Origin: Desulfovibrio sp. UCD-KL4C
Lineage (GTDB): Bacteria; Desulfobacterota; Desulfovibrionia; Desulfovibrionales; Desulfovibrionaceae
Assembly: GCF_006210265.1 (NCBI RefSeq)
Contig: NZ_VCNC01000006.1
Location: 62,001-126,000, forward strand
DNA: 64,000 bases
Direction: 5' to 3'
In this document: positions 1-64,000 of the stretch, in pieces
Layout of the letters: each line of letters begins with the position of its first letter
How positions within the stretch are numbered: the first letter of the stretch is position 1
Position numbers and translations under genes: made by a program
The notes under the pieces: generated by a model
Seen by the model: the letters and a program-made list of their open reading frames with translations, nothing else
The model's database searches: none
What the model was told of the DNA's origin: nothing

Positions 1-228
1 AGTACGAGTTTTCAAATTTTCAGACAGCCGGGGAGTGCAACGCTTGGAATAAGCCCATTCAGACTTGGAGAATTTCCCAACGTTCGTTTAGGTGTTGCAA
101 TGATTACATCAGCTCCGGAAGCTCTGGCTTTGCACGAAAAAATGGTGACAGAACTTTGGGATAGATCTCTTAAAGGACCGGAAGCCGCTGCTTTCTTAAA
201 AAAACTTATTCAGGAAGCCGGCTCATAA
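1..228 (+). CDS. C-terminal fragment of an unidentified protein
   Basis: An open frame runs from the first base of the window to a TAA at 226-228 (75 codons) and has no start codon in view, so this is the 3' end of a gene that begins outside. The tail is soluble and rich in Ala, Leu and charged residues, with a predicted helical end (around EALALHEKMVTELWDRS). I do not recognise the family. It ends 14 bases before the next gene, which has its own strong ribosome binding site, so the two are probably co-transcribed. Confidence 0.6.
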   Translation, partial: STSFQIFRQPGSATLGISPFRLGEFPNVRLGVAMITSAPEALALHEKMVTELWDRSLKGPEAAAFLKKLIQEAGS

Positions 229-242
229 CTGGGAGGTAATAT

Positions 243-587
243 ATGCCTTTTATAAGAGTTGAAACAAACATGAAAGTTGAAGCCTCTGAGGCTGATGCTT
301 TTGTTTTGAAGCTTTCAAAATTTTTATCTGTCGCATTAGGTAAACCTGAAATATATGTAACTGTAATGTTACATCAAAATGTAAGTATGTCTTTGTCAGG
401 TAGTAATGATCCTGCGGTATTTGCTTCTTTGGGAAGCATCTCGTTGCAGCCTGAAAAATGTATGGAACTTTCAAAATCTGTTTGTGAATTTCTCACAGCA
501 GAGTTTTCTATATCCGGATCTAGAGTTTTTATTGAATTTCGTGATCTTGAACGTTCCATGTTTGGATGGAATGGGCGGACATTTTAA
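243..587 (+). CDS. MIF-like tautomerase superfamily protein
   Basis: A 114-residue protein of the macrophage migration inhibitory factor family, cytoplasmic and expected to be trimeric. The initiator Met is followed directly by Pro, the catalytic N-terminal proline of tautomerases (MPFI). A Lys in the GKPE..YV segment matches the conserved Lys32 region, and the end GWNGRTF matches the C-terminal GWN..TF of MIF proteins. Length is the family norm. The start is fixed by a GGGAGGT ribosome site at 232-238. The substrate is unknown; family members tautomerise keto-enol compounds such as phenylpyruvate. It probably shares a transcript with the gene fragment before it and is closed by the hairpin at 597-628. 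Confidence 0.85.
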   Translation: MPFIRVETNMKVEASEADAFVLKLSKFLSVALGKPEIYVTVMLHQNVSMSLSGSNDPAVFASLGSISLQPEKCMELSKSVCEFLTAEFSISGSRVFIEFRDLERSMFGWNGRTF

Positions 588-596
588 GCAAAAAAA

Positions 597-634
597 TCCC
601 GATGCTAATTTATGAATTCGCATCGGGAATAGAT
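597..634 (+). terminator. Rho-independent terminator after the tautomerase gene
   Basis: TCCCGATGC (597-605) pairs with GCATCGGGA (620-628), followed by a T-rich stretch. A run of A before the stem means it could also end the leftward U32 gene. Confidence 0.7.
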
Positions 635-657
635 TTTACTCAGATAGTCAGTGGGAA

Positions 658-2634
658 TTATAGCAATGCCAGATCCCAATTGAAGGTACTGGTTCTGTTA
701 GGAGTCGGAACGGCTTTAGGCCATGATTCCGTAATTTGTAGAAACATTGAATAGCCTGCGCTTTCAAGTTTCTTGGTTACAACTCCTAAGTCCAGTTCCC
801 ATCCTGGGTATACCCAGTAGTTTTGAGCATATTTTCTTACCCAGCAGACTTCTTTTTTCTGGCTGTAGATAGGGCTCATAAGCTCGGTCTCATCGGCGAC
901 GATCCTTGAAATACCAAGCGGCCATAAGCCGGAAGTAATAATTCCCAAGGGAAGTGGGCTGTGTTTTGGAAGCTCCATGTAATCCGCTTTTGAAAGCTCT
1001 GGGCTGACAAATGCAGAGGTGAAACCCATTTCATAAAGTTCCATCAGTGCAAGCGGGTTGGACATATTGCAGAACGGGCTGGCGTGAAAATGTAAATTTT
1101 CATCATCAGGGAAAAGGCCAATTTGCCAAGGCGAACCGAGAACAAATTCCGTTGCTCCGTGACCAAGGCAATAAGCGATAAGTTGTTTGATTTCAGCTTC
1201 CTCATTCGGCCATATAACCGGAGGAAGGTGCCACCAGATCTTTGACACAATTGGTTTAGGTGTGCGGTCGAGTGCATTGGCAGAAAGCCAGATGCCTGTT
1301 CCGTATTTATTTTTACCGCGCGGAGGATTTCTTTGCAGAGAAAGAAGCTTAACCCGTTCAGTAGATTCGTAAGGATGCGGAAGGTCGACCTGCACAGAAC
1401 TTGACGTTTTTGTAGGGATTTTAATTTTTGAAAGAGCTGTTTCCAGTTTTTTAAGAGCGTTGACCAAACCTTCTTCACGGCGGTCAATCAGAAATACTCT
1501 AGTTCCTGATTTTAAGCGGGTTCTACCTTGAACTGGGATAGAAACTCTGCCACGTTTCGGAACAGATCTTCTGATTTTTAAGGTCTGATGTCCTGGTTGA
1601 TCCTGATAGCCGATGCGTAGGAAGTCACCATTAAGAAGTTCCTGACGGCATTCGAAATAAGGCTTTCCGTTCTTTTCCTGCTTGGTAACTCCGATAAGAA
1701 ATCCTGAACCAGTTTCATTATTAGGATCAAGCGGAATAAATGGACGCTGAGGCAGAAATGTTGAATGTGATGATGGTCTGCTGAGAGCAAGTTCCAGCAA
1801 TTCCATTGCCGTTTTACGAACTTTAGCATCATTAGGATGATCACGCAGCATGCGATAGCCTGTGACTGTATAATAAACGTAGTGGGGACCTTTTTTACGA
1901 CCTTCAATTTTCCATGAAGTAACTTCAGGGATTGAAAGCAAAGGTTTTGTTAAAACATCCAGACTCAAATCGAGGCAGGAGAACAGACGTTTTGGTTGAT
2001 CTTTACGGGAAGAGGTTCCATAAAGCCTGCGGCAAGGCTGAACGCAACGTCCGCGAAGGCTGCTCTTTCCACCGAAATATGAGCTCCAGTAACAACGTCC
2101 TGAAACGCTGTAACAAAGGGCTCCGTGAACAAATGTTTCAAGAGTAATTGATTCAGGGCAGGCTTCAGCCATCTGTTTAACTTCTTCCAGATTGAGCTCT
2201 CTTGGAAGAACCACGCGGGTTGCACCCATTTCAGCGGCAACCTTAAGTGCTTCAGGGTGGCTCACATTGGCAAGAGTTGACAGGATTATTTGTCCTTCAT
2301 AACCGATTTGCTTAGCAATATTAAGCATTGCAAGGTCTTGGACAATAATTCCTTCAGGTTTGACATCCCTAGCGACACGGTCCAGCAGTCTGGCTGCGGA
2401 GTCTACATCGTCAGGTTTAACCAATGTGTTCATAGGGATATAGGTCTTAACACCATTTTCCTTGCCGAGCTGAACAAGAGCTGCAAGCTCGGTAGTAGAG
2501 AAGTTATCAGCTTCCATACGAGCGGAAAAATGTTTAAGTCCGGCGTATACAGCATCTGCTCCGGCTGCGATTGCAGCTAGGAAAGATGATTTATCGCCCG
2601 CTGGGGCAAGAATTTCTGGTTTATGTTTTGTCAT
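658..2634 (-). CDS. U32 family peptidase-like protein (tRNA/rRNA hydroxylation family)
   Basis: A 658-residue protein. The N-terminal third (about residues 6-240) is the U32 domain: EILAPAG at the start, AGADAVYAG, and the signature cysteines in ALCYSVSGRCYWSSYF with further Cys in RGRCVQPCRRLYG. Family members with this pattern (RlhA, TrhP/YegQ types) act with iron-sulfur clusters in hydroxylation of rRNA or tRNA, so 'peptidase' is a historical name. The longer C-terminal part, from about residue 300, resembles the accessory domain of the long U32 proteins. Translation start is at 2634 with only a weak ribosome site. It is divergent from pyrK across a 55-base gap. Exact substrate cannot be told from sequence. 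Confidence 0.85.
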   Translation of the reverse strand: MTKHKPEILAPAGDKSSFLAAIAAGADAVYAGLKHFSARMEADNFSTTELAALVQLGKENGVKTYIPMNTLVKPDDVDSAARLLDRVARDVKPEGIIVQDLAMLNIAKQIGYEGQIILSTLANVSHPEALKVAAEMGATRVVLPRELNLEEVKQMAEACPESITLETFVHGALCYSVSGRCYWSSYFGGKSSLRGRCVQPCRRLYGTSSRKDQPKRLFSCLDLSLDVLTKPLLSIPEVTSWKIEGRKKGPHYVYYTVTGYRMLRDHPNDAKVRKTAMELLELALSRPSSHSTFLPQRPFIPLDPNNETGSGFLIGVTKQEKNGKPYFECRQELLNGDFLRIGYQDQPGHQTLKIRRSVPKRGRVSIPVQGRTRLKSGTRVFLIDRREEGLVNALKKLETALSKIKIPTKTSSSVQVDLPHPYESTERVKLLSLQRNPPRGKNKYGTGIWLSANALDRTPKPIVSKIWWHLPPVIWPNEEAEIKQLIAYCLGHGATEFVLGSPWQIGLFPDDENLHFHASPFCNMSNPLALMELYEMGFTSAFVSPELSKADYMELPKHSPLPLGIITSGLWPLGISRIVADETELMSPIYSQKKEVCWVRKYAQNYWVYPGWELDLGVVTKKLESAGYSMFLQITESWPKAVPTPNRTSTFNWDLALL

Positions 2635-2689
2635 AGTGTATCACGCTTTGCCGCATAGTGCGGACAGCAAAAATCTATAGGATTAAATC

Positions 2690-3484
2690 ATGAGTGCAAA
2701 CAATTGCAGGGCTGTAAAAGTCATTGACGTTAAGCCCCTCGGACACTCCTCACCGGATGAGGAAATAATCGAACTCAAGCTCGAATATCCGGGCTGGAGA
2801 TCTGGCTGGCGCGTTGGCCAGTTTGTTATGATCAGACCCGTCTCGTGGCCGCTTGACCTTATATGGGGACGTCCTTTTTCCATTTGTAACGCAGACGACA
2901 ATACCCTGACTATTCTTTTTCAAGTTGTCGGGCGTGGAACAAAGCGTCTGGCGGAACTTACCACAGGCGACAAAGTTAATATATGGGGTCCGCTCGGTTC
3001 TTTTTTCAGCAAACCGAAAGACCGTCCTATACTTATGCTCGCCGGAGGGATGGGCATAGCGCCCTTTTGCGGTTATGTCGACTCCCATGATCAGCCTGAA
3101 AATTTAAAGCTATTTTTTGCGCACCGTCCTCCACTTGAAAATTATCCGCTTAATTCCATATCTGAGAAGGTAGAAGTTGAAGATTTACGCGAAACAAAGC
3201 CCGAAGATATTTTAAATATTATTGCACGGATTGATGAGCTTGTTAAGGAATATGCCGATAAAAAAGGGTTGATCGTAGCCTGCGGTCCTACTCCTTTTCT
3301 GCGTACTGTCCGCAGTGCTTCAATTAAATATGGTGTCGAAGCAGAACTTTCGCTTGAGAATCGCATGGCCTGCGGAGTCGGTGCATGTCTTGGTTGCGTA
3401 ACAAAGGACAGTACCGGACATCATACTCAGGTATGCACAACCGGTCCGGTCTTTAAAGCTACAGATATCAGTCTGGAGGATTAA
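2690..3484 (+). CDS. pyrK: Dihydroorotate dehydrogenase electron-transfer subunit PyrK
   Basis: A 264-residue ferredoxin-reductase-like protein. An FAD-binding beta-barrel comes first (about 10-100, with RPFSICN), then an NAD-binding segment (ILMLAGGMGIAPF near 110), then a C-terminal [2Fe-2S] motif in MACGVGACLGCVTK with a fourth Cys in TQVCTTGPV. It passes electrons from the PyrD flavin to NAD+ in pyrimidine synthesis. The gene ends two bases before pyrD, typical of the class 1B heterotetramer operon. Start at 2690 is preceded by an AGGAT ribosome site. Confidence 0.95.
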   Translation: MSANNCRAVKVIDVKPLGHSSPDEEIIELKLEYPGWRSGWRVGQFVMIRPVSWPLDLIWGRPFSICNADDNTLTILFQVVGRGTKRLAELTTGDKVNIWGPLGSFFSKPKDRPILMLAGGMGIAPFCGYVDSHDQPENLKLFFAHRPPLENYPLNSISEKVEVEDLRETKPEDILNIIARIDELVKEYADKKGLIVACGPTPFLRTVRSASIKYGVEAELSLENRMACGVGACLGCVTKDSTGHHTQVCTTGPVFKATDISLED

Positions 3485-3486
3485 TT

Positions 3487-4404
3487 ATGGATATGTCAGT
3501 TGATTTTGCCGGACTGAAGTTAAAAAATCCTATACTTACAGCTTCAGGTACATTCGGTTTCGGACTGGAATTTAAAAGATTTGGTAATCTCGAATCCCTT
3601 GGCGGTATCATTGTAAAAGGTCTTTCGCTTAAACCTAGAGAAGGCAATCCCATGCCGAGAATTGCTGAAACTCCGTGCGGTATGTTAAATGCCATCGGAA
3701 TTCAGAATCCCGGTGTTGAAGTCTTTTTGAAGGATAGACTGCCTAAACTGCCGTGGAAAACTCTACCTGTATTAGTAAATCTCTATGCCACGGATGCGAC
3801 CGAGTTCGGTGAACTTGCAAAAGTGCTTTCAACAGAAGAGGGCGTTGCCGCTCTTGAAGTTAACGTATCCTGTCCTAATGTTAAAGAGGGCGGAATCGCT
3901 TTTGGTCAGGACCCGAGCCAGATCACTAAAGTTGCTGAGGCTGTTAAGAAGAATGCTGGTAATAAGCCTGTAATCATCAAGCTTTCGCCTAACGTAACGG
4001 ATATAGCAACTTGCGCAAGGGCCGCTGAAGATGGCGGAGCAGACGGAATATCGCTTATCAACACGCTTTCAGGAATGGCTGTTGATATTGAAAGACGTGC
4101 ACCGCGGTTAACTAACGTAATAGGCGGTCTTTCCGGTCCTGCGGTTAAACCTGTTGCACTTAGATGTGTATTTCAGGCCGTAAATGCTGTTAAGATTCCC
4201 GTAATAGGGCTTGGCGGTATCTCTTCAGCAGAAGATGCGGCAGAGTTTTTGCTGGTAGGTGCTGCGGCTGTTCAGATCGGCACAGCTAATTTTTTAAGCC
4301 CTGATACAGCTTTTAAAATCGCAGAAGAACTTCCAAAAGTGCTAGAAAGGGTGAACGCAAAGTCTCTTGATGAGTTCCGTGGAAGCTTAAAATTGCCTAA
4401 ATAA
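3487..4404 (+). CDS. pyrD: Dihydroorotate dehydrogenase catalytic subunit (class 1B)
   Basis: A 305-residue TIM-barrel FMN enzyme oxidising dihydroorotate to orotate, the fourth step of UMP synthesis. Visible hallmarks are the N-terminal LKNPILTASGTFG, the active-site Cys in LEVNVSCPN of class 1B enzymes, VIIKLSPN, and the FMN-phosphate motif GLGGISSAEDA. Length is standard. It follows pyrK with a two-base gap, so the two subunits are translationally linked. A hairpin at 4444-4493 follows. Confidence 0.96.
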   Translation: MDMSVDFAGLKLKNPILTASGTFGFGLEFKRFGNLESLGGIIVKGLSLKPREGNPMPRIAETPCGMLNAIGIQNPGVEVFLKDRLPKLPWKTLPVLVNLYATDATEFGELAKVLSTEEGVAALEVNVSCPNVKEGGIAFGQDPSQITKVAEAVKKNAGNKPVIIKLSPNVTDIATCARAAEDGGADGISLINTLSGMAVDIERRAPRLTNVIGGLSGPAVKPVALRCVFQAVNAVKIPVIGLGGISSAEDAAEFLLVGAAAVQIGTANFLSPDTAFKIAEELPKVLERVNAKSLDEFRGSLKLPK

Positions 4405-4443
4405 TCATTTTATTTAATGTTATGTAAAATAATTGAAGAAAAA

Positions 4444-4493
4444 GTGAAAAAGAGCTTGCCAAGCTACTCTGATTTAGCTAAACCCTTTTTCAC
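4444..4493 (+). terminator. Weak hairpin downstream of pyrD
   Basis: GTGAAAAAG (4444-4452) pairs with CTTTTTCAC (4485-4493) across a long loop. No clear T run follows, so it may separate pyrD from the tRNA gene or serve RNA processing. Confidence 0.35.
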
Positions 4494-4499
4494 CCAAGC

Positions 4500-4589
4500 G
4501 GAGAGGTGTCCGAGTCTGGCTTAAGGAGCACGCCTGGAAAGCGTGTTTAGTTAACGCTAACGGAGGTTCGAATCCTCTCCTCTCCGCCA
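4500..4589 (+). tRNA. tRNA-Ser(GGA)
   Basis: A 90-nt class II tRNA with a long variable arm. The acceptor stem is GGAGAGG/CCTCTCC with discriminator G and an encoded CCA (4587-4589). The anticodon stem-loop is CACGC-CTGGAAA-GCGTG with anticodon GGA at 4536-4538. The T loop is TTCGAAT. It has its own terminator immediately after. Confidence 0.97.
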
Positions 4590-4601
4590 GAATGGTTATA
4601 T

Positions 4602-4636
4602 AGCCCCTTACAATGAAAATTGTGAGGGGCTTTTTA
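4602..4636 (+). terminator. Terminator after tRNA-Ser
   Basis: AGCCCCTTACAAT pairs with ATTGTGAGGGGCT, followed by TTTTT. The stem is very like the one at 6997-7030. Confidence 0.85.
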
Positions 4637-4668
4637 GTGTTTGTGGAATGTGGGATGGACGTTAGGGC

Positions 4669-5187
4669 TTAAAATGGTTGTCCGTTGTTGATATCTCTTT
4701 CAGTCTGACTTGTAGACGCATCTGCAGGTCGAACCCTGAGCCTTGTAATCACACCTATTAAAGCCTTTCTAAGCTTAGAGTTATCCGAAGTCCATTCAAC
4801 AATAGCATAACCAGTAACCGATTGCTTGAGGGTCGAAGATTTAAGCTCATAGATGCGACTAGAGTAAGGCGGGATATCAAAAGTTCCAGTGCCACCTAAA
4901 ATTACTTGAAGATCAGAACTGCCCCCAGTAAGCACATGCCCATAAGAAGTTATGTCTTCTCCATTATGGTTAAAAACAGTTACTTTGCATTGAACAGGTT
5001 CTCCTGTTATATTGCTTAATCTTAATGATGTAGCATAAAAATCTAAAACAGAAACATATCGATGATCTATTCCTGCAACTAAAGCACTTCCTTGAGCTTT
5101 AAACTCATCCGCCCCCGCAGCTCCGCACATCAACATCAACATTGCCATAGATAACACACACGCTTTCATCAAACTTTTCATAATCAT
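4669..5187 (-). CDS. Exported protein of unknown function
   Basis: A 172-residue protein. It begins with a signal peptide: basic start, hydrophobic core with many Met and Leu, and a likely cleavage after GAAGA near residue 26. The mature part looks beta-rich (alternating pattern around LRLSNITGEPVQCKVTVFNHNG), like a small Ig-fold or beta-sandwich protein. There is one Cys in the mature chain. A ribosome site (GGAGA) lies just upstream of 5187. I do not recognise a named family; periplasmic or surface location is inferred from the signal only. Confidence 0.65.
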   Translation of the reverse strand: MIMKSLMKACVLSMAMLMLMCGAAGADEFKAQGSALVAGIDHRYVSVLDFYATSLRLSNITGEPVQCKVTVFNHNGEDITSYGHVLTGGSSDLQVILGGTGTFDIPPYSSRIYELKSSTLKQSVTGYAIVEWTSDNSKLRKALIGVITRLRVRPADASTSQTERDINNGQPF

Positions 5188-5289
5188 CTCTCCAGAATTA
5201 ATAGTTAAATTACAAGATTGTTATTATAATATTAATTGCGTATAACGTGCATGATTTTATGTCAACTAATGGCAGGGCGATTTCGTAAT

Positions 5290-5400
5290 GTGATAAATAT
5301 AATTAGTTTTAATGGATTCAAACCAGTAGCATGATAAAGTTCTAGTTTCTTATCTTATTGTTAGAGGTGGGGCAGTCTCGGTTGGGAGTGCCCCTTTTTT
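5290..5400 (+). ncRNA. Possible small RNA ending in an orphan terminator
   Basis: GGGGCA (5369-5374) pairs with TGCCCC (5389-5394) followed by six T, a good rho-independent terminator on the + strand. No + strand gene lies upstream except tRNA-Ser at 4500-4589, which has its own terminator. A transcript beginning somewhere after about 5290 would therefore be an independent small RNA. The 5' end is a guess. Confidence 0.3.
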
Positions 5401-5427
5401 ATGATCTGATATTTGTAGAAAAAAATC

Positions 5428-6372
5428 TTAAACCTTCAAAATAGACCGCAAAACAAACCATAAATTACGAGGATTTTCACCAATACGACGCACGCTGTAG
5501 GGCCACCATTTTTCTCCGTACGGAAGGTATACACGGACGGAGATCCCTTGTTGCACCAGTTTTTGTTGATAATCAGGGCGCACTCCTAGCAGCATTTCAA
5601 CTTCCCATTGGTCTGCATTCCATCCACGTTCCCGTGCTAGATTCGCAGTAAACTCGATCATATTGTGATCGTGACTACCTATTACCGGATACACTCCGGT
5701 TTTGCGTGCCTGTTCGCTGAATAGTAAGTCAACAAGCTCTCTGTAACTCTGGTCGATATCTATGCGCGAAGTTAGTACTATGTCCTTGTTTTCTGCAAAT
5801 GCTCCCTTAACCAGTCGGACCATGCCTCCTGAAGCGACTATTCCTTCAATATCCTGCTTACTGCGTTTCAGGTAGGCCTGAATGGTGATAGCCGTTGGGA
5901 CTTGTTGCTTTTCAAGTTCATAGTAGAGATCCAAAGTATTCTGCGTGACCGAAGAATCCTCCATGTCCACCATTAGTACTTTGCGACGATCTGACTCTAT
6001 GTTCTTTACAGCTTGTCCAAGTTGAGTCGCATTTTTTTGGCACAAATCCCATGACACCATGGACCCAATCTGGGTGGGGTCAACAGATATATGCGGATCA
6101 ACTCCGCGTTCCGCTAGCAGTGGAAGTATAGCTTCCAATTCTTTGACCATGGCTGTAGCGTTTTCTTTTTTCTCTTCATATTCCCCGAGCACGAACAGGG
6201 ACGAGGTTATGCCTTGCATAAACATTTCCCTTGCCCGGTTTGCAGCTTCGCGTACGTCTTTCCCACCAGTGAATTGGCTGGAGAACCGACTCATGAGCCG
6301 AGAGTTCTGCATGAAATTTGTTGCAGCTTGGCTGCGGGCCAAGCCAATCATAGTCTGTTGCCATAACCGCAT
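5428..6372 (-). CDS. Proline dehydrogenase (monofunctional PutA-type domain)
   Basis: A 314-residue flavoprotein of the proline dehydrogenase family, oxidising proline to pyrroline-5-carboxylate with FAD. The C-terminal signature VYLPYGEKWWPYSVRRIGE contains the conserved substrate-binding arginines. Other family segments are MVRLVKGAF (FAD contact) and GSHDH. The open frame extends to 6420, but an AAGGAG site sits seven bases before ATG 6372 and none precedes 6420, so 6372 is taken as start. No P5C dehydrogenase domain is present and none is adjacent, so a separate enzyme must finish the pathway. Confidence 0.88.
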   Translation of the reverse strand: MRLWQQTMIGLARSQAATNFMQNSRLMSRFSSQFTGGKDVREAANRAREMFMQGITSSLFVLGEYEEKKENATAMVKELEAILPLLAERGVDPHISVDPTQIGSMVSWDLCQKNATQLGQAVKNIESDRRKVLMVDMEDSSVTQNTLDLYYELEKQQVPTAITIQAYLKRSKQDIEGIVASGGMVRLVKGAFAENKDIVLTSRIDIDQSYRELVDLLFSEQARKTGVYPVIGSHDHNMIEFTANLARERGWNADQWEVEMLLGVRPDYQQKLVQQGISVRVYLPYGEKWWPYSVRRIGENPRNLWFVLRSILKV

Positions 6373-6697
6373 GAAATTACTCCTTATCAAACTGAATAAA
6401 TATAACCTATGACTCTTCATACTCTGGCGTATTGTAAAAAATTGCTGCCTACGTTTTTATATAAATAAAATGGTGTTTAAGGATTATGTTTGTGATGGGG
6501 CTTTTCTTGTGGCTTTATTTTCGGTTCAGGAGGAACTAGTTTTTGGCAATAATTATCGTCAGCTACATAAAATATTTAAGAAATTTTTAGAATAAAAATC
6601 CTATTATGATAAGTTTTACATTGCTATTTTTCAAATTAATTGGGAATTAAAAGCATTATTTCTGATAAAAATTTCAAATGAATTTAAGGAGATTTAA

Positions 6698-6988
6698 ATG
6701 GATTTAGTCAAAGACATTGATGTTCCTTGTCTCGCTGAGGGGATCGGCTTGGGAAAATTGACGATTAAACATCCTTTAGGCTCTTGCGATAAACCTGTAT
6801 TTGTTGATGATTCATCGGATACTGGGTACGGCGCTGCGGATGTTTTGTCACTTCAACCTATCGATGGGTATAATTATTCTGCGGAGCAACTTGAATATAT
6901 ACGGTCGCACGGGTTGCAGATACGCGGTGCGTATGCATGGTACATGGAAGGCTGGCCGGAAACTGAGCATGTATGTCAGGGACACTAA
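6698..6988 (+). CDS. Small protein of unknown function
   Basis: A 96-residue protein with an AAGGAG ribosome site and its own terminator, which supports a real gene. It is acidic, has two cysteines near the N-terminal half (residues 11 and 29) and one near the end, and a Tyr/Trp-rich C-terminus (GAYAWYMEGWPE). No signal peptide or membrane segment is seen. I do not recognise a family. Confidence 0.6.
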   Translation: MDLVKDIDVPCLAEGIGLGKLTIKHPLGSCDKPVFVDDSSDTGYGAADVLSLQPIDGYNYSAEQLEYIRSHGLQIRGAYAWYMEGWPETEHVCQGH

Positions 6989-6996
6989 AGAATTAT

Positions 6997-7030
6997 AAAA
7001 CCCCTTACAGCATAAGTTGTGAGGGGTTTT
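6997..7030. terminator. Bidirectional terminator between convergent genes
   Basis: AAAACCCCTTACA and TGTGAGGGGTTTT form a stem with A and T runs on the two sides. It can serve both the rightward gene ending at 6988 and the leftward gene ending at 7049. Confidence 0.8.
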
Positions 7031-7048
7031 ATTGTGTATGGAAATATT

Positions 7049-7399
7049 TTAGAAATTGAAAATCTTTGCTTCTGCTGCCATGTCTATCAGATGAGGGCCA
7101 CCGTCTAACAGCATATTCTGGTGGAATGTTGCTTCATCCAGTCCACGATTGTTTGCACATGGTGTGCATACGCCGATCTTAACTTCATTTTCTACTAAGT
7201 ATGGTAGATAATCTTGCGGGCAATCTCCGGTGGTGGTTTTCTTGGTCAAATCTTTGCCGGAAACAGCCCAATCCACACCTCCATCAATAAAAAACATATC
7301 AACATGGTGTCCTTTGCTGTGAGCTATCTTAGCAAATTGAAAACATCGTGTTGCTGCTTCGTTGTCACTCTTGCTCAGTACAAATAGAAAATTAGGCAT
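7049..7399 (-). CDS. DsrE/DsrF-like family protein
   Basis: A 116-residue cytoplasmic protein of the DsrE fold. It has the beta-alpha start NFLFVLSKSDNEAATRCFQFA, a central FFIDGGVDWA strand-loop, and the segment GVCTPCANNRG, where a Cys-x-x-Cys sits at the position of the sulfur-carrying Cys in the family. Such proteins relay sulfur in trimers or hexamers, but many members in sulfate reducers have no known partner. The start at 7399 has an AAGGAG site. It stands alone, not in a dsr or tus operon. Confidence 0.75.
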   Translation of the reverse strand: MPNFLFVLSKSDNEAATRCFQFAKIAHSKGHHVDMFFIDGGVDWAVSGKDLTKKTTTGDCPQDYLPYLVENEVKIGVCTPCANNRGLDEATFHQNMLLDGGPHLIDMAAEAKIFNF

Positions 7400-7685
7400 A
7401 GTATCTCCTTATGATTCGTGTTGGTTATTCATAAATGTATTTAAAGAATCATTAGCTTACAGTGCATTAGCATAATTGATTGAGCAGGAACAGTGTAGAT
7501 TGAATTGTCGAAATAAAAGCTGTGAAGGGCTTTATCGTGTTTGATGGAGGCTGAAAATTATGAAGTGGATAGATGACTAACACATCATGAAAAGCTAAAG
7601 TCAGCTCATGCTGGAGTATTTATCATAGTTTTATGTCGCAATTAATATTATGCTAATGTACAGGTTAATAAGTTATGGAGGTATG

Positions 7686-8171
7686 ATGATAATCAGTAGG
7701 ATTTTCCAAACATTTATTTTTTCAGTGTGTTTGATTTTAATCTCAGCTTCACTGACAATTGCAGGAACTGATGCAGATGGCCCTACGGCAACTTCTGTAG
7801 ATTTTATAGGATCTGTAAAAACTGTTTCGGGCGATGCGTTTTTAATTCGTAAAGATATTCGCACTCCTGCTTCAGTCGGGGATCATCTGCACCAAGGAGA
7901 TATTCTGGTTACCTCCTCAGGTTCATCTATCGGTGTTATTTTTCGCGATGACACAATGCTTTCATTAGGTCCGAAGTCTGAGGTGTGCATAGATGAATTT
8001 GTTTTTAATCCCGCTGATGATGCAATGGCTTTTCTTGCACACGTAGGCAAGGGTACTGCTCAGTTTATTACGGGACAGATGTCTAAAATCGCGCCTGAAA
8101 GAATGAGTGTTGAAACCCCGCTTGCTACCATAGGTATTCGAGGAACTCGGTTTCTCGTGAAGGTTGATTAG
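7686..8171 (+). CDS. FecR-domain periplasmic protein
   Basis: About 161 residues. The signal peptide runs from the start to about residue 28 (IFSVCLILISASLTIAG). The mature protein is a FecR domain: VKTVSGDAFLIR, then the conserved GD.L..GD pattern (VGDHLHQGDILVT), then GVIFRDDTMLSLGPKSEV, and the ending LATIGIRGTRFLVKV. In this exported form FecR domains are thought to bind ligands or partners at the cell surface. A GGAGG at 7677-7681 favours the start at 7686 over the upstream in-frame ATG. The OmpA-like lipoprotein gene follows nine bases later, so they form an operon. Confidence 0.85.
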   Translation: MIISRIFQTFIFSVCLILISASLTIAGTDADGPTATSVDFIGSVKTVSGDAFLIRKDIRTPASVGDHLHQGDILVTSSGSSIGVIFRDDTMLSLGPKSEVCIDEFVFNPADDAMAFLAHVGKGTAQFITGQMSKIAPERMSVETPLATIGIRGTRFLVKVD

Positions 8172-8180
8172 GAGATACAA

Positions 8181-8753
8181 ATGAAAAAAAATATACTTCT
8201 ATTAATTTGTATGCTGTTTCTGGCTGGTTGTGGGCAGACAGTTGTTCTTATGCCGGATCTTGATGGACATGTCGGGAAAGTTAATGTCACGATGCATGAT
8301 GGACAGACCGTGACACTGGATAAGGCTCGTCAGGCTGTAGGGACTAAATCTGAAACTTATATTATGCCTGAAAGTGAAGTTCAGAAAGATTTTGCTGGGG
8401 CGTTAGCTGCTCAGCCTGAACGCACAGAGAAATTTTTGCTCTATTTTTATCATGATTCTACAAAGATGAAACCAGAATCAAAAAAGCTGCTGCCTGAAAT
8501 TATAAAAGCATACGCTAATCGTTCATCAACTGACGTTTCCGTAATAGGGCACACTGATGCTGTTGGAGATGATAAATACAATTATGGACTTTCACTTAGG
8601 CGTGCTAAGAAAATTGGAAAAATCTTGATGAAAGCTGGTATTCCAGAAGATCAAATTCAAATTGTTTCACATGGTGAGGAGAATCCGCTTATTCCTACTC
8701 CAGAGGGGCAGAGCCAGCCAAAAAATAGGCGGGTGGAAGTTTTGGTCCGATAA
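8181..8753 (+). CDS. OmpA-family lipoprotein
   Basis: A 190-residue protein with a lipoprotein signal (lipobox LAGC, Cys at about residue 17) and a C-terminal OmpA-like peptidoglycan-binding domain. The domain motifs are VIGHTDAVGDDKYNYGLSLRRA, where the Asp and Arg that bind diaminopimelate are present, and GEENPL..TPEGQ..NRRVEV. It should sit in the outer membrane and hold the peptidoglycan. Pairing with a FecR-domain gene is a recurrent gene neighbourhood; the pair may form a surface sensor or scaffold, which is inference. Confidence 0.88.
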   Translation: MKKNILLLICMLFLAGCGQTVVLMPDLDGHVGKVNVTMHDGQTVTLDKARQAVGTKSETYIMPESEVQKDFAGALAAQPERTEKFLLYFYHDSTKMKPESKKLLPEIIKAYANRSSTDVSVIGHTDAVGDDKYNYGLSLRRAKKIGKILMKAGIPEDQIQIVSHGEENPLIPTPEGQSQPKNRRVEVLVR

Positions 8754-8802
8754 ATTTACGAAAAGTAAAAGTAATAGGTATGGATATAATTCTATACAAA
8801 TA

Positions 8803-8839
8803 AAAAACTGCGGAAAGTTTTCACTTTTCGCAGCTTTTT
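8803..8839. terminator. Terminator after the OmpA lipoprotein gene
   Basis: CTGCGGAAAG (8808-8817) pairs with CTTTTCGCAG (8824-8833), flanked by A and T runs. It can serve the leftward gene ending at 8860 as well. Confidence 0.8.
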
Positions 8840-8859
8840 ATTCAATTTAAATTACTTAA

Positions 8860-9492
8860 TCAGGCTGCAAGAGCTGGTGCGAATTTACGTTTCAGTAATA
8901 CGATTATACCAAGTCCACTGAGCATTATTAAGATAGTGCCGGGAATAGGTGTAGGGCTTGCTTTTACTGTTAAGTTTTTAACTACAAGTTGAGAATACCT
9001 ATTTTCGTTACTGTTAGGGTCTAAACTCTCTTCATATATCTCACCTGTTTTAAGATTTGTCAGTGTTCCCTCAAGGATGCTTGTAAGATCATTGTTCGAA
9101 AGGTTAAGTTTTATTACAGACTTACCATCATTAAAAAGTCCACCAATACGGCTATATCGAGGGTCTGAATTTTTCTGATCGAGAATATAATTGCTTAAAT
9201 TTGTTATTTTTTTACTTTTACCGTTTAGTAATCCTGAAGTTGTCATATAATAGGTATTATTCTTATAACTTTTTTCCCCGTTTTGATTCAGTGTGTAGCC
9301 TAATTCGTCAGTATTGATTCTAAGAGTATAACTGACTGTGCTACCAATATTAACATTTGCCGCTTGGGCTAATGTTCCTATCGTTCCACCTGTAACTGTA
9401 CCTGTTAAGGTAAGGTCATATGATGAGGCCATTACAATTTCAGGCATTGCAGCAAATAGAGTCAATAATAATAAGATAAATACTTTTTTCAT
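8860..9492 (-). CDS. Exported protein with PEP-CTERM-like sorting tail
   Basis: A 210-residue protein with a signal peptide (residues 1 to about 22) and a C-terminal anchor: a Pro motif SPTPIPG, a hydrophobic stretch of about 15 residues and basic KRKF. This is the arrangement of PEP-CTERM/exosortase substrates and their relatives. The middle is Asn/Ser/Thr-rich and beta-patterned, with repeats of LSNYIL and LSNNDL type. Its cargo function is unknown. A second protein with the same type of tail is encoded at 11798. No exosortase gene is in the window. Confidence 0.65.
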   Translation of the reverse strand: MKKVFILLLLTLFAAMPEIVMASSYDLTLTGTVTGGTIGTLAQAANVNIGSTVSYTLRINTDELGYTLNQNGEKSYKNNTYYMTTSGLLNGKSKKITNLSNYILDQKNSDPRYSRIGGLFNDGKSVIKLNLSNNDLTSILEGTLTNLKTGEIYEESLDPNSNENRYSQLVVKNLTVKASPTPIPGTILIMLSGLGIIVLLKRKFAPALAA

Positions 9493-9901
9493 GCTTGGTC
9501 TCCCGACCTTTAATTAAAATAGGTTCAATTTTATAAGCTAATAGGTCTAAACAGAATAGACCTAAATAATTTAGCAAAGAATATACCAAGTGGATTATAA
9601 TTTATTTTTATTTATAATAAATATGACCATTTTTGGTTGTTTGTAAAGTATTTTTTAAAGTATATCATATTCTTTATGGTCATGAGTTTATAATTTTGTT
9701 TAACTAAGGATTGTTTGAAATAATATTAATTGGATATGTATCCATATTCATAAAATGAGCATGTTAAAATAAAGTTGATTAATTTAGTCTAGTCTATATT
9801 AAAAAACTTGAATAAATGATTATAATTACCATATTTTTAAAGTTAATTAATGATTATTAATTATTCCAAATAGATTTTAAAAGAATATAACGGAGTTTTT
9901 T
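9493..9901. other. AT-rich intergenic stretch
   Basis: 409 bases without a credible reading frame. Apart from the ribosome site of the leftward gene at 9492 and a GGAG ribosome site before 9902, I see no hairpin terminator, repeat family member or RNA gene. It must hold the promoters of the two divergent genes, but no convincing -35/-10 pair stands out in the A/T-rich background. Confidence 0.5.
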
Positions 9902-10423
9902 ATGAAAATGAAAGGTATGCGTGTTTTAATGTTTGTGGAGAATGTTTTTGAAGATATGGAACTTTTGTATCCTTACTATCGTTTAATCGAGGAAGGAGCA
10001 GAGGTTGTGGTGGCTGGACCTGAGTCCGGAACCGTTTATACTGGTAAAAACGGTTATCCTTTCCGTTCTACCGCCGCTATTGCGAATCAGCAGGCAAAGG
10101 ATTTTGATTTGCTCGTAATAGCAGGAGGTTTTGCCCCTGATAAGTTAAGACGTGATCCTAAGGTTCTGGAGCTTACTCGTAAAATTCATGAAGCTGGGAA
10201 AGTTGTTGCACATATATGTCATGCAGGGTGGATTCCGATTTCAGCAGGAATTATGAAAGGTTTTACCTGCACATCAACCCCCGGAATAAAGGATGATCTT
10301 ATAAATGCCGGAGCAACTTGGGTTGATAAGGATGTAGTGGTTGACCGGAATCAGGTCTCATCACGCAAACCGGATGATCTGCCTGCTTTCTGCCGTGCTA
10401 TTATAGATTTGGCCACAGTATAG
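9902..10423 (+). CDS. DJ-1/PfpI family protein
   Basis: A 173-residue class I glutamine-amidotransferase-like protein of the DJ-1/PfpI superfamily. The nucleophile elbow is AHICHAGWI (Cys about residue 102) and the early Glu in FEDMELLYPYYRL matches the conserved acid. DLLVIAGGFAPDKLR is the usual glycine-rich loop. Members include deglycase-type, chaperone-like and protease-like enzymes; which applies here cannot be read. Monocistronic with its own terminator. Confidence 0.88.
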   Translation: MKMKGMRVLMFVENVFEDMELLYPYYRLIEEGAEVVVAGPESGTVYTGKNGYPFRSTAAIANQQAKDFDLLVIAGGFAPDKLRRDPKVLELTRKIHEAGKVVAHICHAGWIPISAGIMKGFTCTSTPGIKDDLINAGATWVDKDVVVDRNQVSSRKPDDLPAFCRAIIDLATV

Positions 10424-10427
10424 TTTA

Positions 10428-10463
10428 ATCCCCTCAAAACATATGCTTTGAGGGGATTTTTAT
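10428..10463. terminator. Terminator after the DJ-1/PfpI gene
   Basis: ATCCCCTCAAA pairs with TTTGAGGGGAT followed by TTTTATT. The stem is long enough to serve the converging acyltransferase gene too. Confidence 0.85.
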
Positions 10464-10467
10464 TAAT

Positions 10468-11574
10468 CTAAATAATACGGGATACTATTCTACTTTTCTT
10501 GAGCAGTGCCGTAAGGGCCCAGCAAATAATTATTGAGCCGATGAATAAAATAGGAGCTTTTACAAATGGTGAGGCGTCCATTTTCAGCAGGAAATATGCT
10601 CCGTAATAAACGACAACTGAATGGAAAAGATAAATTCCATATGAACTGGCCGAAAAGGATTTCCAGAGCGGGCCATCGCTGTTGAAAAGGTGTTTGAACA
10701 GCGCAAAACATGCCATCATTGTTGTGAAGGCAAAGATATTGAATCCAATAGCGTTTCCGGCCTGAATTGCTAGTTCTGTTCCTCTGCTTGCCATTAATAA
10801 CTTGAATGGGAGGTATGTGATGGCGGATAGGACAGAAAGAATTAACCAAGGGATAAGTTTGGGGGTGAATCCTGCTGTTTCAAACCATCTGCGTTTCCAT
10901 GCAAGAACCCCAAGTCCAAAGTATAGTAAATAAAGAAAAACTCGCACTGGTTGGAAAATTATAACATAATAGTCAGTAACCCATTTATCTATGGCGAAAA
11001 ATTGGTTCATCCCCAAGAAAATAGCTGAAGTTATAGCTATAAATAAAATGGGGAGTATAACCGTTGGTTTTTTTGACTCTCGTCTTATACTTTTGAAATT
11101 TTCGAACATATTATAGCAACCAGTTAAAATCAGGTAACATACTATAAGAAGTCCCAAAAACCAGAAGACAGACTGGCTGAACATAGATTTCCAGAATTGT
11201 CCGAACCAGAAGCCGATATAGTCGGGAGCTTTACCCCTTGAAAGAAGAATCATATACATAGATGGCGGTGCTAAAAAGAATACTCCAAGCACCCACGGTA
11301 TAACTATTCGTCTGAACTTTGCAGCCCAAAAATCATACACTCCATGCTTTTGCATAGATGAAAGAGAAAAATATCCGGCAATAAAAAACATAATCGGCAT
11401 AATCGGTACATCTATTAATATAACGCCGTAAGTAAAAAGCATACTTTGTTCTGGATTAATCACATACCACCAGCTTGGAGCATACTTCATGTAACAAAGA
11501 AAAACATGAAGAAGCACAACCATTGAAATAGTAATTCCGCGGAGGTTATCGAGAAAGTAAAGTCGTTTATTCAT
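10468..11574 (-). CDS. Membrane acyltransferase family 3 (OafA/NodX type)
   Basis: A protein of about 368 residues with roughly ten membrane segments. It opens with the family signature RLYFLDNLRGITISMVVLLHVF, where the Arg and His are the conserved catalytic positions, and contains PIMFFIAGYFSLSS. Such enzymes move acyl groups, often acetyl, from the cytoplasm onto surface sugars or other extracytoplasmic acceptors. The frame reaches 11586, but MNKRLYF at 11574 is the more usual family start. No glycan-synthesis genes are next to it, so the acceptor is unknown. Confidence 0.85.
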   Translation of the reverse strand: MNKRLYFLDNLRGITISMVVLLHVFLCYMKYAPSWWYVINPEQSMLFTYGVILIDVPIMPIMFFIAGYFSLSSMQKHGVYDFWAAKFRRIVIPWVLGVFFLAPPSMYMILLSRGKAPDYIGFWFGQFWKSMFSQSVFWFLGLLIVCYLILTGCYNMFENFKSIRRESKKPTVILPILFIAITSAIFLGMNQFFAIDKWVTDYYVIIFQPVRVFLYLLYFGLGVLAWKRRWFETAGFTPKLIPWLILSVLSAITYLPFKLLMASRGTELAIQAGNAIGFNIFAFTTMMACFALFKHLFNSDGPLWKSFSASSYGIYLFHSVVVYYGAYFLLKMDASPFVKAPILFIGSIIICWALTALLKKSRIVSRII

Positions 11575-11797
11575 AATTAAGTCCATGTATTATAATAAGT
11601 CTTTTAATATTCTTAGTTTTAATATTATTCTCAAAGTTATAAGTCAAATCAAAATAGTTAATAAAGATTAATTCTGTCTCCAAATATTGATAGCGTGTCA
11701 TAAATTTTTGCTCAAATCTAATTCCATATTGACTATTGTTGGTCTGTAAGTAATAGAACTTTTGATAGTAAATTTAGCCACGCTTCGAGAAATTTTT

Positions 11798-12388
11798 ATG
11801 AAAAAAAATATACTTTATTATGTTTCCACCGTTTGCTTGACTCTGATTTTTCTAATTCCGTCAGTATCACCAGCCTCGTCAATCAATCCTATCGCAGATT
11901 CAACTATTTCTTTGAATGGGATTTTTATGAAAGGTGATAGTTCCTTGTTAACGGATGGTCAAGTTGAGGAAGGAACCAACTGGAGTTCTCAATCAGTTTC
12001 GTGGTTGGGCCTTAAGCCATCTATTGAAATAGATTTACATGGGGTGACGAAGATAAGTTCCCTTTCAATTCAGGCTGACAGTAATGATGCGTATCAAGTT
12101 GATTACTGGGATAAATCTTCAAATTCATGGCAGCACGCTTGGACCGTAGCAAATGTAAAAGATAACGCTCATAATTATGTGCCCGGGCTTGTTCTCCGTG
12201 AATCTGGTTCTGACTTGAACATTGTCTCTGATAAACTTAAAATCTCCGCTCTTTCCGGTGATGGTATGTATTCAGTTTCCGAGATACAAGCTAAAGCCAG
12301 TCCAACACCTCTTCCATCCGCTTTGCTTTTGCTTGGAAGCGGGCTGGGAGGACTTGCTTTTGTTAGAAAACGATTCAAAATGTTATGA
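11798..12388 (+). CDS. Exported discoidin-like protein with PEP-CTERM-like tail
   Basis: A protein of about 196 residues. The signal peptide covers residues 1-26 (LTLIFLIPSVSPAS). The middle resembles an F5/8 type C (discoidin) fold: DGQVEEGTNWSSQ, then IEIDLHGVTKISSLSIQADSND and YQVDYWD..SNSW, the pattern of carbohydrate-binding jelly-roll domains. The C-terminus has SPTPLPSALLLLGSGLGGLAF followed by RKRFKML, a PEP-CTERM-type sorting signal. The open frame begins at a TTG at 11762, but the signal peptide begins at ATG 11798. Likely surface-exposed or exopolysaccharide-associated. Confidence 0.72.
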   Translation: MKKNILYYVSTVCLTLIFLIPSVSPASSINPIADSTISLNGIFMKGDSSLLTDGQVEEGTNWSSQSVSWLGLKPSIEIDLHGVTKISSLSIQADSNDAYQVDYWDKSSNSWQHAWTVANVKDNAHNYVPGLVLRESGSDLNIVSDKLKISALSGDGMYSVSEIQAKASPTPLPSALLLLGSGLGGLAFVRKRFKML

Positions 12389-12454
12389 GTGTTTGACTTT
12401 CCTCCGCACACTACTATGATGCCGCATAAACATTAAAAATTGTGAGGAAAGATA

Positions 12455-12718
12455 ATGATTCTACCATGTATGGCTAAAGATATTGTCACTCTGGTTAAAG
12501 AAAGCGGCGAAAAGTTCGAAGGTATTAAGTCTGTAATATCTACCCAGAGAATTATTACATTTCAGATTGATTTAAATATTGAACCTAAAGATACAATCAC
12601 ACACGAATTGCCAAGCGGAACCGTAAATACATATCTGGTTATTGACTCTGAGCGTATTCCGAAGCTCGACGGAGTTGATGCGCATTATCAGCTTTTGATT
12701 AGAAAAGTTACTGCGTAA
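12455..12718 (+). CDS. Small protein of unknown function
   Basis: An 87-residue protein with a good ribosome site (GAGGAAAG) and a downstream terminator. Beta-rich pattern (ITFQIDLNIEPKDTITHEL, then TYLVIDSERIP). No signal or membrane segment and no family I can name. It lies between the exported protein gene and the nifA control region, and nothing ties it to nitrogen fixation. Confidence 0.6.
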   Translation: MILPCMAKDIVTLVKESGEKFEGIKSVISTQRIITFQIDLNIEPKDTITHELPSGTVNTYLVIDSERIPKLDGVDAHYQLLIRKVTA

Positions 12719-12772
12719 GTTTAATTAAGCGTAGAGAATAAGTAATTAAAATATTGGTTCAAATTTGTTTAG

Positions 12773-12812
12773 GCCTCATACTTTTTAATAAGGTGTGAGG
12801 CTTCTTTCTTTT
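12773..12812 (+). terminator. Terminator upstream of the nifA control region
   Basis: GCCTCATAC (12773-12781) pairs with GTGTGAGGC (12793-12801), then TTCTTTCTTTT. It isolates nifA from upstream transcription. Confidence 0.75.
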
Positions 12813-12846
12813 GTTTTAAAATTTAAGCTATTAACATATGTGATAG

Positions 12847-12873
12847 TGTAGATAAAATTAGCAAATATGTAGA
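12847..12873 (+). promoter_or_regulatory. Paired TGTAGA repeats, candidate enhancer of nifA
   Basis: TGTAGA occurs at 12847-12852 and again at 12868-12873, 21 bases apart (two helical turns), about 95-120 bases upstream of the sigma54 promoter of nifA. The same half-site is clustered between nifH and nifV. Position and spacing fit an activator binding upstream of a sigma54 promoter. The binding protein, NifA itself or another, is inference. Confidence 0.5.
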
Positions 12874-12963
12874 CTCTTGGTAAATAATTTACATATTTGT
12901 AATGTTTTTTTTGTTCTTAAAAGTATAACATATTGAAATTACATGCTATAACAAAAATGAAAC

Positions 12964-12980
12964 ATGGCACCTTGTTTGCT
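12964..12980 (+). promoter_or_regulatory. sigma54 (-24/-12) promoter of nifA
   Basis: TGGCACCTTGTTTGCT matches the sigma54 consensus TGGCAC-N5-TTGCW, with GG at 12966-12967 and GC at 12978-12979 separated by exactly ten bases. The predicted transcription start is at about 12991, which is the A of the ATG chosen for nifA. Confidence 0.8.
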
Positions 12981-12990
12981 TAACAAGGGT

Positions 12991-14583
12991 ATGTATCCAC
13001 ATTTACACGGATTGAAACTTTCGGCGTTACTGGCCATTTGCCAAGCCATCGATCAAGCTCTTGATCTTGAATCAGCTTTAGATGGAGTTCTTTGCATTCT
13101 GTCCGAGAAATTAAGTATGCAGCGAGCGACGGTAACGTTGCATGATCCCGAAACAGGTCAGCTTTCTATCAATGCCTCATATGGTTTAACTCATGAGGAA
13201 AAACAGCGCGGTGTTTATCGTCTTGATGAAGGTGTCACTGGGAGAATTTTTCGAACAAAAGAACCATATTATGTACCTGATATAACGAAAGAACCATTGT
13301 TTCTGGATAAAACAGGGTCACGTAAAATAAGACGCGGTCTGATCTCTTTTTTGGGCGTTCCTATTCTTTTGCATGGTGAATCTATTGGTGTGCTGAACGT
13401 TGACAGGTTGTTTGAAGATGAAGTCGCTTTTGAGGAAGATATAGATTTTCTTAAAATTGTAGCAACTCTCATCGGACAGTTTATAAGCCTTAATGAGAAA
13501 ATTCTGGAGCGTGAAGCAGTACTTAAACGTGAAAATACTTCGCTTAAGTATCAAATATCTAAGAATAATAAAGGTCCGTATATCGTTGGGCAAAGTTCGG
13601 CGATGGTTGAGGTTCAAAGACAAATTGAAAAAGTTTCTCCTACCCGTGCAACCGTTTTGCTGTTGGGGGAATCCGGCGTCGGTAAAACATTAATTGCGCG
13701 CATCATTCATGAGCTGTCTGATAGAAAAGGGCATCCTTTTATTAAGATTAATTGTGCTTCTATTCCTGAAAATTTGTTAGAATCTGAGTTGTTCGGTTAC
13801 GAAAAAGGTGCTTTTACAGGCGCAACAGGATCTCGTAGTGGCCGATTTGAAGAAGCCGACTGCGGTACTATCTTTTTAGATGAAATCGGCGAATTTCCAA
13901 TGATTTTGCAGGCAAAACTGCTTCGTGTATTGCAGGAAAAAGAGTTTGAAAGGCTTGGTTCAAATCGTACCCGTACTATTAATGTTCGTATTCTAGCGGC
14001 AACAAACCGTGATTTAGGCGAACTGGTTGAGCGCAATGAATTCAGGCTTGATTTGTATTATCGCTTAAATATCTTTCCGATTCTGGTGCCGCCCTTAAGG
14101 GAGCGCAAAGAAGACATCACAGGTTTGCTTAACCATTTTCTTCAGAAAATGTCAGAAGATTATGGTCGGCAGATGTTTTTTACTCCAGCAGCTCTGGATG
14201 CTCTGATCAAATATGATTGGCCAGGGAATGTTCGTGAAATGCAGAACCTTATTGAGCGGCTGGTTATCATGTCGGACAGCGAATATATTACTTTGGAATT
14301 CTTAAAATCATATCTCGCACCAGGTCAGAGTCCTGTGCAGAATGGAATTTCACATGATGCTCAAAAAAATAGTGATGAACCGCCTCACTGCACTTCGCTT
14401 AAAGAAGTTGAACGCAACGAAGTTGTTGCGGCTCTGGAAAGAAGCGGCTGGATTCAGTACAAGGCTGCGGATACTTTAGGCTTGTCTGCACGTCAGATGG
14501 GGTATCGGGTCAAAAGATATGGCCTTGAATCCATGATTGCAGAAGGGCGCGCGCGGCTTAGACGTATGAAAGACGGTGATTGA
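12991..14583 (+). CDS. nifA: NifA, sigma54-dependent activator of nitrogen fixation genes
   Basis: About 530 residues: an N-terminal GAF domain (about 8-165), an AAA+ sigma54-interaction domain with Walker A GESGVGKT and the GAFTGA loop ([13 protein letters not shown]), Walker [10 protein letters not shown], and a C-terminal Fis-type helix-turn-helix ([20 protein letters not shown]). It activates nif promoters with RpoN. The open frame extends to ATG 12964, but that ATG lies inside the -24 element of a sigma54 promoter, so 12991 is preferred; this makes the message nearly leaderless. It points away from the leftward nif operon, converging with nifB across two terminators. The sigma54 promoter implies self-activation or control by another enhancer-binding protein. 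Confidence 0.92.
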
Positions 14584-14615
14584 GTAGAATTTTATAGCAA
14601 TTTTTTTGTATTTTA

Positions 14616-14650
14616 AAATCCGGTTGGAATTATTCCAGCCGGATTTTTTT
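14616..14650 (+). terminator. Terminator of nifA
   Basis: AAAATCCGGTTGG pairs with CCAGCCGGATTTT followed by T residues. Confidence 0.85.
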
Positions 14651-14687
14651 AGTAATTTGATATTTGTAACTCAGAATATTTACAAAA

Positions 14688-14728
14688 AATAACCCCGTCG
14701 AATATTAATTCAGGCGGGGTTATTTTTT
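14688..14728. terminator. Terminator of the nif operon, bidirectional
   Basis: AATAACCCCG (14688-14697) pairs with CGGGGTTATT (14715-14724), with T runs on both strands. It lies just past the stop of nifB, the last gene of the leftward operon. Confidence 0.85.
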
Positions 14729-14748
14729 AACTTGTTAAATCGTTCATT

Positions 14749-16017
14749 CTAGCCGCAACTCGTACCTGTTCCAGTGCAACAGCCGCCAGCGATACCGCCT
14801 CTGCGTCCGCTTAATTTACTTAGATCACTTGAAGTGTAAACAGCGGTTAATCCATCTTCAACAAATCCGCTTACGACGTGACAGTCTATTCCGCTTTCTT
14901 CAAGGGCTAACTGTGGTGTCTGGCCCACTGCGGCACATAAAACTGCGCGGCAGTCTTTAAGTGCAGAGGCAAGATCGGCCCAGCGTTTTGGTCCGCAACC
15001 TGATTTAGGAGCCTGACGTTCTTCTATCAGACGATAGGTCCCGTTTTTCCCTTCACCCCAGATATAAAATGACTTAGCTTCACCTAAGTGCTGATTTATG
15101 AGCATACCTTCACGGCTGGCAACAGCAACATAAGGGCGTGCGGCTTTAGGTTCAATCGGAGGAAGTTTAGAACAAGCCTGAAGAGTTCCGCAAAGAGATG
15201 CTGACTGATCCTCACCGAGAAGGCCTACAGCGTCAGCTCGGCAACGCTTACAGTGTGTCATTTGATTGATGACTATTCCTGCCTCTTTACGCAGAGGTCC
15301 TATTATTTCATGTCCGGGTTCTTTTACATTTGCAAAAGGAGTATCTGCTGTCGGCTTAATGGGAATCATGTTCTGAATATCAGCCCCTAGCTTGGAAACG
15401 ACTTTTGCAACTTCTACGATGTGATCTTCATTAATACCTGGTACAACGATGGAATTAACTTTAACGATAATCCCGCGTTCTTTAAGACCTTTGATTGCTT
15501 CAAGCTGACGTTCTAAAAGGACCTTAGCGCCTTGTTCGCCGCGGTATACAACATTTCCGTCTTTAACCCATGAATAAAGTTTTGCTCCTATTTTAGGATC
15601 TACTGCGCTGATGGTAATAGTCACGTGAGATACACCCAGTTCAGCAATGTCATCAAGGTAAGGTAATATGCCCATGCCGTTAGATGATAGACAGAAAAGG
15701 AGGTGCGGATGCTTTTTGTTGAGCAGGCGCATGGTTTCAAGCGTTTCAGCAGGATTTGCAAAAGGATCACCGGGGCCGGCAATGCCTGCAACCGTGATAC
15801 GTGGTTCTTTTGCAAGGACCTGATCCATATATTCTGCGGCCTGAAATGGTTTCAGTACTCCGCTGGTTACGCCAGGGCGTGATTCATTTACGCAATCATA
15901 TTTTCTATTACAGTAGTTGCACTGAATATTACACTTAGGTGCGACGGGGAGGTGAACACGGCCGCATGAGCCTGCTGTTTCTTTATTGAAGCATGGGTGC
16001 TTGGTGGTATCTTTCAT
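14749..16017 (-). CDS. nifB: NifB, nitrogenase cofactor radical SAM synthase
   Basis: 422 residues. It makes NifB-co, the 8Fe-9S-C precursor of FeMo-co, from [4Fe-4S] clusters and SAM. The radical-SAM cysteines are C29, C33 and C36 in APKCNIQCNYC, and further conserved segments are HPCFN, GIAGPGDPFANP and the paired Cys in MTHCKRCRADAVG that bind substrate clusters. From about residue 300 a NifX/NafY-like cofactor-binding domain follows (VAVASREGMLINQHLGEAKSF). The C-terminus is Cys/Gly-rich (GGCCTGTGTSCG). It is last in the operon, 50 bases after nifN. Compare the paralogue at 19645, which lacks the radical-SAM cysteines. Confidence 0.97.
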   Translation of the reverse strand: MKDTTKHPCFNKETAGSCGRVHLPVAPKCNIQCNYCNRKYDCVNESRPGVTSGVLKPFQAAEYMDQVLAKEPRITVAGIAGPGDPFANPAETLETMRLLNKKHPHLLFCLSSNGMGILPYLDDIAELGVSHVTITISAVDPKIGAKLYSWVKDGNVVYRGEQGAKVLLERQLEAIKGLKERGIIVKVNSIVVPGINEDHIVEVAKVVSKLGADIQNMIPIKPTADTPFANVKEPGHEIIGPLRKEAGIVINQMTHCKRCRADAVGLLGEDQSASLCGTLQACSKLPPIEPKAARPYVAVASREGMLINQHLGEAKSFYIWGEGKNGTYRLIEERQAPKSGCGPKRWADLASALKDCRAVLCAAVGQTPQLALEESGIDCHVVSGFVEDGLTAVYTSSDLSKLSGRRGGIAGGCCTGTGTSCG

Positions 16018-16067
16018 TATCTTAGCTCCTACTGTGAAATTCCCGATTATTTTACTATTTAAACTTC

Positions 16068-17441
16068 TTACAGGTATCCGTAGCCGATATTGCTGTCGCT
16101 CTGCTTCTTTTCAAGGACGGCGTTTACGATTTTATCGAAAAGTGAGAGTGCTCCGCGGTATCCAATATGAAGAATGCGCTGACCTCCGAAACGGTCATGA
16201 ATCGGAAAACCTACGCGGATAAGCGGGATGTTCCATGCTTTGGCGTATTTATAACCTTTGGAATGACCGATCATCAGATCTGCTTTCAATTCTTCTGCTT
16301 CGTCAGCGATGTCATGAAAATCGACACCTTCGCGAACGATAGGCATTTTTCTGGCCACGCCTTCGGTTGCATCAGCAATTGCTTTTTCAAGCCCTTTGCC
16401 GCGCGCTCCGGTTCCGGCGAGAACAACTTCAACTCCGATTTCACTAAGGAAGGAACAGAGTCCTGTTACCAGATCTTCTTCGCCGTAAACTATTGCACGT
16501 TTACCAAAAACATATTTGTGCCCATCAACGTATGCATCGATTAAGCGACCACGTTCTAATTCATAGCGACGTGGAGTAGGGGTGCCGGTTACTTCTTCCA
16601 GAGTATCAAAGAGTGCGTCTGTTTCACGCAGTCCCATGGGGATACCTATGCGGTGATTTTTCACTCCGAATTTCTTTTCAAGAGCAACTCCGCCGGTTTT
16701 ATCAGCAAGGCAACGACCGAATTCGATTGTTGCGCTGGCCCCAGACATTTTTTTAATGCTCTTAATCGGGGTTCCGCCTGTAGGGATTTTTACATAATCC
16801 TCAAGTGCCGGAGCGTCCAAAGTTTCAGAAATATCTGGTAAAATAGTAGCTTCTACTTCAAATCTTTCACAAATATCGCGCAGTTCTCTAATATCTTCAC
16901 AGGAAATCATATTTGGAAGAATGTTGACACTATCGTCTTTTTCAGCCTGCTCTGTGCAGAGCTGTTCTACCAAAGAGCATACAGCTCCATGCCAGCCGTC
17001 CATATGCGTTCCGTTGTAGCTAGGGCTCGAAACACTGACTAATTCAGGCAGTTTCAGATCTCCGAATTCTTGACGAAATTCAAATAGAATTCTTGGCACG
17101 TCATCGCCGATGGTTTCGGTAAGGCAGGTTGTTGCGATACCTATAAGCAGTGGATCGTATTTTTTCATGACATTCAAGATGCCTTTTTTTAGATTAGGTC
17201 CACCGCCGTAAATAGCATTTTTCTCACCGAGTGCAGACGAAGCAATATCAACTGGTTCGCGGAAATGACTGATAATATATCGTCTCATATATGTTGAGCA
17301 TCCCTGTGAACCGTGCTGGAAGGGGATAGCTCCTTCAACTCCGCGAAAAGCCAATGAGGCTCCAAGTGGCGTGCAAAGTTTGCAGGCGTTGGTTGTGGAA
17401 ACGAAATTAGCCTTTTCCACTTTATTTTTAACTTTACTCAT
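16068..17441 (-). CDS. nifN: NifN, FeMo-co scaffold beta subunit
   Basis: 457 residues, NifK-like. With NifE it forms the tetramer that matures NifB-co into FeMo-co. Cluster-region motifs include ACKLCTPLGASLAFRG, HGSQGCSTYMRRY and IATTCLTETIGDD. Its ATG overlaps the nifE stop by eight bases, so the two are translationally coupled. Length and motif order are as expected for the family. A GGAGG site precedes the start within nifE. Confidence 0.95.
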   Translation of the reverse strand: MSKVKNKVEKANFVSTTNACKLCTPLGASLAFRGVEGAIPFQHGSQGCSTYMRRYIISHFREPVDIASSALGEKNAIYGGGPNLKKGILNVMKKYDPLLIGIATTCLTETIGDDVPRILFEFRQEFGDLKLPELVSVSSPSYNGTHMDGWHGAVCSLVEQLCTEQAEKDDSVNILPNMISCEDIRELRDICERFEVEATILPDISETLDAPALEDYVKIPTGGTPIKSIKKMSGASATIEFGRCLADKTGGVALEKKFGVKNHRIGIPMGLRETDALFDTLEEVTGTPTPRRYELERGRLIDAYVDGHKYVFGKRAIVYGEEDLVTGLCSFLSEIGVEVVLAGTGARGKGLEKAIADATEGVARKMPIVREGVDFHDIADEAEELKADLMIGHSKGYKYAKAWNIPLIRVGFPIHDRFGGQRILHIGYRGALSLFDKIVNAVLEKKQSDSNIGYGYL

Positions 17442-18819
17442 TGCCTGCCTCCTTTATTATTTTACTTATCCGGTTGGAACGTCTTGGAACAAATGACCAT
17501 ACCGGACTCATTACTGAGGAATGAATTTCGCGGGCGAAGTTTAACATTCCCTCAAATCCTTCGAGAGCTTCTTTGCGTTCGTGGTTATGATCGCAAAAGC
17601 CGACACCCATTTTGAATGCGATAGGGCGTTCTTTTACGCCGCCGACAAAGACATCCACATCTTTTTCTTTAATAAAAGCTGAAAGTTCCAGCGGATTGGC
17701 ATCATCGACTAAAATTGTGCCGGGGTCGGCAATTTGAGCCAGTTCTGCATAATCTTCCTTGGTTCCAGTCTGTGAACCTACCATAACGACTTTCATTCCA
17801 AGGTGCCGAAATGCTTTGAGCAGTGAGAATGCTTTGAAAGATCCACCTACATACATAGCAACTTTTTTGCCTTCGAGGTCTTTGCGATAGCGGGCAATCT
17901 CCGGCATAAGTTTTGAAAGTTCGTCTTTAACAAGATCCTGAGTGCGTTGAACAATGTTCGGGTCGATATCCTTAAAGAAATCAGCCACCTGATAAAGAGA
18001 CTCTGCCATGTCCTCAATGCCTAGGTAGGAGACACGAATGAATGGTTTGCCATACTTTTCTTTTATCATTTTTGCTAAATCGAGAGTCGCACCCGAACAT
18101 TGAACTAGATTTAAAGCCGCACCATGACTGCGGCCGACATCTTTAACTCGTCCGTCACCGGTTATATTGGCAACGACTTCTACGCCCATGCGTCTAAAGT
18201 ATTCTCTGACAATCCAGATTTCTCCGGCGAGGTTGAAGTCTCCTAAAATATTAACAGAAATTGGAGATACATCGGAGACGTCTTCTGTTCCGACAAGTTT
18301 AAACATGGCTTTGCAAGCAGCTAGGTAACCTTCGCGTTTGCTGCCTTTGAATCCTTCAGACATAACAGGAAGAACAGGGATTCCTTTCTTCTCAGTCATT
18401 TTTCTGCATACAGCTTCAAGGTCATCACCGATTATTCCGACAATGCATGTGGAATAAACGAAAGCAGCTTTCGGGCTGTGTCTGTCTATGAGTTCGTCAA
18501 GGGCGGCCTCAAGCTTTTTTTCTCCACCGAAGATGACATCTACTTCCTGAAGGTCCGTTGAAAAGGACATTCTGTGCAGTTCCGGTCCGCTTGAAAGAGA
18601 GCCGCGAATATCCCATGTGTAAACAGCGCAACCGATGGGGCCGTGCACCAAATGCAATGCATCGGCAATGGGGTAAAGGACAACGCGGGAGCCACAGAAA
18701 ACACATGCCCGCTGGCTTACAGCTCCGGCAAGAGATTCGCGGTTACAGGCTATATCAATGTCGCCCTGTCCTGTTCTATGGATCTGATCCTTTCTTTCTT
18801 CTAATATGGCACTAGTCAT
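17434..18819 (-). CDS. nifE: NifE, FeMo-co scaffold alpha subunit
   Basis: 461 residues, NifD-like. Motifs: RACVFCGSRVVLYP, VHGPIGCAVYTWDIRGSLSSG (the RGS..SG stretch distinguishes NifE from NifD), VYSTCIVGIIGDD and CSGATLDLA. Partner of NifN in cofactor assembly. It starts ten bases after the GNAT gene, with a ribosome site inside the gap. Assignment as NifE rather than NifD follows from the operon order and the absence of the catalytic MoFe His ligand region seen in NifD. Confidence 0.95.
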   Translation of the reverse strand: MTSAILEERKDQIHRTGQGDIDIACNRESLAGAVSQRACVFCGSRVVLYPIADALHLVHGPIGCAVYTWDIRGSLSSGPELHRMSFSTDLQEVDVIFGGEKKLEAALDELIDRHSPKAAFVYSTCIVGIIGDDLEAVCRKMTEKKGIPVLPVMSEGFKGSKREGYLAACKAMFKLVGTEDVSDVSPISVNILGDFNLAGEIWIVREYFRRMGVEVVANITGDGRVKDVGRSHGAALNLVQCSGATLDLAKMIKEKYGKPFIRVSYLGIEDMAESLYQVADFFKDIDPNIVQRTQDLVKDELSKLMPEIARYRKDLEGKKVAMYVGGSFKAFSLLKAFRHLGMKVVMVGSQTGTKEDYAELAQIADPGTILVDDANPLELSAFIKEKDVDVFVGGVKERPIAFKMGVGFCDHNHERKEALEGFEGMLNFAREIHSSVMSPVWSFVPRRSNRISKIIKEAGNE

Positions 18820-18829
18820 GGCTTCACCT

Positions 18830-19285
18830 TTATGAATGACGCTTTCTCAGACAAATGAGCCGGGTAGGTTCCCACCCGAGATTTTTATAGAAGTTAAGTG
18901 CCGGTACATTTTCGCTATCTGCAAGCAGTTGCAAACGTGATGCGTTGTTGTCTTTCGCATATGTTCCGATACTGTCCATTAGCATTCTACCTATGCCACG
19001 CCCTTGCCAGTCTTTGTGTACAACTACATCTTCCACCAGTACTGAGAGTCCGCCTTCAGCGGTGGAAACCATAAATTGTCCAGAACACATGCCGACCACA
19101 CTATTTCCAGCTTTAGCGACCAGAATACATCCCCGACTGGTTTCAAGCAGCATTGTAAGTCCGCGCAGTTGTCTTTCTCTATCTGCACTAAAGTCTGCTT
19201 CAATGGAAAAGAGCTTTTCCAGCAGGTCAGCAAGACTGTTTAGATCTTCGCGAACTGCGGTTCGTATTTTAATTGTGCGTGGCAT
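18830..19285 (-). CDS. GNAT family N-acetyltransferase inside the nif operon
   Basis: 151 residues. The acetyl-CoA binding motif A is in VVHKDWQGRGIGRMLMDSI (Q/R-x-x-G-x-G/A pattern), preceded by the beta strand LSVLVEDVVV; motif B is VPALNFYKNLGW. Family function is acetyl transfer to an amine; the target is unknown. It sits 14 bases after the ferredoxin gene and ten before nifE, so it is co-transcribed with the nitrogenase genes. That position suggests a role in nitrogenase or nitrogen metabolism, for example acetylation of a Nif protein, which is inference. Confidence 0.85.
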   Translation of the reverse strand: MPRTIKIRTAVREDLNSLADLLEKLFSIEADFSADRERQLRGLTMLLETSRGCILVAKAGNSVVGMCSGQFMVSTAEGGLSVLVEDVVVHKDWQGRGIGRMLMDSIGTYAKDNNASRLQLLADSENVPALNFYKNLGWEPTRLICLRKRHS

Positions 19286-19299
19286 GAGTCTTCTCTGGA

Positions 19300-19602
19300 T
19301 TAACTAAGTAAATATTTTTCGCAGGGTTCGCCGTCTTCAAGGCTATCGAGTATTTCATCAATTACGCCTTCAGATTCTACACCCTTGAACCACCAGTTTT
19401 CAGGCTGAACAACAAGTATCGGGCCTGATTCACACTGCTTAAGGCAGGTTGTAGCTACGACGAGTGCATCGAGACCGCGATCAAGAAGTTCTTCTTCGAT
19501 ATATTGCAGAAAACCTTCAGTCGATTTGTGACAGATTCCTTTGGGGCTTCCTGTGGTGCGAAAACTTTGACAACATACTATCATTCTTTCCGGTGTAGCC
19601 AT
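19300..19602 (-). CDS. Thioredoxin-like [2Fe-2S] ferredoxin (Shethna type)
   Basis: 100 residues. The cysteine pattern VCCQSF..TGSPKGIC, then TTCLKQCESGPILVV, is that of the thioredoxin-fold [2Fe-2S] ferredoxins (Aquifex Fd4, Azotobacter Shethna protein II). In Azotobacter the Shethna protein II shields nitrogenase from oxygen; elsewhere relatives carry electrons. Either role is possible here. The gene lies between the NifB-like gene and the GNAT gene in the nif operon, which supports a nitrogenase-linked function. Confidence 0.85.
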   Translation of the reverse strand: MATPERMIVCCQSFRTTGSPKGICHKSTEGFLQYIEEELLDRGLDALVVATTCLKQCESGPILVVQPENWWFKGVESEGVIDEILDSLEDGEPCEKYLLS

Positions 19603-19644
19603 TTTAAACTCCTTTTGGTGTTGATTACCGATTCTTGATATCGA

Positions 19645-20790
19645 TTATTTTTTGCACTTTTTTTTCTTGCCACCACCGTAGAGTGAATCAACGGTGCCTT
19701 CGATTTCGCCGTCTGTAACTGCGACATACAAGCCGTGTTGGCTCAAAATTTTCTTTGGACTGTCTCCGGCACTGGCAGCTAAGAGGATAAAACAGTCACT
19801 GAGAGTTCCAGCCAGTTCTTCCCATCTTGCTGTGCCTCCACCAGCTTTCGGAGCGGTGCGAGTTTCAAGCAAGCAGGCCAAGCCGTCATCACGTGGTCCG
19901 TAGATTAAAATCTTTTCTGCGTGTCCAAGGTGCATATTCACTTCCATACCGTTGGAACTTACTGCTGCAACATTAGGTCTTGGTTTTGTCGGTTTCGGAA
20001 GAAGTGAACTTGGTTCATTTTTTAATATTGCACCGCATTCTTCCCATTCCGGCATAAGATCAATGTGTTTTGATGCAAGGTCACGGGCTGCTGCCATTGT
20101 GATGCTGTCGGTCTTTTTAAGCAGAATTTCTTGTTCTTCATCTCTAGGAATGAAAGGAACAACAGCCATTATGTCTGCGCCGAGAGCTTTCATTGTTTCG
20201 GCAATTTCACCGACATGGTCTGCATTGGGCGGATATACTGTCGTGTTGATCTTAACAGTAATACCTGCGGCTTTAAGTGCTTTTACTGCTCCGGCCTGTT
20301 CGCTTAGCAGCAGGGAAGAAGCTTCTTCCAGCGGGATATTTTTCTTGGAAGGTCTGATCCAAGCGTAAAGTTCTTCAATCATAGATCTAGAAATAGCATC
20401 CACTAGAAGAGTAACGTGTGATACACCAAGTTTTGCAAGAGTCTCAGCGTGTTCTGCTCCTCCGATACCAAGAGTGGTTACGCAAAGAGAAATATTTGGA
20501 TACTTAGCTTTGACAAGTTCCAAGGTACGAAAAGTCAGGTCCGGTATAACTAATGGATCACCGGGGCCGGTAATGCCGACAACTTCAATTTTGCGTCCTT
20601 CGGAGATAAGTTCATCCAGCCATGCTAAAGCCGCTTCAGGTTGAATAGAATCCTGAATTTTCTGCATGGAACTGTATTTGATGCGTGAATTTGCCCGTGG
20701 AGCTACAGGCAGATGAATTCGGTCTACTGTCTTGCGGGCAGCTGATCCGAAGCAGGGGTGCGATGAATATGTTGAACTTGACTTTGTCAT
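19645..20790 (-). CDS. NifB/NifX-like protein lacking the radical-SAM cysteines
   Basis: 381 residues, aligning with NifB by eye over its whole length: HPCF (11-14), RIHLPVAP (24-31), GITGPGDPLVIP, SHVTLLVDAIS, KINTTVYP, and a C-terminal NifX-like domain (VAAVSSNGMEVNMHLGHAEKI). The CxxxCxxC motif of NifB (C29, C33, C36) is replaced here by A33, I37 and S40, so it cannot bind the radical-SAM [4Fe-4S] cluster in the usual way. The frame is intact and in the middle of the nif operon, so it is not a decaying copy. It may carry or insert a cofactor precursor, or partner with NifB; this is inference. It ends in a Lys-rich tail. The frame stays open upstream of ATG 20790 without another usual start. 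Confidence 0.85.
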   Translation of the reverse strand: MTKSSSTYSSHPCFGSAARKTVDRIHLPVAPRANSRIKYSSMQKIQDSIQPEAALAWLDELISEGRKIEVVGITGPGDPLVIPDLTFRTLELVKAKYPNISLCVTTLGIGGAEHAETLAKLGVSHVTLLVDAISRSMIEELYAWIRPSKKNIPLEEASSLLLSEQAGAVKALKAAGITVKINTTVYPPNADHVGEIAETMKALGADIMAVVPFIPRDEEQEILLKKTDSITMAAARDLASKHIDLMPEWEECGAILKNEPSSLLPKPTKPRPNVAAVSSNGMEVNMHLGHAEKILIYGPRDDGLACLLETRTAPKAGGGTARWEELAGTLSDCFILLAASAGDSPKKILSQHGLYVAVTDGEIEGTVDSLYGGGKKKKCKK

Positions 20791-20853
20791 GGCTGTTTCC
20801 AGTTCCTGCTTTAGAAGTTCTTTTGCGATGGAGCTTAATAATTTTTTTAGCGG

Positions 20854-20889
20854 GTCTGAGGAAACTTTTTTTAAAAAGTCTCCCCAGAC
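20854..20889. repeat. Near-perfect 36-base hairpin between nifK and the NifB-like gene
   Basis: GTCTGAGGAAACTTTTT and AAAAAGTCTCCCCAGAC face each other around TT: a 17-base inverted repeat with two non-Watson-Crick positions. In the operon RNA this would be a strong stem just after nifK. It could protect the 3' end of a nifHDK message or attenuate transcription into the cofactor genes; neither is shown by the sequence. Confidence 0.75.
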
Positions 20890-20908
20890 ACCGGGAGTCT
20901 TGTTTTCT

Positions 20909-22282
20909 TTAAAGGACTAATTCGAAGCTTTCTTCAGGTTCGTCACGATCTTTACGATCCAGAAGCAGGCCAAGAATTTTTTCAAGAAGGCGAAGTCCGC
21001 CTTTGTAACCGACGGTCGGGAAGTACTGATGTCCCTGACGGTCGAGGATTGGGAATCCCCAGCGAAGGAATGGAATGTCTTCGTCACGGGCAATATACTT
21101 TCCGTATGAATTACCGATGAGTAGATCGACAGGCTCATTTTTGATCCACTGGTGGAGTTGGAACATGTCGCTTTTAGCTTTAACGTTAACTTCACACGGC
21201 ATGTCTGCTGTGATTTCTTTGATGCGTCTTTCAAACTCTTTACCGGGTGTTCCTGTGATGACATGCACTGGTTGCATATCAAGGGCACGAAGAAATTCAC
21301 ACATTGAGATGAGCTGATCAGGGTCACCGTAGATAGCTACTTTTTTGCCGTAGAAGTACTGGTGCATGTCAGATATCATATCGACGAGCTGACCGCGTTC
21401 AACGTCAATTGCTTCAGGAACAGTTACACCTGCGACTGTGCGGAGAACGTCAATGAAACGGTCTGTTGCGTTAAGTCCGAAAGGCATATCCAGAATTGTG
21501 CAAGGAACTTTGCATTTGGAATCAAGCCAGCGTGCAGCATCAGCAGAACACCATTCGCCTAAAGCAAGTGTTCCAATGGCTCCGCCTGTGTCCTTCAGTT
21601 CTTTCATAGTTACTCCGCCGTCGGGGAACATTTTATATTCTCCGGTCAGAGGAGCATTCAGAACTCCGGAAGTGTCAGGGAAGAGGGTTATATCTACGCC
21701 GACTACAGAGGCAAGGCGTTTGATTTCTTCCATGTCAGAAGGCTCAACCCATCCTGGAATGACGTTTACTTTACCGTTCTTTTTTGTTCCCGGGGTTGCA
21801 AGCTGGGCCATTGCTTTGACCATGTTGCTGAATCCGGTAACATGGGAACCGACGTAACTTGGAGTAGGTGCTCCGATGACAAATTTTCCTTCGGGTATTT
21901 TGCCTTCTTTTTCTGCTTTATGAGCTATCTGCTTTAGGTCATCACCAATAGTTTCAGACAAGCAGGTTGTGTGCACTGCAATTACTTCAGGTTCGTAAAC
22001 GGTGAAGATATTATCAATTGCCTGAAGTAGGTTTGCCTGTCCGCCGAATACGGATGCTCCTTCTGTGAAGGAGCTTGTTGCGGCAGAGATTGGTTCTTTA
22101 TAGTGTCTTGTTAAAGTAGATCTATGGTAAGCGCAGCAACCCTGTGAACCGTGACTGTGAGGCAGACATCCGTGGATGCCGAGGGCCGCATACATGGCAC
22201 CGATAGGCTGACATGTTTTAGCTGGATTGATCATCAGGGACTTACGTTCAGTAATTTCTGTGGGGGTGTGTCTGAGTAACAT
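20909..22282 (-). CDS. nifK: Nitrogenase molybdenum-iron protein beta chain
   Basis: 457 residues, the beta subunit of the MoFe protein. P-cluster cysteines are visible in TCQPIGAMYAALGIHGCLPHS and HGSQGCCAYHRS, and in HTTCLSETIGDD. It lacks the long N-terminal extension of Azotobacter NifK and matches the shorter group II (Clostridium/Desulfovibrio) form. The gene starts 18 bases after nifD. A strong hairpin follows its stop codon. Confidence 0.96.
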   Translation of the reverse strand: MLLRHTPTEITERKSLMINPAKTCQPIGAMYAALGIHGCLPHSHGSQGCCAYHRSTLTRHYKEPISAATSSFTEGASVFGGQANLLQAIDNIFTVYEPEVIAVHTTCLSETIGDDLKQIAHKAEKEGKIPEGKFVIGAPTPSYVGSHVTGFSNMVKAMAQLATPGTKKNGKVNVIPGWVEPSDMEEIKRLASVVGVDITLFPDTSGVLNAPLTGEYKMFPDGGVTMKELKDTGGAIGTLALGEWCSADAARWLDSKCKVPCTILDMPFGLNATDRFIDVLRTVAGVTVPEAIDVERGQLVDMISDMHQYFYGKKVAIYGDPDQLISMCEFLRALDMQPVHVITGTPGKEFERRIKEITADMPCEVNVKAKSDMFQLHQWIKNEPVDLLIGNSYGKYIARDEDIPFLRWGFPILDRQGHQYFPTVGYKGGLRLLEKILGLLLDRKDRDEPEESFELVL

Positions 22283-22300
22283 ATTAATTCTCTCTTCTGG

Positions 22301-23938
22301 TTATTCCCACACGAACGTAGCGGTGAGTTCGGGGTTCTTCTGCCAAGGAGCTTTCATGTAGCCCCAGACCTTGCTTCCAACGAGGCGGTCGATTTCTTTG
22401 TAGAAGTTAACCGCACCTTTGAATCCTGCATAAGGTCCGCCGGAGTCATAGCTATGCAACTGCTTCATAGGCACGCCCAGTTTCTGAATTGAGAATTTCT
22501 CTTTAATACCGGCGCAGAAAACATCAGGTTTAAGTATTTCAACAAGTTTTTCGGCCTCGTACTGGTTAAGGTCATCAACAATGATGGAACCATTATCCAT
22601 GTCTTTATTTAGACCTTCGTAGTGCTTGAATTTTAGCCCAGCGGCTTCAAGAGCATTAATTTCGTCAGGAGTTTTACGTGCTTTGAAGTATTTCTCATCT
22701 GCTTCTACTGTGAGCTCTTCAATGTTACGTGAATCGGAGTCAACTTTTAAGCTAGGAATGACATGACGGCCTTCATAGTCATCACGATGAGCAAATTCGT
22801 AACCGGCAGAGATTGTTTTCATACCCATTTCAGCGAATAGATCCTGATAGGAATGAGCACGCGAACCACCGACGAAGATCATTGCAGTCTTGCCATTAGT
22901 ACGGGGTAGTACGTCATTTGCTACGACTTCGACTTCAGGCATCTCTTCTGCAATTACATCATTAATTCTTTTGATGAGTTTAGGATCTCCGAAGTATTCA
23001 CCTATTTTACGCAGAGACTTAGCAGTACTTCTTGCTCCGATGAAGTTAACTTTGATCCATGGAATGCCGTATTTTGTTTCCAGCATATCCGCTACGTAGT
23101 TAATTGATCTGTGACACATGACGCAGCTTAAGTCGGCATGTTGAGCAGAGGCGAACTGGTCATATGATGAGTTCCCTGAGAAAGTTGAGATGTTTGTGAT
23201 GCCGCATTTTTTGAAAATTCGGTCAATCTCAAAACCATCACCGCCGATGTTATATTCACCGAGAAGGTTAATTTTATATTCGCCTTCTGGGGAGGTCTTA
23301 TTTTCACCGACAAGGTGAGTGAAGACCTGGTTGTTTGCGATATGGTGACCTGCTGACTGAGAAACACCTTTGTATCCTTCGCAGGAGAAAGCAAAAATGT
23401 TACAGTCTTCGTACTGTGCAGAAAGTTTTCTTGCTACAGCGTGAATGTCATCACCAATCAAACCAACCGGACATGTTGCGAAAATACAGATCCCTTTAGG
23501 ATGGAACAGCTCATAGGCTTCAATTACAGCCGCTTCGAGCTTTTTTTCACCGCCGAAGATAATATCCTGATCCTGCATATCTGTTGTAAAACAGTATGGG
23601 ATGTAATTTTCGCCGTCTTTTCCTGCATCAGTCTGGTTACGTCTGGTAAGCCATGCGTAGAAACTACAACCTACAGGGCCGTGGACTATATTTACGATGT
23701 CACGGGTTGGTCCCATGATAACGCCCTTACAACCTGCGTAAGTACAGCCGCGCATTGTGATGATGCCTGGTATGGTACGAACGTTTGCTACTATTTCAGG
23801 GGAGGTGTCAGCACCAACCGCTTCATTAATCATTATCTGTTTGGCGCGTTTGCGGGCTACTTTAGGAGGATACTTCTTGAGAAGCTCATCCTTAATATCA
23901 GTGGGGCTCCACTGCACCATTTTTGTCGTTTTTGTCAT
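22301..23938 (-). CDS. nifD: Nitrogenase molybdenum-iron protein alpha chain
   Basis: 545 residues. The FeMo-co ligands are recognisable: the Cys in SCVMCHRSINYVADML and the His in MKQLHSYDSGGPYAGF. P-cluster Cys occur in TMRGCTYAGCKGV, VHGPVGCSFYAW and IFATCPVGLIGDD. The chain is longer than the Azotobacter type, with extra sequence in the region around DKNGSIIVDD and LTVEADEKYFKARKTPDEIN, as in group II nitrogenases. No vnfG/anfG-like delta subunit gene is present, which argues for the molybdenum enzyme. Confidence 0.97.
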   Translation of the reverse strand: MTKTTKMVQWSPTDIKDELLKKYPPKVARKRAKQIMINEAVGADTSPEIVANVRTIPGIITMRGCTYAGCKGVIMGPTRDIVNIVHGPVGCSFYAWLTRRNQTDAGKDGENYIPYCFTTDMQDQDIIFGGEKKLEAAVIEAYELFHPKGICIFATCPVGLIGDDIHAVARKLSAQYEDCNIFAFSCEGYKGVSQSAGHHIANNQVFTHLVGENKTSPEGEYKINLLGEYNIGGDGFEIDRIFKKCGITNISTFSGNSSYDQFASAQHADLSCVMCHRSINYVADMLETKYGIPWIKVNFIGARSTAKSLRKIGEYFGDPKLIKRINDVIAEEMPEVEVVANDVLPRTNGKTAMIFVGGSRAHSYQDLFAEMGMKTISAGYEFAHRDDYEGRHVIPSLKVDSDSRNIEELTVEADEKYFKARKTPDEINALEAAGLKFKHYEGLNKDMDNGSIIVDDLNQYEAEKLVEILKPDVFCAGIKEKFSIQKLGVPMKQLHSYDSGGPYAGFKGAVNFYKEIDRLVGSKVWGYMKAPWQKNPELTATFVWE

Positions 23939-23956
23939 CTTGCAATCTCCTTGGAA

Positions 23957-24331
23957 CTAAACGATAGCTTTTTTGCCTTTTTCAGCGGTTCTGACGCGTA
24001 CTGCATCTCCGAGAGGAGTTACAAAGATTTTGCCGTCACCGGGTTTTCCGGTCTGGTTAGCTTTGATGATGGCTTCAACAATGTCTTCAACCTGTTCATC
24101 AGGAACAACAACGGTTAATACGCGTTTAGGGTAAAGCTTTCCTTTTTCACCGAGAACAGCTGCGGCTTCTTCGTATCCGCTTTCTGCTCCTTCAAGGACC
24201 GCAGTGTTAACGAATCCTTTTCCTCGGCCTTGAGCCTCGTGAGCGAAGTAGGCATCTACTCCTGCTTCATCGAGTGCTACCTTGGTGCGGTTCATCATGT
24301 TCATCCGCACAACTGCGATGATTTCCTGCAT
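23957..24331 (-). CDS. nifI2: NifI2, PII-like nitrogenase regulator
   Basis: 124 residues, PII fold: MQEIIAVVRMNMMNRTKVALDEAG, the T-loop region GRGKGFVNTAVLEGAESGY with an insertion relative to GlnB, and the C-terminal GKPGDGKIFVTPLGDAVRVRT. With NifI1 it binds dinitrogenase and blocks activity when 2-oxoglutarate is low, a switch-off known from methanogens with the same gene order. The start overlaps the nifI1 stop by one base (TAATG). Confidence 0.95.
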   Translation of the reverse strand: MQEIIAVVRMNMMNRTKVALDEAGVDAYFAHEAQGRGKGFVNTAVLEGAESGYEEAAAVLGEKGKLYPKRVLTVVVPDEQVEDIVEAIIKANQTGKPGDGKIFVTPLGDAVRVRTAEKGKKAIV

Positions 24332-24678
24332 TATGCCTCTCCCTCTACAGCGCCTTCCTTTACGCCTGAGCTGATGGTGAAGACATCGCCAACTTCTGAA
24401 ACAAAAATCTTACCGTCTCCGAATGCTCCCTTGGTTCCTGATCTTGCTGCGTCCATGATGGTACTGATGACGAAATCTTTATCTTCAGCCTTAACAACGC
24501 TCATGAGCATGGTTTTAGGAATTTCGTCGTAGGTAACTTCGCCAATTTTGATACCGCGTTGTTTACCGCGACCTGCTACTGAATATTTTGTTACAGCCGG
24601 AAATCCGTTGTCCATGAGTGCTGCCAGAACTTCGTCTGCTTTTTCCGGTCTAACAATTGCTCTTACCATGATCATCAT
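24331..24678 (-). CDS. nifI1: NifI1, PII-like nitrogenase regulator
   Basis: 115 residues, PII fold: MVRAIVRPEKADEVLAALMDNG, GRGKQRGIKIGEVTYDEIPKT in the T-loop region, and GDGKIFVSEVGDVFTISSG at the end. Located directly after nifH, the standard nifI1 position. Together with NifI2 it senses 2-oxoglutarate and adenylates and inhibits nitrogenase after ammonium addition. No draT/draG pair is in the window, so this is the visible post-translational control. Confidence 0.95.
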   Translation of the reverse strand: MMIMVRAIVRPEKADEVLAALMDNGFPAVTKYSVAGRGKQRGIKIGEVTYDEIPKTMLMSVVKAEDKDFVISTIMDAARSGTKGAFGDGKIFVSEVGDVFTISSGVKEGAVEGEA

Positions 24679-24731
24679 TTGGTTCTCCTATGGTGCGATT
24701 TGAATATAAGGTTTTTCAAAAGGGGTAAGTG

Positions 24732-25595
<864 letters not shown>

Positions 25596-25628
25596 TTAAA
25601 ATTTAACGTTGATGCTGACTCTCATAAG

Positions 25629-25644
25629 GCAATTGGCGTGCCAA
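25629..25644 (-). promoter_or_regulatory. sigma54 promoter of the nifH operon
   Basis: Read on the minus strand the sequence is TTGGCACGCCAATTGC, a full match to the -24/-12 consensus with GG-N10-GC spacing. Predicted transcription start near 25617, leaving a leader of about 45 bases before the nifH ATG. Confidence 0.9.
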
Positions 25645-25703
25645 GCTGTTCTTTTAAGTGTAACTTGTTGATATAAAATGTTAAATTGAGTTTGAAAACG
25701 TCT

Positions 25704-25782
25704 GTAAAGAATCTACATAAAGCGTGGGTAACTACATAAACAACCTACGTAAGTGTAGTTATCTACAAAAATGTATGTAGAT
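25704..25782. promoter_or_regulatory. CTACA/TGTAG repeat cluster, candidate shared nif enhancer
   Basis: Half-sites CTACA occur at 25713, 25732 and 25763, CTACG at 25745, and TGTAG at 25754 and 25776. They form TGTAG-N4-CTACA (25754-25767) and ATCTACA-N8-TGTAGAT (25761-25782). The cluster is midway between the divergent sigma54 promoters of nifH and nifV, about 65-140 bases from each -24 element, the usual enhancer distance. I checked every TGT in this gap for the canonical NifA site TGT-N10-ACA and found none. Confidence 0.6.
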
Positions 25783-25844
25783 TGTTGAGGGATGAGTTTT
25801 TAGAATAAGTGCATTATTACAGTATAATATAAGATATGCTCCTA

Positions 25845-25862
25845 TTGGCATTGATTGTGCTT
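25845..25862 (+). promoter_or_regulatory. sigma54 promoter of nifV
   Basis: TTGGCATTGATTGTGCTT has GG at 25847-25848 and GC at 25859-25860 with ten bases between. The -24 half is one base off consensus and the -12 half is TGTGC rather than TTTGC. Predicted start near 25872, 27 bases before the nifV ATG. Confidence 0.65.
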
Positions 25863-25898
25863 TGTAATGGTTATCTACTAACTATAAGGAGCCATGAT

Positions 25899-27017
25899 AT
25901 GTTGATAGATACAACACTCAGAGAAGGCGCACAGTTGTTCGGCGCATATTTCAATATAGATACCCGTAAGCATATTGTCGCAGGACTTGTTGCTCTTGGG
26001 GTGGATGAGGTCGAATTAGGATGGGTAGGGCAGGATGACTTGCCTGAACTTGCAGAATATGCATGCTCATTAAATGGTAATACAAAATTCAGTGTATGGA
26101 GTCCTTGCCGTGAAGAAGATGTTATTACCGTTTCAAAGCTTCCTGTTGATCGCATCAATATAGGTGTTCCGGTTTCAGATCTACATATAGAAAAGAGGCT
26201 TGGCCTTGATCGGGCAGGATTACTCAAAAAACTAACTAAAACGGTTGAGACAGCTAAGGATCACGGTCTTAAATATGTTTCTATCGGACTCGAAGACTTC
26301 TCAAGAGCTGATGAATCTTTCGCTTTGACTGTAGCATTACTTGCAAAAGTGTCAGGAGCTTCACGCATTCGTCTTGCCGATTCACTTGGGCAACTTACTC
26401 CTAAAGCTACTGAGAGTCTGGTGCAGTTGTTCAGTAGTCAGATCAATATTGATTTTGCTGTCCACTGCCATGATGATTTCGGTATGGCTACCGCAAATGC
26501 TGTAACCGCTCTTGGCAGTGGTGCAAAATATGTGGATGTAAGTGTGCTTGGAATCGGTGAACGGTCCGGCATTGCTGCAACTGAAGAATTGATTGCATAT
26601 CTTTCACTTAATAATGAGAATTATTCTTACTCAACGGAAGGTCTTGTGGAGCTTTGCAACTTTATTTCCAGCGCTGCCGGAGTTGCAATTGCGCGGACTA
26701 AAGCTGTTGTCGGTACTGATATTTTCGCTTGTGAATCCGGTTTACACGCACACGCATTAAGTAAATCACCTGAACTATTCGAACCATATAATCCTGAGCT
26801 GGTCGGGAAAACCCGTAAGCTCGCAGTCGGCTGTAAGAGCGGTAAAGCAGCAGTCGCTTCGGCATTAAGCGATGGTGAAATTGCGCCGCTTGTAAAAGAT
26901 TTTTCTGAGCGTAACCTTTCCGCTCTTACGCAGGCTGTGCGAAAACTTTCATGCGAGCTAATGCGTCCGCTCACCAAAGGAGAACTCGTTGAGCTGACCT
27001 TGAATTCTGAGAAGTAA
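25899..27017 (+). CDS. nifV: NifV, homocitrate synthase
   Basis: About 372 residues, HMGL/alpha-IPM synthase family TIM barrel. It condenses acetyl-CoA with 2-oxoglutarate to homocitrate, the organic ligand of FeMo-co. Motifs: MLIDTTLREGAQ (catalytic Arg and metal Asp; the family more often has GEQ than GAQ), FAVHCHDDFGMATANAV with the metal histidines, and GIGERSGIAATEEL. The open frame runs up to 25836, but AAGGA at 25886-25890 and the conserved MLIDTTLR place the start at 25899. Divergent from nifH. Confidence 0.93.
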   Translation: MLIDTTLREGAQLFGAYFNIDTRKHIVAGLVALGVDEVELGWVGQDDLPELAEYACSLNGNTKFSVWSPCREEDVITVSKLPVDRINIGVPVSDLHIEKRLGLDRAGLLKKLTKTVETAKDHGLKYVSIGLEDFSRADESFALTVALLAKVSGASRIRLADSLGQLTPKATESLVQLFSSQINIDFAVHCHDDFGMATANAVTALGSGAKYVDVSVLGIGERSGIAATEELIAYLSLNNENYSYSTEGLVELCNFISSAAGVAIARTKAVVGTDIFACESGLHAHALSKSPELFEPYNPELVGKTRKLAVGCKSGKAAVASALSDGEIAPLVKDFSERNLSALTQAVRKLSCELMRPLTKGELVELTLNSEK

Positions 27018-27124
27018 AAATGAGTATGAGCAAAAATAGAATGGTAATATTTCTTTGGAATATTTTTTATAGTGTATTTTAACTAATTCAGCATAATTTT
27101 AAGTAGTTAAAAGGGAGATTGGAT

Positions 27125-28075
27125 ATGGATTTATGTAAAACAAGATTAGGTGATGTTCCTGTTGCAGGGCCTATAGAAAAGTACACGAATGGATCAGTCC
27201 ATATTTGTTCACCTTCCGGAGCATGCATTCTTGAAACGCCTGTAGGTAACCTTGTACCTCAGTATTCGACAGATGATCTCAGGCGAAAGACTGTTCAAGC
27301 CTTATCTTTTTATGAATCAGGGCTTCCGAAATCCATACCTTTGGAAGATAAGACATTAGTTAAAACCCCGATCGGTGATGTTGTTGCAGAATTAGTTACT
27401 TTTCATCCTAATGGCGGAATCAGCAGAGTTTTTCCTTTGAACGGAAAACTTTCCGGTTACTGGAGTCAGGAAGATGAAGCTGGTTTAGCTGATCCGATTG
27501 AGTTAATGACCCCAATAGGTTTAATCCGTACTAAAATTATAGGGCTGAGTTTTTATGAAAATGGAGCTTTGCGAAGTGTTACCTTGTGGCCTGGCGAAAT
27601 AGTGGAAGTTTCTACCCCGGTAGGAACCGTTAAATCGCGGGTCGGCTTTAGTTTTTCTCCTGAGGGTAGGCTAGAGTCTGTTGAGCCAGGGGTTCCTTCA
27701 TCCGTACAAACTTTTGCAGGAGAAATTCTCGCATATGATTCTGATGCAGTAGGAATTCATGCAGATCATAATTCACTTATATTCGGGAAAGATGGCTTGG
27801 TCACTCATATTGCAACGACATTAACAAGTATCATTGCGACAGATAAGAATGGCAAAAAAAGTGTATTCACACCGCTACATCGAGAAAGCATCTGCGGTGA
27901 AGGGGAAACAGAAGTTATTCCTATGCATATCGACTTTACTGATGAGTATGTGAAAATAACTCAGAATCCGAATTTGCCGGGTGTAAGTATTCCTATTGCA
28001 GGACATCGTTTTGTAAGTAGGCCATGTTTGCCGGGTTTGGCCAGTCCTCTTGGAATTATACCTTGCTCTGTATAA
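27125..28075 (+). CDS. Unknown protein with internal TP[IV]G repeats, downstream of nifV
   Basis: About 316 residues, cytoplasmic by appearance, beta-rich. A unit with the pattern TP[IV]G followed some 20 residues later by F.ENG.L.S or F.PEG.L.S recurs at least four times (ETPVGNLV, KTPIGDVV, MTPIGLIR, STPVGTVK), reminiscent of MORN-type or other short beta-hairpin repeats. Two Cys-Pro/Pro-Cys motifs sit near the C-terminus (RPCLPG, IPCSV). A GGGAG site precedes ATG 27125. It lies 107 bases after nifV on the same strand and could share its transcript. I do not know a function. Confidence 0.7.
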   Translation: MDLCKTRLGDVPVAGPIEKYTNGSVHICSPSGACILETPVGNLVPQYSTDDLRRKTVQALSFYESGLPKSIPLEDKTLVKTPIGDVVAELVTFHPNGGISRVFPLNGKLSGYWSQEDEAGLADPIELMTPIGLIRTKIIGLSFYENGALRSVTLWPGEIVEVSTPVGTVKSRVGFSFSPEGRLESVEPGVPSSVQTFAGEILAYDSDAVGIHADHNSLIFGKDGLVTHIATTLTSIIATDKNGKKSVFTPLHRESICGEGETEVIPMHIDFTDEYVKITQNPNLPGVSIPIAGHRFVSRPCLPGLASPLGIIPCSV

Positions 28076-28169
28076 TTTAGGTACTGTTTTAAATAGATTG
28101 TAGCTATAAAAATATCAATGTAATTAGTCTCTTATTATGTTTGGAAGGGAAGTTGATTTTTCTGAATTG

Positions 28170-28188
28170 TTTGGAATATAGTTTGCAT
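28170..28188 (+). promoter_or_regulatory. sigma54-like promoter of the first EF-hand gene
   Basis: TTGGAATATAGTTTGCAT has GG-N10-GC spacing (28173-28174 and 28185-28186), with TTGG and TTTGCA matching the two consensus cores. The predicted start near 28198 gives a leader of about 68 bases containing a CGGCA/TGCCG hairpin at 28212-28226. Confidence 0.5.
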
Positions 28189-28265
28189 TAAGTTTTGTTA
28201 AGACAAAAAAACGGCATATTTTGCCGCTATTAACGCAGAAAGATTCTTAACAAGGATGGGAAGTT

Positions 28266-28850
28266 ATGAGTGTTTCAAGTGTCGGAAGTTCAGTGAACTC
28301 AGAGGGGTACTCTGATCTGATAGCTCAGATGCAGGAGGCTCGCCAAGATGGAGGCAACGAAGAGTTCGTAAGTTCCATGATTCAAGAGAATGATGGGGAT
28401 GGCGATGGGTTCCTCACTGCTAAAGAAACCGGGTTTAACGGTGCTCTGTTCAAATCCATTGATATAAATGGAGATGGGCTGGCTTCGTCAGAAGAATTGA
28501 CTAAGGGAATAGGAAAACTGCAACAGCAGAAAGGTATGATGGGTGAACTTGCTGTGCGCATGCAAGAGTCAAGTGGCAGCTCAAAAGTTAATGTCAGTGC
28601 TGATAACACCGCTTCTCAAGATGATGAAGTAGAATATGATGTCTATGATCTGAATAAAGATGGCATTGTTACCGGAAATGAATTTTTGCAGGCTTTTGAG
28701 GCAGGTGATCAGAGTCTTGCGGAAGTCGTTGGAAAATCGAAAGAGCCAGGCAAAAATAATGATAAGTCAGCTCTAATGCAAAGGGCCGCTGGCGCCTATC
28801 AAGCTCAGGGTGCAGCTACAGGGATAAGTCCTTTAGGAGTAGTTGTATAG
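28266..28850 (+). CDS. EF-hand calcium-binding protein, paralogue 1
   Basis: 194 residues with three EF-hand calcium loops: ENDGDGDGFLTAKE (about 41-54), DINGDGLASSEE (about 67-78) and DLNKDGIVTGNE (about 133-144). The chain is acidic and Ser/Gly-rich, with no N-terminal signal peptide or membrane segment. Its start MSVSSVGSSV and its end (PLGVVV) are shared with the next two genes, so the three arose by duplication. The AAGGATGGGA ribosome site is good. The conserved termini without a signal peptide could suit signal-less export, for example a type I or flagellar-type route, but no transporter is near. Confidence 0.8.
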   Translation: MSVSSVGSSVNSEGYSDLIAQMQEARQDGGNEEFVSSMIQENDGDGDGFLTAKETGFNGALFKSIDINGDGLASSEELTKGIGKLQQQKGMMGELAVRMQESSGSSKVNVSADNTASQDDEVEYDVYDLNKDGIVTGNEFLQAFEAGDQSLAEVVGKSKEPGKNNDKSALMQRAAGAYQAQGAATGISPLGVVV

Positions 28851-28888
28851 TTTTGTTGTTTTAAATATATTTTTGTTGCTCGCAACAT

Positions 28889-28925
28889 AAAAAAACTCAT
28901 GCATGTTATCTGTATGAGTTTTTTG
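28889..28925. terminator. Terminator, first of three near-identical copies
   Basis: AAAAAACTCATGCAT, a short loop, then TGTATGAGTTTTTTG. The same hairpin recurs at 30661-30697 and 32350-32384. Confidence 0.85.
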
Positions 28926-29097
28926 CGTTTTATAACCTTACGGAATTATTTGCTTAATTCATAGTCTAATTTTTAGCGCTAAATCTGCAATTCCTAATAA
29001 TTTATTTAAATTTTAATCCTCTATCTTTTTGAAATTCCGACTAAAAATTTTACCGTAATATTTACATATGTAGACTTAATTTTTCTTAACATTGTTT

Positions 29098-29112
29098 GGG
29101 GCATAACTTGCT
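29098..29112 (+). promoter_or_regulatory. sigma54-like promoter of the second EF-hand gene
   Basis: GG (29098-29099), ten bases, GC (29110-29111) in TTGGGGCATAACTTGCT. The -12 half is consensus; the -24 half is weaker. An ATATGTAGACT element at 29067-29077 lies just upstream and is identical over 11 bases to sequence in the nifA enhancer region. Confidence 0.45.
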
Positions 29113-29187
29113 GCAGTCTGTCTTGAGATTAAAAACGGCAGATATTGCCTAATCGCAGGAACTGTTCTGAACAAGGAGGGAAAAACT

Positions 29188-29988
29188 ATGAGTATTTCCG
29201 GTGTTGATAGTTCGATGATCGCAGGAAGTAATTCTGATATTATCGCACAAATGCGCGGGTCCAATAAAGGAAATATCGCCGAAGAATTTGTAAGCTCCAT
29301 GGTTGCTGATAATGATGGAGACGGTGATGGATTGCTCAGTCTTAAAGAATCTGGAATGTCCTCTGATCTGTTTAATCTGATCGACACTGATGGTGACGGT
29401 CAGGCTTCGCAAGAAGAGCTTCTTGCAGATCTTGAGAATAAGCAGGAACAGAAAGGTATGATGGGCGAGCTTAGCGTGTATATGCAAGGTGGCGCAAACA
29501 GTGGGATGAGTCTTACTGAATCTATAATGAGTAGTATGGATAGTGATGGAGACAATCTTTTAAGTCAGGAAGAAACAGGCCTTAATGATGAATTGTTTTC
29601 AGCACTTGATGTAGATGGTGATGGCAGTATCTCAGGTGAAGAGCTTAATGCCGCTATGACTCCACCTGATGCAACTGAACAGTCTACTGCCGCAACCGCT
29701 GCATCGTCTGCATCCTCTGGGTCAGAAATTTCCGCATCATCATCAACAACTGATGAAGATGACGAAGAAACTTACGATGCTTATGATCTGAATCAAGATG
29801 GCGTTGTAACTGCTGATGAACTTATGCAGGCTTTTAATAATGGTGATGAGAGCCTTGCTGATGTGGTTGGAAAATCTTCTAAGGTAGATGGGCAGAGTGG
29901 GCAGTCTCCGCTTACTCGAATGGCTATGAAAGCTTATCAGGGGCAAAGTGACGGTACTGGCATGAATCCTTTAGGCGTAGTTGCTTAG
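29188..29988 (+). CDS. EF-hand calcium-binding protein, paralogue 2
   Basis: 266 residues, the longest of the trio, with five EF-hand-type loops: DNDGDGDGLLSLKE, DTDGDGQASQEE, DSDGDNLLSQEE, DVDGDGSISGEE and DLNQDGVVTADE. A Ser/Ala/Thr-rich linker (about 173-195) separates the fourth and fifth. The conserved start is MSISGVDSSM and the end MNPLGVVA. No signal peptide. The loops keep Asp/Asn at positions 1, 3 and 5 and Glu at 12, so calcium binding is credible. AAGGAGGG ribosome site. Confidence 0.82.
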   Translation: MSISGVDSSMIAGSNSDIIAQMRGSNKGNIAEEFVSSMVADNDGDGDGLLSLKESGMSSDLFNLIDTDGDGQASQEELLADLENKQEQKGMMGELSVYMQGGANSGMSLTESIMSSMDSDGDNLLSQEETGLNDELFSALDVDGDGSISGEELNAAMTPPDATEQSTAATAASSASSGSEISASSSTTDEDDEETYDAYDLNQDGVVTADELMQAFNNGDESLADVVGKSSKVDGQSGQSPLTRMAMKAYQGQSDGTGMNPLGVVA

Positions 29989-30083
29989 TTTGAATATTAG
30001 AAAATAGATTTGTGTAATATTTGCTTATAACTAATCGGCATATGTTGTAATTTACAAAATGATTTTTAAGATGGAGCAAAGCT

Positions 30084-30623
30084 ATGAGTATTTCCGGTGT
30101 CGGAAGTTCTATGGACTCTGGTGGGACCGCTGAAATGATCGCTCAATTGCGTGAAGCACAGGCAAATAAAAGTAATGGTGAGAATGATACCGTTGCAGAC
30201 GCCCTGCTTAGTGACCAACAGGGCGGTTCTGTTAAAATTGGTGACGAAAAAGATTCTTCGCAAGAGGGCTTGATTGAAAGCTTGAAAAGTAATCAAGAGC
30301 AAAATGGCATGATGGGCGAACTTGCTGTAAGTATGCAAAGCGGAGAAAGTTCGACAAAAGCTAGTACAAATGTAGACGAGTCTACTTCTAGTAATGAAGA
30401 GGAGACCTTTGATGCTTATGATCTGAATGAAGATGGTGTGGTCACTGGTGATGAACTTTTACAGGCTTTTGAAGAGGGTGATGAGAGCCTTGCCAATGTG
30501 GTTGGCAGATCAAAAGAATCAGAAAAAAATGACGGAAAATCAGCTTTAACGCAAAAGGCTACACGTGCGTATCAAGCTCAAAGTGATGTAACTGGTAAAA
30601 ATCCTTTAGGCGTAATTGCATAG
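30084..30623 (+). CDS. EF-hand protein, paralogue 3 with degenerate N-terminal loops
   Basis: 179 residues. The start (MSISGVGSSM), the central EQNGMMGELAVSMQSG block and the C-terminal EF-hand (DLNEDGVVTGDE) match paralogues 1 and 2. The two N-terminal loops are gone: the equivalent region (about 35-65) has no D-x-D-x-D-G pattern. So one credible calcium site remains. It follows paralogue 2 by 95 bases without a terminator between them and may be co-transcribed. Ribosome site GGAGC. Confidence 0.78.
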   Translation: MSISGVGSSMDSGGTAEMIAQLREAQANKSNGENDTVADALLSDQQGGSVKIGDEKDSSQEGLIESLKSNQEQNGMMGELAVSMQSGESSTKASTNVDESTSSNEEETFDAYDLNEDGVVTGDELLQAFEEGDESLANVVGRSKESEKNDGKSALTQKATRAYQAQSDVTGKNPLGVIA

Positions 30624-30660
30624 TTCAAAGAATAAAAAAGTAATTATTGTTCTTGAAACG

Positions 30661-30698
30661 AAAAAAACTCATGCATCTTATTATGTATGAGTTTTTTT
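30661..30698. terminator. Terminator, second of three near-identical copies
   Basis: AAAAAACTCATGCAT and ATGTATGAGTTTTTTT form the stem. It separates the EF-hand genes from the converging LysR gene and can work on both strands. Confidence 0.85.
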
Positions 30699-30704
30699 GT
30701 TATT

Positions 30705-31553
30705 TTATCCTTTCTCTTCCTTGAAAGCCGTTATCAGATGTTCAGCAAAACAGTTTACATGTTCCGGCAGTGGTGGATTGCGTGTGTTCAGCACTATGCT
30801 TGATTTTGGGAGCAATGGTAATCCTTGCTTTGTTCCTAAAATTGCAAGATCAGTTGGAAGGTTCCGTTTTATTGCCGGAGCAATGGCAAGGCCTGCACGG
30901 ACTGCATCGAGAATACCTGATAACCCACGGCTTACATAAACAACTCTGTATGAAATTCCGGCTTTATCAAGCGCATTTAATGCCCATTCCTGAAAAATAC
31001 ATTCGTCTTCGACTGCTAGCGGAAGAACAGTGTTTTTTCTAATTTTAAAATCAGGATTGGCTGCCCATACAAGGTGATCATGGTAGATTATCTGACCATG
31101 ATCATACAGATCTGTGCATAGTCCTAGGTCAAGGTCACCTGCATCAAGTCTTTTTTTAATTATATCACTGTTTTCGCAATGCATTTCAATGAGAACTTCA
31201 GGGTATGCGGATGCGAATCCGGCAAGTAGTTTAGGCAGGATACCTGTTGTGTAATGTTCTGGTGAACCGAAGCGGATAATTCCTTTAAGTTTCGCAGTAG
31301 AAAGCGACATCACCGCTTTATCATGGCTTTGGATAATTCCACGGGCATGACTGATGAGAAGTTTGCCATCTATTGAGAGTTTAGCTGTTTTGCCGATTCT
31401 TTCAAAAAGCGGACGACCGATTTCTTCTTCAAGCCGTTTAATCTGCATACTGACAGCTGATTGCGAGCGATTGACGAGTTTTCCAGCTTTGGTAAAACTT
31501 TGAGTGTCAGCTACAGCAATAAATGTTTTGAGATAATCTATCTGTAGATTCAT
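30705..31553 (-). CDS. LysR family transcriptional regulator
   Basis: 282 residues. N-terminal winged helix (FIAVADTQSFTKAGKLVNRSQSAVSMQIKRLEEEIG) followed by the periplasmic-binding-protein-like effector domain. It is divergent from the flavin reductase gene at 31718 with 164 bases between, the classic arrangement in which a LysR protein controls its neighbour. The effector is unknown. The shared intergenic region is very AT-rich and I see no unambiguous T-N11-A site. Confidence 0.93.
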   Translation of the reverse strand: MNLQIDYLKTFIAVADTQSFTKAGKLVNRSQSAVSMQIKRLEEEIGRPLFERIGKTAKLSIDGKLLISHARGIIQSHDKAVMSLSTAKLKGIIRFGSPEHYTTGILPKLLAGFASAYPEVLIEMHCENSDIIKKRLDAGDLDLGLCTDLYDHGQIIYHDHLVWAANPDFKIRKNTVLPLAVEDECIFQEWALNALDKAGISYRVVYVSRGLSGILDAVRAGLAIAPAIKRNLPTDLAILGTKQGLPLLPKSSIVLNTRNPPLPEHVNCFAEHLITAFKEEKG

Positions 31554-31717
31554 TTTTATAATATTTTTGATTAATTTGTTTGTTGAATAATATTTTTGAT
31601 AAAAAATTTTGATTAAAATAATTAAAACAATTAATTTGTCTTATTATCTAGTTCTGTATAAATTCTTTGTCAATGAGATCTTATTCGTAGTTAATTAATA
31701 AAACATGGAGGTAACAT

Positions 31718-32281
31718 ATGAAAATAGTGACTTTACTTGGAAGCGTAAAGAAAAAAGGAAATACCGCATCTGTACTTGGAGCATTTGAAGATAAAATCAA
31801 ATCCAAAGGGCACAGCATTGAGCGGATCAATGTGGCTCAGAAAAATGTTGGTGGCTGTTTAGGTTGCGACAAGTGTTCTGTGACAGCTGATGAAATAGCA
31901 TGTATTCAGAAAGACGATGCAATTGAGATATTGGAAAAAATGATAGAGGCAGATGTCATTGTGTTTGCTTCACCAATATATTTCTGGGGGATAACGGCTC
32001 AGATCAAAGCATTGGTAGACAGATGTTATTCATTGATAACAAAATACGGAACTCCTGAACATACTTCACTGCTGAAAGGTAAACCTATCGCTTTGCTCAC
32101 TACTGGTGCTGATATATATGAAGAGAATTTAGAGGTGTTTTCAGCTTTTAATAAGTTTGTAGATTCAGTATTGGCTACCAAAATAGGTGAATTGTACGTA
32201 GGAGAATGCGGTAGTCCGGAAGAAATGTCCGAGGAAACAAAAGCTCGCGGTGCAGAATTCGCAAATAGCATTCTTAAGTAG
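31718..32281 (+). CDS. NADPH-dependent FMN reductase / iron-sulfur flavoprotein-like
   Basis: 187 residues, flavodoxin-like fold of the NADPH-dependent FMN reductase family: the FMN phosphate loop LLGSVKKKGNTASVLGAF at the start and VFASPIYFWGITAQIKALVDR in the middle. A cysteine cluster GCLGCDKCSV plus a later Cys resembles the compact C-x2-C-x2-C-x(n)-C site of iron-sulfur flavoproteins, though the last spacing is longer than usual, so cluster binding is uncertain. Probably regulated by the divergent LysR protein. GGAGG ribosome site. Confidence 0.87.
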   Translation: MKIVTLLGSVKKKGNTASVLGAFEDKIKSKGHSIERINVAQKNVGGCLGCDKCSVTADEIACIQKDDAIEILEKMIEADVIVFASPIYFWGITAQIKALVDRCYSLITKYGTPEHTSLLKGKPIALLTTGADIYEENLEVFSAFNKFVDSVLATKIGELYVGECGSPEEMSEETKARGAEFANSILK

Positions 32282-32349
32282 CTTAAGGGCTAATAAATGA
32301 GTCTAAGAGCTGTTTAATTTATAATCTTATATACATTTCGTAAAATTCA

Positions 32350-32385
32350 AAAAAACTCATGCATCTTATATGTATGAGTTTTTTG
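32350..32385 (+). terminator. Terminator, third of three near-identical copies
   Basis: AAAAAACTCATGCAT and ATGTATGAGTTTTTT form the stem, after the flavin reductase gene. Confidence 0.8.
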
Positions 32386-32393
32386 CTTTAAAA

Positions 32394-32420
32394 TAAAAAA
32401 GCCACTGAATTTTCAGTGGC
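32394..32420 (-). terminator. Terminator of tRNA-Pro
   Basis: On the minus strand GCCACTGAAAATTCAGTGGC is followed by TTTTTTATTTT, directly downstream of the tRNA. Confidence 0.9.
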
Positions 32421-32442
32421 TTAGTAGGGATTTTTATTATCG

Positions 32443-32519
<77 letters not shown>

Positions 32520-32716
32520 ACTCGAGTGAAGAGGATTTATTCTCATTTCCGTTCACTGTCAACTTAAAATGTGTTTTATGCTATTGTAATCTCGTAGTTA
32601 TTGCAGTGAGTTGTGTTTTTAAAAGTATATCGGTTTGGAATGAAATTGATAATTTATTCAATTGGTTGAAAAGAGTGTAAACCTAGAATAGCATGTAAGG
32701 GCGTACAGGAGGGACT

Positions 32717-34138
32717 TTGAAGTACATTGCAGCTATTCTCTCTATTTTTGTGCATGCTCTTATCGTGCTTATCCTTTGCAACAATATTTTTCCTACACCG
32801 GAAAATATTGTGAGCATGATTGATATTGAATTAGTCAGTCCTAGAGTCCTTAAGAAAGTGAAGCCAGACCACAAGCTCGAACCAGTTATTCAGCCAGAAA
32901 AAAAGCCCGCAAAGCAGTCAAAGCGATCTGTATCCCGCCCAAAGACTTTACCAGCAAAAAAAAATCCTAATAAATCGCAATCTACGGTTAAGGGTAAGTC
33001 TTCTCAAGTTTCTGCAAATACAGCAAATGCCGCTAGGGCAGTGAAATCTAAAACTTTATTTCCGAAGAAAAAGCAGCACGTTGCCGTATCTTCTGGAATT
33101 GAAAGTAAAGATGTTCATAATAAGAATGCAGTTACTTTGAAACAGGGCAAGCTTGTTACTGTCGGTAATGAGACTATAGTTCTAAAGCGTGGCTCAGAGG
33201 GGCGGACGTTTGATAAATTGGCAGCGTATTCATTTAATGAAGATGATTTTCGTGGGCATTATGAAACTGAAACAGGAAGAGATATTTCTATTATTGATGC
33301 CAGACAGGAGCAGGGACGGCTTGTTTTGCATGATAAAAAAACAGGTTTGACTAGAAAGCTTAGAAAAGCCGGCTACGGAGATTTTATCTATACCTACGGT
33401 CCGTCTTTTGATGAGGATTTTCCTATCGAAGGATCAGTTGTTTTTTTGCCGGGAGATGAACATTTCATAGAGCGTTTTATGTGGCTTCCAGCACACGCTG
33501 CGGCGGAATATCCGAATAAAGGGCGCGTAAAGGAAGTTAGGGATTCTAAAAAAGTAAAAACGGATGATTTATTTATTCCAGAATCTAAAGGAGTGTTTCC
33601 GGCTATTGTTATTGTCAGGTTCGGAGCAGCAATACCGGATGATCAATTTGAAGAAGTCGGACTCTATTTGTCAGGTAAAGGTGTAGTCGTTCTGGTCCTG
33701 TCCCCGCCCAGCAGGCTGGGCGAAGAAGGCTTGAAAGATTTAGCTAACAAATTGCGCCATACAGCAAAGGTTGATCCAAGTCGTGTAGGGATTTGGTTTA
33801 GAGGTTATAAACCACAATTAATTCCTAAGATGCTGAGGACCTTACAAATGTTTGATTTTGCGGTGCTAACGATTGATACGCCTGACAGTAGGTTTTATCC
33901 TGAAAGGGTTGCAGCAGCTATACCGGAAAATGTTCCACTGTTTATCGGGCTTAGAAATGTCAGTAGCAGTTGGAAGGCAATCGTTTCAATCATGTTTGCC
34001 GGTTTACAGTCTGTCCCCCATCAGCTTGTCGTGCTGGATAAAGCCTCTTCAATTGAGACGGGGACAGACCTTGAATCTATTGATTCATTGTCCGGGGATT
34101 TTGTCAGCAGTATATCCGCGTGGCTTGATTCTCATTAA
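32717..34138 (+). CDS. TonB-like N-terminus joined to a degenerate alpha/beta-hydrolase domain
   Basis: 473 residues, TTG start after AGGAGGG. Residues 1-25 form a single membrane segment with the look of TonB (SIFVHALIVLILCN), followed by a Lys/Pro-rich spacer to about 125. A middle region (about 130-280) is of unknown type. From about 290 the pattern GVFPAIVIVRFGA, KGVVVLVLSPP, DPSRVGIWFRGY and VPLFIGL follows an alpha/beta-hydrolase fold, but the nucleophile elbow reads GIWFRG and lacks Ser, so catalysis is unlikely. It lies alone with no ExbBD genes nearby. Likely an inner-membrane protein with a large periplasmic part. Confidence 0.65.
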   Translation: MKYIAAILSIFVHALIVLILCNNIFPTPENIVSMIDIELVSPRVLKKVKPDHKLEPVIQPEKKPAKQSKRSVSRPKTLPAKKNPNKSQSTVKGKSSQVSANTANAARAVKSKTLFPKKKQHVAVSSGIESKDVHNKNAVTLKQGKLVTVGNETIVLKRGSEGRTFDKLAAYSFNEDDFRGHYETETGRDISIIDARQEQGRLVLHDKKTGLTRKLRKAGYGDFIYTYGPSFDEDFPIEGSVVFLPGDEHFIERFMWLPAHAAAEYPNKGRVKEVRDSKKVKTDDLFIPESKGVFPAIVIVRFGAAIPDDQFEEVGLYLSGKGVVVLVLSPPSRLGEEGLKDLANKLRHTAKVDPSRVGIWFRGYKPQLIPKMLRTLQMFDFAVLTIDTPDSRFYPERVAAAIPENVPLFIGLRNVSSSWKAIVSIMFAGLQSVPHQLVVLDKASSIETGTDLESIDSLSGDFVSSISAWLDSH

Positions 34139-34220
34139 TGCACGTCTAAATTGATTACGGTGCGGATGCGAGAACTGCTATTTTGTTATTAGGAAAGTGA
34201 GATAAGAATGAGGCAGATGC

Positions 34221-34394
34221 TTAAACTTCTTCTTGGTCAGATTCTGATTTCAGAGAGTCGGCTTTTTCCTGATCATCCAGAGATTTAACCATGGCAGCAA
34301 TATTGTTGCTGATAGAACGAAATTTGAAAAGATCGTTCTTTTCCATTTTCTTGAACGGGTCAGATTTTTCTCTTGTTCCTGTGTCTTTATTCAT
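34221..34394 (-). CDS. Small charged protein of unknown function
   Basis: 57 residues, rich in Lys, Asp, Glu and Ser, with a helical centre (LFKFRSISNNIAAMVKSLDDQEKADSL). ATG 34394 has a GGAGG site six bases upstream, which is better than the in-frame ATG at 34406. No cysteine or membrane segment. No family recognised. Confidence 0.55.
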   Translation of the reverse strand: MNKDTGTREKSDPFKKMEKNDLFKFRSISNNIAAMVKSLDDQEKADSLKSESDQEEV

Positions 34395-34936
34395 AAAAAC
34401 CTCCATTACGTTTTGGCGTTAGCTACTTTCGTTTTTGAGATTTTCCAGCCGGAATCAACAAAGACACTATACACTGATTATTGATTTTGTCTACTCCTCA
34501 TTGCTGAAAAAAAATGAGTAGGATTACAGCTCTGTTGCATTAGAATTTTGTATTTACAAGTGTGAGGATAGTAAAAATAATCAAAAGCAAAAATTAAAAT
34601 ACACAATGTATTGATAGTTATTTTTTTCACTAATAGTGTTGATAGGCTCTTTTTGCTGAGATGATTATGTGTAATATTTATATAGTTGCTATAAATTACT
34701 GTGTGTAATTCTGATTAATAGATGCAAAATTCTTATCAATGGTGTTTTAAATATTTATTATACGGTTTGTTGTCAGTTGAAGGGTTTTGACGTTTTAGAA
34801 AAGTTTTGCAATCCTGAAAAAAAATATGGTAAAGAATAATCAGAAATTAATAGAATGATTGGTGATTGTGAACTTGATGTTTTTTAGTTATTGAATTGAA
34901 ACGAAATCGACACACGCTCAACACTGGAGGAAGCAA
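34395..34936. other. AT-rich intergenic stretch
   Basis: About 540 bases without a credible gene. I see the ribosome sites of the flanking genes and no terminator, tRNA or repeat. It is the most AT-rich part of this region and may hold divergent promoters. Confidence 0.5.
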
Positions 34937-35488
34937 GTGAGTAATCCTAAAGAATTCATTTTATATAGCGGCGGCGCTCCCGGCACTGAGAGTGAGTTTG
35001 GAGTCAACGCTGAAAAATATGGACTTCAAGAAGTCAGCTTCAGTTTTGATGGGCGGCAGATTGCACGTCAGCGCGGGTTGCGGGTTCTCACAGAAAAAGA
35101 ACTCGAAAGCAAAGATGTCAGCCTTACATATGTTTCAAAGCTGATGAACAGAACTTTCACCCGCGCACCTATTTTTCGTAAAGTTCTCCAGAGTATATGT
35201 TGGCAGGTTAACAGCGGACATGAAATTTTTATTATAGGTACTATTTTGGAAGACGGTACTGTTAAAGGTGGTACCGGATGGGGTGCTGAATTTGCTAAGA
35301 TATGCAATAAACCTCTTTATGTTTTTTCGCAGGATAAGGATTGTTGGTTTACATGGCAGAAAGAGCGTTGGGCTGAGTGCCGTGCTCCTGTGATCAGTCA
35401 TAGACATTTTACAGCAACGGGAACACGTTTTCTTGAAGATTGCGGTAGAAAAGCCATTGAAAAGCTGTTTGCGGATAGCTTTAAATAG
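34937..35488 (+). CDS. SLOG-like (LOG/DprA-type Rossmann) protein
   Basis: 183 residues with a GTG start after GGAGGA. It begins with FILYSGGAPGTESEFGVNAEKYG, the GGxxGTE pattern of SLOG-superfamily nucleotide-binding proteins. A second glycine motif, KGGTGWGAEFAKICNKPLYVF, follows in the middle and fits the loop that closes the binding site in these folds. Related proteins bind nucleotides or their derivatives (LOG phosphoribohydrolases, DprA, TRPM-type sensors). The ligand is unknown. Monocistronic with a terminator. Confidence 0.65.
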   Translation: MSNPKEFILYSGGAPGTESEFGVNAEKYGLQEVSFSFDGRQIARQRGLRVLTEKELESKDVSLTYVSKLMNRTFTRAPIFRKVLQSICWQVNSGHEIFIIGTILEDGTVKGGTGWGAEFAKICNKPLYVFSQDKDCWFTWQKERWAECRAPVISHRHFTATGTRFLEDCGRKAIEKLFADSFK

Positions 35489-35511
35489 ACTATTTGTTAT
35501 CGAATAAAATT

Positions 35512-35550
35512 AAAAAGTCCTGTTTCTCACGAAGCAGGACTTTTTAATTT
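35512..35550. terminator. Bidirectional terminator
   Basis: AAAAAGTCCTG (35512-35522) pairs with CAGGACTTTTT (35535-35545), between the SLOG-like gene and the converging chemoreceptor gene. Confidence 0.85.
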
Positions 35551-35565
35551 TATAAATTGTACATG

Positions 35566-37554
35566 CTATTTGAGTTTAAAGAAAAGCATTGCTGCATGGA
35601 GTTCTTGCGCTTGACTTGAAAGTTCTTCTGATGTGGCTGCAACTTCTTCTGATGCTGATGCGTTTTGTTGAATTACTGTATCCAGTTGTACAGAAGATTG
35701 CTGGATAAGATTAATTCCTGAATTTTGTTCGTCACAGGTTAAGGCGATTTCTTTTATTAACTTGGCTGTCCGTTCAATTTCCGGAACTAACGCATCTAAC
35801 TCTGCATGTGTTTCTTGAGCTATGGAGAGGCTGTTGGATGATAGCTCTCCGATTTCAGCTGCCGCGATCCTGCTTTTTTCTGCCAGTTTTCTAACTTCCG
35901 CAGCAACTACAGCAAACCCTTTACCGTGCTCTCCTGCTCGTGCAGCTTCAATTGCAGCGTTTAGTGCAAGAAGGTTTGTCTGGCGGGAAATTTCTTCTAT
36001 GATGCTTATTTTTTCAGTAATTTCTGTCATGGCAGCAAGGTTTCGCTTAACATCATGGCTGCCTTTTTCTGTGTTTTTAGCAACAGTGTTTGCAATCTGT
36101 TCTGTTTTTTTTGTGTTGTCAGCATTATTTCGGATGCTGACGCTGATTTCTTCAATTGATGAACTTAGTTCTTCAACTGCTGAAGCCTGATCGCTTGCAC
36201 CTTGTGACAGATTTTCTGCAGAAGCCGCCAACTCTTCACTTCCGGCAGAAACATTTTCAGTCGCCAGTTGCACTTCATTGACAACATTTTTTAAATTTTT
36301 AACCATGTTTTCCATTGATGCATATGCTCCGCGCGGATCGTTTGATAACTTTTCGATATCAAGATAACCGTTGGACATCTGCTCCGCAATACTGGAAAGT
36401 TCTTCCGGTTCAGCGCCGATTGTGGCGGTGATTTTATTTGCAAAGAATGTTGCTGCCCCTGTAACAAGGACTCCAAGCAGTACTGCGATAGCTAAGATTA
36501 ACATGATCATACTGTTAATCGTATTATCCAGTTTAATTTGCTTTTCTTGTAAAGAGTTGTCGATATCGTCAGTGTATATTCCCATGCCGATTATCCAGTT
36601 CCACGGCTTGAATAGCTTGACATATGACAGTTTAGGGAAATCTCCGCTTTTGCCGGCTTTTGCCCACCAGTATGAAACAGTTCCTTCTCCTTTATTTTCG
36701 CAGACATTAACAACTTCTTTAAATATTAGTTTGCCTTTTGCGTCTTTAAGGTTAGCTACGCTTTTGCCATTTAATAACGGGTTTGAAGGATTCATGATCA
36801 TATTCATGTCAGTGTCATTAACCCAAAAATAATTTCCATCCTTAAGGCGCATCTGGTTGAGTTGCTCAAGGGCTTTTTCTTTCATTTCAAGAGTAATATC
36901 ATCGAGCCATGCTCCTGTTCCGATAACCCAATTAAGCTCAGGTATAAGTTTAACATACGAAATTTTTTGGGTATCTTTTTTAGTCTCGGGCTTTTCCCAT
37001 ATATATGAAACGGACCCTTCACCATTTTTACGGCAGACTTCAACCATATCCCTAAAAAGATATTTTCCTGAACGGTCTGTGGTGTCGGAAAGATTTTTTC
37101 CCTCAAGTTGTGGTGACATTGGATGCATAATGATTTTTGCCTGCATATCATTTATCCAAATATAGTTATTGCCGTCGTAACGAATTGATCTGACAAGTTT
37201 CTTTATTTCTGTTTCCAGCTCAGTTGTGGAGAGTTTATTTTCATTTTCTGTGTAAAAAGCTGATAACTGGCTTGCAATAGAGTCAATAGTGTTTTTTAGA
37301 GATTTTTCTTGAGTCTTTTTCAGTAATTCAATGTCTTGAGATTTGTTGTAGTATGATTGGACTGTCTTTTCAGCCATGTTTACAAGGTTAGTTAGTCCAG
37401 TGATTTTTTGGTTATACATTACATCGCGATATTCATTCATTTCATTGGTTGCATATTTATTAATTTGATAAATAAAAAGTATACATAATACTGCAATGGA
37501 AATTATTAGTACAGTGATTTGAAATAAAGTAAGCCGTGTCTTTAATTTTAGCAC
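35566..37554 (-). CDS. Methyl-accepting chemotaxis protein with two Cache domains
   Basis: About 662 residues. A membrane segment near the N-terminus ([22 protein letters not shown]) leads into a periplasmic region with two Cache_2-type modules ([25 protein letters not shown] and [24 protein letters not shown]), then a second membrane segment (about 347-372), a HAMP-like linker and the cytoplasmic signalling domain with the tip [21 protein letters not shown]. The frame reaches a TTG at 37572, but GTG 37554 has an AGAGGA site. Modules of this type in other chemoreceptors bind small carboxylates such as lactate or pyruvate; the ligand here is unknown. No che genes adjoin. Confidence 0.92.
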
Positions 37555-37693
37555 TGTTCTTTTCCTCTTCAAATTTAGTAGTCTATAAAATAGCGATTAT
37601 TACCTTCTTTAATACATAAATTTATTTTTTATGTACACATTTTTATAACTCATTTGAGTTATATTGCCTTTTTGAAAAAAATGTACGGTTTTA

Positions 37694-37721
37694 TTGACTA
37701 ATCGTCTGATCATATTATAAA
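37694..37721 (+). promoter_or_regulatory. Candidate promoter of the ribB transcript
   Basis: TTGACT, 16 bases, TATAAA, positioned about 13 bases before the FMN aptamer begins. Confidence 0.5.
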
Positions 37722-37734
37722 AGGACTTTGTTAA

Positions 37735-37886
37735 TTCTCAGGGCGGGGTGCAATTCCCCACCGGCGGTGATTCTTTGATCTTTTTTAAAGAAAGCCCGCG
37801 AGCGCCTTTCTCGTTGTGAGAAAGGGTCAGCAGATTTGGTGTGATTCCAGAGCCGACGGTTACAGTCCGGATGAAAGAGGATGCGA
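37735..37886 (+). promoter_or_regulatory. FMN riboswitch (RFN element)
   Basis: The conserved blocks are in order: TTCTCAGGGCGGGGTGCAA, CCCCACCGGCGGTGAT, an extendable stem (37775-37826), then AGCAGATTTGGTG, AGAGCCGACGGTTACAGT and CCGGATGAAAGAGGA. It senses FMN and turns down ribB. Downstream, 37921-37965 can fold into a nested stem (GGCGT with ACGCC, GCTGCTT with AAGCAGC) that may be the expression platform. Confidence 0.96.
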
Positions 37887-37996
37887 CAGTAGAAAACCCG
37901 TCATAACTCAGTAGAGTCTATGGCGTGGCTGCTTTCATCTATAAGCAGCTGTCATTCTTACGCCCTGATTCTGGTACCTTATTACGGAGATTTACC

Positions 37997-38650
37997 ATGA
38001 ATCAGAATCTATTATCTCAATTCGGAAATTCCATTCAAAGAGTAGAAAAGGGACTTTTAGCCTTGAAAGAGGGTAAAGGTGTGCTTATCACAGATAATGA
38101 AGATCGTGAAAATGAGGGAGATCTTATTTTTTCGGCTGAACATTTGACTGATACCCAAATGGCTATGCTCATTAGGCAGTGCAGTGGTATTGTTTGTCTG
38201 TGTCTGACTGAAGATAAACTAAGTCAGCTCAATATCCCCATGATGGTTACTGATAATACCTGTCGTAACCAGACCGGCTTCACTGTTACTATTGAAGCTG
38301 CGGAAGGGGTTACTACCGGCGTTTCTGCTGCTGACCGCGTTGCGACTGTTAAAGCTGCAATTGCCGATAATGCAAAACCTTCCGACCTGCACAGGCCGGG
38401 ACATGTTTTTCCTTTGCGCGCTAAAGCAGGCGGAGTTCTTGAAAGACAGGGGCATACCGAAGCAACTGTAGATATGATGACTCTGGCTGGACTTAAACCT
38501 TGCGGGGTTCTTTGCGAAGTTACTAATTATGATGGATCAATGGCCAGACTGCCGGAAATTGTAGAGCTTGGTAAAAAGTTCGGTATTCCTGTTTTAACCG
38601 TTGATGATATCATTGAATATCGCATACAACTTGAGCAAAAAGCCTGTTAG
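37997..38650 (+). CDS. ribB: 3,4-dihydroxy-2-butanone 4-phosphate synthase
   Basis: 217 residues, converts ribulose 5-phosphate to DHBP plus formate in riboflavin synthesis. Active-site motifs: [16 protein letters not shown] (metal Glu), TGVSAADR, and [24 protein letters not shown]. It is monofunctional: no GTP cyclohydrolase II domain follows. The frame is open upstream to 37925, but the family start MNQNLL at 37997 has a CGGAGA site. Controlled by the FMN riboswitch upstream. A 28-base palindromic terminator follows. Confidence 0.96.
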
Positions 38651-38726
38651 TTTAAACATTCCTTTCTGGAATCGACTTTATATTGATTCAAACTCGGCAC
38701 CTGAATCAACACCGACAGTTAATATA

Positions 38727-38756
38727 AAAGCCTGCCGGATATCCGGCAGGCTTTCT
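38727..38756. terminator. Perfect palindromic terminator after ribB
   Basis: AAAGCCTGCCGGAT is followed directly by its exact reverse complement ATCCGGCAGGCTTT. It can stop transcription from both sides. Confidence 0.85.
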
Positions 38757-38767
38757 ACATACAGAAA

Positions 38768-39166
38768 TTATTCATAAACATTACAGATGCAGCACAGAAA
38801 TGTTGCAGATTCTGTTTCGCTTATATTTTTCATGCCGTGCGGCTCCATGCTTTCTGCATATACCCAGTCACCGGGGCCGCAAATTTTACTTTCCGCAACT
38901 TCATCTGTTTCAGGATCATAACTGAAACACTCAAAATTTCCTTTTTCGATATATACGGTCTGTAAATAAAAGTGGTTATGTGCCGGAATTTCTCCGCCTG
39001 GTTCAACAGTAAAGTGTCTCAGCCCATATTCAGGCTGTCCATTTGCATCTTTGCCGGATTTGGAGAGCCAGCGGATGGTAACACCCTTTACTTCGTAATC
39101 TGTACCTTTGTATGATGCCTTTTCGACTTTAACGCCTTCAACGTCTTTTACGTTATTAGCTTTCAT
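38768..39166 (-). CDS. Cupin-domain protein
   Basis: 132 residues forming a single cupin barrel. Motif 1 is seen as PGGEIPAHNHFYLQTVYIEKGNFECF (metal His and Glu-like positions) and motif 2 as GPGDWVYAESMEPHGMKNIS (third His). The pair of Cys near the end (FLCCICNVYE) is unusual. A metal-binding or sensor role is likely; no substrate can be assigned. GGAGA ribosome site before 39166. Confidence 0.82.
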   Translation of the reverse strand: MKANNVKDVEGVKVEKASYKGTDYEVKGVTIRWLSKSGKDANGQPEYGLRHFTVEPGGEIPAHNHFYLQTVYIEKGNFECFSYDPETDEVAESKICGPGDWVYAESMEPHGMKNISETESATFLCCICNVYE

Positions 39167-39297
39167 TGAAAATCTCCAAAATATTAAATGTTAGTCATTT
39201 TATTAACTGGATAAAGCAGATTAGGTCTTCTGGTTGTAAGAATCAAGAACCTAAAAATATGACAGGATTACTATATTAAACTTTTTACTGATATCAC

Positions 39298-39326
39298 TTG
39301 ACAATTTGAGGCCAAGTCAATAGACA
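39298..39326 (+). promoter_or_regulatory. Candidate promoter of the SRP RNA gene
   Basis: TTGACA, 17 bases, TAGACA. The -35 is perfect, the -10 weak. It lies about 30 bases before the RNA. Confidence 0.45.
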
Positions 39327-39358
39327 TTCCCTTCGTCCTTGAGACAAAATGATTTTTA

Positions 39359-39449
39359 CAGAGAGGCCAGATGGCGGGTGCGCTGTGAACCCCGTCAGGT
39401 CCGAAAGGAAGCAGCGGTAACGGTTTATCCCGGGTGTCTGGTCTCGCTG
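39359..39449 (+). ncRNA. ffs: Signal recognition particle RNA (4.5S type)
   Basis: The invariant Ffh-binding region reads GTCAGGTCCGAAAGGAAGC with AGCAGCGGTAAC on the return side. The outer helix is formed by GAGAGGCCAGATGGCGGG with CCCGGGTGTCTGGTCTC. The size is that of the short bacterial SRP RNA without an Alu domain. It is followed directly by a terminator. Confidence 0.95.
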
Positions 39450-39455
39450 GAAGAA

Positions 39456-39487
39456 AGGCGTGTTCATAATGAACACGCCTTTTTTTA
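39456..39487 (+). terminator. Terminator of the SRP RNA gene
   Basis: AGGCGTGTTCA, loop TAA, TGAACACGCCT, then seven T. Confidence 0.95.
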
Positions 39488-39721
39488 TTGTAAAAAGAAC
39501 ACTGACGAACTAATCAGTTCTAAATAGTTTCCGACCATAAATCTTGCTTTCGATTCATGCTATTTCCTGATGAGTTAGTCATTTGCGGATTTATGTGCTG
39601 CGCACGTTATTTTATTACTTTATTTTTGAATGGTTCTGTATGATGTTTATCCGCAGAGCGAAATTACTGAGTTGAGAATGCTATAGAATCAAGTCAAAGT
39701 TAAATTTATAAGGTTCGTTTA

Positions 39722-40189
39722 ATGAAAATAGGAAAGAAAACATCTTTTGTCTTAAAGATACTTTTAGTTTGCGTAGTATCAGCAGGGCTTGCGTGGTCAT
39801 TTAATTATTCACGTCCGGTTCCGGCAAATAATAACAGCACAGTAGTGCAGCAGCCGGAATTTACTGAAATTGACGGAGCGCAGGCTATTAAATATTTTGA
39901 GTCCGGCAACGCTTTTTTTGTGGATGGACGCAGTGATACCGAGTTCGCAATGGGCCATATACCAGGAGCGTACAATCTGCCTTACTGGGCGGTTTATGAA
40001 GAGCTGGGCCGTTTGATAATGGGCATCCCCAAGGATAAAATGATAGTAGTATATTGCGACGGGGCATTGTGCGGCAAAAGTATAATAGTTGCGCAAAAGC
40101 TGATTGAAAAAGGATTTGATAAAGTTTCCGTCTACACAGACGGACTTGATGGATGGCTTAGTCTCGGTAGAGAGCTGGAGGGCAATTAA
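39722..40189 (+). CDS. Membrane-anchored rhodanese-domain protein
   Basis: 155 residues. One N-terminal membrane segment or uncleaved signal (VLKILLVCVVSAGLAWSF), then a rhodanese domain (about 48-150) facing the periplasm: VDGRSDTEFAMGHIPGAYNLP and the active-site loop VVYCDGALCGKS with the catalytic Cys at position one of the loop. It moves sulfur or reduces a periplasmic thiol; the partner is unknown. The next gene's ATG follows its stop directly, so the two are translated together. Confidence 0.88.
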   Translation: MKIGKKTSFVLKILLVCVVSAGLAWSFNYSRPVPANNNSTVVQQPEFTEIDGAQAIKYFESGNAFFVDGRSDTEFAMGHIPGAYNLPYWAVYEELGRLIMGIPKDKMIVVYCDGALCGKSIIVAQKLIEKGFDKVSVYTDGLDGWLSLGRELEGN

Positions 40190-40591
40190 ATGATGAAATC
40201 TTTACCGCGTATAATCTTAGGGCTGATCTTTATTGCAGCATGTGTAGATAAAATTCTTGATCCTGTTGCTTTTGGCAATATAATAAAAAATTACCAGATA
40301 TTACCGGATGTATTAATCATGCCGGTAGCTCATTTTCTGCCGTGGTTGGAATTTGTGTGCGGCGCACTGCTTGTGTGCGGGGTGTTGACTGAAGTCGCTA
40401 CAGCAATCACAGCAGCGCTGTTGGTGATCTTTATAGCGTTCCTTTCCGCCAACCTTTACAGAGGTATAGATGTAGCGTGCGGTTGTTTCTCAACTGATGC
40501 CAGCGTAACATCTGACATGGCGCTGACAATAGCACGAGATGCAGTGTTTTTAGTGATTGCCGCACTTTCATTCTGGTTTAGAAAAAGTTAA
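40190..40591 (+). CDS. MauE/DoxX-like membrane protein
   Basis: 133 residues with four membrane segments. Pattern LGLIFIAACVDKILDPVAFGNIIKNYQILP, then PWLEFVCGALLVCGV and the paired Cys in DVACGCFS, is that of MauE/DoxX relatives. These often work beside thiol-redox or sulfur-transfer proteins. The tight coupling to the rhodanese gene fits a small membrane redox or sulfur-handling unit, which is inference from context. Confidence 0.82.
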   Translation: MMKSLPRIILGLIFIAACVDKILDPVAFGNIIKNYQILPDVLIMPVAHFLPWLEFVCGALLVCGVLTEVATAITAALLVIFIAFLSANLYRGIDVACGCFSTDASVTSDMALTIARDAVFLVIAALSFWFRKS

Positions 40592-40752
40592 ATTTGTACC
40601 ACATTTTTACTTAATCTGATGCTTAAAACTACAGCGGTTAATTATTATAAAATTAAAAGAGCTTAGCCGCGGAATTAGACTTTAAATATAAGCTTTGAAA
40701 GCGTTTTTCCTTGACAGCAAGTGGTGCTGATGTATATCAAACCAATCGCTGA

Positions 40753-40829
40753 GGGCAATTAGCTCAGTTGGATAGAGTGTCAGCCTCCGGAGCTGAAGGT
40801 CGCAGGTTCGAATCTTGCATTGCCCACCA
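40753..40829 (+). tRNA. tRNA-Arg(CCG)
   Basis: 77 nt. Acceptor GGGCAAT/ATTGCCC, discriminator A, encoded CCA. Anticodon arm TCAGC-CTCCGGA-GCTGA with anticodon CCG at 40787-40789. T loop TTCGAAT. It is followed within 75 bases by an integrase gene, so it is the attachment target. Confidence 0.97.
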
Positions 40830-40830
40830 A
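40801..40830 (+). other. Probable attL, left prophage attachment site
   Basis: The 3' half of tRNA-Arg (T arm, acceptor and CCA) borders the integrase gene, the usual core for tyrosine integrases. The matching attR is expected at the right end, beyond this window; I found no second copy here. Confidence 0.55.
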
Positions 40831-40900
40831 TTATTTCAATAGTTTAGAGTTGAATAGTGAGTTCGTTGTAAGCCTTACTCACCTTTTTACTCACTTTTTT

Positions 40901-42037
40901 TCAAGCCTTCGCTTTTGCGGAGGCTTTTCTTTTGCCCTCTAAGCTGATCACTTTTCCTGTTCCGAACACTTCATCCAGTGCCACTTTTGCGCCTCTTATT
41001 GAATGGATATACCTTGCGGTTGTTTCCGGTGACTTGTGACGCAAGATTGCTTGAATGTCTGCCATAGGAATCATTTTATTATCCAGAATAGAAGCGGTGA
41101 GGTGGCGGATAGCATGAAATCCGAAAGCCTTTACTCCTGCCCGTTTGCACATGCGTTCCATCATCTTGTTTACGCTTGAATAGTTCCGGCCTGTTGCCGG
41201 ATTAACAAATACATATTCAGTAAAGGGGAAGTTAAGCTTTTGCCGTGCAAGATGTTTTATAAGTTCATCATGCAGAATCTTAGTCATTGGAATCCAGTCA
41301 TACTCAACACCGCCATCACGCTTGGCAGTCCATAGACGTATTTTACGGGCTGAGAAGTCGAGGTCTTCTTTTTTCAGATTCAGAATCTCGGATTTTCTAC
41401 CCGCAGTATGCAGGAAGGTAAGCAGAAGCGTTTTGCGGTGCGGTTCCAGTTGGTAAATACCTGTTGAATGGGTAGAACCATCTAAAACCTGATCCGCTGA
41501 TTCGTAGAGTTTCCAGAAATCGTCTTCTGTAGGGATATAGCGAGGGTTTCGTATTTCCTTATACTTTTCTACTTCCCAAGGGCAATCACCCTTAGTCAGT
41601 CCCGCCTTGCTACCCCATGCCCACATTCTAAGAATATGGCGGCGGTATCTGTTGGCTCTATGTCCACTTTTAAGAGAGGCTATTTGATCAAGGAATTTGC
41701 GGACGGTTTCGTGATCCAGATTAACCGCAGGTTCAAGCGGCTTTACTCCGGAAGCGTTAAGAAGCTCCTTAAGCACCATTTTTTTATCCTGAAACCAGCG
41801 GGGGCTGATTCCCTTGGCAAGTTGTGCTTCAAGGTGCCTAGTGGTGAGACTGTGTAAGGAGATTGAAAGGGTCGGGGTTGTCGATAATTCGCTTAACCTC
41901 TGCCTCATCATACATTCCCAATCTAAGGCTTCCTTTTTGGTCGTAGCTTTCTTTTCTTTCTGCTTTCCATTCGGTAAGGTTATCCTTGCAAACCATTCCT
42001 TCTTCTCTGTTGTCTTGTTTTTTCGCTGTATTGGCAT
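40901..42037 (-). CDS. Prophage tyrosine integrase
   Basis: 378 residues. N-terminal arm-binding region (WFARITLPNGKQKEKKATTKKEA), core-binding domain (about 60-165) and a catalytic domain with AGRKSEILNL (Arg), HAIRHLTAS (His-x-x-Arg), HKSPETTARYIHS (second His, Tyr nucleophile). It integrates and excises the prophage at tRNA-Arg(CCG). The start at 42037 has an AGAGGA site and lies inside the preceding HTH gene, giving a 200-base overlap in a different frame. Confidence 0.93.
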   Translation of the reverse strand: MPIQRKNKTTEKKEWFARITLPNGKQKEKKATTKKEALDWECMMRQRLSELSTTPTLSISLHSLTTRHLEAQLAKGISPRWFQDKKMVLKELLNASGVKPLEPAVNLDHETVRKFLDQIASLKSGHRANRYRRHILRMWAWGSKAGLTKGDCPWEVEKYKEIRNPRYIPTEDDFWKLYESADQVLDGSTHSTGIYQLEPHRKTLLLTFLHTAGRKSEILNLKKEDLDFSARKIRLWTAKRDGGVEYDWIPMTKILHDELIKHLARQKLNFPFTEYVFVNPATGRNYSSVNKMMERMCKRAGVKAFGFHAIRHLTASILDNKMIPMADIQAILRHKSPETTARYIHSIRGAKVALDEVFGTGKVISLEGKRKASAKAKA

Positions 42038-42227
42038 CGTCTGTTCCTCTGGTGAGGCAATTGACCATGTTTATTTCAAAGAACACCCATTCTTTTCCCA
42101 TGCGAACGCCGCCGATAGCAGCAGCATTTCTATAAACCCAGTTTTTTGATTTCGCAAATGCAATTGCTACATCTTCGGCAGAGTAGCGACGGCCTAAGTG
42201 GGATTGAAGGGTGCTTGTTAATGTCAT
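41838..42227 (-). CDS. HTH protein upstream of and overlapping integrase, excisionase-like
   Basis: About 129 residues. The N-terminal half carries a winged-helix/excisionase-like segment (RYSAEDVAIAFAKSKNWVYRNAAAIGGVRMGKEWVFFE), where a helix-turn-helix is followed by a strand. The rest is polar and charged. It sits where phage excisionases sit and overlaps int by 200 bases. The frame stays open to 42281; ATG 42227 gives the conserved HTH near the start but has only a weak ribosome site. Confidence 0.6.
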   Translation of the reverse strand: MTLTSTLQSHLGRRYSAEDVAIAFAKSKNWVYRNAAAIGGVRMGKEWVFFEINMVNCLTRGTDDANTAKKQDNREEGMVCKDNLTEWKAERKESYDQKGSLRLGMYDEAEVKRIIDNPDPFNLLTQSHH

Positions 42228-42244
42228 TTGAATTGCTCTTGTCT

Positions 42245-42460
42245 TTATAAAACTTCTTGGAATATACATCGCAAACCGCATTCAGTCATAACAGCGGTTA
42301 CGTCTTTTGATTTGAATAGTCGCAACCAGTTTCGATCTAAACGGCCATTTACTATTTTAAATCCTATCCAGAAGCCGCGCGAATCGAAGCGGTCAATTTC
42401 AACAACTGCCGGATGTTTATACTTGCGTTTAATCTGCACTCGCATTCCGGGTTTCAGCAT
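42245..42460 (-). CDS. Small prophage protein, KOW/SH3-like
   Basis: 71 residues: MLKPGMRVQIKRKYKHPAVV, then IDRFDSRGFWIGFKI. A small beta-barrel resembling KOW or SH3 folds. AGGAGG precedes ATG 42460, making that start better than the longer frame. Function unknown. In an early leftward phage operon with the genes on either side. Confidence 0.55.
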   Translation of the reverse strand: MLKPGMRVQIKRKYKHPAVVEIDRFDSRGFWIGFKIVNGRLDRNWLRLFKSKDVTAVMTECGLRCIFQEVL

Positions 42461-42650
42461 TGATTGCCTCCTGAATTTCTTGTGCGCACAAGGATTGCTC
42501 AAACTCCGCTTCATAAAGCTTATTGCATGGTTCATGGTCATGGGTGAACTTGGTCACGGCTTCCGCACTGGTTAACCATTCGTGCGCTCCGCAGTAAGTG
42601 CATTTCGCTTCAAAAGTTACCTTGCGGTGAAAGATTACATGTAGAGACAT
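42429..42650 (-). CDS. Small zinc-binding-like prophage protein
   Basis: 73 residues with a CTYC pair near residue 17 and a later His-x-His and Cys (THDHEPC), a possible zinc site. AAGGAGA ribosome site. Its end overlaps the next gene by 32 bases. First gene of the leftward operon driven by the promoter at 42859-42887. Function unknown. Confidence 0.6.
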   Translation of the reverse strand: MSLHVIFHRKVTFEAKCTYCGAHEWLTSAEAVTKFTHDHEPCNKLYEAEFEQSLCAQEIQEAINAETRNASAD

Positions 42651-42858
42651 ACGTTATCTCCTTTTTCGTGCTCGAAGCCTGTGAGGGGGCCGGAAAGGGG
42701 AGTTCCGGCACACCCAAGTTGTGGGAGGTGTCTATATCCATGTAGCCCTTCACAGACTTCGAAAAAATTGAAAATCAATTAACACGCTGATTCAAGGCGT
42801 ACTTGCTCCGGATGTTTCGCGCGGTGCGTTTGGGCTTGTGGTCGGTGTGTTGAATTAA

Positions 42859-42887
42859 GAAATAGAACCATTGGCTCAATTTGTCAA
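42859..42887 (-). promoter_or_regulatory. Leftward early promoter with embedded operator
   Basis: On the minus strand: TTGACA, 17 bases, TATTTC. The spacer and -10 contain AATAGAACCATTGGCTC (read on the plus strand at 42861-42877), also present in the CI/Cro gap at 45690-45707 in inverted orientation. A repressor bound here would cover the promoter. Confidence 0.7.
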
Positions 42888-43015
42888 CGTTTAAAAAGAT
42901 CAAATTGTTCTTTTAATGGACAGGTAATTTTAAATTGTAGGAAAACTGTTAGGCTATGTTTTATAAATTAAAATACTTGGGGAAGAAGTAGATGGATGTT
43001 GAAGGTGGGGATAGC
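42888..43015. other. Non-coding gap in the prophage early region
   Basis: AT-rich sequence between the leftward promoter and the stop of the membrane-protein gene. I see no gene or clear terminator. The adjoining leader (42651-42858) holds two short hairpins, GCCGGAA/TTCCGGC at 42689-42709 being the clearest. Confidence 0.4.
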
Positions 43016-44206
43016 TTAAACAAAGGTTAGGCTTGCATGAGCATTTAGTGTTAATAGTTTTAAAGTGGTTGCAATGCATATTCCGATAACAAGCCAAAGG
43101 CCCAAACCAAAAGATCGTCGAAGTATTTTTTGGAATCTAACTCTCTTGTCCAGTTTTTCATATGGCGTAGACAATTCTTCTGCTAGGCTTGAGTGTTCTG
43201 TAATGAGCTTCCTTTTTTGCCGGGTAATTTCAGAACTTACAAATTCAAGAATTCTGCGATGGTTAGCAAGAGCAATAAACTGAAAAAGACAAAAAAGAGT
43301 TATACTTCCTAAAATTAATATATCGTTAACAATGTGCTCAGATTCAAGGCTTAATTTGGTAGCCCCAAATATAAATCCGAGAGGAAGCGCAATGATGCTT
43401 TTATGTAGATCAGATATTATTGAATTAAGTTTGTCTGCTAGTTTGATTTTATTTTCTTCTATTTCACTTCGTAAAGACTCGAAAGTAAACTTTTCCAAAT
43501 AAAGTTTGAAATTGTTTTCATATGTTTCTTTCCATGATGTGTAATTTCTAAGGAGGTAGGAGAATCTTAAGTCTTTATTCGGTTCTCTTCCAAGCATGGT
43601 TATTAAAGATGATTTAAAAATGGCTATTCGTTCGTTTCTATGAATAGGTTCAAATAGTGAATCTCTTAACTCACTAATATTTCCAGTGAATTCTTTAAGG
43701 TCAATTAAAGAATAATTAAGTGTAATTTCAATTTTGCTGTTAGCAGAGAAGAATAGCACAGACTCGTTTGTAGAACTGTCTGCTGTTTCGCGAAAAAGAT
43801 TTATGAGTGCAACCGTTTTTTTGTATGCCGTTACTGTTTCGCTGTCGCTACTGCTGCTAATTCCCCCTTCGGTGCAGTAAAAAGAGTCATTAATGATGTA
43901 TTTATTCTCTCCACGAGAAAGGAATTCATCAAAATTTTCATATATATCACCGCAATAGTTGGTATCAATATATACAATGGCATTAGAATTTGTATCTTGT
44001 TGAATAATTTTATTTAACTCATCATTATAAGTATCTTCCTCGATGGTTATTTGTTCTAAAACAGATTCGTTATCGAGGAATAAAAGGATGTCAGTAAAAT
44101 CACTTAGCTTAATTGTAGCTATGACAGTTCTTTTGTTCCAATTTATTGTCGTCGCTTTTTTTAAGATTGAGACTACTGCCTCAAATTTACCTGTGGGTTG
44201 TGCCAT
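43016..44206 (-). CDS. Unknown protein with C-terminal membrane segments, paired with NdpA-like gene
   Basis: About 396 residues. The first 270 are soluble, Asn/Ser/Glu-rich with a beta pattern; a helical, coiled-coil-like stretch (about 235-275, KFTFESLRSEIEENKIKLADKLNS) leads to two or three membrane segments near 282-318 and 366-385. Its start lies within the end of the NdpA-like gene (about 20-base overlap), so the pair is translationally coupled. Base composition is more AT-rich than the late phage genes. No family recognised. As a cassette beside the repressor it may be a phage-exclusion or defence module, which is inference from position. Confidence 0.65.
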   Translation of the reverse strand: MAQPTGKFEAVVSILKKATTINWNKRTVIATIKLSDFTDILLFLDNESVLEQITIEEDTYNDELNKIIQQDTNSNAIVYIDTNYCGDIYENFDEFLSRGENKYIINDSFYCTEGGISSSSDSETVTAYKKTVALINLFRETADSSTNESVLFFSANSKIEITLNYSLIDLKEFTGNISELRDSLFEPIHRNERIAIFKSSLITMLGREPNKDLRFSYLLRNYTSWKETYENNFKLYLEKFTFESLRSEIEENKIKLADKLNSIISDLHKSIIALPLGFIFGATKLSLESEHIVNDILILGSITLFCLFQFIALANHRRILEFVSSEITRQKRKLITEHSSLAEELSTPYEKLDKRVRFQKILRRSFGLGLWLVIGICIATTLKLLTLNAHASLTFV

Positions 44207-45215
44207 CTTCAATGTCTTTTAATAAGTTTTCAGGTATTTCTGTTATTAGAAGAGTGTCTTCTTTTAATTTTACAGAGACCCCTTTTTGAATTATTTTTAC
44301 TTGCTTATCCCAAAGTTCCGAGTCGAAGCTGATTGTGATTTTTTTGTTATGTCCTGAATATCGTTTAAACCGTCTTAAACTAATAGCGTGCACGGCAAAT
44401 GAAGAGCTTACCTTGTATGATTTTTTATTTATAAATTCAACAAACTCTTCCGGTTTATCTTCATTCATGATTCTAGAAATAGTTTCTAAGCGTATTGGTC
44501 TCCCCAGTTTGTGTTGCTCCTTGCAATAATTGAATATGTTTTCTTTGAGTCTTTCCACTGTATCAGAAGAATATTTTCTTTCAGAGCAGTGTGCGTTGAA
44601 AGCAGTGTAAAGTGTTTGTGTCTGTGTTTTTGAGTCGGTAAATTCGTTACACCCTATAAATTCAAGAAAATACTGAGGGGTTGTTGATTGAATTCCTTTA
44701 ATAAATGTTAGGTATGTATCTTCTTTGTTTAACCATTTTGTAATATTCACTTGGCAGCATACATGAAGTTTATCTAGGTCTAAATGCATATTTTTAATTA
44801 TATTTAATTTTTTATCGATAGTACTTCCTTCTTTATCTCTTATCATCGCAGCAAGTAGATATGTTGATTCATTAAGTGTATAGTATACAAAAAGAACATA
44901 CCCTCCACGCGCTTTAATTTTGCTTTTTACACGAGATTCAAGCCTTTTCATGGCGTCTACAGAAAAAGTAACCATATTAGTTTTATTTTCGTGAAATTTC
45001 TTTAGGTCAAGACTAAAGTAAAATTCTTTGGTGTCTGGTTCAAAACTACCTATTCCTAGTGTACTTTTTCTTGAGTATAGAGCTAAAAGTTCTTCACACA
45101 TTGTGATGATATGTTTATCATTTTTATTTAGTTCATCTTCCCTGAATTTACATTCAGGAGCTTGTTCATCGCTGTCTTTAATAAGGTTGTGGACAATGAT
45201 GTTTTTGATATTCAT
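44187..45215 (-). CDS. NdpA/YejK-like nucleoid-associated protein
   Basis: 342 residues, family of the 37-kDa nucleoid-associated protein. Matches by eye: IKNIIVHNLIK at the start, a mid segment GYVLFVYYTLNESTYLLAAMIRD, TYLTFIKG, YFLEFIGCNEFTDSKTQT, YCKEQHKLGRPI, and SLRRFKRYSGHNKKITISFDSELW near the end. YejK binds DNA in E. coli. Here it is prophage-borne and translationally coupled to a membrane protein gene, unlike the housekeeping copy. Low ribosome-site quality and AT-rich codons suggest acquired accessory DNA. Confidence 0.8.
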   Translation of the reverse strand: MNIKNIIVHNLIKDSDEQAPECKFREDELNKNDKHIITMCEELLALYSRKSTLGIGSFEPDTKEFYFSLDLKKFHENKTNMVTFSVDAMKRLESRVKSKIKARGGYVLFVYYTLNESTYLLAAMIRDKEGSTIDKKLNIIKNMHLDLDKLHVCCQVNITKWLNKEDTYLTFIKGIQSTTPQYFLEFIGCNEFTDSKTQTQTLYTAFNAHCSERKYSSDTVERLKENIFNYCKEQHKLGRPIRLETISRIMNEDKPEEFVEFINKKSYKVSSSFAVHAISLRRFKRYSGHNKKITISFDSELWDKQVKIIQKGVSVKLKEDTLLITEIPENLLKDIEDGTTHR

Positions 45216-45328
45216 ATTTTTTTACTCTCTTAAAATTGTAATTTTAGTATGATTTTTAAATGTACGTGTGCTTCGTTATAGAATTATCTATTTCAGAGCA
45301 TAAATTTTTTTGAATGAATACGTGCTAT

Positions 45329-45628
45329 TTACCTTGATGTTTTTCTTTGTTTTTTTGTCTCTTCCTCATTTTTACAGCGTTGAATAGCATTAAACATGAT
45401 CGATTCAATTGGAACGCCAAGCGCATTGCAAAGATCAGCCATATCCGCAATCGTAAGTGATTGTGGGCGACGGTCTTTTCTTCCTTCCAATATATATATC
45501 CATTTCTTACTGCCAGATTCACTGTCGCCAAAAGCTTTCCTTCCGACTTTGGTTTTATGAATACCTTGGTCTTTAGCTATTTGGGAAAATTCATCCACAA
45601 TAATTCGTTCTAATAGTTCACTGTTCAT
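45329..45628 (-). CDS. CI-type HTH regulator of the prophage
   Basis: 99 residues. XRE-like helix-turn-helix (KTKVGRKAFGDSESGSKKWIYILEGRKDRRPQSLTIADMADLCNALGV). No peptidase domain for RecA-linked cleavage, so induction would need an antirepressor or another route. Divergent from the Cro-like gene with a shared operator between. Its own promoter can be read on the minus strand as TTGAAC, 17 bases, TATGTG, with the inverted repeat ATCACATAATGGTGAT over the -10. Confidence 0.75.
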   Translation of the reverse strand: MNSELLERIIVDEFSQIAKDQGIHKTKVGRKAFGDSESGSKKWIYILEGRKDRRPQSLTIADMADLCNALGVPIESIMFNAIQRCKNEEETKKQRKTSR

Positions 45629-45678
45629 TATTAATTAATCATCACATAATGGTGATAGTGTCATTGTTCAATTTTCTC

Positions 45679-45714
45679 TTTACAAAATAGAGCCAATGGT
45701 TCTATTTTAACCTC
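45679..45714 (+). promoter_or_regulatory. Rightward early promoter and palindromic operator
   Basis: TTTACA (45679-45684), 18 bases, TATTTT (45703-45708). AAAATAGA (45684-45691) and TCTATTTT (45701-45708) flank GCCAATGGT, a 25-base palindrome lying between and over the promoter elements. The predicted transcript start is 45715, the A of the Cro-like ATG. Confidence 0.72.
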
Positions 45715-45936
45715 ATGAAACGAAGCGAACCATTCTCACAAGATTTGATCTCCCAGTTAGAGAAAAAGTTAGGCAAGGGTAATGTAGCCGATGCGCTATC
45801 AATCCATCCTGCATCCTTTCGCCGTATTAAATCCTCAAATCGAGCTGATTCTACAGTTGTTCGCTTAGCTCAGCATATAGCATATCCCGAAAAATTTCCT
45901 TTGCCCGCAAATCCTCCACCACCGGACCCTCCATAA
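45715..45936 (+). CDS. Cro-like small HTH protein
   Basis: 73 residues: ISQLEKKLGKGNVADALSIHPASFRRIKSSNRADSTVVRLAQHI is a compact helix-turn-helix. The tail is Pro-rich (PPPPDPP). It lies first on the rightward early transcript, opposite the CI-type gene. There is no ribosome site upstream and the predicted transcription start falls on its ATG, so translation is probably leaderless. Confidence 0.7.
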   Translation: MKRSEPFSQDLISQLEKKLGKGNVADALSIHPASFRRIKSSNRADSTVVRLAQHIAYPEKFPLPANPPPPDPP

Positions 45937-46025
45937 AAAATATAATTAAGCAATAAACCGGACCTGACTCGGCTTATTCATGTCCGGCATCTGGATATAA
46001 TTAAACGAATAGCAGAGGAGGAAAT

Positions 46026-46250
46026 ATGTATCCATACCTAGATTTAGAAAAAGCAGAGAAAGAACGGGCTACGAAAGTTGTTCAAAAGGTTCTTGAAAAC
46101 CTTTCTGGATTGAACTTTTCCGAAGCCAGTTACGTAATTGAGACGGCTAGAGAGACACTTCATGTCAGCAGAAACAAGGCTGATCATTCTATGGAATTTA
46201 AACCTGTTTCTGCTGAAATTCCTAATTCTTTGCTCGCAGAAGCTCTTTAA
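46026..46250 (+). CDS. Small early prophage protein, unknown
   Basis: 74 residues, mostly helical and charged (LEKAEKERATKVVQKVLENLSG). Strong GAGGAGG site before the ATG. It lies between the Cro-like and CII-like genes. Function unknown. Confidence 0.6.
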   Translation: MYPYLDLEKAEKERATKVVQKVLENLSGLNFSEASYVIETARETLHVSRNKADHSMEFKPVSAEIPNSLLAEAL

Positions 46251-46370
46251 TTTTTAAAATAGTTTGCAATGTCAAAGATCGGATCAACCATAGCAAAGAC
46301 AAAATAGCACCGGAGTAAAGCTCTATCTACTACAGATAAAGATTTGCTTTGGAAGACATAAGGGGAAGTC

Positions 46371-46838
46371 ATGAATAATTCACGTAAAAGTGTAGCCTTA
46401 GAAATTCAAAATATGGTGCTACGGCATCGGACTTTATCGGTTGAGCAAATAAGCGAACAGACTTTCGGGTCTGCTAAAAGCCATTGGACTTTATACAAAG
46501 AACTTAACCCCGAAGATTCTACTGCAAAAATGGGCGTTCTGGACCTTGTGCCGCTTATGAAAACATGCGGTTCAATTACGCCGCTTGAGGCAATTGCCCA
46601 CCAGATGAACATGGTGGTTTTTCCGTTGCCGGAAGCGGGTATTTTTACAGGTCACTTGGAAAACGACATGAACCGGACAACTAAAGAGTTCAGCGATGCC
46701 GTGGTTAAGTTTGCCTCAATTATGGAGGATGGACGGATTGAACCGCATGAATTTGCAGAGTTTGAAAAAGAAATGATGGAATTCATTTCTGCGGCTCTGC
46801 ATTGGCGTAACGGCATCAAAGCACTGGTTGAGGAATAG
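46371..46838 (+). CDS. CII-like phage regulatory protein
   Basis: 155 residues, family of Mu/P2-type regulatory CII proteins: LRHRTLSVEQISEQTFGSAKSHWTLYKELNPEDSTAKMGVLDLVPLMKTCG contains the HTH, then a helical C-terminal part that probably forms oligomers. Ends two bases before the primase gene, in the same operon. It probably sets the lysis-lysogeny choice or activates early transcription. Confidence 0.75.
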   Translation: MNNSRKSVALEIQNMVLRHRTLSVEQISEQTFGSAKSHWTLYKELNPEDSTAKMGVLDLVPLMKTCGSITPLEAIAHQMNMVVFPLPEAGIFTGHLENDMNRTTKEFSDAVVKFASIMEDGRIEPHEFAEFEKEMMEFISAALHWRNGIKALVEE

Positions 46839-46840
46839 CT

Positions 46841-49204
46841 ATGGGCTGGGCCGGAACAAATCTTTGTGCAGAAGAACGAGCGACCATTGCTCGTACACTT
46901 TTTGAAGTCTCAGAAGAATCAGGCGACTGGTTAAACGGGAAATGCCCGTTTCATGCTGATGATAACCCGTCTTTTGGTTATAACTTTGAAGATGACTATT
47001 TTAAATGCCTTGCCGGATGCACCGATTGTGGCGACCTGATTAAGCTTTACGGGCTGGTTAACGGCCTTGCTAATGATGAAGCATTCAAGAGCTTCAAGGA
47101 TAAATACGGACAGGGTATAAATAATTTCCCGCAGTCTAAAACTACTGTTCAGCAAAAGCGCAAGCCCAGTAAGCGTGGTGCTAATGTGGTTATACCGGAA
47201 TCAGCATGGGGCCGTATGGCTCTGTTGCCGGATGATTGGTTTTTTATCCTGAAGAAAGAGCGAGGATGGAATGCGGACGTTATCAAACGGCTAGACCTGC
47301 GTATGCAGATGGTTTTCCGAAATAGCGAAGGGGTAATACTTCCTGTTAACGGAGCGCCTATGCGTGTGGCTATCCCTATTCGCGGCAATGATGGACAACT
47401 TTATAATGTCAGACTCTATCGCAAACCCGGCACAAATCTAAAAAGCAAGATCATCTCGTGGGGCAGGGGATATGGGAATGCACGTTTGTTTCCTGCATCT
47501 TGTACGCTCAGTAAGACTGGTCCTGTTCTTTTGTGCGAAGGTGAACCGGATACCATATGCGCTCTTTCCAATGGTTTTAATGCCATAACCCAAACTTCCA
47601 AGACCGCTAAGTGGTCTAAAGAGCATATGGAGCCGTTCACGGGCCGTGATGTGATTATTGCTTATGACGCAGATCAGCCGGGACAGGCGCATGCTGAAAA
47701 GGCGGCACGATCACTGGTTCAGGTGGCCCGATCAGTACGCATTATAGAATGGCCGGAATTCATGGGCCGTAATGCAGACGGTAGTTTGCCGGAAAAAGAC
47801 GGACTCGACCTTACCGACTTCTTTGTGCGGTTCAAGCAAGGTGCGAAGGAGTTGCAAGCCCTGTTCGCCACGGCTCGTAAGGTTGAGAAATCGCAAGGGT
47901 GCGAAACAGGCGGAGAGTGGGCCTTTTTTCTTGATAATAGGTACAAGCCTCGTTTGCTGGCGGATCAGCTTCTACGGGATCAACCTTTGCTTGCTGATGA
48001 TATGACAGGTTTGCTGTATCGCTGGAACTCCAAATACTGGGAACAAATTTCACGTGGCAACCTTCAGCAGTCGGCTACTCATTATCTAGGCATCGAGGCC
48101 ACAACCGCACGGGTGAATGATGCAACGTCACTGGCAGTTAATTTAGCTAATCTTCCCCACGGGCGGGCAGTTAATGACCGTGGCGATTGGGTATGTTTGC
48201 AAAACGGTATGCTTAATCTCAAAACTCTTGAGCTGAAGCCGCATGACCACGATTACTATTCCACCATATGCCTCGGTGTGTCTTTTAACCCTGATTCAGA
48301 AGCTAGGTGCGAAAAGTGGCTTAAGTATCTGGAAGATACGGTGCAGACACCTGAACCTATTGCCCAGCTCCAAGAGTTTATGGGCTACAGCCTTACCCGT
48401 GATACTCATTTTGAAAAGTGTCTGTTGCTGCTCGGTGATGGCTCGGACGGTAAATCAACTTTTTTAAATATCACCCGTGAACTGGTTTCACCTGAAAACT
48501 GTTCTGCGGTTGCCTTTCAGGATTTAGAAGATCAGTTCCGGCGGGCCAGTCTTTATAACAAGGTGTTGAATATTTCCACCGAAATAGGCTCTGCTGCAAT
48601 GGAAACACCCATATTTAAGGCTGTCGTATCCGGTGACCCTATTCAGGGTGCTTTTAAACATAAGGATTCGTTTGAATTTTTGCCATTCTGCAAGTTAGCA
48701 TTTGCAGCTAATAAGTTGCCGCGTGTGCTGGATAATACAGATGGCTTTTTTCGGCGCATGTTGCCCATCAAGTTTAAACGGCAATATCTGGAAGGTGATC
48801 CAGACCGCAACCCGAACTTGTTCAAGGAACTTAAAAGCGAGCTGTCTGAAATCTTTCATTGGGCATTGGTCGGGTTGCATAGGCTCTATGAGCAGGGGCA
48901 GTTTTCATCCTCGGACGAAACCATTGATCTGCTGATGGATTACAGGCGGCTTAACAATCCGGTTCAGGCATTTGTTGAAGATAAATGTGAGCTTTCAGAT
49001 GGGGCCAAAGAATCTAAGGATTCATTATACACAGCCTACCGAGATTACAGTTCAAAGAATGGCTATCAGGCTATGCATAAAGAAAATTTCTTTCGTGAAT
49101 TGTATTCAGCCGTGAGGACTTTGCGTGAAACTCGCCCACGTGTTGATGGGCGGCGTTGTCGTATGATCTCCGGCATTAAAACTAAGTTCGAGTTAACAGC
49201 GTAA
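46841..49204 (+). CDS. Phage primase-helicase (P4/D5 type)
   Basis: 787 residues. N-terminal zinc-binding primase fold (CPFH..NPSF, then KCLAGCTDCGDLI), a TOPRIM domain (about 200-300, VLLCEGEPDTICAL and DVIIAYDADQPGQAHA), a D5-type N-domain, then an SF3/AAA helicase with Walker A GDGSDGKSTFLN and KLAFAANKLPRVLDNTDGFFRRMLPI. The last 85 residues (about 703-787) form a separate winged-helix-like domain that also occurs at the C-end of the Rha-like protein at 56362. Initiates and drives phage replication. Confidence 0.93.
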   Translation: MGWAGTNLCAEERATIARTLFEVSEESGDWLNGKCPFHADDNPSFGYNFEDDYFKCLAGCTDCGDLIKLYGLVNGLANDEAFKSFKDKYGQGINNFPQSKTTVQQKRKPSKRGANVVIPESAWGRMALLPDDWFFILKKERGWNADVIKRLDLRMQMVFRNSEGVILPVNGAPMRVAIPIRGNDGQLYNVRLYRKPGTNLKSKIISWGRGYGNARLFPASCTLSKTGPVLLCEGEPDTICALSNGFNAITQTSKTAKWSKEHMEPFTGRDVIIAYDADQPGQAHAEKAARSLVQVARSVRIIEWPEFMGRNADGSLPEKDGLDLTDFFVRFKQGAKELQALFATARKVEKSQGCETGGEWAFFLDNRYKPRLLADQLLRDQPLLADDMTGLLYRWNSKYWEQISRGNLQQSATHYLGIEATTARVNDATSLAVNLANLPHGRAVNDRGDWVCLQNGMLNLKTLELKPHDHDYYSTICLGVSFNPDSEARCEKWLKYLEDTVQTPEPIAQLQEFMGYSLTRDTHFEKCLLLLGDGSDGKSTFLNITRELVSPENCSAVAFQDLEDQFRRASLYNKVLNISTEIGSAAMETPIFKAVVSGDPIQGAFKHKDSFEFLPFCKLAFAANKLPRVLDNTDGFFRRMLPIKFKRQYLEGDPDRNPNLFKELKSELSEIFHWALVGLHRLYEQGQFSSSDETIDLLMDYRRLNNPVQAFVEDKCELSDGAKESKDSLYTAYRDYSSKNGYQAMHKENFFRELYSAVRTLRETRPRVDGRRCRMISGIKTKFELTA

Positions 49205-49618
49205 TGAGCTGCTTTACTGGCATATATGCGAGTGAAACGTTATGCGCTGTTTCCCCCGCCCCCCTTTATGATGACCAGCGGCGGTGTCTCGCCTTACCTA
49301 CTGGGCAAATTAATACATGTTCGGAATTTATGCTTCCCCCGGAGAAGTGGTTCCAACGTGTCGGTACCACACGGTCCACGTGTCAAAGCTCGGCAAGTCC
49401 CGTGAATAGTGGCTCGGTCCACGATGGTACCAGCGGTCCAAGGTACAGGGCAGAAGTTGTCTATATATGCGCGTGTGTGCGTGCGTATACGCGAGGCTTA
49501 CAGCATTTGGTTTTTAAGCTTGGTACATGGGACAGTTGGACCAAAAATAAAAAGACTAATGTTCTCGGTAGCTTTTAGTGTTGGCTGACACGGGACAAAC
49601 CTTGGGACCGGAACCAGT
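49205..49618. other. Repeat-rich non-coding region, candidate replication origin
   Basis: 414 bases after the primase gene. GGTCCACG occurs at 49373 and 49416, GGTACC at 49363 and 49426, GGTCCA at 49435, GGTAC at 49442 and 49522, and TGGACC at 49537; several are 9-10 bases apart, like iterons. A 32-base strictly alternating pyrimidine-purine tract fills 49462-49493, able to adopt Z-DNA or unwind. A 124-residue open frame (49204-49578) crosses the repeats and is not credible as a gene. Confidence 0.5.
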
Positions 49619-50053
49619 ATGAACGCACTGGCAAAGCTTCAAAGCAAATACCAAAAGGGTGAACCGGAAACAGCTTTCAATAAGTTCAAACGGTTATGCA
49701 AACAGGAAGAAGTTGAACCGATATCCGAAGATGAATTCAATCGGCATTGGCAGTCTTTTGAAATCGGACACAAGGCAATGAAGAGGCTAGGCGTATTGAT
49801 TCGGAAACATCGGCAGATGTTTATGGTCAAACGAAACAAAGCGGATGAACTGGTCGTGGTCATTGATGAAGCATGGGGCAAGGCTAATGGTGAAACCGTG
49901 TGGCAAATGTGGGAGCTGTTCGAACAAGCCGCGCCGTTGATCGGCTTATGCTACATGAATAGCTTACCTTTTCACGGTGATGAACCACCAAAGAAAATTA
50001 TCAGTACCATGTTGCCTTTAGGTACTCCCCAGCGATTCCGGAAACACGGGTAA
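49619..50053 (+). CDS. Prophage protein of unknown function before the terminase
   Basis: 144 residues, basic and helical (KLQSKYQKGEPETAFNKFKRLCKQEEVEPISEDEF). Located just before the terminase small subunit gene. Start preceded by GGGACCGGAA, a modest ribosome site. Family not recognised; could be a late regulator or packaging accessory. Confidence 0.6.
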   Translation: MNALAKLQSKYQKGEPETAFNKFKRLCKQEEVEPISEDEFNRHWQSFEIGHKAMKRLGVLIRKHRQMFMVKRNKADELVVVIDEAWGKANGETVWQMWELFEQAAPLIGLCYMNSLPFHGDEPPKKIISTMLPLGTPQRFRKHG

Positions 50054-50153
50054 CGTGAGGCTCGAGTCTTTTGCACACGGAATGTTTTAAAAAATATGCA
50101 CACTGCACAAACTGTATCAAACGTGTCACTTTCACAATTCAGGTGCTACTTAA

Positions 50154-50723
50154 ATGGTTGAAAAATTTTACAATTCTATAAATCAGGCTTGGGTTCAGTT
50201 CGGGCAGGAAGGCTGGCAGATTTCGCGGCGGACGTTCTTCAATTACGTCGGGAAGGATAAGCAGGTGAAGCCTATCGGCGGTAAATATTACGAAAGCGAT
50301 ATTTCAGAACTTGCTCAGCAACTCGGGTGGGTTCCCATTGGTAAAAAGGTGGAAGCGGAACAGCCGGACGAGGAAGGATTAACTGGTGATGCGGCAAAGC
50401 GTTTTCAGGAAGCGAAAGCCAAGGACAAAGAATACGAAGCGGAGCTTAGAAGGCTGAAACTTGAGCAGACACAAGGCAAGCTTATTGACCGTGAAAGCGT
50501 GGAAATGCTCATGGCTGGCAAAACTTCGGTACTTGATACGGGCCTTCGCCAACTGTTTTTGATGAAAGGGCGTGAATTAATCCATGCCGTTGAAGGTAAT
50601 CCGGAACATGAAGACGTTTTTATTCAGATTTTGAATGACGAGCTGGACGAATTACTGAGCGAGTTTGCGCGTACTGATCAAATCACAATGGAGTTTGTAA
50701 GTGGAAGCCAGTTCGATAGTTAA
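50154..50723 (+). CDS. Terminase small subunit-like protein (Nu1 type)
   Basis: 189 residues. N-terminal HTH-like region (GWQISRRTFFNYVGKDKQVKPIGGKYYESDISELAQQLG), then a long charged helix (KAKDKEYEAELRRLKLEQTQGKLIDRESVEML), typical of lambda Nu1-like small terminase proteins that bind DNA and the large subunit. Its end overlaps the large subunit gene by 23 bases. Confidence 0.82.
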   Translation: MVEKFYNSINQAWVQFGQEGWQISRRTFFNYVGKDKQVKPIGGKYYESDISELAQQLGWVPIGKKVEAEQPDEEGLTGDAAKRFQEAKAKDKEYEAELRRLKLEQTQGKLIDRESVEMLMAGKTSVLDTGLRQLFLMKGRELIHAVEGNPEHEDVFIQILNDELDELLSEFARTDQITMEFVSGSQFDS

Positions 50724-52662
50724 AAATATGGTCGGAAAGCCGGTACTCGTTCCGGTAGGTCGTTTTTCATTGTCTCCGGAAATGATTGGGAAGCGGTTCA
50801 CCTTTTCATTTAGCAGGGGCGAGAAGCAGATTTTGCGAAAGCGTAAAAAGATCAAGGTTAGCAGATGGGCGGAGCAGTCGCGCATTCTGGTTCCTGAATC
50901 CAGTTCCTTACCGGGCATGTGGCGTAATGATGTAACGCCTTACCTTACCGACATAATGGACAGCCTTTTTTATAGCGGAGTTCAAACAGTTGTTGTTTGC
51001 GCGGCTCCGCAGGTTGGTAAAACCGAAGTACTGCTTAATGCGCTGGGCTATGCCGTGGATCGCGAACCGAGTCCGGCAATGATCATCTATCCCGATATGA
51101 CAGCGGCGAAGGATTCGAGCAGGGATAGAGTTCTACCTATGCTCAAAACTTCACCGAAACTTACAAAGTATCTGACTGGCTCAACGGATGATGAAGCCTC
51201 GCTCCGCATAAACTTGCGGCATATGCCGATCTATATGGGCTGGGCGCACTCTGCATCCCGTCTGGCATCGAAGCCTATCCGATATGTTTTCTTTGATGAG
51301 ATTGATAAATATCCCACCTCCACAAACAAGAAAGAAGCCGATCCGCTCAGTCTGGCGGAAAAGCGTGGGCGTACTTATCGCAACCGCAAGTTTCTTAAAA
51401 TTTCAACACCGACAAATGAAAGCGGCCCTATCTGGACGGCTCTTAATATCGAAGCGCAGGTTGTTTTCGGCTATAAGGTGCGTTGCCCGATTTGCGGCTA
51501 TGAGCATGAAATGGATTTTGACCAGATTAAATGGCCGGAAAGAGAAAAGGCCGATCCTTCCCAACATGCCGAACGGGTCGAGGCTGAAAAACTGGCGTGG
51601 TATGAATGCCCGAACATGGGGTGCAAGTGGGATGATGGAACACGTGATAAGGCGGTAAGTTTTGGCGCATGGTTTGACCGTGTTTCCGGTGCTCCGCTTG
51701 AAAGCTACCTTAAATCTAAGCGGCCTAAGAAAATCGGCTTTCATATTCCTAGTTGGCTGTCGAGATTCGTTTCTCTATCCGAAGTTGCCGCCGCTTTTTT
51801 GCGGGGTCAGAAGTCCGGCCTTAATCCTGAATGGCGCGAAAAGTTAAAGGATTTCATGAACTCTCACAAAGCGGAACCGTGGGTTAACTATCAGCAGGAG
51901 CGCAGTGAAGATAAGATTCTTGCGCTTAAAGATGATCGCCCTCGCTTGCTTGTTCCGAGTGGTGACGTTGTGGCCTGTCTGACTGCCGCCATTGATACGC
52001 AGTCCGGCAGGGGCGGTTATTTCCCATATGAAATACGAGCATGGGGTTACGGCATGGTGCATGAATCATGGCTTATTGCTGATGGCGAAGTGGATAGCTT
52101 TGAAGCCTTGGCGGAAGTGTTATGGGAACGGGAATACAAGGACGCAGAAGGCAATCCTTACCTTGTGCGCTTGGCTCTAATAGATGCAATGGGGCATCGG
52201 ACAGACGAAGTTTACGATTTTTGTCGTCTTAATCGGGGGCGTATTCTGCCGTTGAAAGGTGAGCAGACAATGGCGCGCCCGTTTTCATACAGTCAGATTG
52301 ATATTTTCCCCGGTTCAAACAAGCCTATACCCGGTGGCCTTAAGCTTTTGCGGGTGAATGTGACGCATTACAAGAACGCTTTATCAAATCGCCTTGCTAT
52401 TAATCCCGCTGATCCGGGAGCGTATCACCTGCACAGTGAAGTTTCCGATGCGTGGGCGCGGGAAATGACCGCTGAATACGTGAATGAAAAGGGGGTTTGG
52501 GAGTGTCCGAAAGGGCGGCCCAATCATGCATGGGATATTGCCGGATACAACCTTGCGGCGGCGGATTTGCTGGGCGTTAAGTCTTACAAGAAAGCGGGTA
52601 TGAAAACTAAGGTGCAAACCCCTAGAAAAAAAGTTAATCCTTACACTAATGGTGGTAGGTAG
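50701..52662 (+). CDS. Terminase large subunit, GpA family
   Basis: 653 residues. ATPase domain with a modified Walker A APQVGKTEVLLNALGY and Walker B RYVFFDEIDKYP, followed by a nuclease domain. Zn-type cysteines lie in the middle (VRCPICGYEHEMD and YECPNMGCKWDDG). It packages DNA into proheads and cuts at cos or headful sites. The GTG start at 50701 has a GGAG site; ATG 50728 is an alternative. Overlaps the small subunit gene. Confidence 0.94.
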   Translation: MEASSIVKNMVGKPVLVPVGRFSLSPEMIGKRFTFSFSRGEKQILRKRKKIKVSRWAEQSRILVPESSSLPGMWRNDVTPYLTDIMDSLFYSGVQTVVVCAAPQVGKTEVLLNALGYAVDREPSPAMIIYPDMTAAKDSSRDRVLPMLKTSPKLTKYLTGSTDDEASLRINLRHMPIYMGWAHSASRLASKPIRYVFFDEIDKYPTSTNKKEADPLSLAEKRGRTYRNRKFLKISTPTNESGPIWTALNIEAQVVFGYKVRCPICGYEHEMDFDQIKWPEREKADPSQHAERVEAEKLAWYECPNMGCKWDDGTRDKAVSFGAWFDRVSGAPLESYLKSKRPKKIGFHIPSWLSRFVSLSEVAAAFLRGQKSGLNPEWREKLKDFMNSHKAEPWVNYQQERSEDKILALKDDRPRLLVPSGDVVACLTAAIDTQSGRGGYFPYEIRAWGYGMVHESWLIADGEVDSFEALAEVLWEREYKDAEGNPYLVRLALIDAMGHRTDEVYDFCRLNRGRILPLKGEQTMARPFSYSQIDIFPGSNKPIPGGLKLLRVNVTHYKNALSNRLAINPADPGAYHLHSEVSDAWAREMTAEYVNEKGVWECPKGRPNHAWDIAGYNLAAADLLGVKSYKKAGMKTKVQTPRKKVNPYTNGGR

Positions 52663-52663
52663 T

Positions 52664-52888
52664 ATGTCAGCGAAGTTGATAGCGGCGGCAATGGCTAAAG
52701 CGAAAGAGGGCGTGATATTCAGCCCTAAGGATGGTGCGGTGTGTCCGTGGTGCGGAGCTGTGCGGATTCCGGTTACTTCATCGCCTAAGTGGGATGGGGG
52801 GATTAAGGTTCGGTATCATAAGTGTAAGGCTGAAGGGTGTTTGCTGGCTCAGATGGGGCAGGGGGTTAAGAGTATTCAGGGGGAATAG
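52664..52888 (+). CDS. Small zinc-ribbon phage protein, intact copy
   Basis: 74 residues. Zinc ribbon VCPWCGAVRIP with KCKAEGC, matching Com/Ogr-like small phage proteins. The start follows the terminase stop directly. The last two-thirds of the gene is duplicated, with damage, at 53437-53596. Confidence 0.72.
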   Translation: MSAKLIAAAMAKAKEGVIFSPKDGAVCPWCGAVRIPVTSSPKWDGGIKVRYHKCKAEGCLLAQMGQGVKSIQGE

Positions 52889-52891
52889 AAA

Positions 52892-52915
52892 ACCCCGCCG
52901 GAGCGGGGTGTATTA
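52892..52915 (-). terminator. Terminator of brnTA
   Basis: Perfect stem ACCCCGC/GCGGGGT with a four-base loop, followed on the minus strand by TTTTCT just past the brnA stop. Confidence 0.7.
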
Positions 52916-53149
52916 ATGTTCTGCGGGGCGTTGCGAGTCTATGCGGTTTGCAATCCATGTTTTGATTACAGCCTGTCGGTTGACTCCCAGCCGTTTTGCT
53001 TCACGATCCAAAGCTATTATCATCCATGCGGGGAAATCTACGTTCACCCGTTTAATGTCTTTATTCGGTCTGGTGGCTTTGGATAAATCCAGTTGTTCAG
53101 TTATGTCCTGATCTGATTCAAAAGCTTCATCAAATTCTTTAGCTTTCAT
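52913..53149 (-). CDS. brnA: BrnA antitoxin
   Basis: 78 residues, ribbon-helix-helix antitoxin: RVNVDFPAWMIIALDREAKRLGVNRQAVIKTWI. A GGAGG site fixes ATG 53149 within the end of brnT (11-base overlap). Neutralises BrnT and represses the operon. The toxin gene comes first, as in other BrnTA modules. Confidence 0.88.
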   Translation of the reverse strand: MKAKEFDEAFESDQDITEQLDLSKATRPNKDIKRVNVDFPAWMIIALDREAKRLGVNRQAVIKTWIANRIDSQRPAEH

Positions 53150-53399
53150 AAAGTTCCACCTCCTTTTTTCTGGAACGGCGCACTGATATAATGCGGGTAA
53201 CTCCATTGCGTGGAGTTGTTACGGCTGACCAGTGTTTGCCGTTCATGATTCCAATAAAAAAAATACGGGGTTCGCCTTGAGTCCGTGCCGGAATTTCCAG
53301 CAAGTTTGGATCATTCCAAAGGGCTTGCGCCTGTTTGAAGTCAATCCCGTGTTTTTCTAAATTGGATGCACTTTTGTTGTTGTCGTATTCAAACTGCAT
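53139..53399 (-). CDS. brnT: BrnT toxin
   Basis: 86 residues, RelE-fold ribonuclease toxin: FEYDNNKSASNLEKHGIDFKQAQALW is the family start, and RIISVRRSRKKEVELY the end with the basic catalytic residues. The promoter at 53406-53433 predicts a transcript starting on the ATG, so translation may be leaderless. Confidence 0.92.
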   Translation of the reverse strand: MQFEYDNNKSASNLEKHGIDFKQAQALWNDPNLLEIPARTQGEPRIFFIGIMNGKHWSAVTTPRNGVTRIISVRRSRKKEVELYES

Positions 53400-53405
53400 A
53401 CCTGT

Positions 53406-53433
53406 ATTGTATATTTTTGTTGTTTGTTGTCAA
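53406..53433 (-). promoter_or_regulatory. Promoter of brnTA
   Basis: On the minus strand TTGACA, 16 bases, TACAAT, close to consensus. Predicted +1 is 53399, the A of the brnT ATG. Confidence 0.75.
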
Positions 53434-53436
53434 GAT

Positions 53437-53596
53437 ATGACGGTGCTGTGTGTCCGTGGTGCGAGGCTGTACGGATTCCGGTTACTTCATCACCTAAGTG
53501 GGATGGGGGATTAAGGTTCGGTATCATAAGTGTAATAATGAAGGGTGCTTGCTTTATATTATGGGGCAGAGTATAAAAAGTATTCAAGAAAAATAA
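53437..53596 (+). pseudogene. Damaged second copy of the zinc-ribbon gene
   Basis: Repeats 52731-52888 with scattered substitutions (CPWC is kept). A run of six G in the intact copy (at about 52796-52801) is five here, shifting the frame, and no start codon remains. BrnTA lies between the two copies. Confidence 0.8.
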
Positions 53597-53615
53597 ATAG
53601 TTTGTGGAGATGTGT

Positions 53616-54290
53616 ATGTCGCTGTTGGCTGAATTACTTGATAAAAGTGTGCTGATAAATATAGTTTGCGGATTGGTCGTAGCTTTAATTCTTTGGGCTG
53701 TTACTAACTTCTTTCGCAAAACAAAATATGATAAAGAATACTTACAGAAAATATCTAGGGCTAATAATGAGATATTAATTTCTCTAAAAGGGTTAGTTGC
53801 AGAGGAAAAAATTCCAGAAACAGAAGTTATTTTGTCTTTAGTTAGAGCGACATCAAATAAGTATGAATTAATTGAAGGACATATTATGAATGTTGACAAG
53901 ATCTTTGATGCCTTAATTAAAGAAATTATTGATTCAACATTTATTTCATATGATCTAAAAGATAGGTATTGCAGTAAATTGATCGAGTCTAAAAAGCTCA
54001 TTTGTACTGATAGTTGTCCCAAAAAAAGTGCTAATGCAGAGCAAATAATTAAAGAGATAGATTCTGGGCAGGATCTTTTCAGATTCTTATTGTTATCAAA
54101 TTTGACCGCTTTTCTTATAGGTCTGGCGATTTTTTTTACAACTCTTCAGGAACCCCAGTATGAGGTTAATAAAAGTAAAATATTCATCGGATTAGTTGTT
54201 TTCATGTGCCTACCGTCGGTTACAAGTTTTCTTTTAATAAGGATTAAAAAAAACGTTTTTAACTGGTGTATTAAAGTTTTTAAAAAATAA
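53616..54290 (+). CDS. Unknown prophage membrane protein
   Basis: About 224 residues. N-terminal membrane segment (INIVCGLVVALILWAVTNFF), a helical cytoplasmic middle, and two further segments near the C-terminus (LTAFLIGLAIFFTTL and IFIGLVVFMCLPSVTSFLLI). The AT-rich composition differs from the flanking late genes, suggesting a later-acquired accessory gene. GGAG site before ATG 53616; the frame also allows GTG 53604. A terminator follows. Function unknown. Confidence 0.6.
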   Translation: MSLLAELLDKSVLINIVCGLVVALILWAVTNFFRKTKYDKEYLQKISRANNEILISLKGLVAEEKIPETEVILSLVRATSNKYELIEGHIMNVDKIFDALIKEIIDSTFISYDLKDRYCSKLIESKKLICTDSCPKKSANAEQIIKEIDSGQDLFRFLLLSNLTAFLIGLAIFFTTLQEPQYEVNKSKIFIGLVVFMCLPSVTSFLLIRIKKNVFNWCIKVFKK

Positions 54291-54316
54291 TTATAAAACT
54301 CGTCGTGATCTTGTCT

Positions 54317-54340
54317 GCCGCCCTCTCGGCGGGCTTTTTC
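54317..54340 (+). terminator. Terminator after the membrane-protein gene
   Basis: CCGCC and GGCGG around CTCTC, then TTTTT. Confidence 0.65.
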
Positions 54341-54425
54341 ATGCCCAAATTTCAATCTCATCTTGATTCCATTATATATTTTATATAACACTCTCATTAA
54401 CAATTTCAATAATGGGGGGTGCTTG

Positions 54426-55364
54426 ATGAATAATTTTGATGATCGTGACGAGGCGTTGATTTCACGTTTTAATATTGCCATGCGCGATGACCGTGATGCT
54501 GATGAGCTTATCGGCTTGTGCCGTGGACTTTTAGCTGATGGCGTTGTGGTCGAAGCCGAAGCTCGTTTTTTACTGAATTGGATTAATGAGCATGATACTT
54601 GCCTGTGTCATTGGCATGGTCGGATTCTTAAAGAACGGCTTGAAGAGTATCTTGCTGATGATGTTTGGACAGAAGAAGAGCAGGAAAACTTTTGCGAGTT
54701 GGCTAGAAAGGTTGTGGGTGTGGAGTCCGTAGAGGGGGAAGCTATACCCCGTTCCGGTGCAACAACGTTGCCGCTTACAATTCCAGAACCATCTATGGTT
54801 TTTGAAAATGAAATTTTTGTAGTCACTGGCAAGTTTGCAACTGGAGTCCGCAATAAGGTTGCGGATATGATTACAAGCCGAGGTGGGGAAGTAAAAAGTG
54901 GCGTAAGTAAGCTTGTTGATTACCTTGTTATTGGCGATCTATCCAGCCCGAACTGGAAGCATTCTTCCTATGGGCGCAAGATTGAGAAGGCTATCGATTT
55001 GCGGGATCAGGGTAGTGAAATTTATATTGTTAGTGAGGAGCATTGGTCTGCTCAATGTGCTGAGTGTGAACCGTTTGAGATCATACCGGAAAAAACTGCA
55101 AAGGTTCGAATACAAGTTTCAGATAAAAGGTTTTTGAAGTCAAAAGACTGTTGGAAAATTATCGGAAACGTTGAAGGCGAAAAAATATATGCGTTGTTTA
55201 AGCTTGATGATGCTGAAACAGCTTTTTCCGGTGAGTGTGCTGAGGAACCTTTTAGCGGTGATCTGGCGCAGGGTGTAATTAAAGCTCCGAAGATTTCGCA
55301 CCTTGGTGCTAGTATTCTTGATTGGGTTAAGGTTGAAAGAAAACGTTTAATGGGTAGGGGGTAG
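54426..55364 (+). CDS. BRCT-domain prophage protein
   Basis: About 312 residues. The N-terminal 95 residues form a helical acidic domain (ALISRFNIAMRDDRDADELIGLCRGLLADG, a bacterial TerB-like or 'four-helix' pattern). A BRCT domain follows (about 115-210): EIFVVTGKFATGVRNKVADMITSRGGEVKSGVSKLVDYLVIG, as at the end of NAD-dependent DNA ligases. The rest is of unknown type. BRCT domains bind phosphopeptides or DNA ends. No ligase domain is present. ATG 54426 has a GGGGGGTG site. Confidence 0.78.
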   Translation: MNNFDDRDEALISRFNIAMRDDRDADELIGLCRGLLADGVVVEAEARFLLNWINEHDTCLCHWHGRILKERLEEYLADDVWTEEEQENFCELARKVVGVESVEGEAIPRSGATTLPLTIPEPSMVFENEIFVVTGKFATGVRNKVADMITSRGGEVKSGVSKLVDYLVIGDLSSPNWKHSSYGRKIEKAIDLRDQGSEIYIVSEEHWSAQCAECEPFEIIPEKTAKVRIQVSDKRFLKSKDCWKIIGNVEGEKIYALFKLDDAETAFSGECAEEPFSGDLAQGVIKAPKISHLGASILDWVKVERKRLMGRG

Positions 55365-55369
55365 TTTTA

Positions 55370-56005
55370 CTACCCCTCAATCAAGAATTTGATAAATTCA
55401 TCTTGGCTTAATGTTTTTAGCTCTATTATATCGTTCTGGGTAAGTTCAAATGTAACCTTTCCTGAATACCTGTTGTGATGGATTCTTTCTTTAGTCTCTC
55501 TAGCAATAGTTGTGTGTTCAGGTATGGCTTCTGTTGCGTCTTTTACAAGGATATATGTGTTAGATTTTTTAGGCCATCCTTCGATACTGATGGGTTTTTT
55601 ATTTCCTTCAGGATCAACTAACATATAAGCGGCAGGAGTTGCTTTAATTACGTCATTTTTTTTAAAGCAGAACGCTGAGGATTGATATTCAACATCTCTG
55701 AGAACACTTGTCATTCCATTTTTATCAGGCTCACAGGTTAGTTTTTCTTTTTCCGTAATTTTTCCATATTTGAGACGAAATGTTTCCTTACCAATTCTAA
55801 AACCAAGACGATCCTTGAACCACTCAGGCACAGCAAATTTCCAACCCCTTACAAAGTGGTAGTATTGTGGCCCATCTGGAAATTCAAAAAAGGGTATTTT
55901 TTTGCTTTGTTTTGCTGTTTTTCGTGGTGTGCTAATTAGTTTATCAAGTAGTTTTAAGGCTTTTCTTTCTGATTCAAGCTTCTGTAGCTCTGAGATCTCA
56001 TTCAT
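55370..56005 (-). CDS. Unknown prophage protein on the opposite strand
   Basis: 211 residues, basic, no membrane segment. Segments such as PFFEFPDGPQYYHFVRGWKFAVPEWFKDRLGF are aromatic-rich. GAGGGGAG precedes ATG 56005. It is oriented against the late genes, typical of cargo ('moron') genes. Five bases separate its end from the BRCT gene's stop. Family not recognised. Confidence 0.6.
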   Translation of the reverse strand: MNEISELQKLESERKALKLLDKLISTPRKTAKQSKKIPFFEFPDGPQYYHFVRGWKFAVPEWFKDRLGFRIGKETFRLKYGKITEKEKLTCEPDKNGMTSVLRDVEYQSSAFCFKKNDVIKATPAAYMLVDPEGNKKPISIEGWPKKSNTYILVKDATEAIPEHTTIARETKERIHHNRYSGKVTFELTQNDIIELKTLSQDEFIKFLIEG

Positions 56006-56116
56006 TATGTGCAACTCCCCTCATTAGTTAAACTCTTAATAAACAGCGCACTGTATTTTTTCAACACTAAAATATAATTTATTGACAACCTAGAGCGATG
56101 GAGCTACTTAGCTAAT

Positions 56117-56281
56117 ATGAGTGATGCAAAAGTAAACGTATCAATGAAACTAGATAAGGAAACCCACAAGCGTTACAAATTATACGCCGTGGAGCATGAC
56201 ATAACCTTCAAAGATATTTTCATGGGAGAAATGGAAAGAAGAATAGCCGAAGCAGAAAAGCAAAAGAAAGAAGAAAAGTAG
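56117..56281 (+). CDS. Small ribbon-helix-helix-like protein
   Basis: 54 residues. The pattern VNVSMKLDKETHKRYKLYAVEHDITFKDIF is that of Arc/CopG-like ribbon-helix-helix DNA binders, with a charged helical tail (RRIAEAEKQKKEEK). It precedes the Rha-like gene by 80 bases on the same strand and may control this accessory segment. The ribosome site is poor. Confidence 0.55.
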   Translation: MSDAKVNVSMKLDKETHKRYKLYAVEHDITFKDIFMGEMERRIAEAEKQKKEEK

Positions 56282-56361
56282 CCCCAATAAAATCGGCCCG
56301 GAACGGTGTTGACGCACCAGAACCGAGCCTAACCACAAACGACCTTACTAGGAGGTGCGTT

Positions 56362-57249
56362 ATGGCTGAACAGAACTTAGCCAATTCAAACACTTCTGAC
56401 AACAGTTCAGTTGTCAGCACACCTACGCTTGTTATCTCTGATGGCAAGCCCGTTGTTTCGTCCCTTACCATTGCCGAGAATTTCGGTAAGCTGCATAAGA
56501 ATGTTCTTAGAGACATTGAAAAGCTTGAAATTCCGAAGGATTTTCATGAGCTCAATTTTGAGCCCATGAAAATTGATGTTGAAATCGGCAAAGGTGCCAT
56601 AAGAAAATCTCCCGCTTACAACATAACCCGTGACGGTTTCACCCTGCTAGTAATGGGCTTCACCGGAAAGAAGGCCATGCAATGGAAGATTCGCTATATC
56701 GAAGCTTTCAATGCAATGGAGCAGGAACTTTTGCGTGTGCTGAACAGGCCGCTAGAAAATAAAACTATAAAAGCAATCTCGGATTGCCTGATCCGTGACA
56801 ACTCGGTGCATGCTTTTATTGAGGAAGCTTGCGAAGTAGCCTCATGGGGCAGGGTTTCAAAAACTGAGCTTTTCGAAAGCTATCAGACTTATTGCAAACG
56901 CACACAATGCCGAGCTGTGCATCGTGCAAAATTTTTTAGTGACCTTTACGCCATGATAAGAAGCGTTAAGGAAACCCGCCCACGTGTAAACGGAGAACGG
57001 CCCCGTATGCTTTTGGGCATTGCTCCATACAATCCGCTTCCGGCAGGATCGGAACCGTTAGAGCTTCCAGTATCCGTAAATTCTGATTACAGCCTGAATT
57101 CTCCAGAATCCTGCATTGCCACCGCAAAAGAACTTCTGCTTAAAAACCTGTCCAGCCTTCCAAGACCGGAAAGACAAGCCATGCTTTTAGCTTATGATGC
57201 CCTGATCGAAGCGGAACAGGGGCTTTGTGCGGAGGTGCGCCATGCTTAA
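56362..57249 (+). CDS. Rha-like phage regulatory protein with a primase-type C-terminal domain
   Basis: 295 residues. The N-terminal pRha domain (about 20-125) reads SSLTIAENFGKLHKNVLRDIE, then YNITRDGFTLLVMGFTGKKAMQWKIRYIEAFNAME. The following stretch (about 130-220, FIEEACEVASW..VSKTELFESYQTYC..RAKFFSDLY and RSVKETRPRVNGERPRMLLGI) matches the last 85 residues of the primase at 46841. So an antirepressor-like head has acquired the primase's winged-helix tail. It may link lysogeny control to replication. Strong GGAGGTG site. Confidence 0.85.
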   Translation: MAEQNLANSNTSDNSSVVSTPTLVISDGKPVVSSLTIAENFGKLHKNVLRDIEKLEIPKDFHELNFEPMKIDVEIGKGAIRKSPAYNITRDGFTLLVMGFTGKKAMQWKIRYIEAFNAMEQELLRVLNRPLENKTIKAISDCLIRDNSVHAFIEEACEVASWGRVSKTELFESYQTYCKRTQCRAVHRAKFFSDLYAMIRSVKETRPRVNGERPRMLLGIAPYNPLPAGSEPLELPVSVNSDYSLNSPESCIATAKELLLKNLSSLPRPERQAMLLAYDALIEAEQGLCAEVRHA

Positions 57250-57481
57250 AGACGATTTATGTCACCATGTTTCGGATATGATGTCTGCGGCCTGTACGCT
57301 TGAGTACTTGCAAGAGAAGCTAGAAGATGATCACCGTTATGGCGAAGCTTTCATGCTGGGTTTAATCAAAAAGACAATTTCAGAAGGGGCCGAAGCTTTT
57401 AGTATGTATGAAGTGGAAGTGCAAAAGAAGAATGCACGGAAGGGGAAGTCTGCTGGGGTTTTGGAGTTGGTGCGGAAGTGA
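57242..57481 (+). CDS. Small prophage protein coupled to the Rha-like gene
   Basis: 79 residues, helical (CHHVSDMMSAACTLEYLQEKLEDDHRYGEAFMLG). Its ATG overlaps the previous gene by eight bases and has a GGAGG site. Function unknown. A terminator follows. Confidence 0.6.
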   Translation: MLKDDLCHHVSDMMSAACTLEYLQEKLEDDHRYGEAFMLGLIKKTISEGAEAFSMYEVEVQKKNARKGKSAGVLELVRK

Positions 57482-57508
57482 GGGAATATAGATACGAAGA
57501 ACAGAAGA

Positions 57509-57533
57509 AAGCCCCGCTCTAGCGGGGCTTCTC
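57509..57533. terminator. Bidirectional terminator
   Basis: AAGCCCCGCT and AGCGGGGCTT around two bases form a perfect ten-base stem between converging genes. Confidence 0.8.
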
Positions 57534-57535
57534 GC

Positions 57536-58849
57536 TTACTTATTTAATATTCTATCTAAAAGTTCTTTTTTATAAATAGTATAACCATCGTTGAAAGTTC
57601 TTTCTCCAAACGACTTATAATAATAATGTTTTTTTGACTCTTTTGGAGAATAATCTAGTTTAAGCATATTAAGATAGTTTTTATTAAATATTTTTATTGG
57701 AAGATTTGAAAATGTAAGATTGTCAGTTGATGGACCATCTGTATAGTTAAATGATCCAGATATTATTTCTACGTCACTATCCACAATCCCAGCATAGAAT
57801 TTTGAATGAGTTCGTTCAAAATTATCTAGTTTATCTAGTCCAGAATTTTGTCTGTTGTATTTATCATTTAAATCTATTTCACCTTCTTTATTAAGTTGAT
57901 TTTTGATTTTTGTTCTATTGCTTGTTTTGGTTAAAATTTTAGTTTTATGTGCAGGTAAGTATGAAGATAATGAATGCAATAATTTTTTCATTTCATCTTC
58001 TTTTTTATATTGATTTCCTATATATGCTGTCTGAGCATAAATTTTATCCGCAATTAACGTCCATCTTAAAAACAATTTATCCACATAACTTTTGCAATCA
58101 TTTTTTGAATAAACACCATTAATATATATTAAATTTGCTCCCTGAATATTTGCTATAATGAAGTCAGTATACTTAGGAAACTCCCCATACGAAAACATAT
58201 GTGTAAAAAAGATAACTTTATGTCTACTCGAACAGGAGCACTCAGTATCTAATTCTAAAATAATTTTATCAGCATCTTGCAAAAAACCCTTTGTATGAAA
58301 AGTGTTCAGACTAGACAAAAAACTATCCATTTCACCAGACTTAAATAAAGTTTTCAATTTACTATATGCTATTTTTTCAAGATTACTCTCACAGGAACTA
58401 CATGTGTACAATGGTGCTTGGTTTTCATCCAAAAAAGGATTTGCTGACTTACCTTGGATTAAATCTACAAAGAAATCATCTGCCAAATGGCAAAACTGAA
58501 GGTTTTCATTAAACAAACGCTGTTCGGTAATATGCGCGCAATCATTCTTGGCAATTTCATCTGGATTTCTTATTGTTGTGACAATATCTGCGCCTTCATG
58601 GATTACTAAGAAATGTGGATTTATTACATCTTCATAAATCAAAAAATCATTGCTACATTCTTTACATTTAGCAACAACGGCTCCGGGATAGTCCTTTTGT
58701 GGATAATGGCCTACTGTATATTTGATTGCATTATTACAATGCGGACAAAGCCCACCCCAATCATCAATATTAGGTTCAGCACCCGTTGATAAGATAAATT
58801 GCCACTTTTCTTCTTCTTCCATATTTTTAAATGCTTCATTTAAATTCAT
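57536..58849 (-). CDS. Unknown prophage cargo protein with zinc ribbons and a PLD-like motif
   Basis: About 437 residues. The N-terminal part has Cys pairs spaced like zinc ribbons (LCPHC near 33, KCKEC near 62, TCSSC near 147). Near residue 355 the sequence THSKFYAGIVDSDVEIISGSFNYT resembles the HxK...GSxN motif of phospholipase D-type nucleases and lipases; only one such motif is seen, so activity would need a dimer. It is on the strand opposite to the head genes, much more AT-rich, and flanked by a terminator, which marks it as inserted cargo. AAGGA precedes ATG 58849. A defence nuclease is possible. Confidence 0.6.
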   Translation of the reverse strand: MNLNEAFKNMEEEEKWQFILSTGAEPNIDDWGGLCPHCNNAIKYTVGHYPQKDYPGAVVAKCKECSNDFLIYEDVINPHFLVIHEGADIVTTIRNPDEIAKNDCAHITEQRLFNENLQFCHLADDFFVDLIQGKSANPFLDENQAPLYTCSSCESNLEKIAYSKLKTLFKSGEMDSFLSSLNTFHTKGFLQDADKIILELDTECSCSSRHKVIFFTHMFSYGEFPKYTDFIIANIQGANLIYINGVYSKNDCKSYVDKLFLRWTLIADKIYAQTAYIGNQYKKEDEMKKLLHSLSSYLPAHKTKILTKTSNRTKIKNQLNKEGEIDLNDKYNRQNSGLDKLDNFERTHSKFYAGIVDSDVEIISGSFNYTDGPSTDNLTFSNLPIKIFNKNYLNMLKLDYSPKESKKHYYYKSFGERTFNDGYTIYKKELLDRILNK

Positions 58850-59009
58850 ATTTAAATCCTTTTTAATTTTTATATATTCAATTAGTGTAACAATCATCTT
58901 TTGACCAGTAAATTTTACTGCCCAGTAAACAACCCCATTCCAAAATAACCACCTCGATTGTTATGATTGTCCCAACTTGAAGGACAACCATAATAACCGA
59001 GGTTTTTTA

Positions 59010-59219
59010 ATGCTCCAGAAACGGCTGGACTCTCTGAATAAGGCAATCGAAGCAATTGAAGGCGGCGCACAGTCCTATACCTTGAATGGCCGGACTCTCA
59101 CCCGTGGTTCTTTGCAGTCGCTTTATTCGGAGCGGGACAAAGTGGAAATGCGCCTTGCTTTTGCTGGTAACGGCGGCAAGGGGTTTATTGCCCGTGCTTC
59201 GTTTCGGGGGCGTAGATGA
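59010..59219 (+). CDS. gpW-like head-tail joining protein
   Basis: 69 residues: LQKRLDSLNKAIEAIEGGAQSYTLNGRTLTRGSLQSLYSERDKVEMRL, the lambda gpW family pattern. Located between terminase and portal genes as in lambda, apart from the inserted accessory block. Overlaps the portal start by four bases (ATGA). Confidence 0.85.
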   Translation: MLQKRLDSLNKAIEAIEGGAQSYTLNGRTLTRGSLQSLYSERDKVEMRLAFAGNGGKGFIARASFRGRR

Positions 59220-60679
59220 ACCTCTATGATGGCTGGACTTCTTTTGTTGCTCATTGTGTCGGTGCAATTTCGCCCGATGCGGCTGCAAGTTGGTGCCGTA
59301 GCCGTGCGACTCTTTCCGCTTACTCTGCCGCTTCCCGTCGTGGGCCTAATTCCAATTGGCGACCTTCCAGCCGTAGTGCCGATAACCTTTCCCGTCATGA
59401 ACATGCTTTAATCGTGGCCCGTGCACGTGATCTGGTTCGTAACTCGGCCCATGTTTCCGGTGCGCTGGAACGCATAGCAAACAACGTTATCTATACCGGA
59501 ATCAAACCGCAGGCCGCACAGCTTAATGCGGATGGTGATCTTGACCACGGTTTTAACCGCAAAATCGAACAGCACTGGAAAGACTGGGCGGAAGCGGATG
59601 AAGTCGGTTTTGAAGATAAGCAACGGCTTATTATGAATCACCTTTGGCAGGATGGTGAATGCCTTCTCCGTTTCTATCCTGATCCTGACCTGATGAAGCA
59701 GGGGCTTGCTCCTTTGGGCGTTGAACTTTTGGAATGCGACTATCTGGACAGCTCCGTTGACGGGCCTTTAGCGGGTGGCGGTTACGCCATGCGTGGGGTT
59801 GAGTTTAATCGCAAAGGGCATCCTGTTGCTTATCATTTATATAGCGAACACCCCGGTGATATGCGCCGCTTGATGAGTCGTGAATCTATTCGTGTTTCTG
59901 CTCAGTGGGTGCGCCATATTTTCCGGCCTGTCCGTTCCAGTCAGAACCGTGGCATTTCTTGGATGGCTCCGGTTGTTATGGAAATGCGTGATTTCAGCGA
60001 ATTTCAGGACTCGCACCGTATTGTTGCACGGCTCATGGCGGCTTTCGGATTCTTTGTTGAAACGCCTTATGCGGAAATGATGAATCCGCTTGGCGGCGAA
60101 ATGATGAATCAGGCCGAGGACGTGGAAGGGTATATTCCAGATTACGTTGAACCGGGGCAGATTGTGACCTTGCCGCAAGGAACTAAGGTTCATGAAGCCC
60201 AGTTCACGCACCCCGGGCCGACTTATGAACCGTATGTAAAAACAAGTTTGCGTGGCAGTTCTACAGGCTTCGGCATGTCTTACGAAGCTTTTTCAAACGA
60301 TTATTCAGATGCCTCCTTTGCGTCCGCACGTTCCGCCACCTTGGAAGAACGGCGCGGTTATCGTGTTCAGCAAAATCTTATGGGCCGTAAGGCCGTTATG
60401 CCAACATGGAAAATGTTCTGCCGCATGCTCTGGCTGGGCGGGCTGGAACCTTTACTGACTGGTCCTAGTGTTCCGGCAAGCTGTCAGTTCCCCGGTTGGT
60501 CTTGGGTTGATCCTGTTAAGGATGCGAAGTCCGCAGAGTCACTACTCAATATGGGCTGTACTACCCGTCGCAAAATCTGTGCGGAGCGGGGCGAAGACTA
60601 TGATGAAGTGGTTGAACAGTTGGCCCGTGAAAATGACGACCTCAAAAAACGGGGTTTAACGGAGACTAAAAGTGAATAA
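59216..60679 (+). CDS. Phage portal protein, lambda gpB family
   Basis: 487 residues. LVRNSAHVSGALERIANNVIYTGIKPQ at the start and RHIFRPVRSSQNRGISWMAPVVMEMRDF in the centre are lambda-portal hallmarks, as is the later segment GMSYEAFSNDYSDASFASARSATLEERR. Dodecameric channel for DNA at one capsid vertex. Overlaps gpW (four bases) and the protease-capsid gene (eight bases). Confidence 0.93.
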   Translation: MNLYDGWTSFVAHCVGAISPDAAASWCRSRATLSAYSAASRRGPNSNWRPSSRSADNLSRHEHALIVARARDLVRNSAHVSGALERIANNVIYTGIKPQAAQLNADGDLDHGFNRKIEQHWKDWAEADEVGFEDKQRLIMNHLWQDGECLLRFYPDPDLMKQGLAPLGVELLECDYLDSSVDGPLAGGGYAMRGVEFNRKGHPVAYHLYSEHPGDMRRLMSRESIRVSAQWVRHIFRPVRSSQNRGISWMAPVVMEMRDFSEFQDSHRIVARLMAAFGFFVETPYAEMMNPLGGEMMNQAEDVEGYIPDYVEPGQIVTLPQGTKVHEAQFTHPGPTYEPYVKTSLRGSSTGFGMSYEAFSNDYSDASFASARSATLEERRGYRVQQNLMGRKAVMPTWKMFCRMLWLGGLEPLLTGPSVPASCQFPGWSWVDPVKDAKSAESLLNMGCTTRRKICAERGEDYDEVVEQLARENDDLKKRGLTETKSE

Positions 60680-62759
60680 ATATTTTCCTTTAAACCTTGC
60701 AGAAAGTGAAAATGCGCCACTGCAATTAACGGCAGGTTTGAATCTCTCAGAACAGGAAGAAGGCAAGCCGCGCCGTTTTCACATTGTCGGTTACACCGGA
60801 TCAGTTGTTCAGCGGTTCATGGGTAGTTTTATAATTGAGCTTTCCGGCATCCGTACCGAAAACCGCATTCCCATTCTCGAAGAACATGATTCTGACAAAA
60901 AGATCGGCATTGCGGATTCTATCAAGCTGGAAGAATGCGGCTTGGTGCTGGAAGGATTCTTTCTGGATACGGACGATGCCAAGGAAGTTATTAAACTTTC
61001 TGATCAAAAATTCCCGTGGCAGGCATCCATTGGAGTATGGCCCGAAGCTGTTGAAGAAGTGAAAGCAGGTGCAACCGTTATTGTTAACGGTGAGGAGCTT
61101 GTCGGACCTTTATACGTGTGGCGCAAGTCGTTTGTGCGTGAAACTTCCTTCTGCGTTCTTGGCGCAGATGGAGCTACCGAGGCCGTGGCGATGAATGAAC
61201 GGCCAAAACCTAAACCGGAGGAATCAGTCATGAAAAAATGGTTGAAACTTTTCCTGCGGGCTAATGGCCTTGAAAATATCACTGAGGACTCTGCCCGCAC
61301 TTTATTAAAAGAAATGGGGCTTAATTATGAAGCCCTGAATAACCTTGAAGATGCGCCCGCATGGATGAGCGGGGTTGATGCTCCGCAAGTTAATCCCGTG
61401 CAAGCTCAAGCCCCGCAAGCCCCTGCTAACCAAAGTGAACAGCCGCAACCATTGCAGGTTAATGAACAGCAAGTGGCCCTTGCGGAACGCCAGCGCATTA
61501 ATTTTATTGATGAGCAGGTTGGAATGTTCGGGCTGTCTGCGGATTTCCGTAAAAAGCTGGTTGATGGCGGCAAAGGGGCAAGCGATTTGAATAAGTTGAT
61601 TCTGGCGGAACTGAGTTCCCAGCACCAGCCACTTGCTCCGGCAGGGCATATTCTTGCCGGACGTACTGAAGGTGAAAAACTGCATGATGCGGCTGTGTCC
61701 GGAATGCTTTTCCGTGCTGGAATAAGGGAAGAAAAGCCCGCACCGGGTTATGAAGATTTCAGAGTTATGCGCCTTACTGACCTTGCAAGGGATCTCCTTG
61801 AAAGAAGCGGTGTTTCAACTCGTGGCATGTCGCAGGCTAAACTTGCTTCACAAGTACTTAGACCCCAGCAATTCGGAGCTTCCACTAGCGATTTTCCGTC
61901 AATATTTGCGGCAATAACTAATAAAGTGTTGCTCAAAGCATATGCCGAAGCTCCGGCAACGTGGCGACCTTGGGTAAACATAATTCCCGCTACTGATTTT
62001 AAAGAGATACACGGTGTAAGTCTTTCCGAAGCTCCTGATCTGGAACTTATCAACGAACATGGTGAATACAAAACAGGATCGTTCAGCGATTCTATGGAAA
62101 GCTACCGTATTGCCCGTTACGGCAAAAACGTGCGCTTGACCCGTGAAATGATGGTTAATGACGATTTGCGAGTTTTTACCCGTATTCCGCAATTGTTCGG
62201 TAATGCTTCGGCCCGCAAGGTTGCAGATATTGTTTATGGTTTGCTGCTTTCTAATCCAAGAATGAGCGATAATTACAACCTATTCCATGCAAAGCACAAT
62301 AACCTTGAAGCCACTGTTAAAGGGCGTGTTTCTGCTGCCACTTTGAATGCTGGTCGTAAGGGGATGCGTATGCAGAAAGGGCCGAATGGTGCGCGTCTTG
62401 ATTTGCGTCCACGCTTTCTGCTGACTCCAGTCGCACAGGAAACCGAAGCTGAGGTGCTTATCCGTTCTGCGGCTCTGCCGGATGCAAACATGTCTTCCGG
62501 TGTTCACAATCCTTGGGCCGGAAAGCTCGAACCCATTTCCGAACCACGCCTTGATGATGTTGACCCTGATGCACATTACCTGATCGGCGATCCTGCACAG
62601 GTAGATACCATCGAAGTTGCATTCCTTGACGGCATTGAATCTCCATTTGTTGATGAAGAGCCTGATTTTGATTCAGACGGCCTTAAAATCAAGGTTCGTC
62701 TTGAAGCTGGCGCAGGACTTATGGATCATCGCGGATTCCAGAAGAACCCCGGTAAATAA
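60672..62759 (+). CDS. Prohead protease-major capsid fusion protein
   Basis: 695 residues. Residues 1 to about 185 are an HK97-type prohead protease with likely catalytic His in LEEHDSDKKIG and Ser in WQASIGVWP. A flexible Gln/Pro-rich linker (about 230-270) follows, then a Mu-type (gpT-like) major capsid domain from about 350 to 680 (IRLTREMMVNDD-type segment VRLTREMMVNDDLRVFTRIP). An internal in-frame ATG at 61230 (residue 187) has a GGAGGA site nine bases upstream, so a shorter capsid product may be made separately. Confidence 0.9.
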   Translation: MNKYFPLNLAESENAPLQLTAGLNLSEQEEGKPRRFHIVGYTGSVVQRFMGSFIIELSGIRTENRIPILEEHDSDKKIGIADSIKLEECGLVLEGFFLDTDDAKEVIKLSDQKFPWQASIGVWPEAVEEVKAGATVIVNGEELVGPLYVWRKSFVRETSFCVLGADGATEAVAMNERPKPKPEESVMKKWLKLFLRANGLENITEDSARTLLKEMGLNYEALNNLEDAPAWMSGVDAPQVNPVQAQAPQAPANQSEQPQPLQVNEQQVALAERQRINFIDEQVGMFGLSADFRKKLVDGGKGASDLNKLILAELSSQHQPLAPAGHILAGRTEGEKLHDAAVSGMLFRAGIREEKPAPGYEDFRVMRLTDLARDLLERSGVSTRGMSQAKLASQVLRPQQFGASTSDFPSIFAAITNKVLLKAYAEAPATWRPWVNIIPATDFKEIHGVSLSEAPDLELINEHGEYKTGSFSDSMESYRIARYGKNVRLTREMMVNDDLRVFTRIPQLFGNASARKVADIVYGLLLSNPRMSDNYNLFHAKHNNLEATVKGRVSAATLNAGRKGMRMQKGPNGARLDLRPRFLLTPVAQETEAEVLIRSAALPDANMSSGVHNPWAGKLEPISEPRLDDVDPDAHYLIGDPAQVDTIEVAFLDGIESPFVDEEPDFDSDGLKIKVRLEAGAGLMDHRGFQKNPGK

Positions 62760-62770
62760 GGAGAATTAAC

Positions 62771-63097
62771 ATGGCAGGTAATCACATTCAGGTTGGTAAA
62801 ATCATGACGTGGACAAACTCAACCGGAGCAGATGTTCTGTCCGGTTCAGCCGTCGTTGTGGGCGCTCTGGTGGGCGTGGCTCTGATTGATATTCCCGATG
62901 GAGCAACAGGTGAACTTGCAACCGAGGAAGTTTGGGAACTTCCCAAAACTGCGGCGGCAATTGGGCAGGGCGTACAGGTCTATTTAACACCGGGAAAGAG
63001 CATCACAGCAACAGAAGGTGGAAATATTAAAGCGGGCGTAGCCTTTGTTTCTGCTGCGGCTGAAGATGCAACCGTAAGAGTAAAGCTTAACGCTTAA
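62771..63097 (+). CDS. Capsid decoration protein, DUF2190 type
   Basis: 108 residues, beta-rich: MTWTNSTGADVLSGSAVVVGALVGVALIDIPDGATGEL, then VYLTPGKSITATEGGN. Typical of small phage proteins encoded after the capsid gene and binding the capsid surface. AAGGAG precedes the start. Confidence 0.85.
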   Translation: MAGNHIQVGKIMTWTNSTGADVLSGSAVVVGALVGVALIDIPDGATGELATEEVWELPKTAAAIGQGVQVYLTPGKSITATEGGNIKAGVAFVSAAAEDATVRVKLNA

Positions 63098-63102
63098 TTA
63101 TG

Positions 63103-63143
63103 AATTCAGGTCCGGATTAGGGTTTATCCGGTTCGGACCTGAA
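63103..63143 (+). terminator. Hairpin between capsid and lysis genes
   Basis: TTCAGGTCCG (63103-63112) pairs with CGGACCTGAA (63134-63143) across a loop that has its own short stem. No clean T run follows, so it may be an attenuator. Confidence 0.4.
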
Positions 63144-63162
63144 AGAAGAATTCGAGACAGAT

Positions 63163-63762
63163 ATGAATCAACTTTTCGACAATATCACAATCAAAGCCTG
63201 CCTCGCCAGTTGTTGCACTGCGGCCTCATGGCTGTTCGGCGGGTTCGATAAAGCTCTTCTGGCTTTAGCGATTCTTTATCTGTCTGATTTTGTGCTTGGA
63301 CTTTTTAGAGCTTTGCAAAATGGTTCATACAGCAGCGTGAAATTCAGACACGGATTAAGCAAGTTTTTCGTTTATGCCGTGGCAATCATCATGGCGAATA
63401 TGCTTGATATAACCCTTGATGAATCCTTGCCTTCTGTCTTTGCTTATATCCGTGAATTTTTGGTTATGTATTTAGCTTCAAATGAATTTTTAAGTGTTTC
63501 AGTTCACCTTGCGGAAATGGATGTGCATGTCATTCCGCGTCAACTGACAGACCGGATTAAATCATTCAGAGACGAATTTGATCCGATTCAAAATAGGAGT
63601 CGTTATGGAACGTCTAGTGGACATGGTAGTGATCCATTGCTCGGATTCAACTTGGGGGGACGCGGCAGTAATCAACCAGTGGCATCTGGAGAGAGGGTGG
63701 AGCGGGATAGGGTATCACGGGGTGTTCCTGAACGGCCACCGCACAAGCCGCGCAGAATATAA
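63163..63762 (+). CDS. Phage holin
   Basis: 199 residues. Two or three membrane segments in the first 110 residues (ACLASCCTAASWLFGGFDKALLALAILYLSDFVLGLF and FFVYAVAIIMANMLDI), as in the phi29/Cp-1-type holin family. The C-terminal 55 residues from about 145 are read from DNA that also encodes the start of the amidase in another frame and look low-complexity (Gly/Arg/Ser-rich), so the ancestral stop was probably near 63595. Confidence 0.8.
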   Translation: MNQLFDNITIKACLASCCTAASWLFGGFDKALLALAILYLSDFVLGLFRALQNGSYSSVKFRHGLSKFFVYAVAIIMANMLDITLDESLPSVFAYIREFLVMYLASNEFLSVSVHLAEMDVHVIPRQLTDRIKSFRDEFDPIQNRSRYGTSSGHGSDPLLGFNLGGRGSNQPVASGERVERDRVSRGVPERPPHKPRRI

Positions 63763-64000
63763 TCCTGCCGAAGACGGCATACTTGAATCAGGCCGTCCGC
63801 TTAATGTGGTGGGAGCGCATTGCAAAGGACATAATAGCCGCTCAGTCGGGCTTTGCCTTATCGGGACGGATTCTTTCACCAATGCTCAGATGGATGCGGC
63901 TTATCAGAAAGTGCAGGAGCTTTTGCGACATTTTAATTTAGACCCTGATGCCGTTTATGGCCATTACGAACTGGATGACCATAAAACGTGTCCCAACATA
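63605..64000 (+). CDS. N-acetylmuramoyl-L-alanine amidase (endolysin), cut by the window end
   Basis: The first 132 codons of an amidase_2/PGRP-type endolysin. The zinc ligand His is in VIHCSDS, then GIGYHGVFLNG, VVGAHCKGHNSRSVGLCLIG and VYGHYELDDHKTCPN, all family motifs. It cleaves the amide bond between muramic acid and the stem peptide to free phage. AGGAG at 63595-63599 lies before ATG 63605. Overlaps the holin frame by 158 bases. The 3' end is outside the window. Confidence 0.93.
   Translation, partial: MERLVDMVVIHCSDSTWGDAAVINQWHLERGWSGIGYHGVFLNGHRTSRAEYNPAEDGILESGRPLNVVGAHCKGHNSRSVGLCLIGTDSFTNAQMDAAYQKVQELLRHFNLDPDAVYGHYELDDHKTCPNI

Follow-up and report, generated by a model that had tools for sequence, protein, structure and literature searches.

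A NifB paralogue without the radical-SAM motif is conserved in nif operons of nitrogen-fixing sulfate-reducing bacteria and may carry NifB-co

The window, a 64,000-nt stretch of contig NZ_VCNC01000006.1 from Desulfovibrio sp. UCD-KL4C to which the coordinates in Table 1 refer, contains a minus-strand nif operon with the gene order nifH-I1-I2-D-K-NBL-fdx-GNAT-E-N-B. Here, NBL denotes a NifB-like protein lacking the radical-SAM cysteines. A preliminary description of this DNA had placed an intact frame between nifK and a ferredoxin gene and a normal nifB at the end of the operon. Both were confirmed: the NBL frame runs from an ATG at 20790 to a stop codon at 19645-19647 without interruption, and the terminal nifB encodes all ten cluster ligands. 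The nifK/NBL junction contains a strong stem-loop with no T run downstream of the hairpin. Stable folds are present at this junction in most relatives, the exception being Desulfocapsa-type loci, where the spacers are only ~14 bases long. The stem-loop may have a role in setting the ratio of nifHDK to maturation gene expression. The GNAT gene between the ferredoxin gene and nifE is common to many Desulfovibrionaceae and Desulfobulbales operons, with or without NBL.

Table 1. Features of NBL and the surrounding nif operon in the window
Feature	Position	Strand	Basis
nifB, canonical; NBL paralogue with all ligands intact	14749..16017	-	NCBIfam 385.7 bits, cut-off 343.65
nifN	16068..17441	-	NCBIfam, slightly below cut-off
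nifE	17434..18819	-	NCBIfam above cut-off
GNAT acetyltransferase gene, within operon	18830..19285	-	Pfam; position conserved
2Fe-2S ferredoxin-like gene, directly 3' of NBL	19300..19602	-	NCBIfam fdxn_Clost, sub-cut-off; conserved neighbour
NBL, 381 aa	19645..20790	-	Intact ORF; Pfam/NCBIfam, NifB alignment, AlphaFold model
Lys-rich C-terminal tail GGGKKKKCKK	19648..19677	-	In most NBLs
C-terminal NifX/NafY-type domain, residues ~270-371	19678..19983	-	Pfam PF02579, above gathering score
H287 = NifX H35 = NafY H121, cofactor ligand in those proteins	19930..19932	-	HMM alignments; conservation
Degenerate radical-SAM barrel, residues ~9-262	20005..20766	-	Structure matches
Degenerate K2 motif, NifB CxxC to W249..C252, second Cys kept	20035..20046	-	Alignment; PMC9692996
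C103 = MtNifB K1 ligand C128, kept	20482..20484	-	Alignment; PMC9692996
Position of lost CxxxCxxC (A33, I37, S40)	20671..20694	-	Ungapped alignment with NifB CNIQCNYC
H26 = MtNifB K1 ligand H42, kept	20713..20715	-	Alignment; PMC9692996
C13 = MtNifB K1 ligand C29, HPCF motif, kept	20752..20754	-	Alignment; PMC9692996
Stem-loop, nifK/NBL junction	20851..20893	-	RNAfold -32.9 kcal/mol, z -4.5
nifK	20909..22282	-	NCBIfam above cut-off
nifD	22301..23938	-	NCBIfam 650 bits, marginally below cut-off

BLASTP alignment of NBL with NifB from the same window extended over the full length of both proteins (32% identity and 53% positives over 390 columns, E 2e-71), in keeping with the earlier statement that NBL follows NifB throughout and with the two-domain layout of a NifB barrel followed by a NifX-like domain. 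Pfam searches returned Radical_SAM (39.9 bits) and Nitro_FeMo-Co (34.5 bits). On the NCBIfam nifB model (TIGR01290), NBL reached 165.9 bits and failed the cut-off that NifB from the window passed. The AlphaFold model of NBL had a mean pLDDT of 89.7, and the best solved-structure matches of its barrel were to NifB (7bi7, Z 29.8; 6y1x, Z 29.6), the next radical-SAM enzymes falling below Z 19.

The CNIQCNYC motif of NifB lies opposite ANSRIKYS in NBL without a gap, and the same alignment at this motif was obtained with the NifB chains 6y1x and 7bi7. This rules out a shift of the cysteines and bears out their reported replacement by alanine, isoleucine and serine. The remaining cluster ligands were mapped from the NifB structures reviewed in PMC9692996, using MtNifB numbering, in which the K1 ligands are C29, H42 and C128 (PMC9692996). 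All three are kept in NBL. At the K2 site (CxxCRxDAxG in NifB), C273 is replaced by W249 and C276 is kept as C252, which is followed by G in place of R. The YDCVNESRPG gating loop, including C62 and E65, is deleted as a whole, whereas all ten cluster ligands are present in every NifB compared. NBL thus fails on the CxxxCxxC motif, the C62/E65 loop, the K2 motif and the TIGR01290 cut-off, and a catalytic NifB is ruled out. The preliminary view of the barrel as simply inactive holds for the radical-SAM site, which is gone, but may not hold for the K1 site, whose ligands are kept in the clade of the window, so that this site may still bind a cluster.

The C-terminal domain had also been described as NifX-like, and both the Pfam match and structural comparison agree. 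When modeled alone (pLDDT 89.6), its best matches were NafY (1p90, Z 13.4) and NifX (9ian, Z 13.0), which is effectively a tie; the two structures were missed by a single-sequence search with the C-terminus and were both recovered by a domain profile. H287 aligns with H35 of NifX, which is seen to coordinate an apical iron of NifB-co in the structure of NifEN with NifX (PMC13128457), and with H121 of NafY, a FeMo-co ligand (PMC8496260). All 82 NBLs examined, comprising 80 in the count together with L131 and L132, have an equivalent histidine. Two positions ahead of this histidine, 95% of NBLs without the radical-SAM motif and all four with it have D, and the NifBs compared have N, such that VDxHLG of NBL is closer to VDQHFG of NifX and LDGHFG of NafY than to VNxHLG of these NifBs. 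On its predicted fold and cofactor-type histidine, NBL is therefore placed in the NifX/NafY superfamily (Nitro_FeMo-Co).

NBL gave no match to the NifX model TIGR02663 (cut-off 112 bits), and none of the 149 family genomes contained a stand-alone NifX at or above this cut-off. Matches of the NifX model at nifB and NBL loci were in the range ~20-45 bits, NBL from the window not being among them. In the genome of the window, NifB and NBL are the only proteins of the nif region with a NifX-type domain, all other such domains lying on other contigs. A second nifD-like cluster in one family genome (G106:C28:421570-426485) includes a stand-alone NifX-like protein that, at 93.6 bits, falls just below the cut-off and is by far the best NifX match among the 149 genomes. 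The Pfam matches of NBL include no DIMCO_N, the N-terminal sterile-alpha-motif domain of NafY, for which the genome scan with PF16844 gave no match in its controls either.

Three comparisons around the window gave dN/dS values of 0.15, 0.07 and 0.12 for NBL and, in the same order, 0.09, 0.05 and 0.08 for its NifX domain, which was mostly lower among relatives of the window (0.03-0.09). A few other pairs gave higher values, 0.18-0.37, and NifB gave 0.03-0.05. Purifying selection on NBL is thus clear, yet weaker than on NifB. The reading frame is open in all NBL orthologues examined, and, given this conservation and the dN/dS values, the reading of NBL as a pseudogene was rejected. Column conservation, expressed as the mean majority fraction, was 0.67 for the NifX-type domain versus 0.49 for the barrel. 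Among 26 Desulfovibrionaceae NBLs, the K-site ligands were conserved at 1.0 (C13), 0.96 (H26), 0.81 (C103) and 1.0 (C252); their average of 94% against a barrel column mean of 53% (permutation p 0.003) may be inflated by inherited constraint on Cys and His. The K1 triad is also kept in NBLs from another family of the phylum (L099-L103 and L105), and the K-site ligands are lost in Desulfobulbales-type NBLs. GPGD is nearly invariant, P76 and G77 being present in 58 of 58 rows.

The suggestion to survey related operons for the same gene was followed up across 149 Desulfovibrionaceae genomes together with 395 genomes sampled from the phylum; coverage beyond Desulfobacterota consisted of one pattern-based scan. 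NBL was found in about 50 of the 87 nifD-positive Desulfovibrionaceae genomes and in no nifD-negative one. It adjoins nifK, upstream of nifEN-nifB, and always occurs in a nif genome. Desulfobulbales-type nif operons also carry the gene, and species-level contigs added NBLs from Electrothrix, Desulfocapsa, Desulfopila, Desulforhopalus and Desulfobulbus. Approximately 37 of the 87 nifD-positive family genomes are without NBL, including that of D. vulgaris, a species that requires its nif genes to grow on N2 (PMC10102598). The radical-SAM motif is absent from 77 of 81 NBLs and present in every NifB compared, which indicates that its loss in NBL is not due to chance. A single branch with 99% support separates NBLs from NifBs in a tree of the whole protein, and the same split was obtained with the barrel alone and with the NifX domain alone. 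Given that this tree is unrooted and that the long branches of NBL may be drawn towards archaeal NifB, no date or donor was inferred for the duplication. NBL is a conserved orthologous family that is widespread in nitrogen-fixing sulfate-reducing bacteria. Neither finding that would have told against the preliminary description was obtained: the cysteines are not shifted, and homologues under selective constraint occur in related operons.

The four NBLs that keep the motif belong to two genera (L073 and L132; L076 and L131). They retain CxxxCxxC and C62, have lost C29, C128 and E65, and occupy the NBL slot of the operon beside a complete nifB. In the tree they fall on the NBL side, nearest NifB, and they carry NBL-type residues such as D285. 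A complete NifB ligand set was found in no NBL, which implies that different lineages lost different halves of the machinery. This pattern fits a relaxation of catalysis followed by mosaic decay, an order that we infer from an unrooted tree. The complementary-loss members would thereby record the conversion of an enzyme copy into a non-enzyme. The four proteins themselves possibly have SAM activity on another substrate.

With two-domain NifB of the NifB-NifX type, the radical-SAM synthase of NifB-co, NBL shares architecture, full-length identity, barrel fold (Z ~29.7) and operon, but NifB has CxxxCxxC, the C62/E65 gating loop and an intact CxxCRxDA and lies on the opposite side of the tree. 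NifX, the NifB-co carrier to NifEN (Protein Data Bank entries 9ian and 9iao), has the same domain fold, the equivalent histidine and the VDxH motif; unlike NBL, it is a single domain of ~158 aa, to which NBL adds a 260-residue NifB barrel and the Lys-rich tail. The C-terminus of NifX docks on a positive patch of NifE, whereas that of NBL is this Lys-rich tail. NafY, the FeMo-co carrier to apo-NifDK (1p90), likewise has two domains, a matching C-terminal fold and the equivalent histidine, but its apo-NifDK-binding N-terminal domain is a small sterile-alpha-motif domain where NBL has the NifB barrel. Identification of NBL as NifX proper or NafY proper is not supported, and the best-supported classification is a NifX-domain carrier type built on a dead NifB, with cofactor binding predicted.

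Literature searches for a NifB paralogue lacking the motif turned up two earlier reports. In the survey of Arragain et al. (2017), 28% of putative NifB sequences were dropped for missing motifs, mostly Cx3Cx2C, and judged to be NifX (PMC5715403). These have a NifB annotation, a NifX domain and no Cx3Cx2C, as does NBL, and NBLs may be among them; they were dismissed as misannotated NifX, with no two-domain NifB-derived family recognized and no operon placement or analysis. In Paenibacillus, NifB3 and NifB4 are encoded by additional nifB copies that accompany a functional one, and the K2 motif is missing from one variant (PMC8287671). Unlike NBL, which is conserved across families, these two-domain copies still have Cx3Cx2C, and they were considered potential pseudogenes (PMC8287671). 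None of the papers found describes a two-domain NifB-derived family that occupies a constant slot in the operon and whose members have lost complementary sets of ligands, features that appear to be new. One consequence is that annotation-based counts of "NifB" overstate the number of catalytic enzymes.

The reading we favor, to which we give an even chance, is that NBL is a NifB paralogue without radical-SAM chemistry that acts non-catalytically, holding or carrying NifB-co (the L-cluster), most likely from NifB to NifEN. NBL would take NifB-co from NifB and present it to NifEN, which is the job of stand-alone NifX elsewhere, and His287 would bind the cluster at an apical iron. In the lineage of the window, the old NifB pocket, which retains the three principal K1 ligands and a single K2 ligand, could serve as a second site at which a 4Fe or 8Fe cluster rests; otherwise, the NifB-shaped barrel would serve as a docking or scaffold body. 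The best-supported location of the conserved function is the NifX domain. The earlier proposal of an inactive NifB relative with a new role, either as carrier or as regulatory partner, stands insofar as NBL is non-catalytic and conserved beside a working NifB; of the two roles, the invariant NifX-type histidine favors the carrier. The lack of a stand-alone NifX above the cut-off in the family leaves room for a carrier such as NBL, and the absence of NBL from many nifD-positive genomes implies that its task either can be dispensed with or is one in which the NifX domain of NifB itself takes part. Azotobacter can do without stand-alone NifX (PMC13128457). Counting against a carrier is that the K-site ligands are not family-wide. 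More tentatively, it is conceivable, if doubtful, that NBL, as a dead copy of a radical-SAM cofactor synthase, acts as chaperone for the product of that enzyme, keeping the 8Fe cluster in the inherited pocket by its K-site ligands, without the SAM cluster, and handing it over by a NifX-type histidine arm. It would then be the NifB-level counterpart of the NifDK/NifEN pairing of enzyme and scaffold.

The slot after nifK is the position of NifY in other operons, so that a role on the NifDK side fits the location of NBL equally well, and for this reason a NafY/NifY-like chaperone is the main rival. Here, the barrel would bind apo-NifDK, and H287 would deliver or gate finished FeMo-co. The nifDK-NBL order resembles the nifDKT-nifY order of other diazotrophs, Desulfocapsa-type NBL begins ~14 bases past nifK, and the slot after nifN is taken by nifB with its own NifX domain. 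The correspondence of H287 to NafY H121 and a C-terminal fold that fits the NafY core as well as NifX point the same way. We nonetheless regard this role as rather unlikely, given that the barrel is derived from NifB, that the cluster ligands in the clade of the window suggest NifB-co or its precursors and not FeMo-co, and that the NafY N-terminal domain is absent from the Pfam matches. Inactive paralogues often regulate their active counterparts, and NBL might instead be a pseudo-enzyme subunit or regulator that forms a pair with NifB and governs how stable NifB is, how it is loaded with clusters or how it releases its product. Although the two proteins share fold and ancestry and occur in the same genomes, this role is improbable: it leaves the strict cofactor-ligand histidine unexplained, four genes separate nifB from NBL, and D. 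vulgaris NifB functions without NBL.

The near-invariance of GPGD, the SAM-amine site motif of radical-SAM barrels, and retention of the K1 ligands in the clade of the window and in L099-L103 and L105 could be taken to suggest radical-independent chemistry, in which NBL binds SAM or donates 4Fe-4S units, feeding K clusters to NifB. Radical-SAM enzymes, however, bind SAM via the unique iron of a cluster that is absent here; GPGD may be structural, and Desulfobulbales-type members lack the K1 ligands, which makes such chemistry highly improbable. That NBL is a decaying, functionless nifB duplicate is scarcely credible. Its mosaic ligand loss and its absence from some nif genomes would be expected of such a copy, but the low dN/dS and open frames, an operon position fixed across families and the histidine in every member would not.

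The route of NifB-co from NifB to NifEN is still debated. As a holder or carrier of NifB-co, NBL would represent a natural, conserved NifB body in which cluster holding is separated from cluster making, without radical chemistry. It may accordingly serve as a SAM-inert scaffold on which K- or L-cluster intermediates could be trapped, and nitrogenase engineering might use it as a component.

The presence of NBL on D. vulgaris plasmids was considered and rejected, the matches being to NifB on plasmids without NBL. At the site after nifB, the L2 plasmid has no Drt2 gene, and the nif plasmid of Nitratidesulfovibrio vulgaris DP4 carries a Drt2 antiviral reverse transcriptase gene (L123, 10865-12148) directly 3' of nifB. 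In the window, just beyond nifV, three tandem paralogous ORFs are present at 28266-30623 on the plus strand, two of them with clear EF-hand-like DxDGDG repeats.
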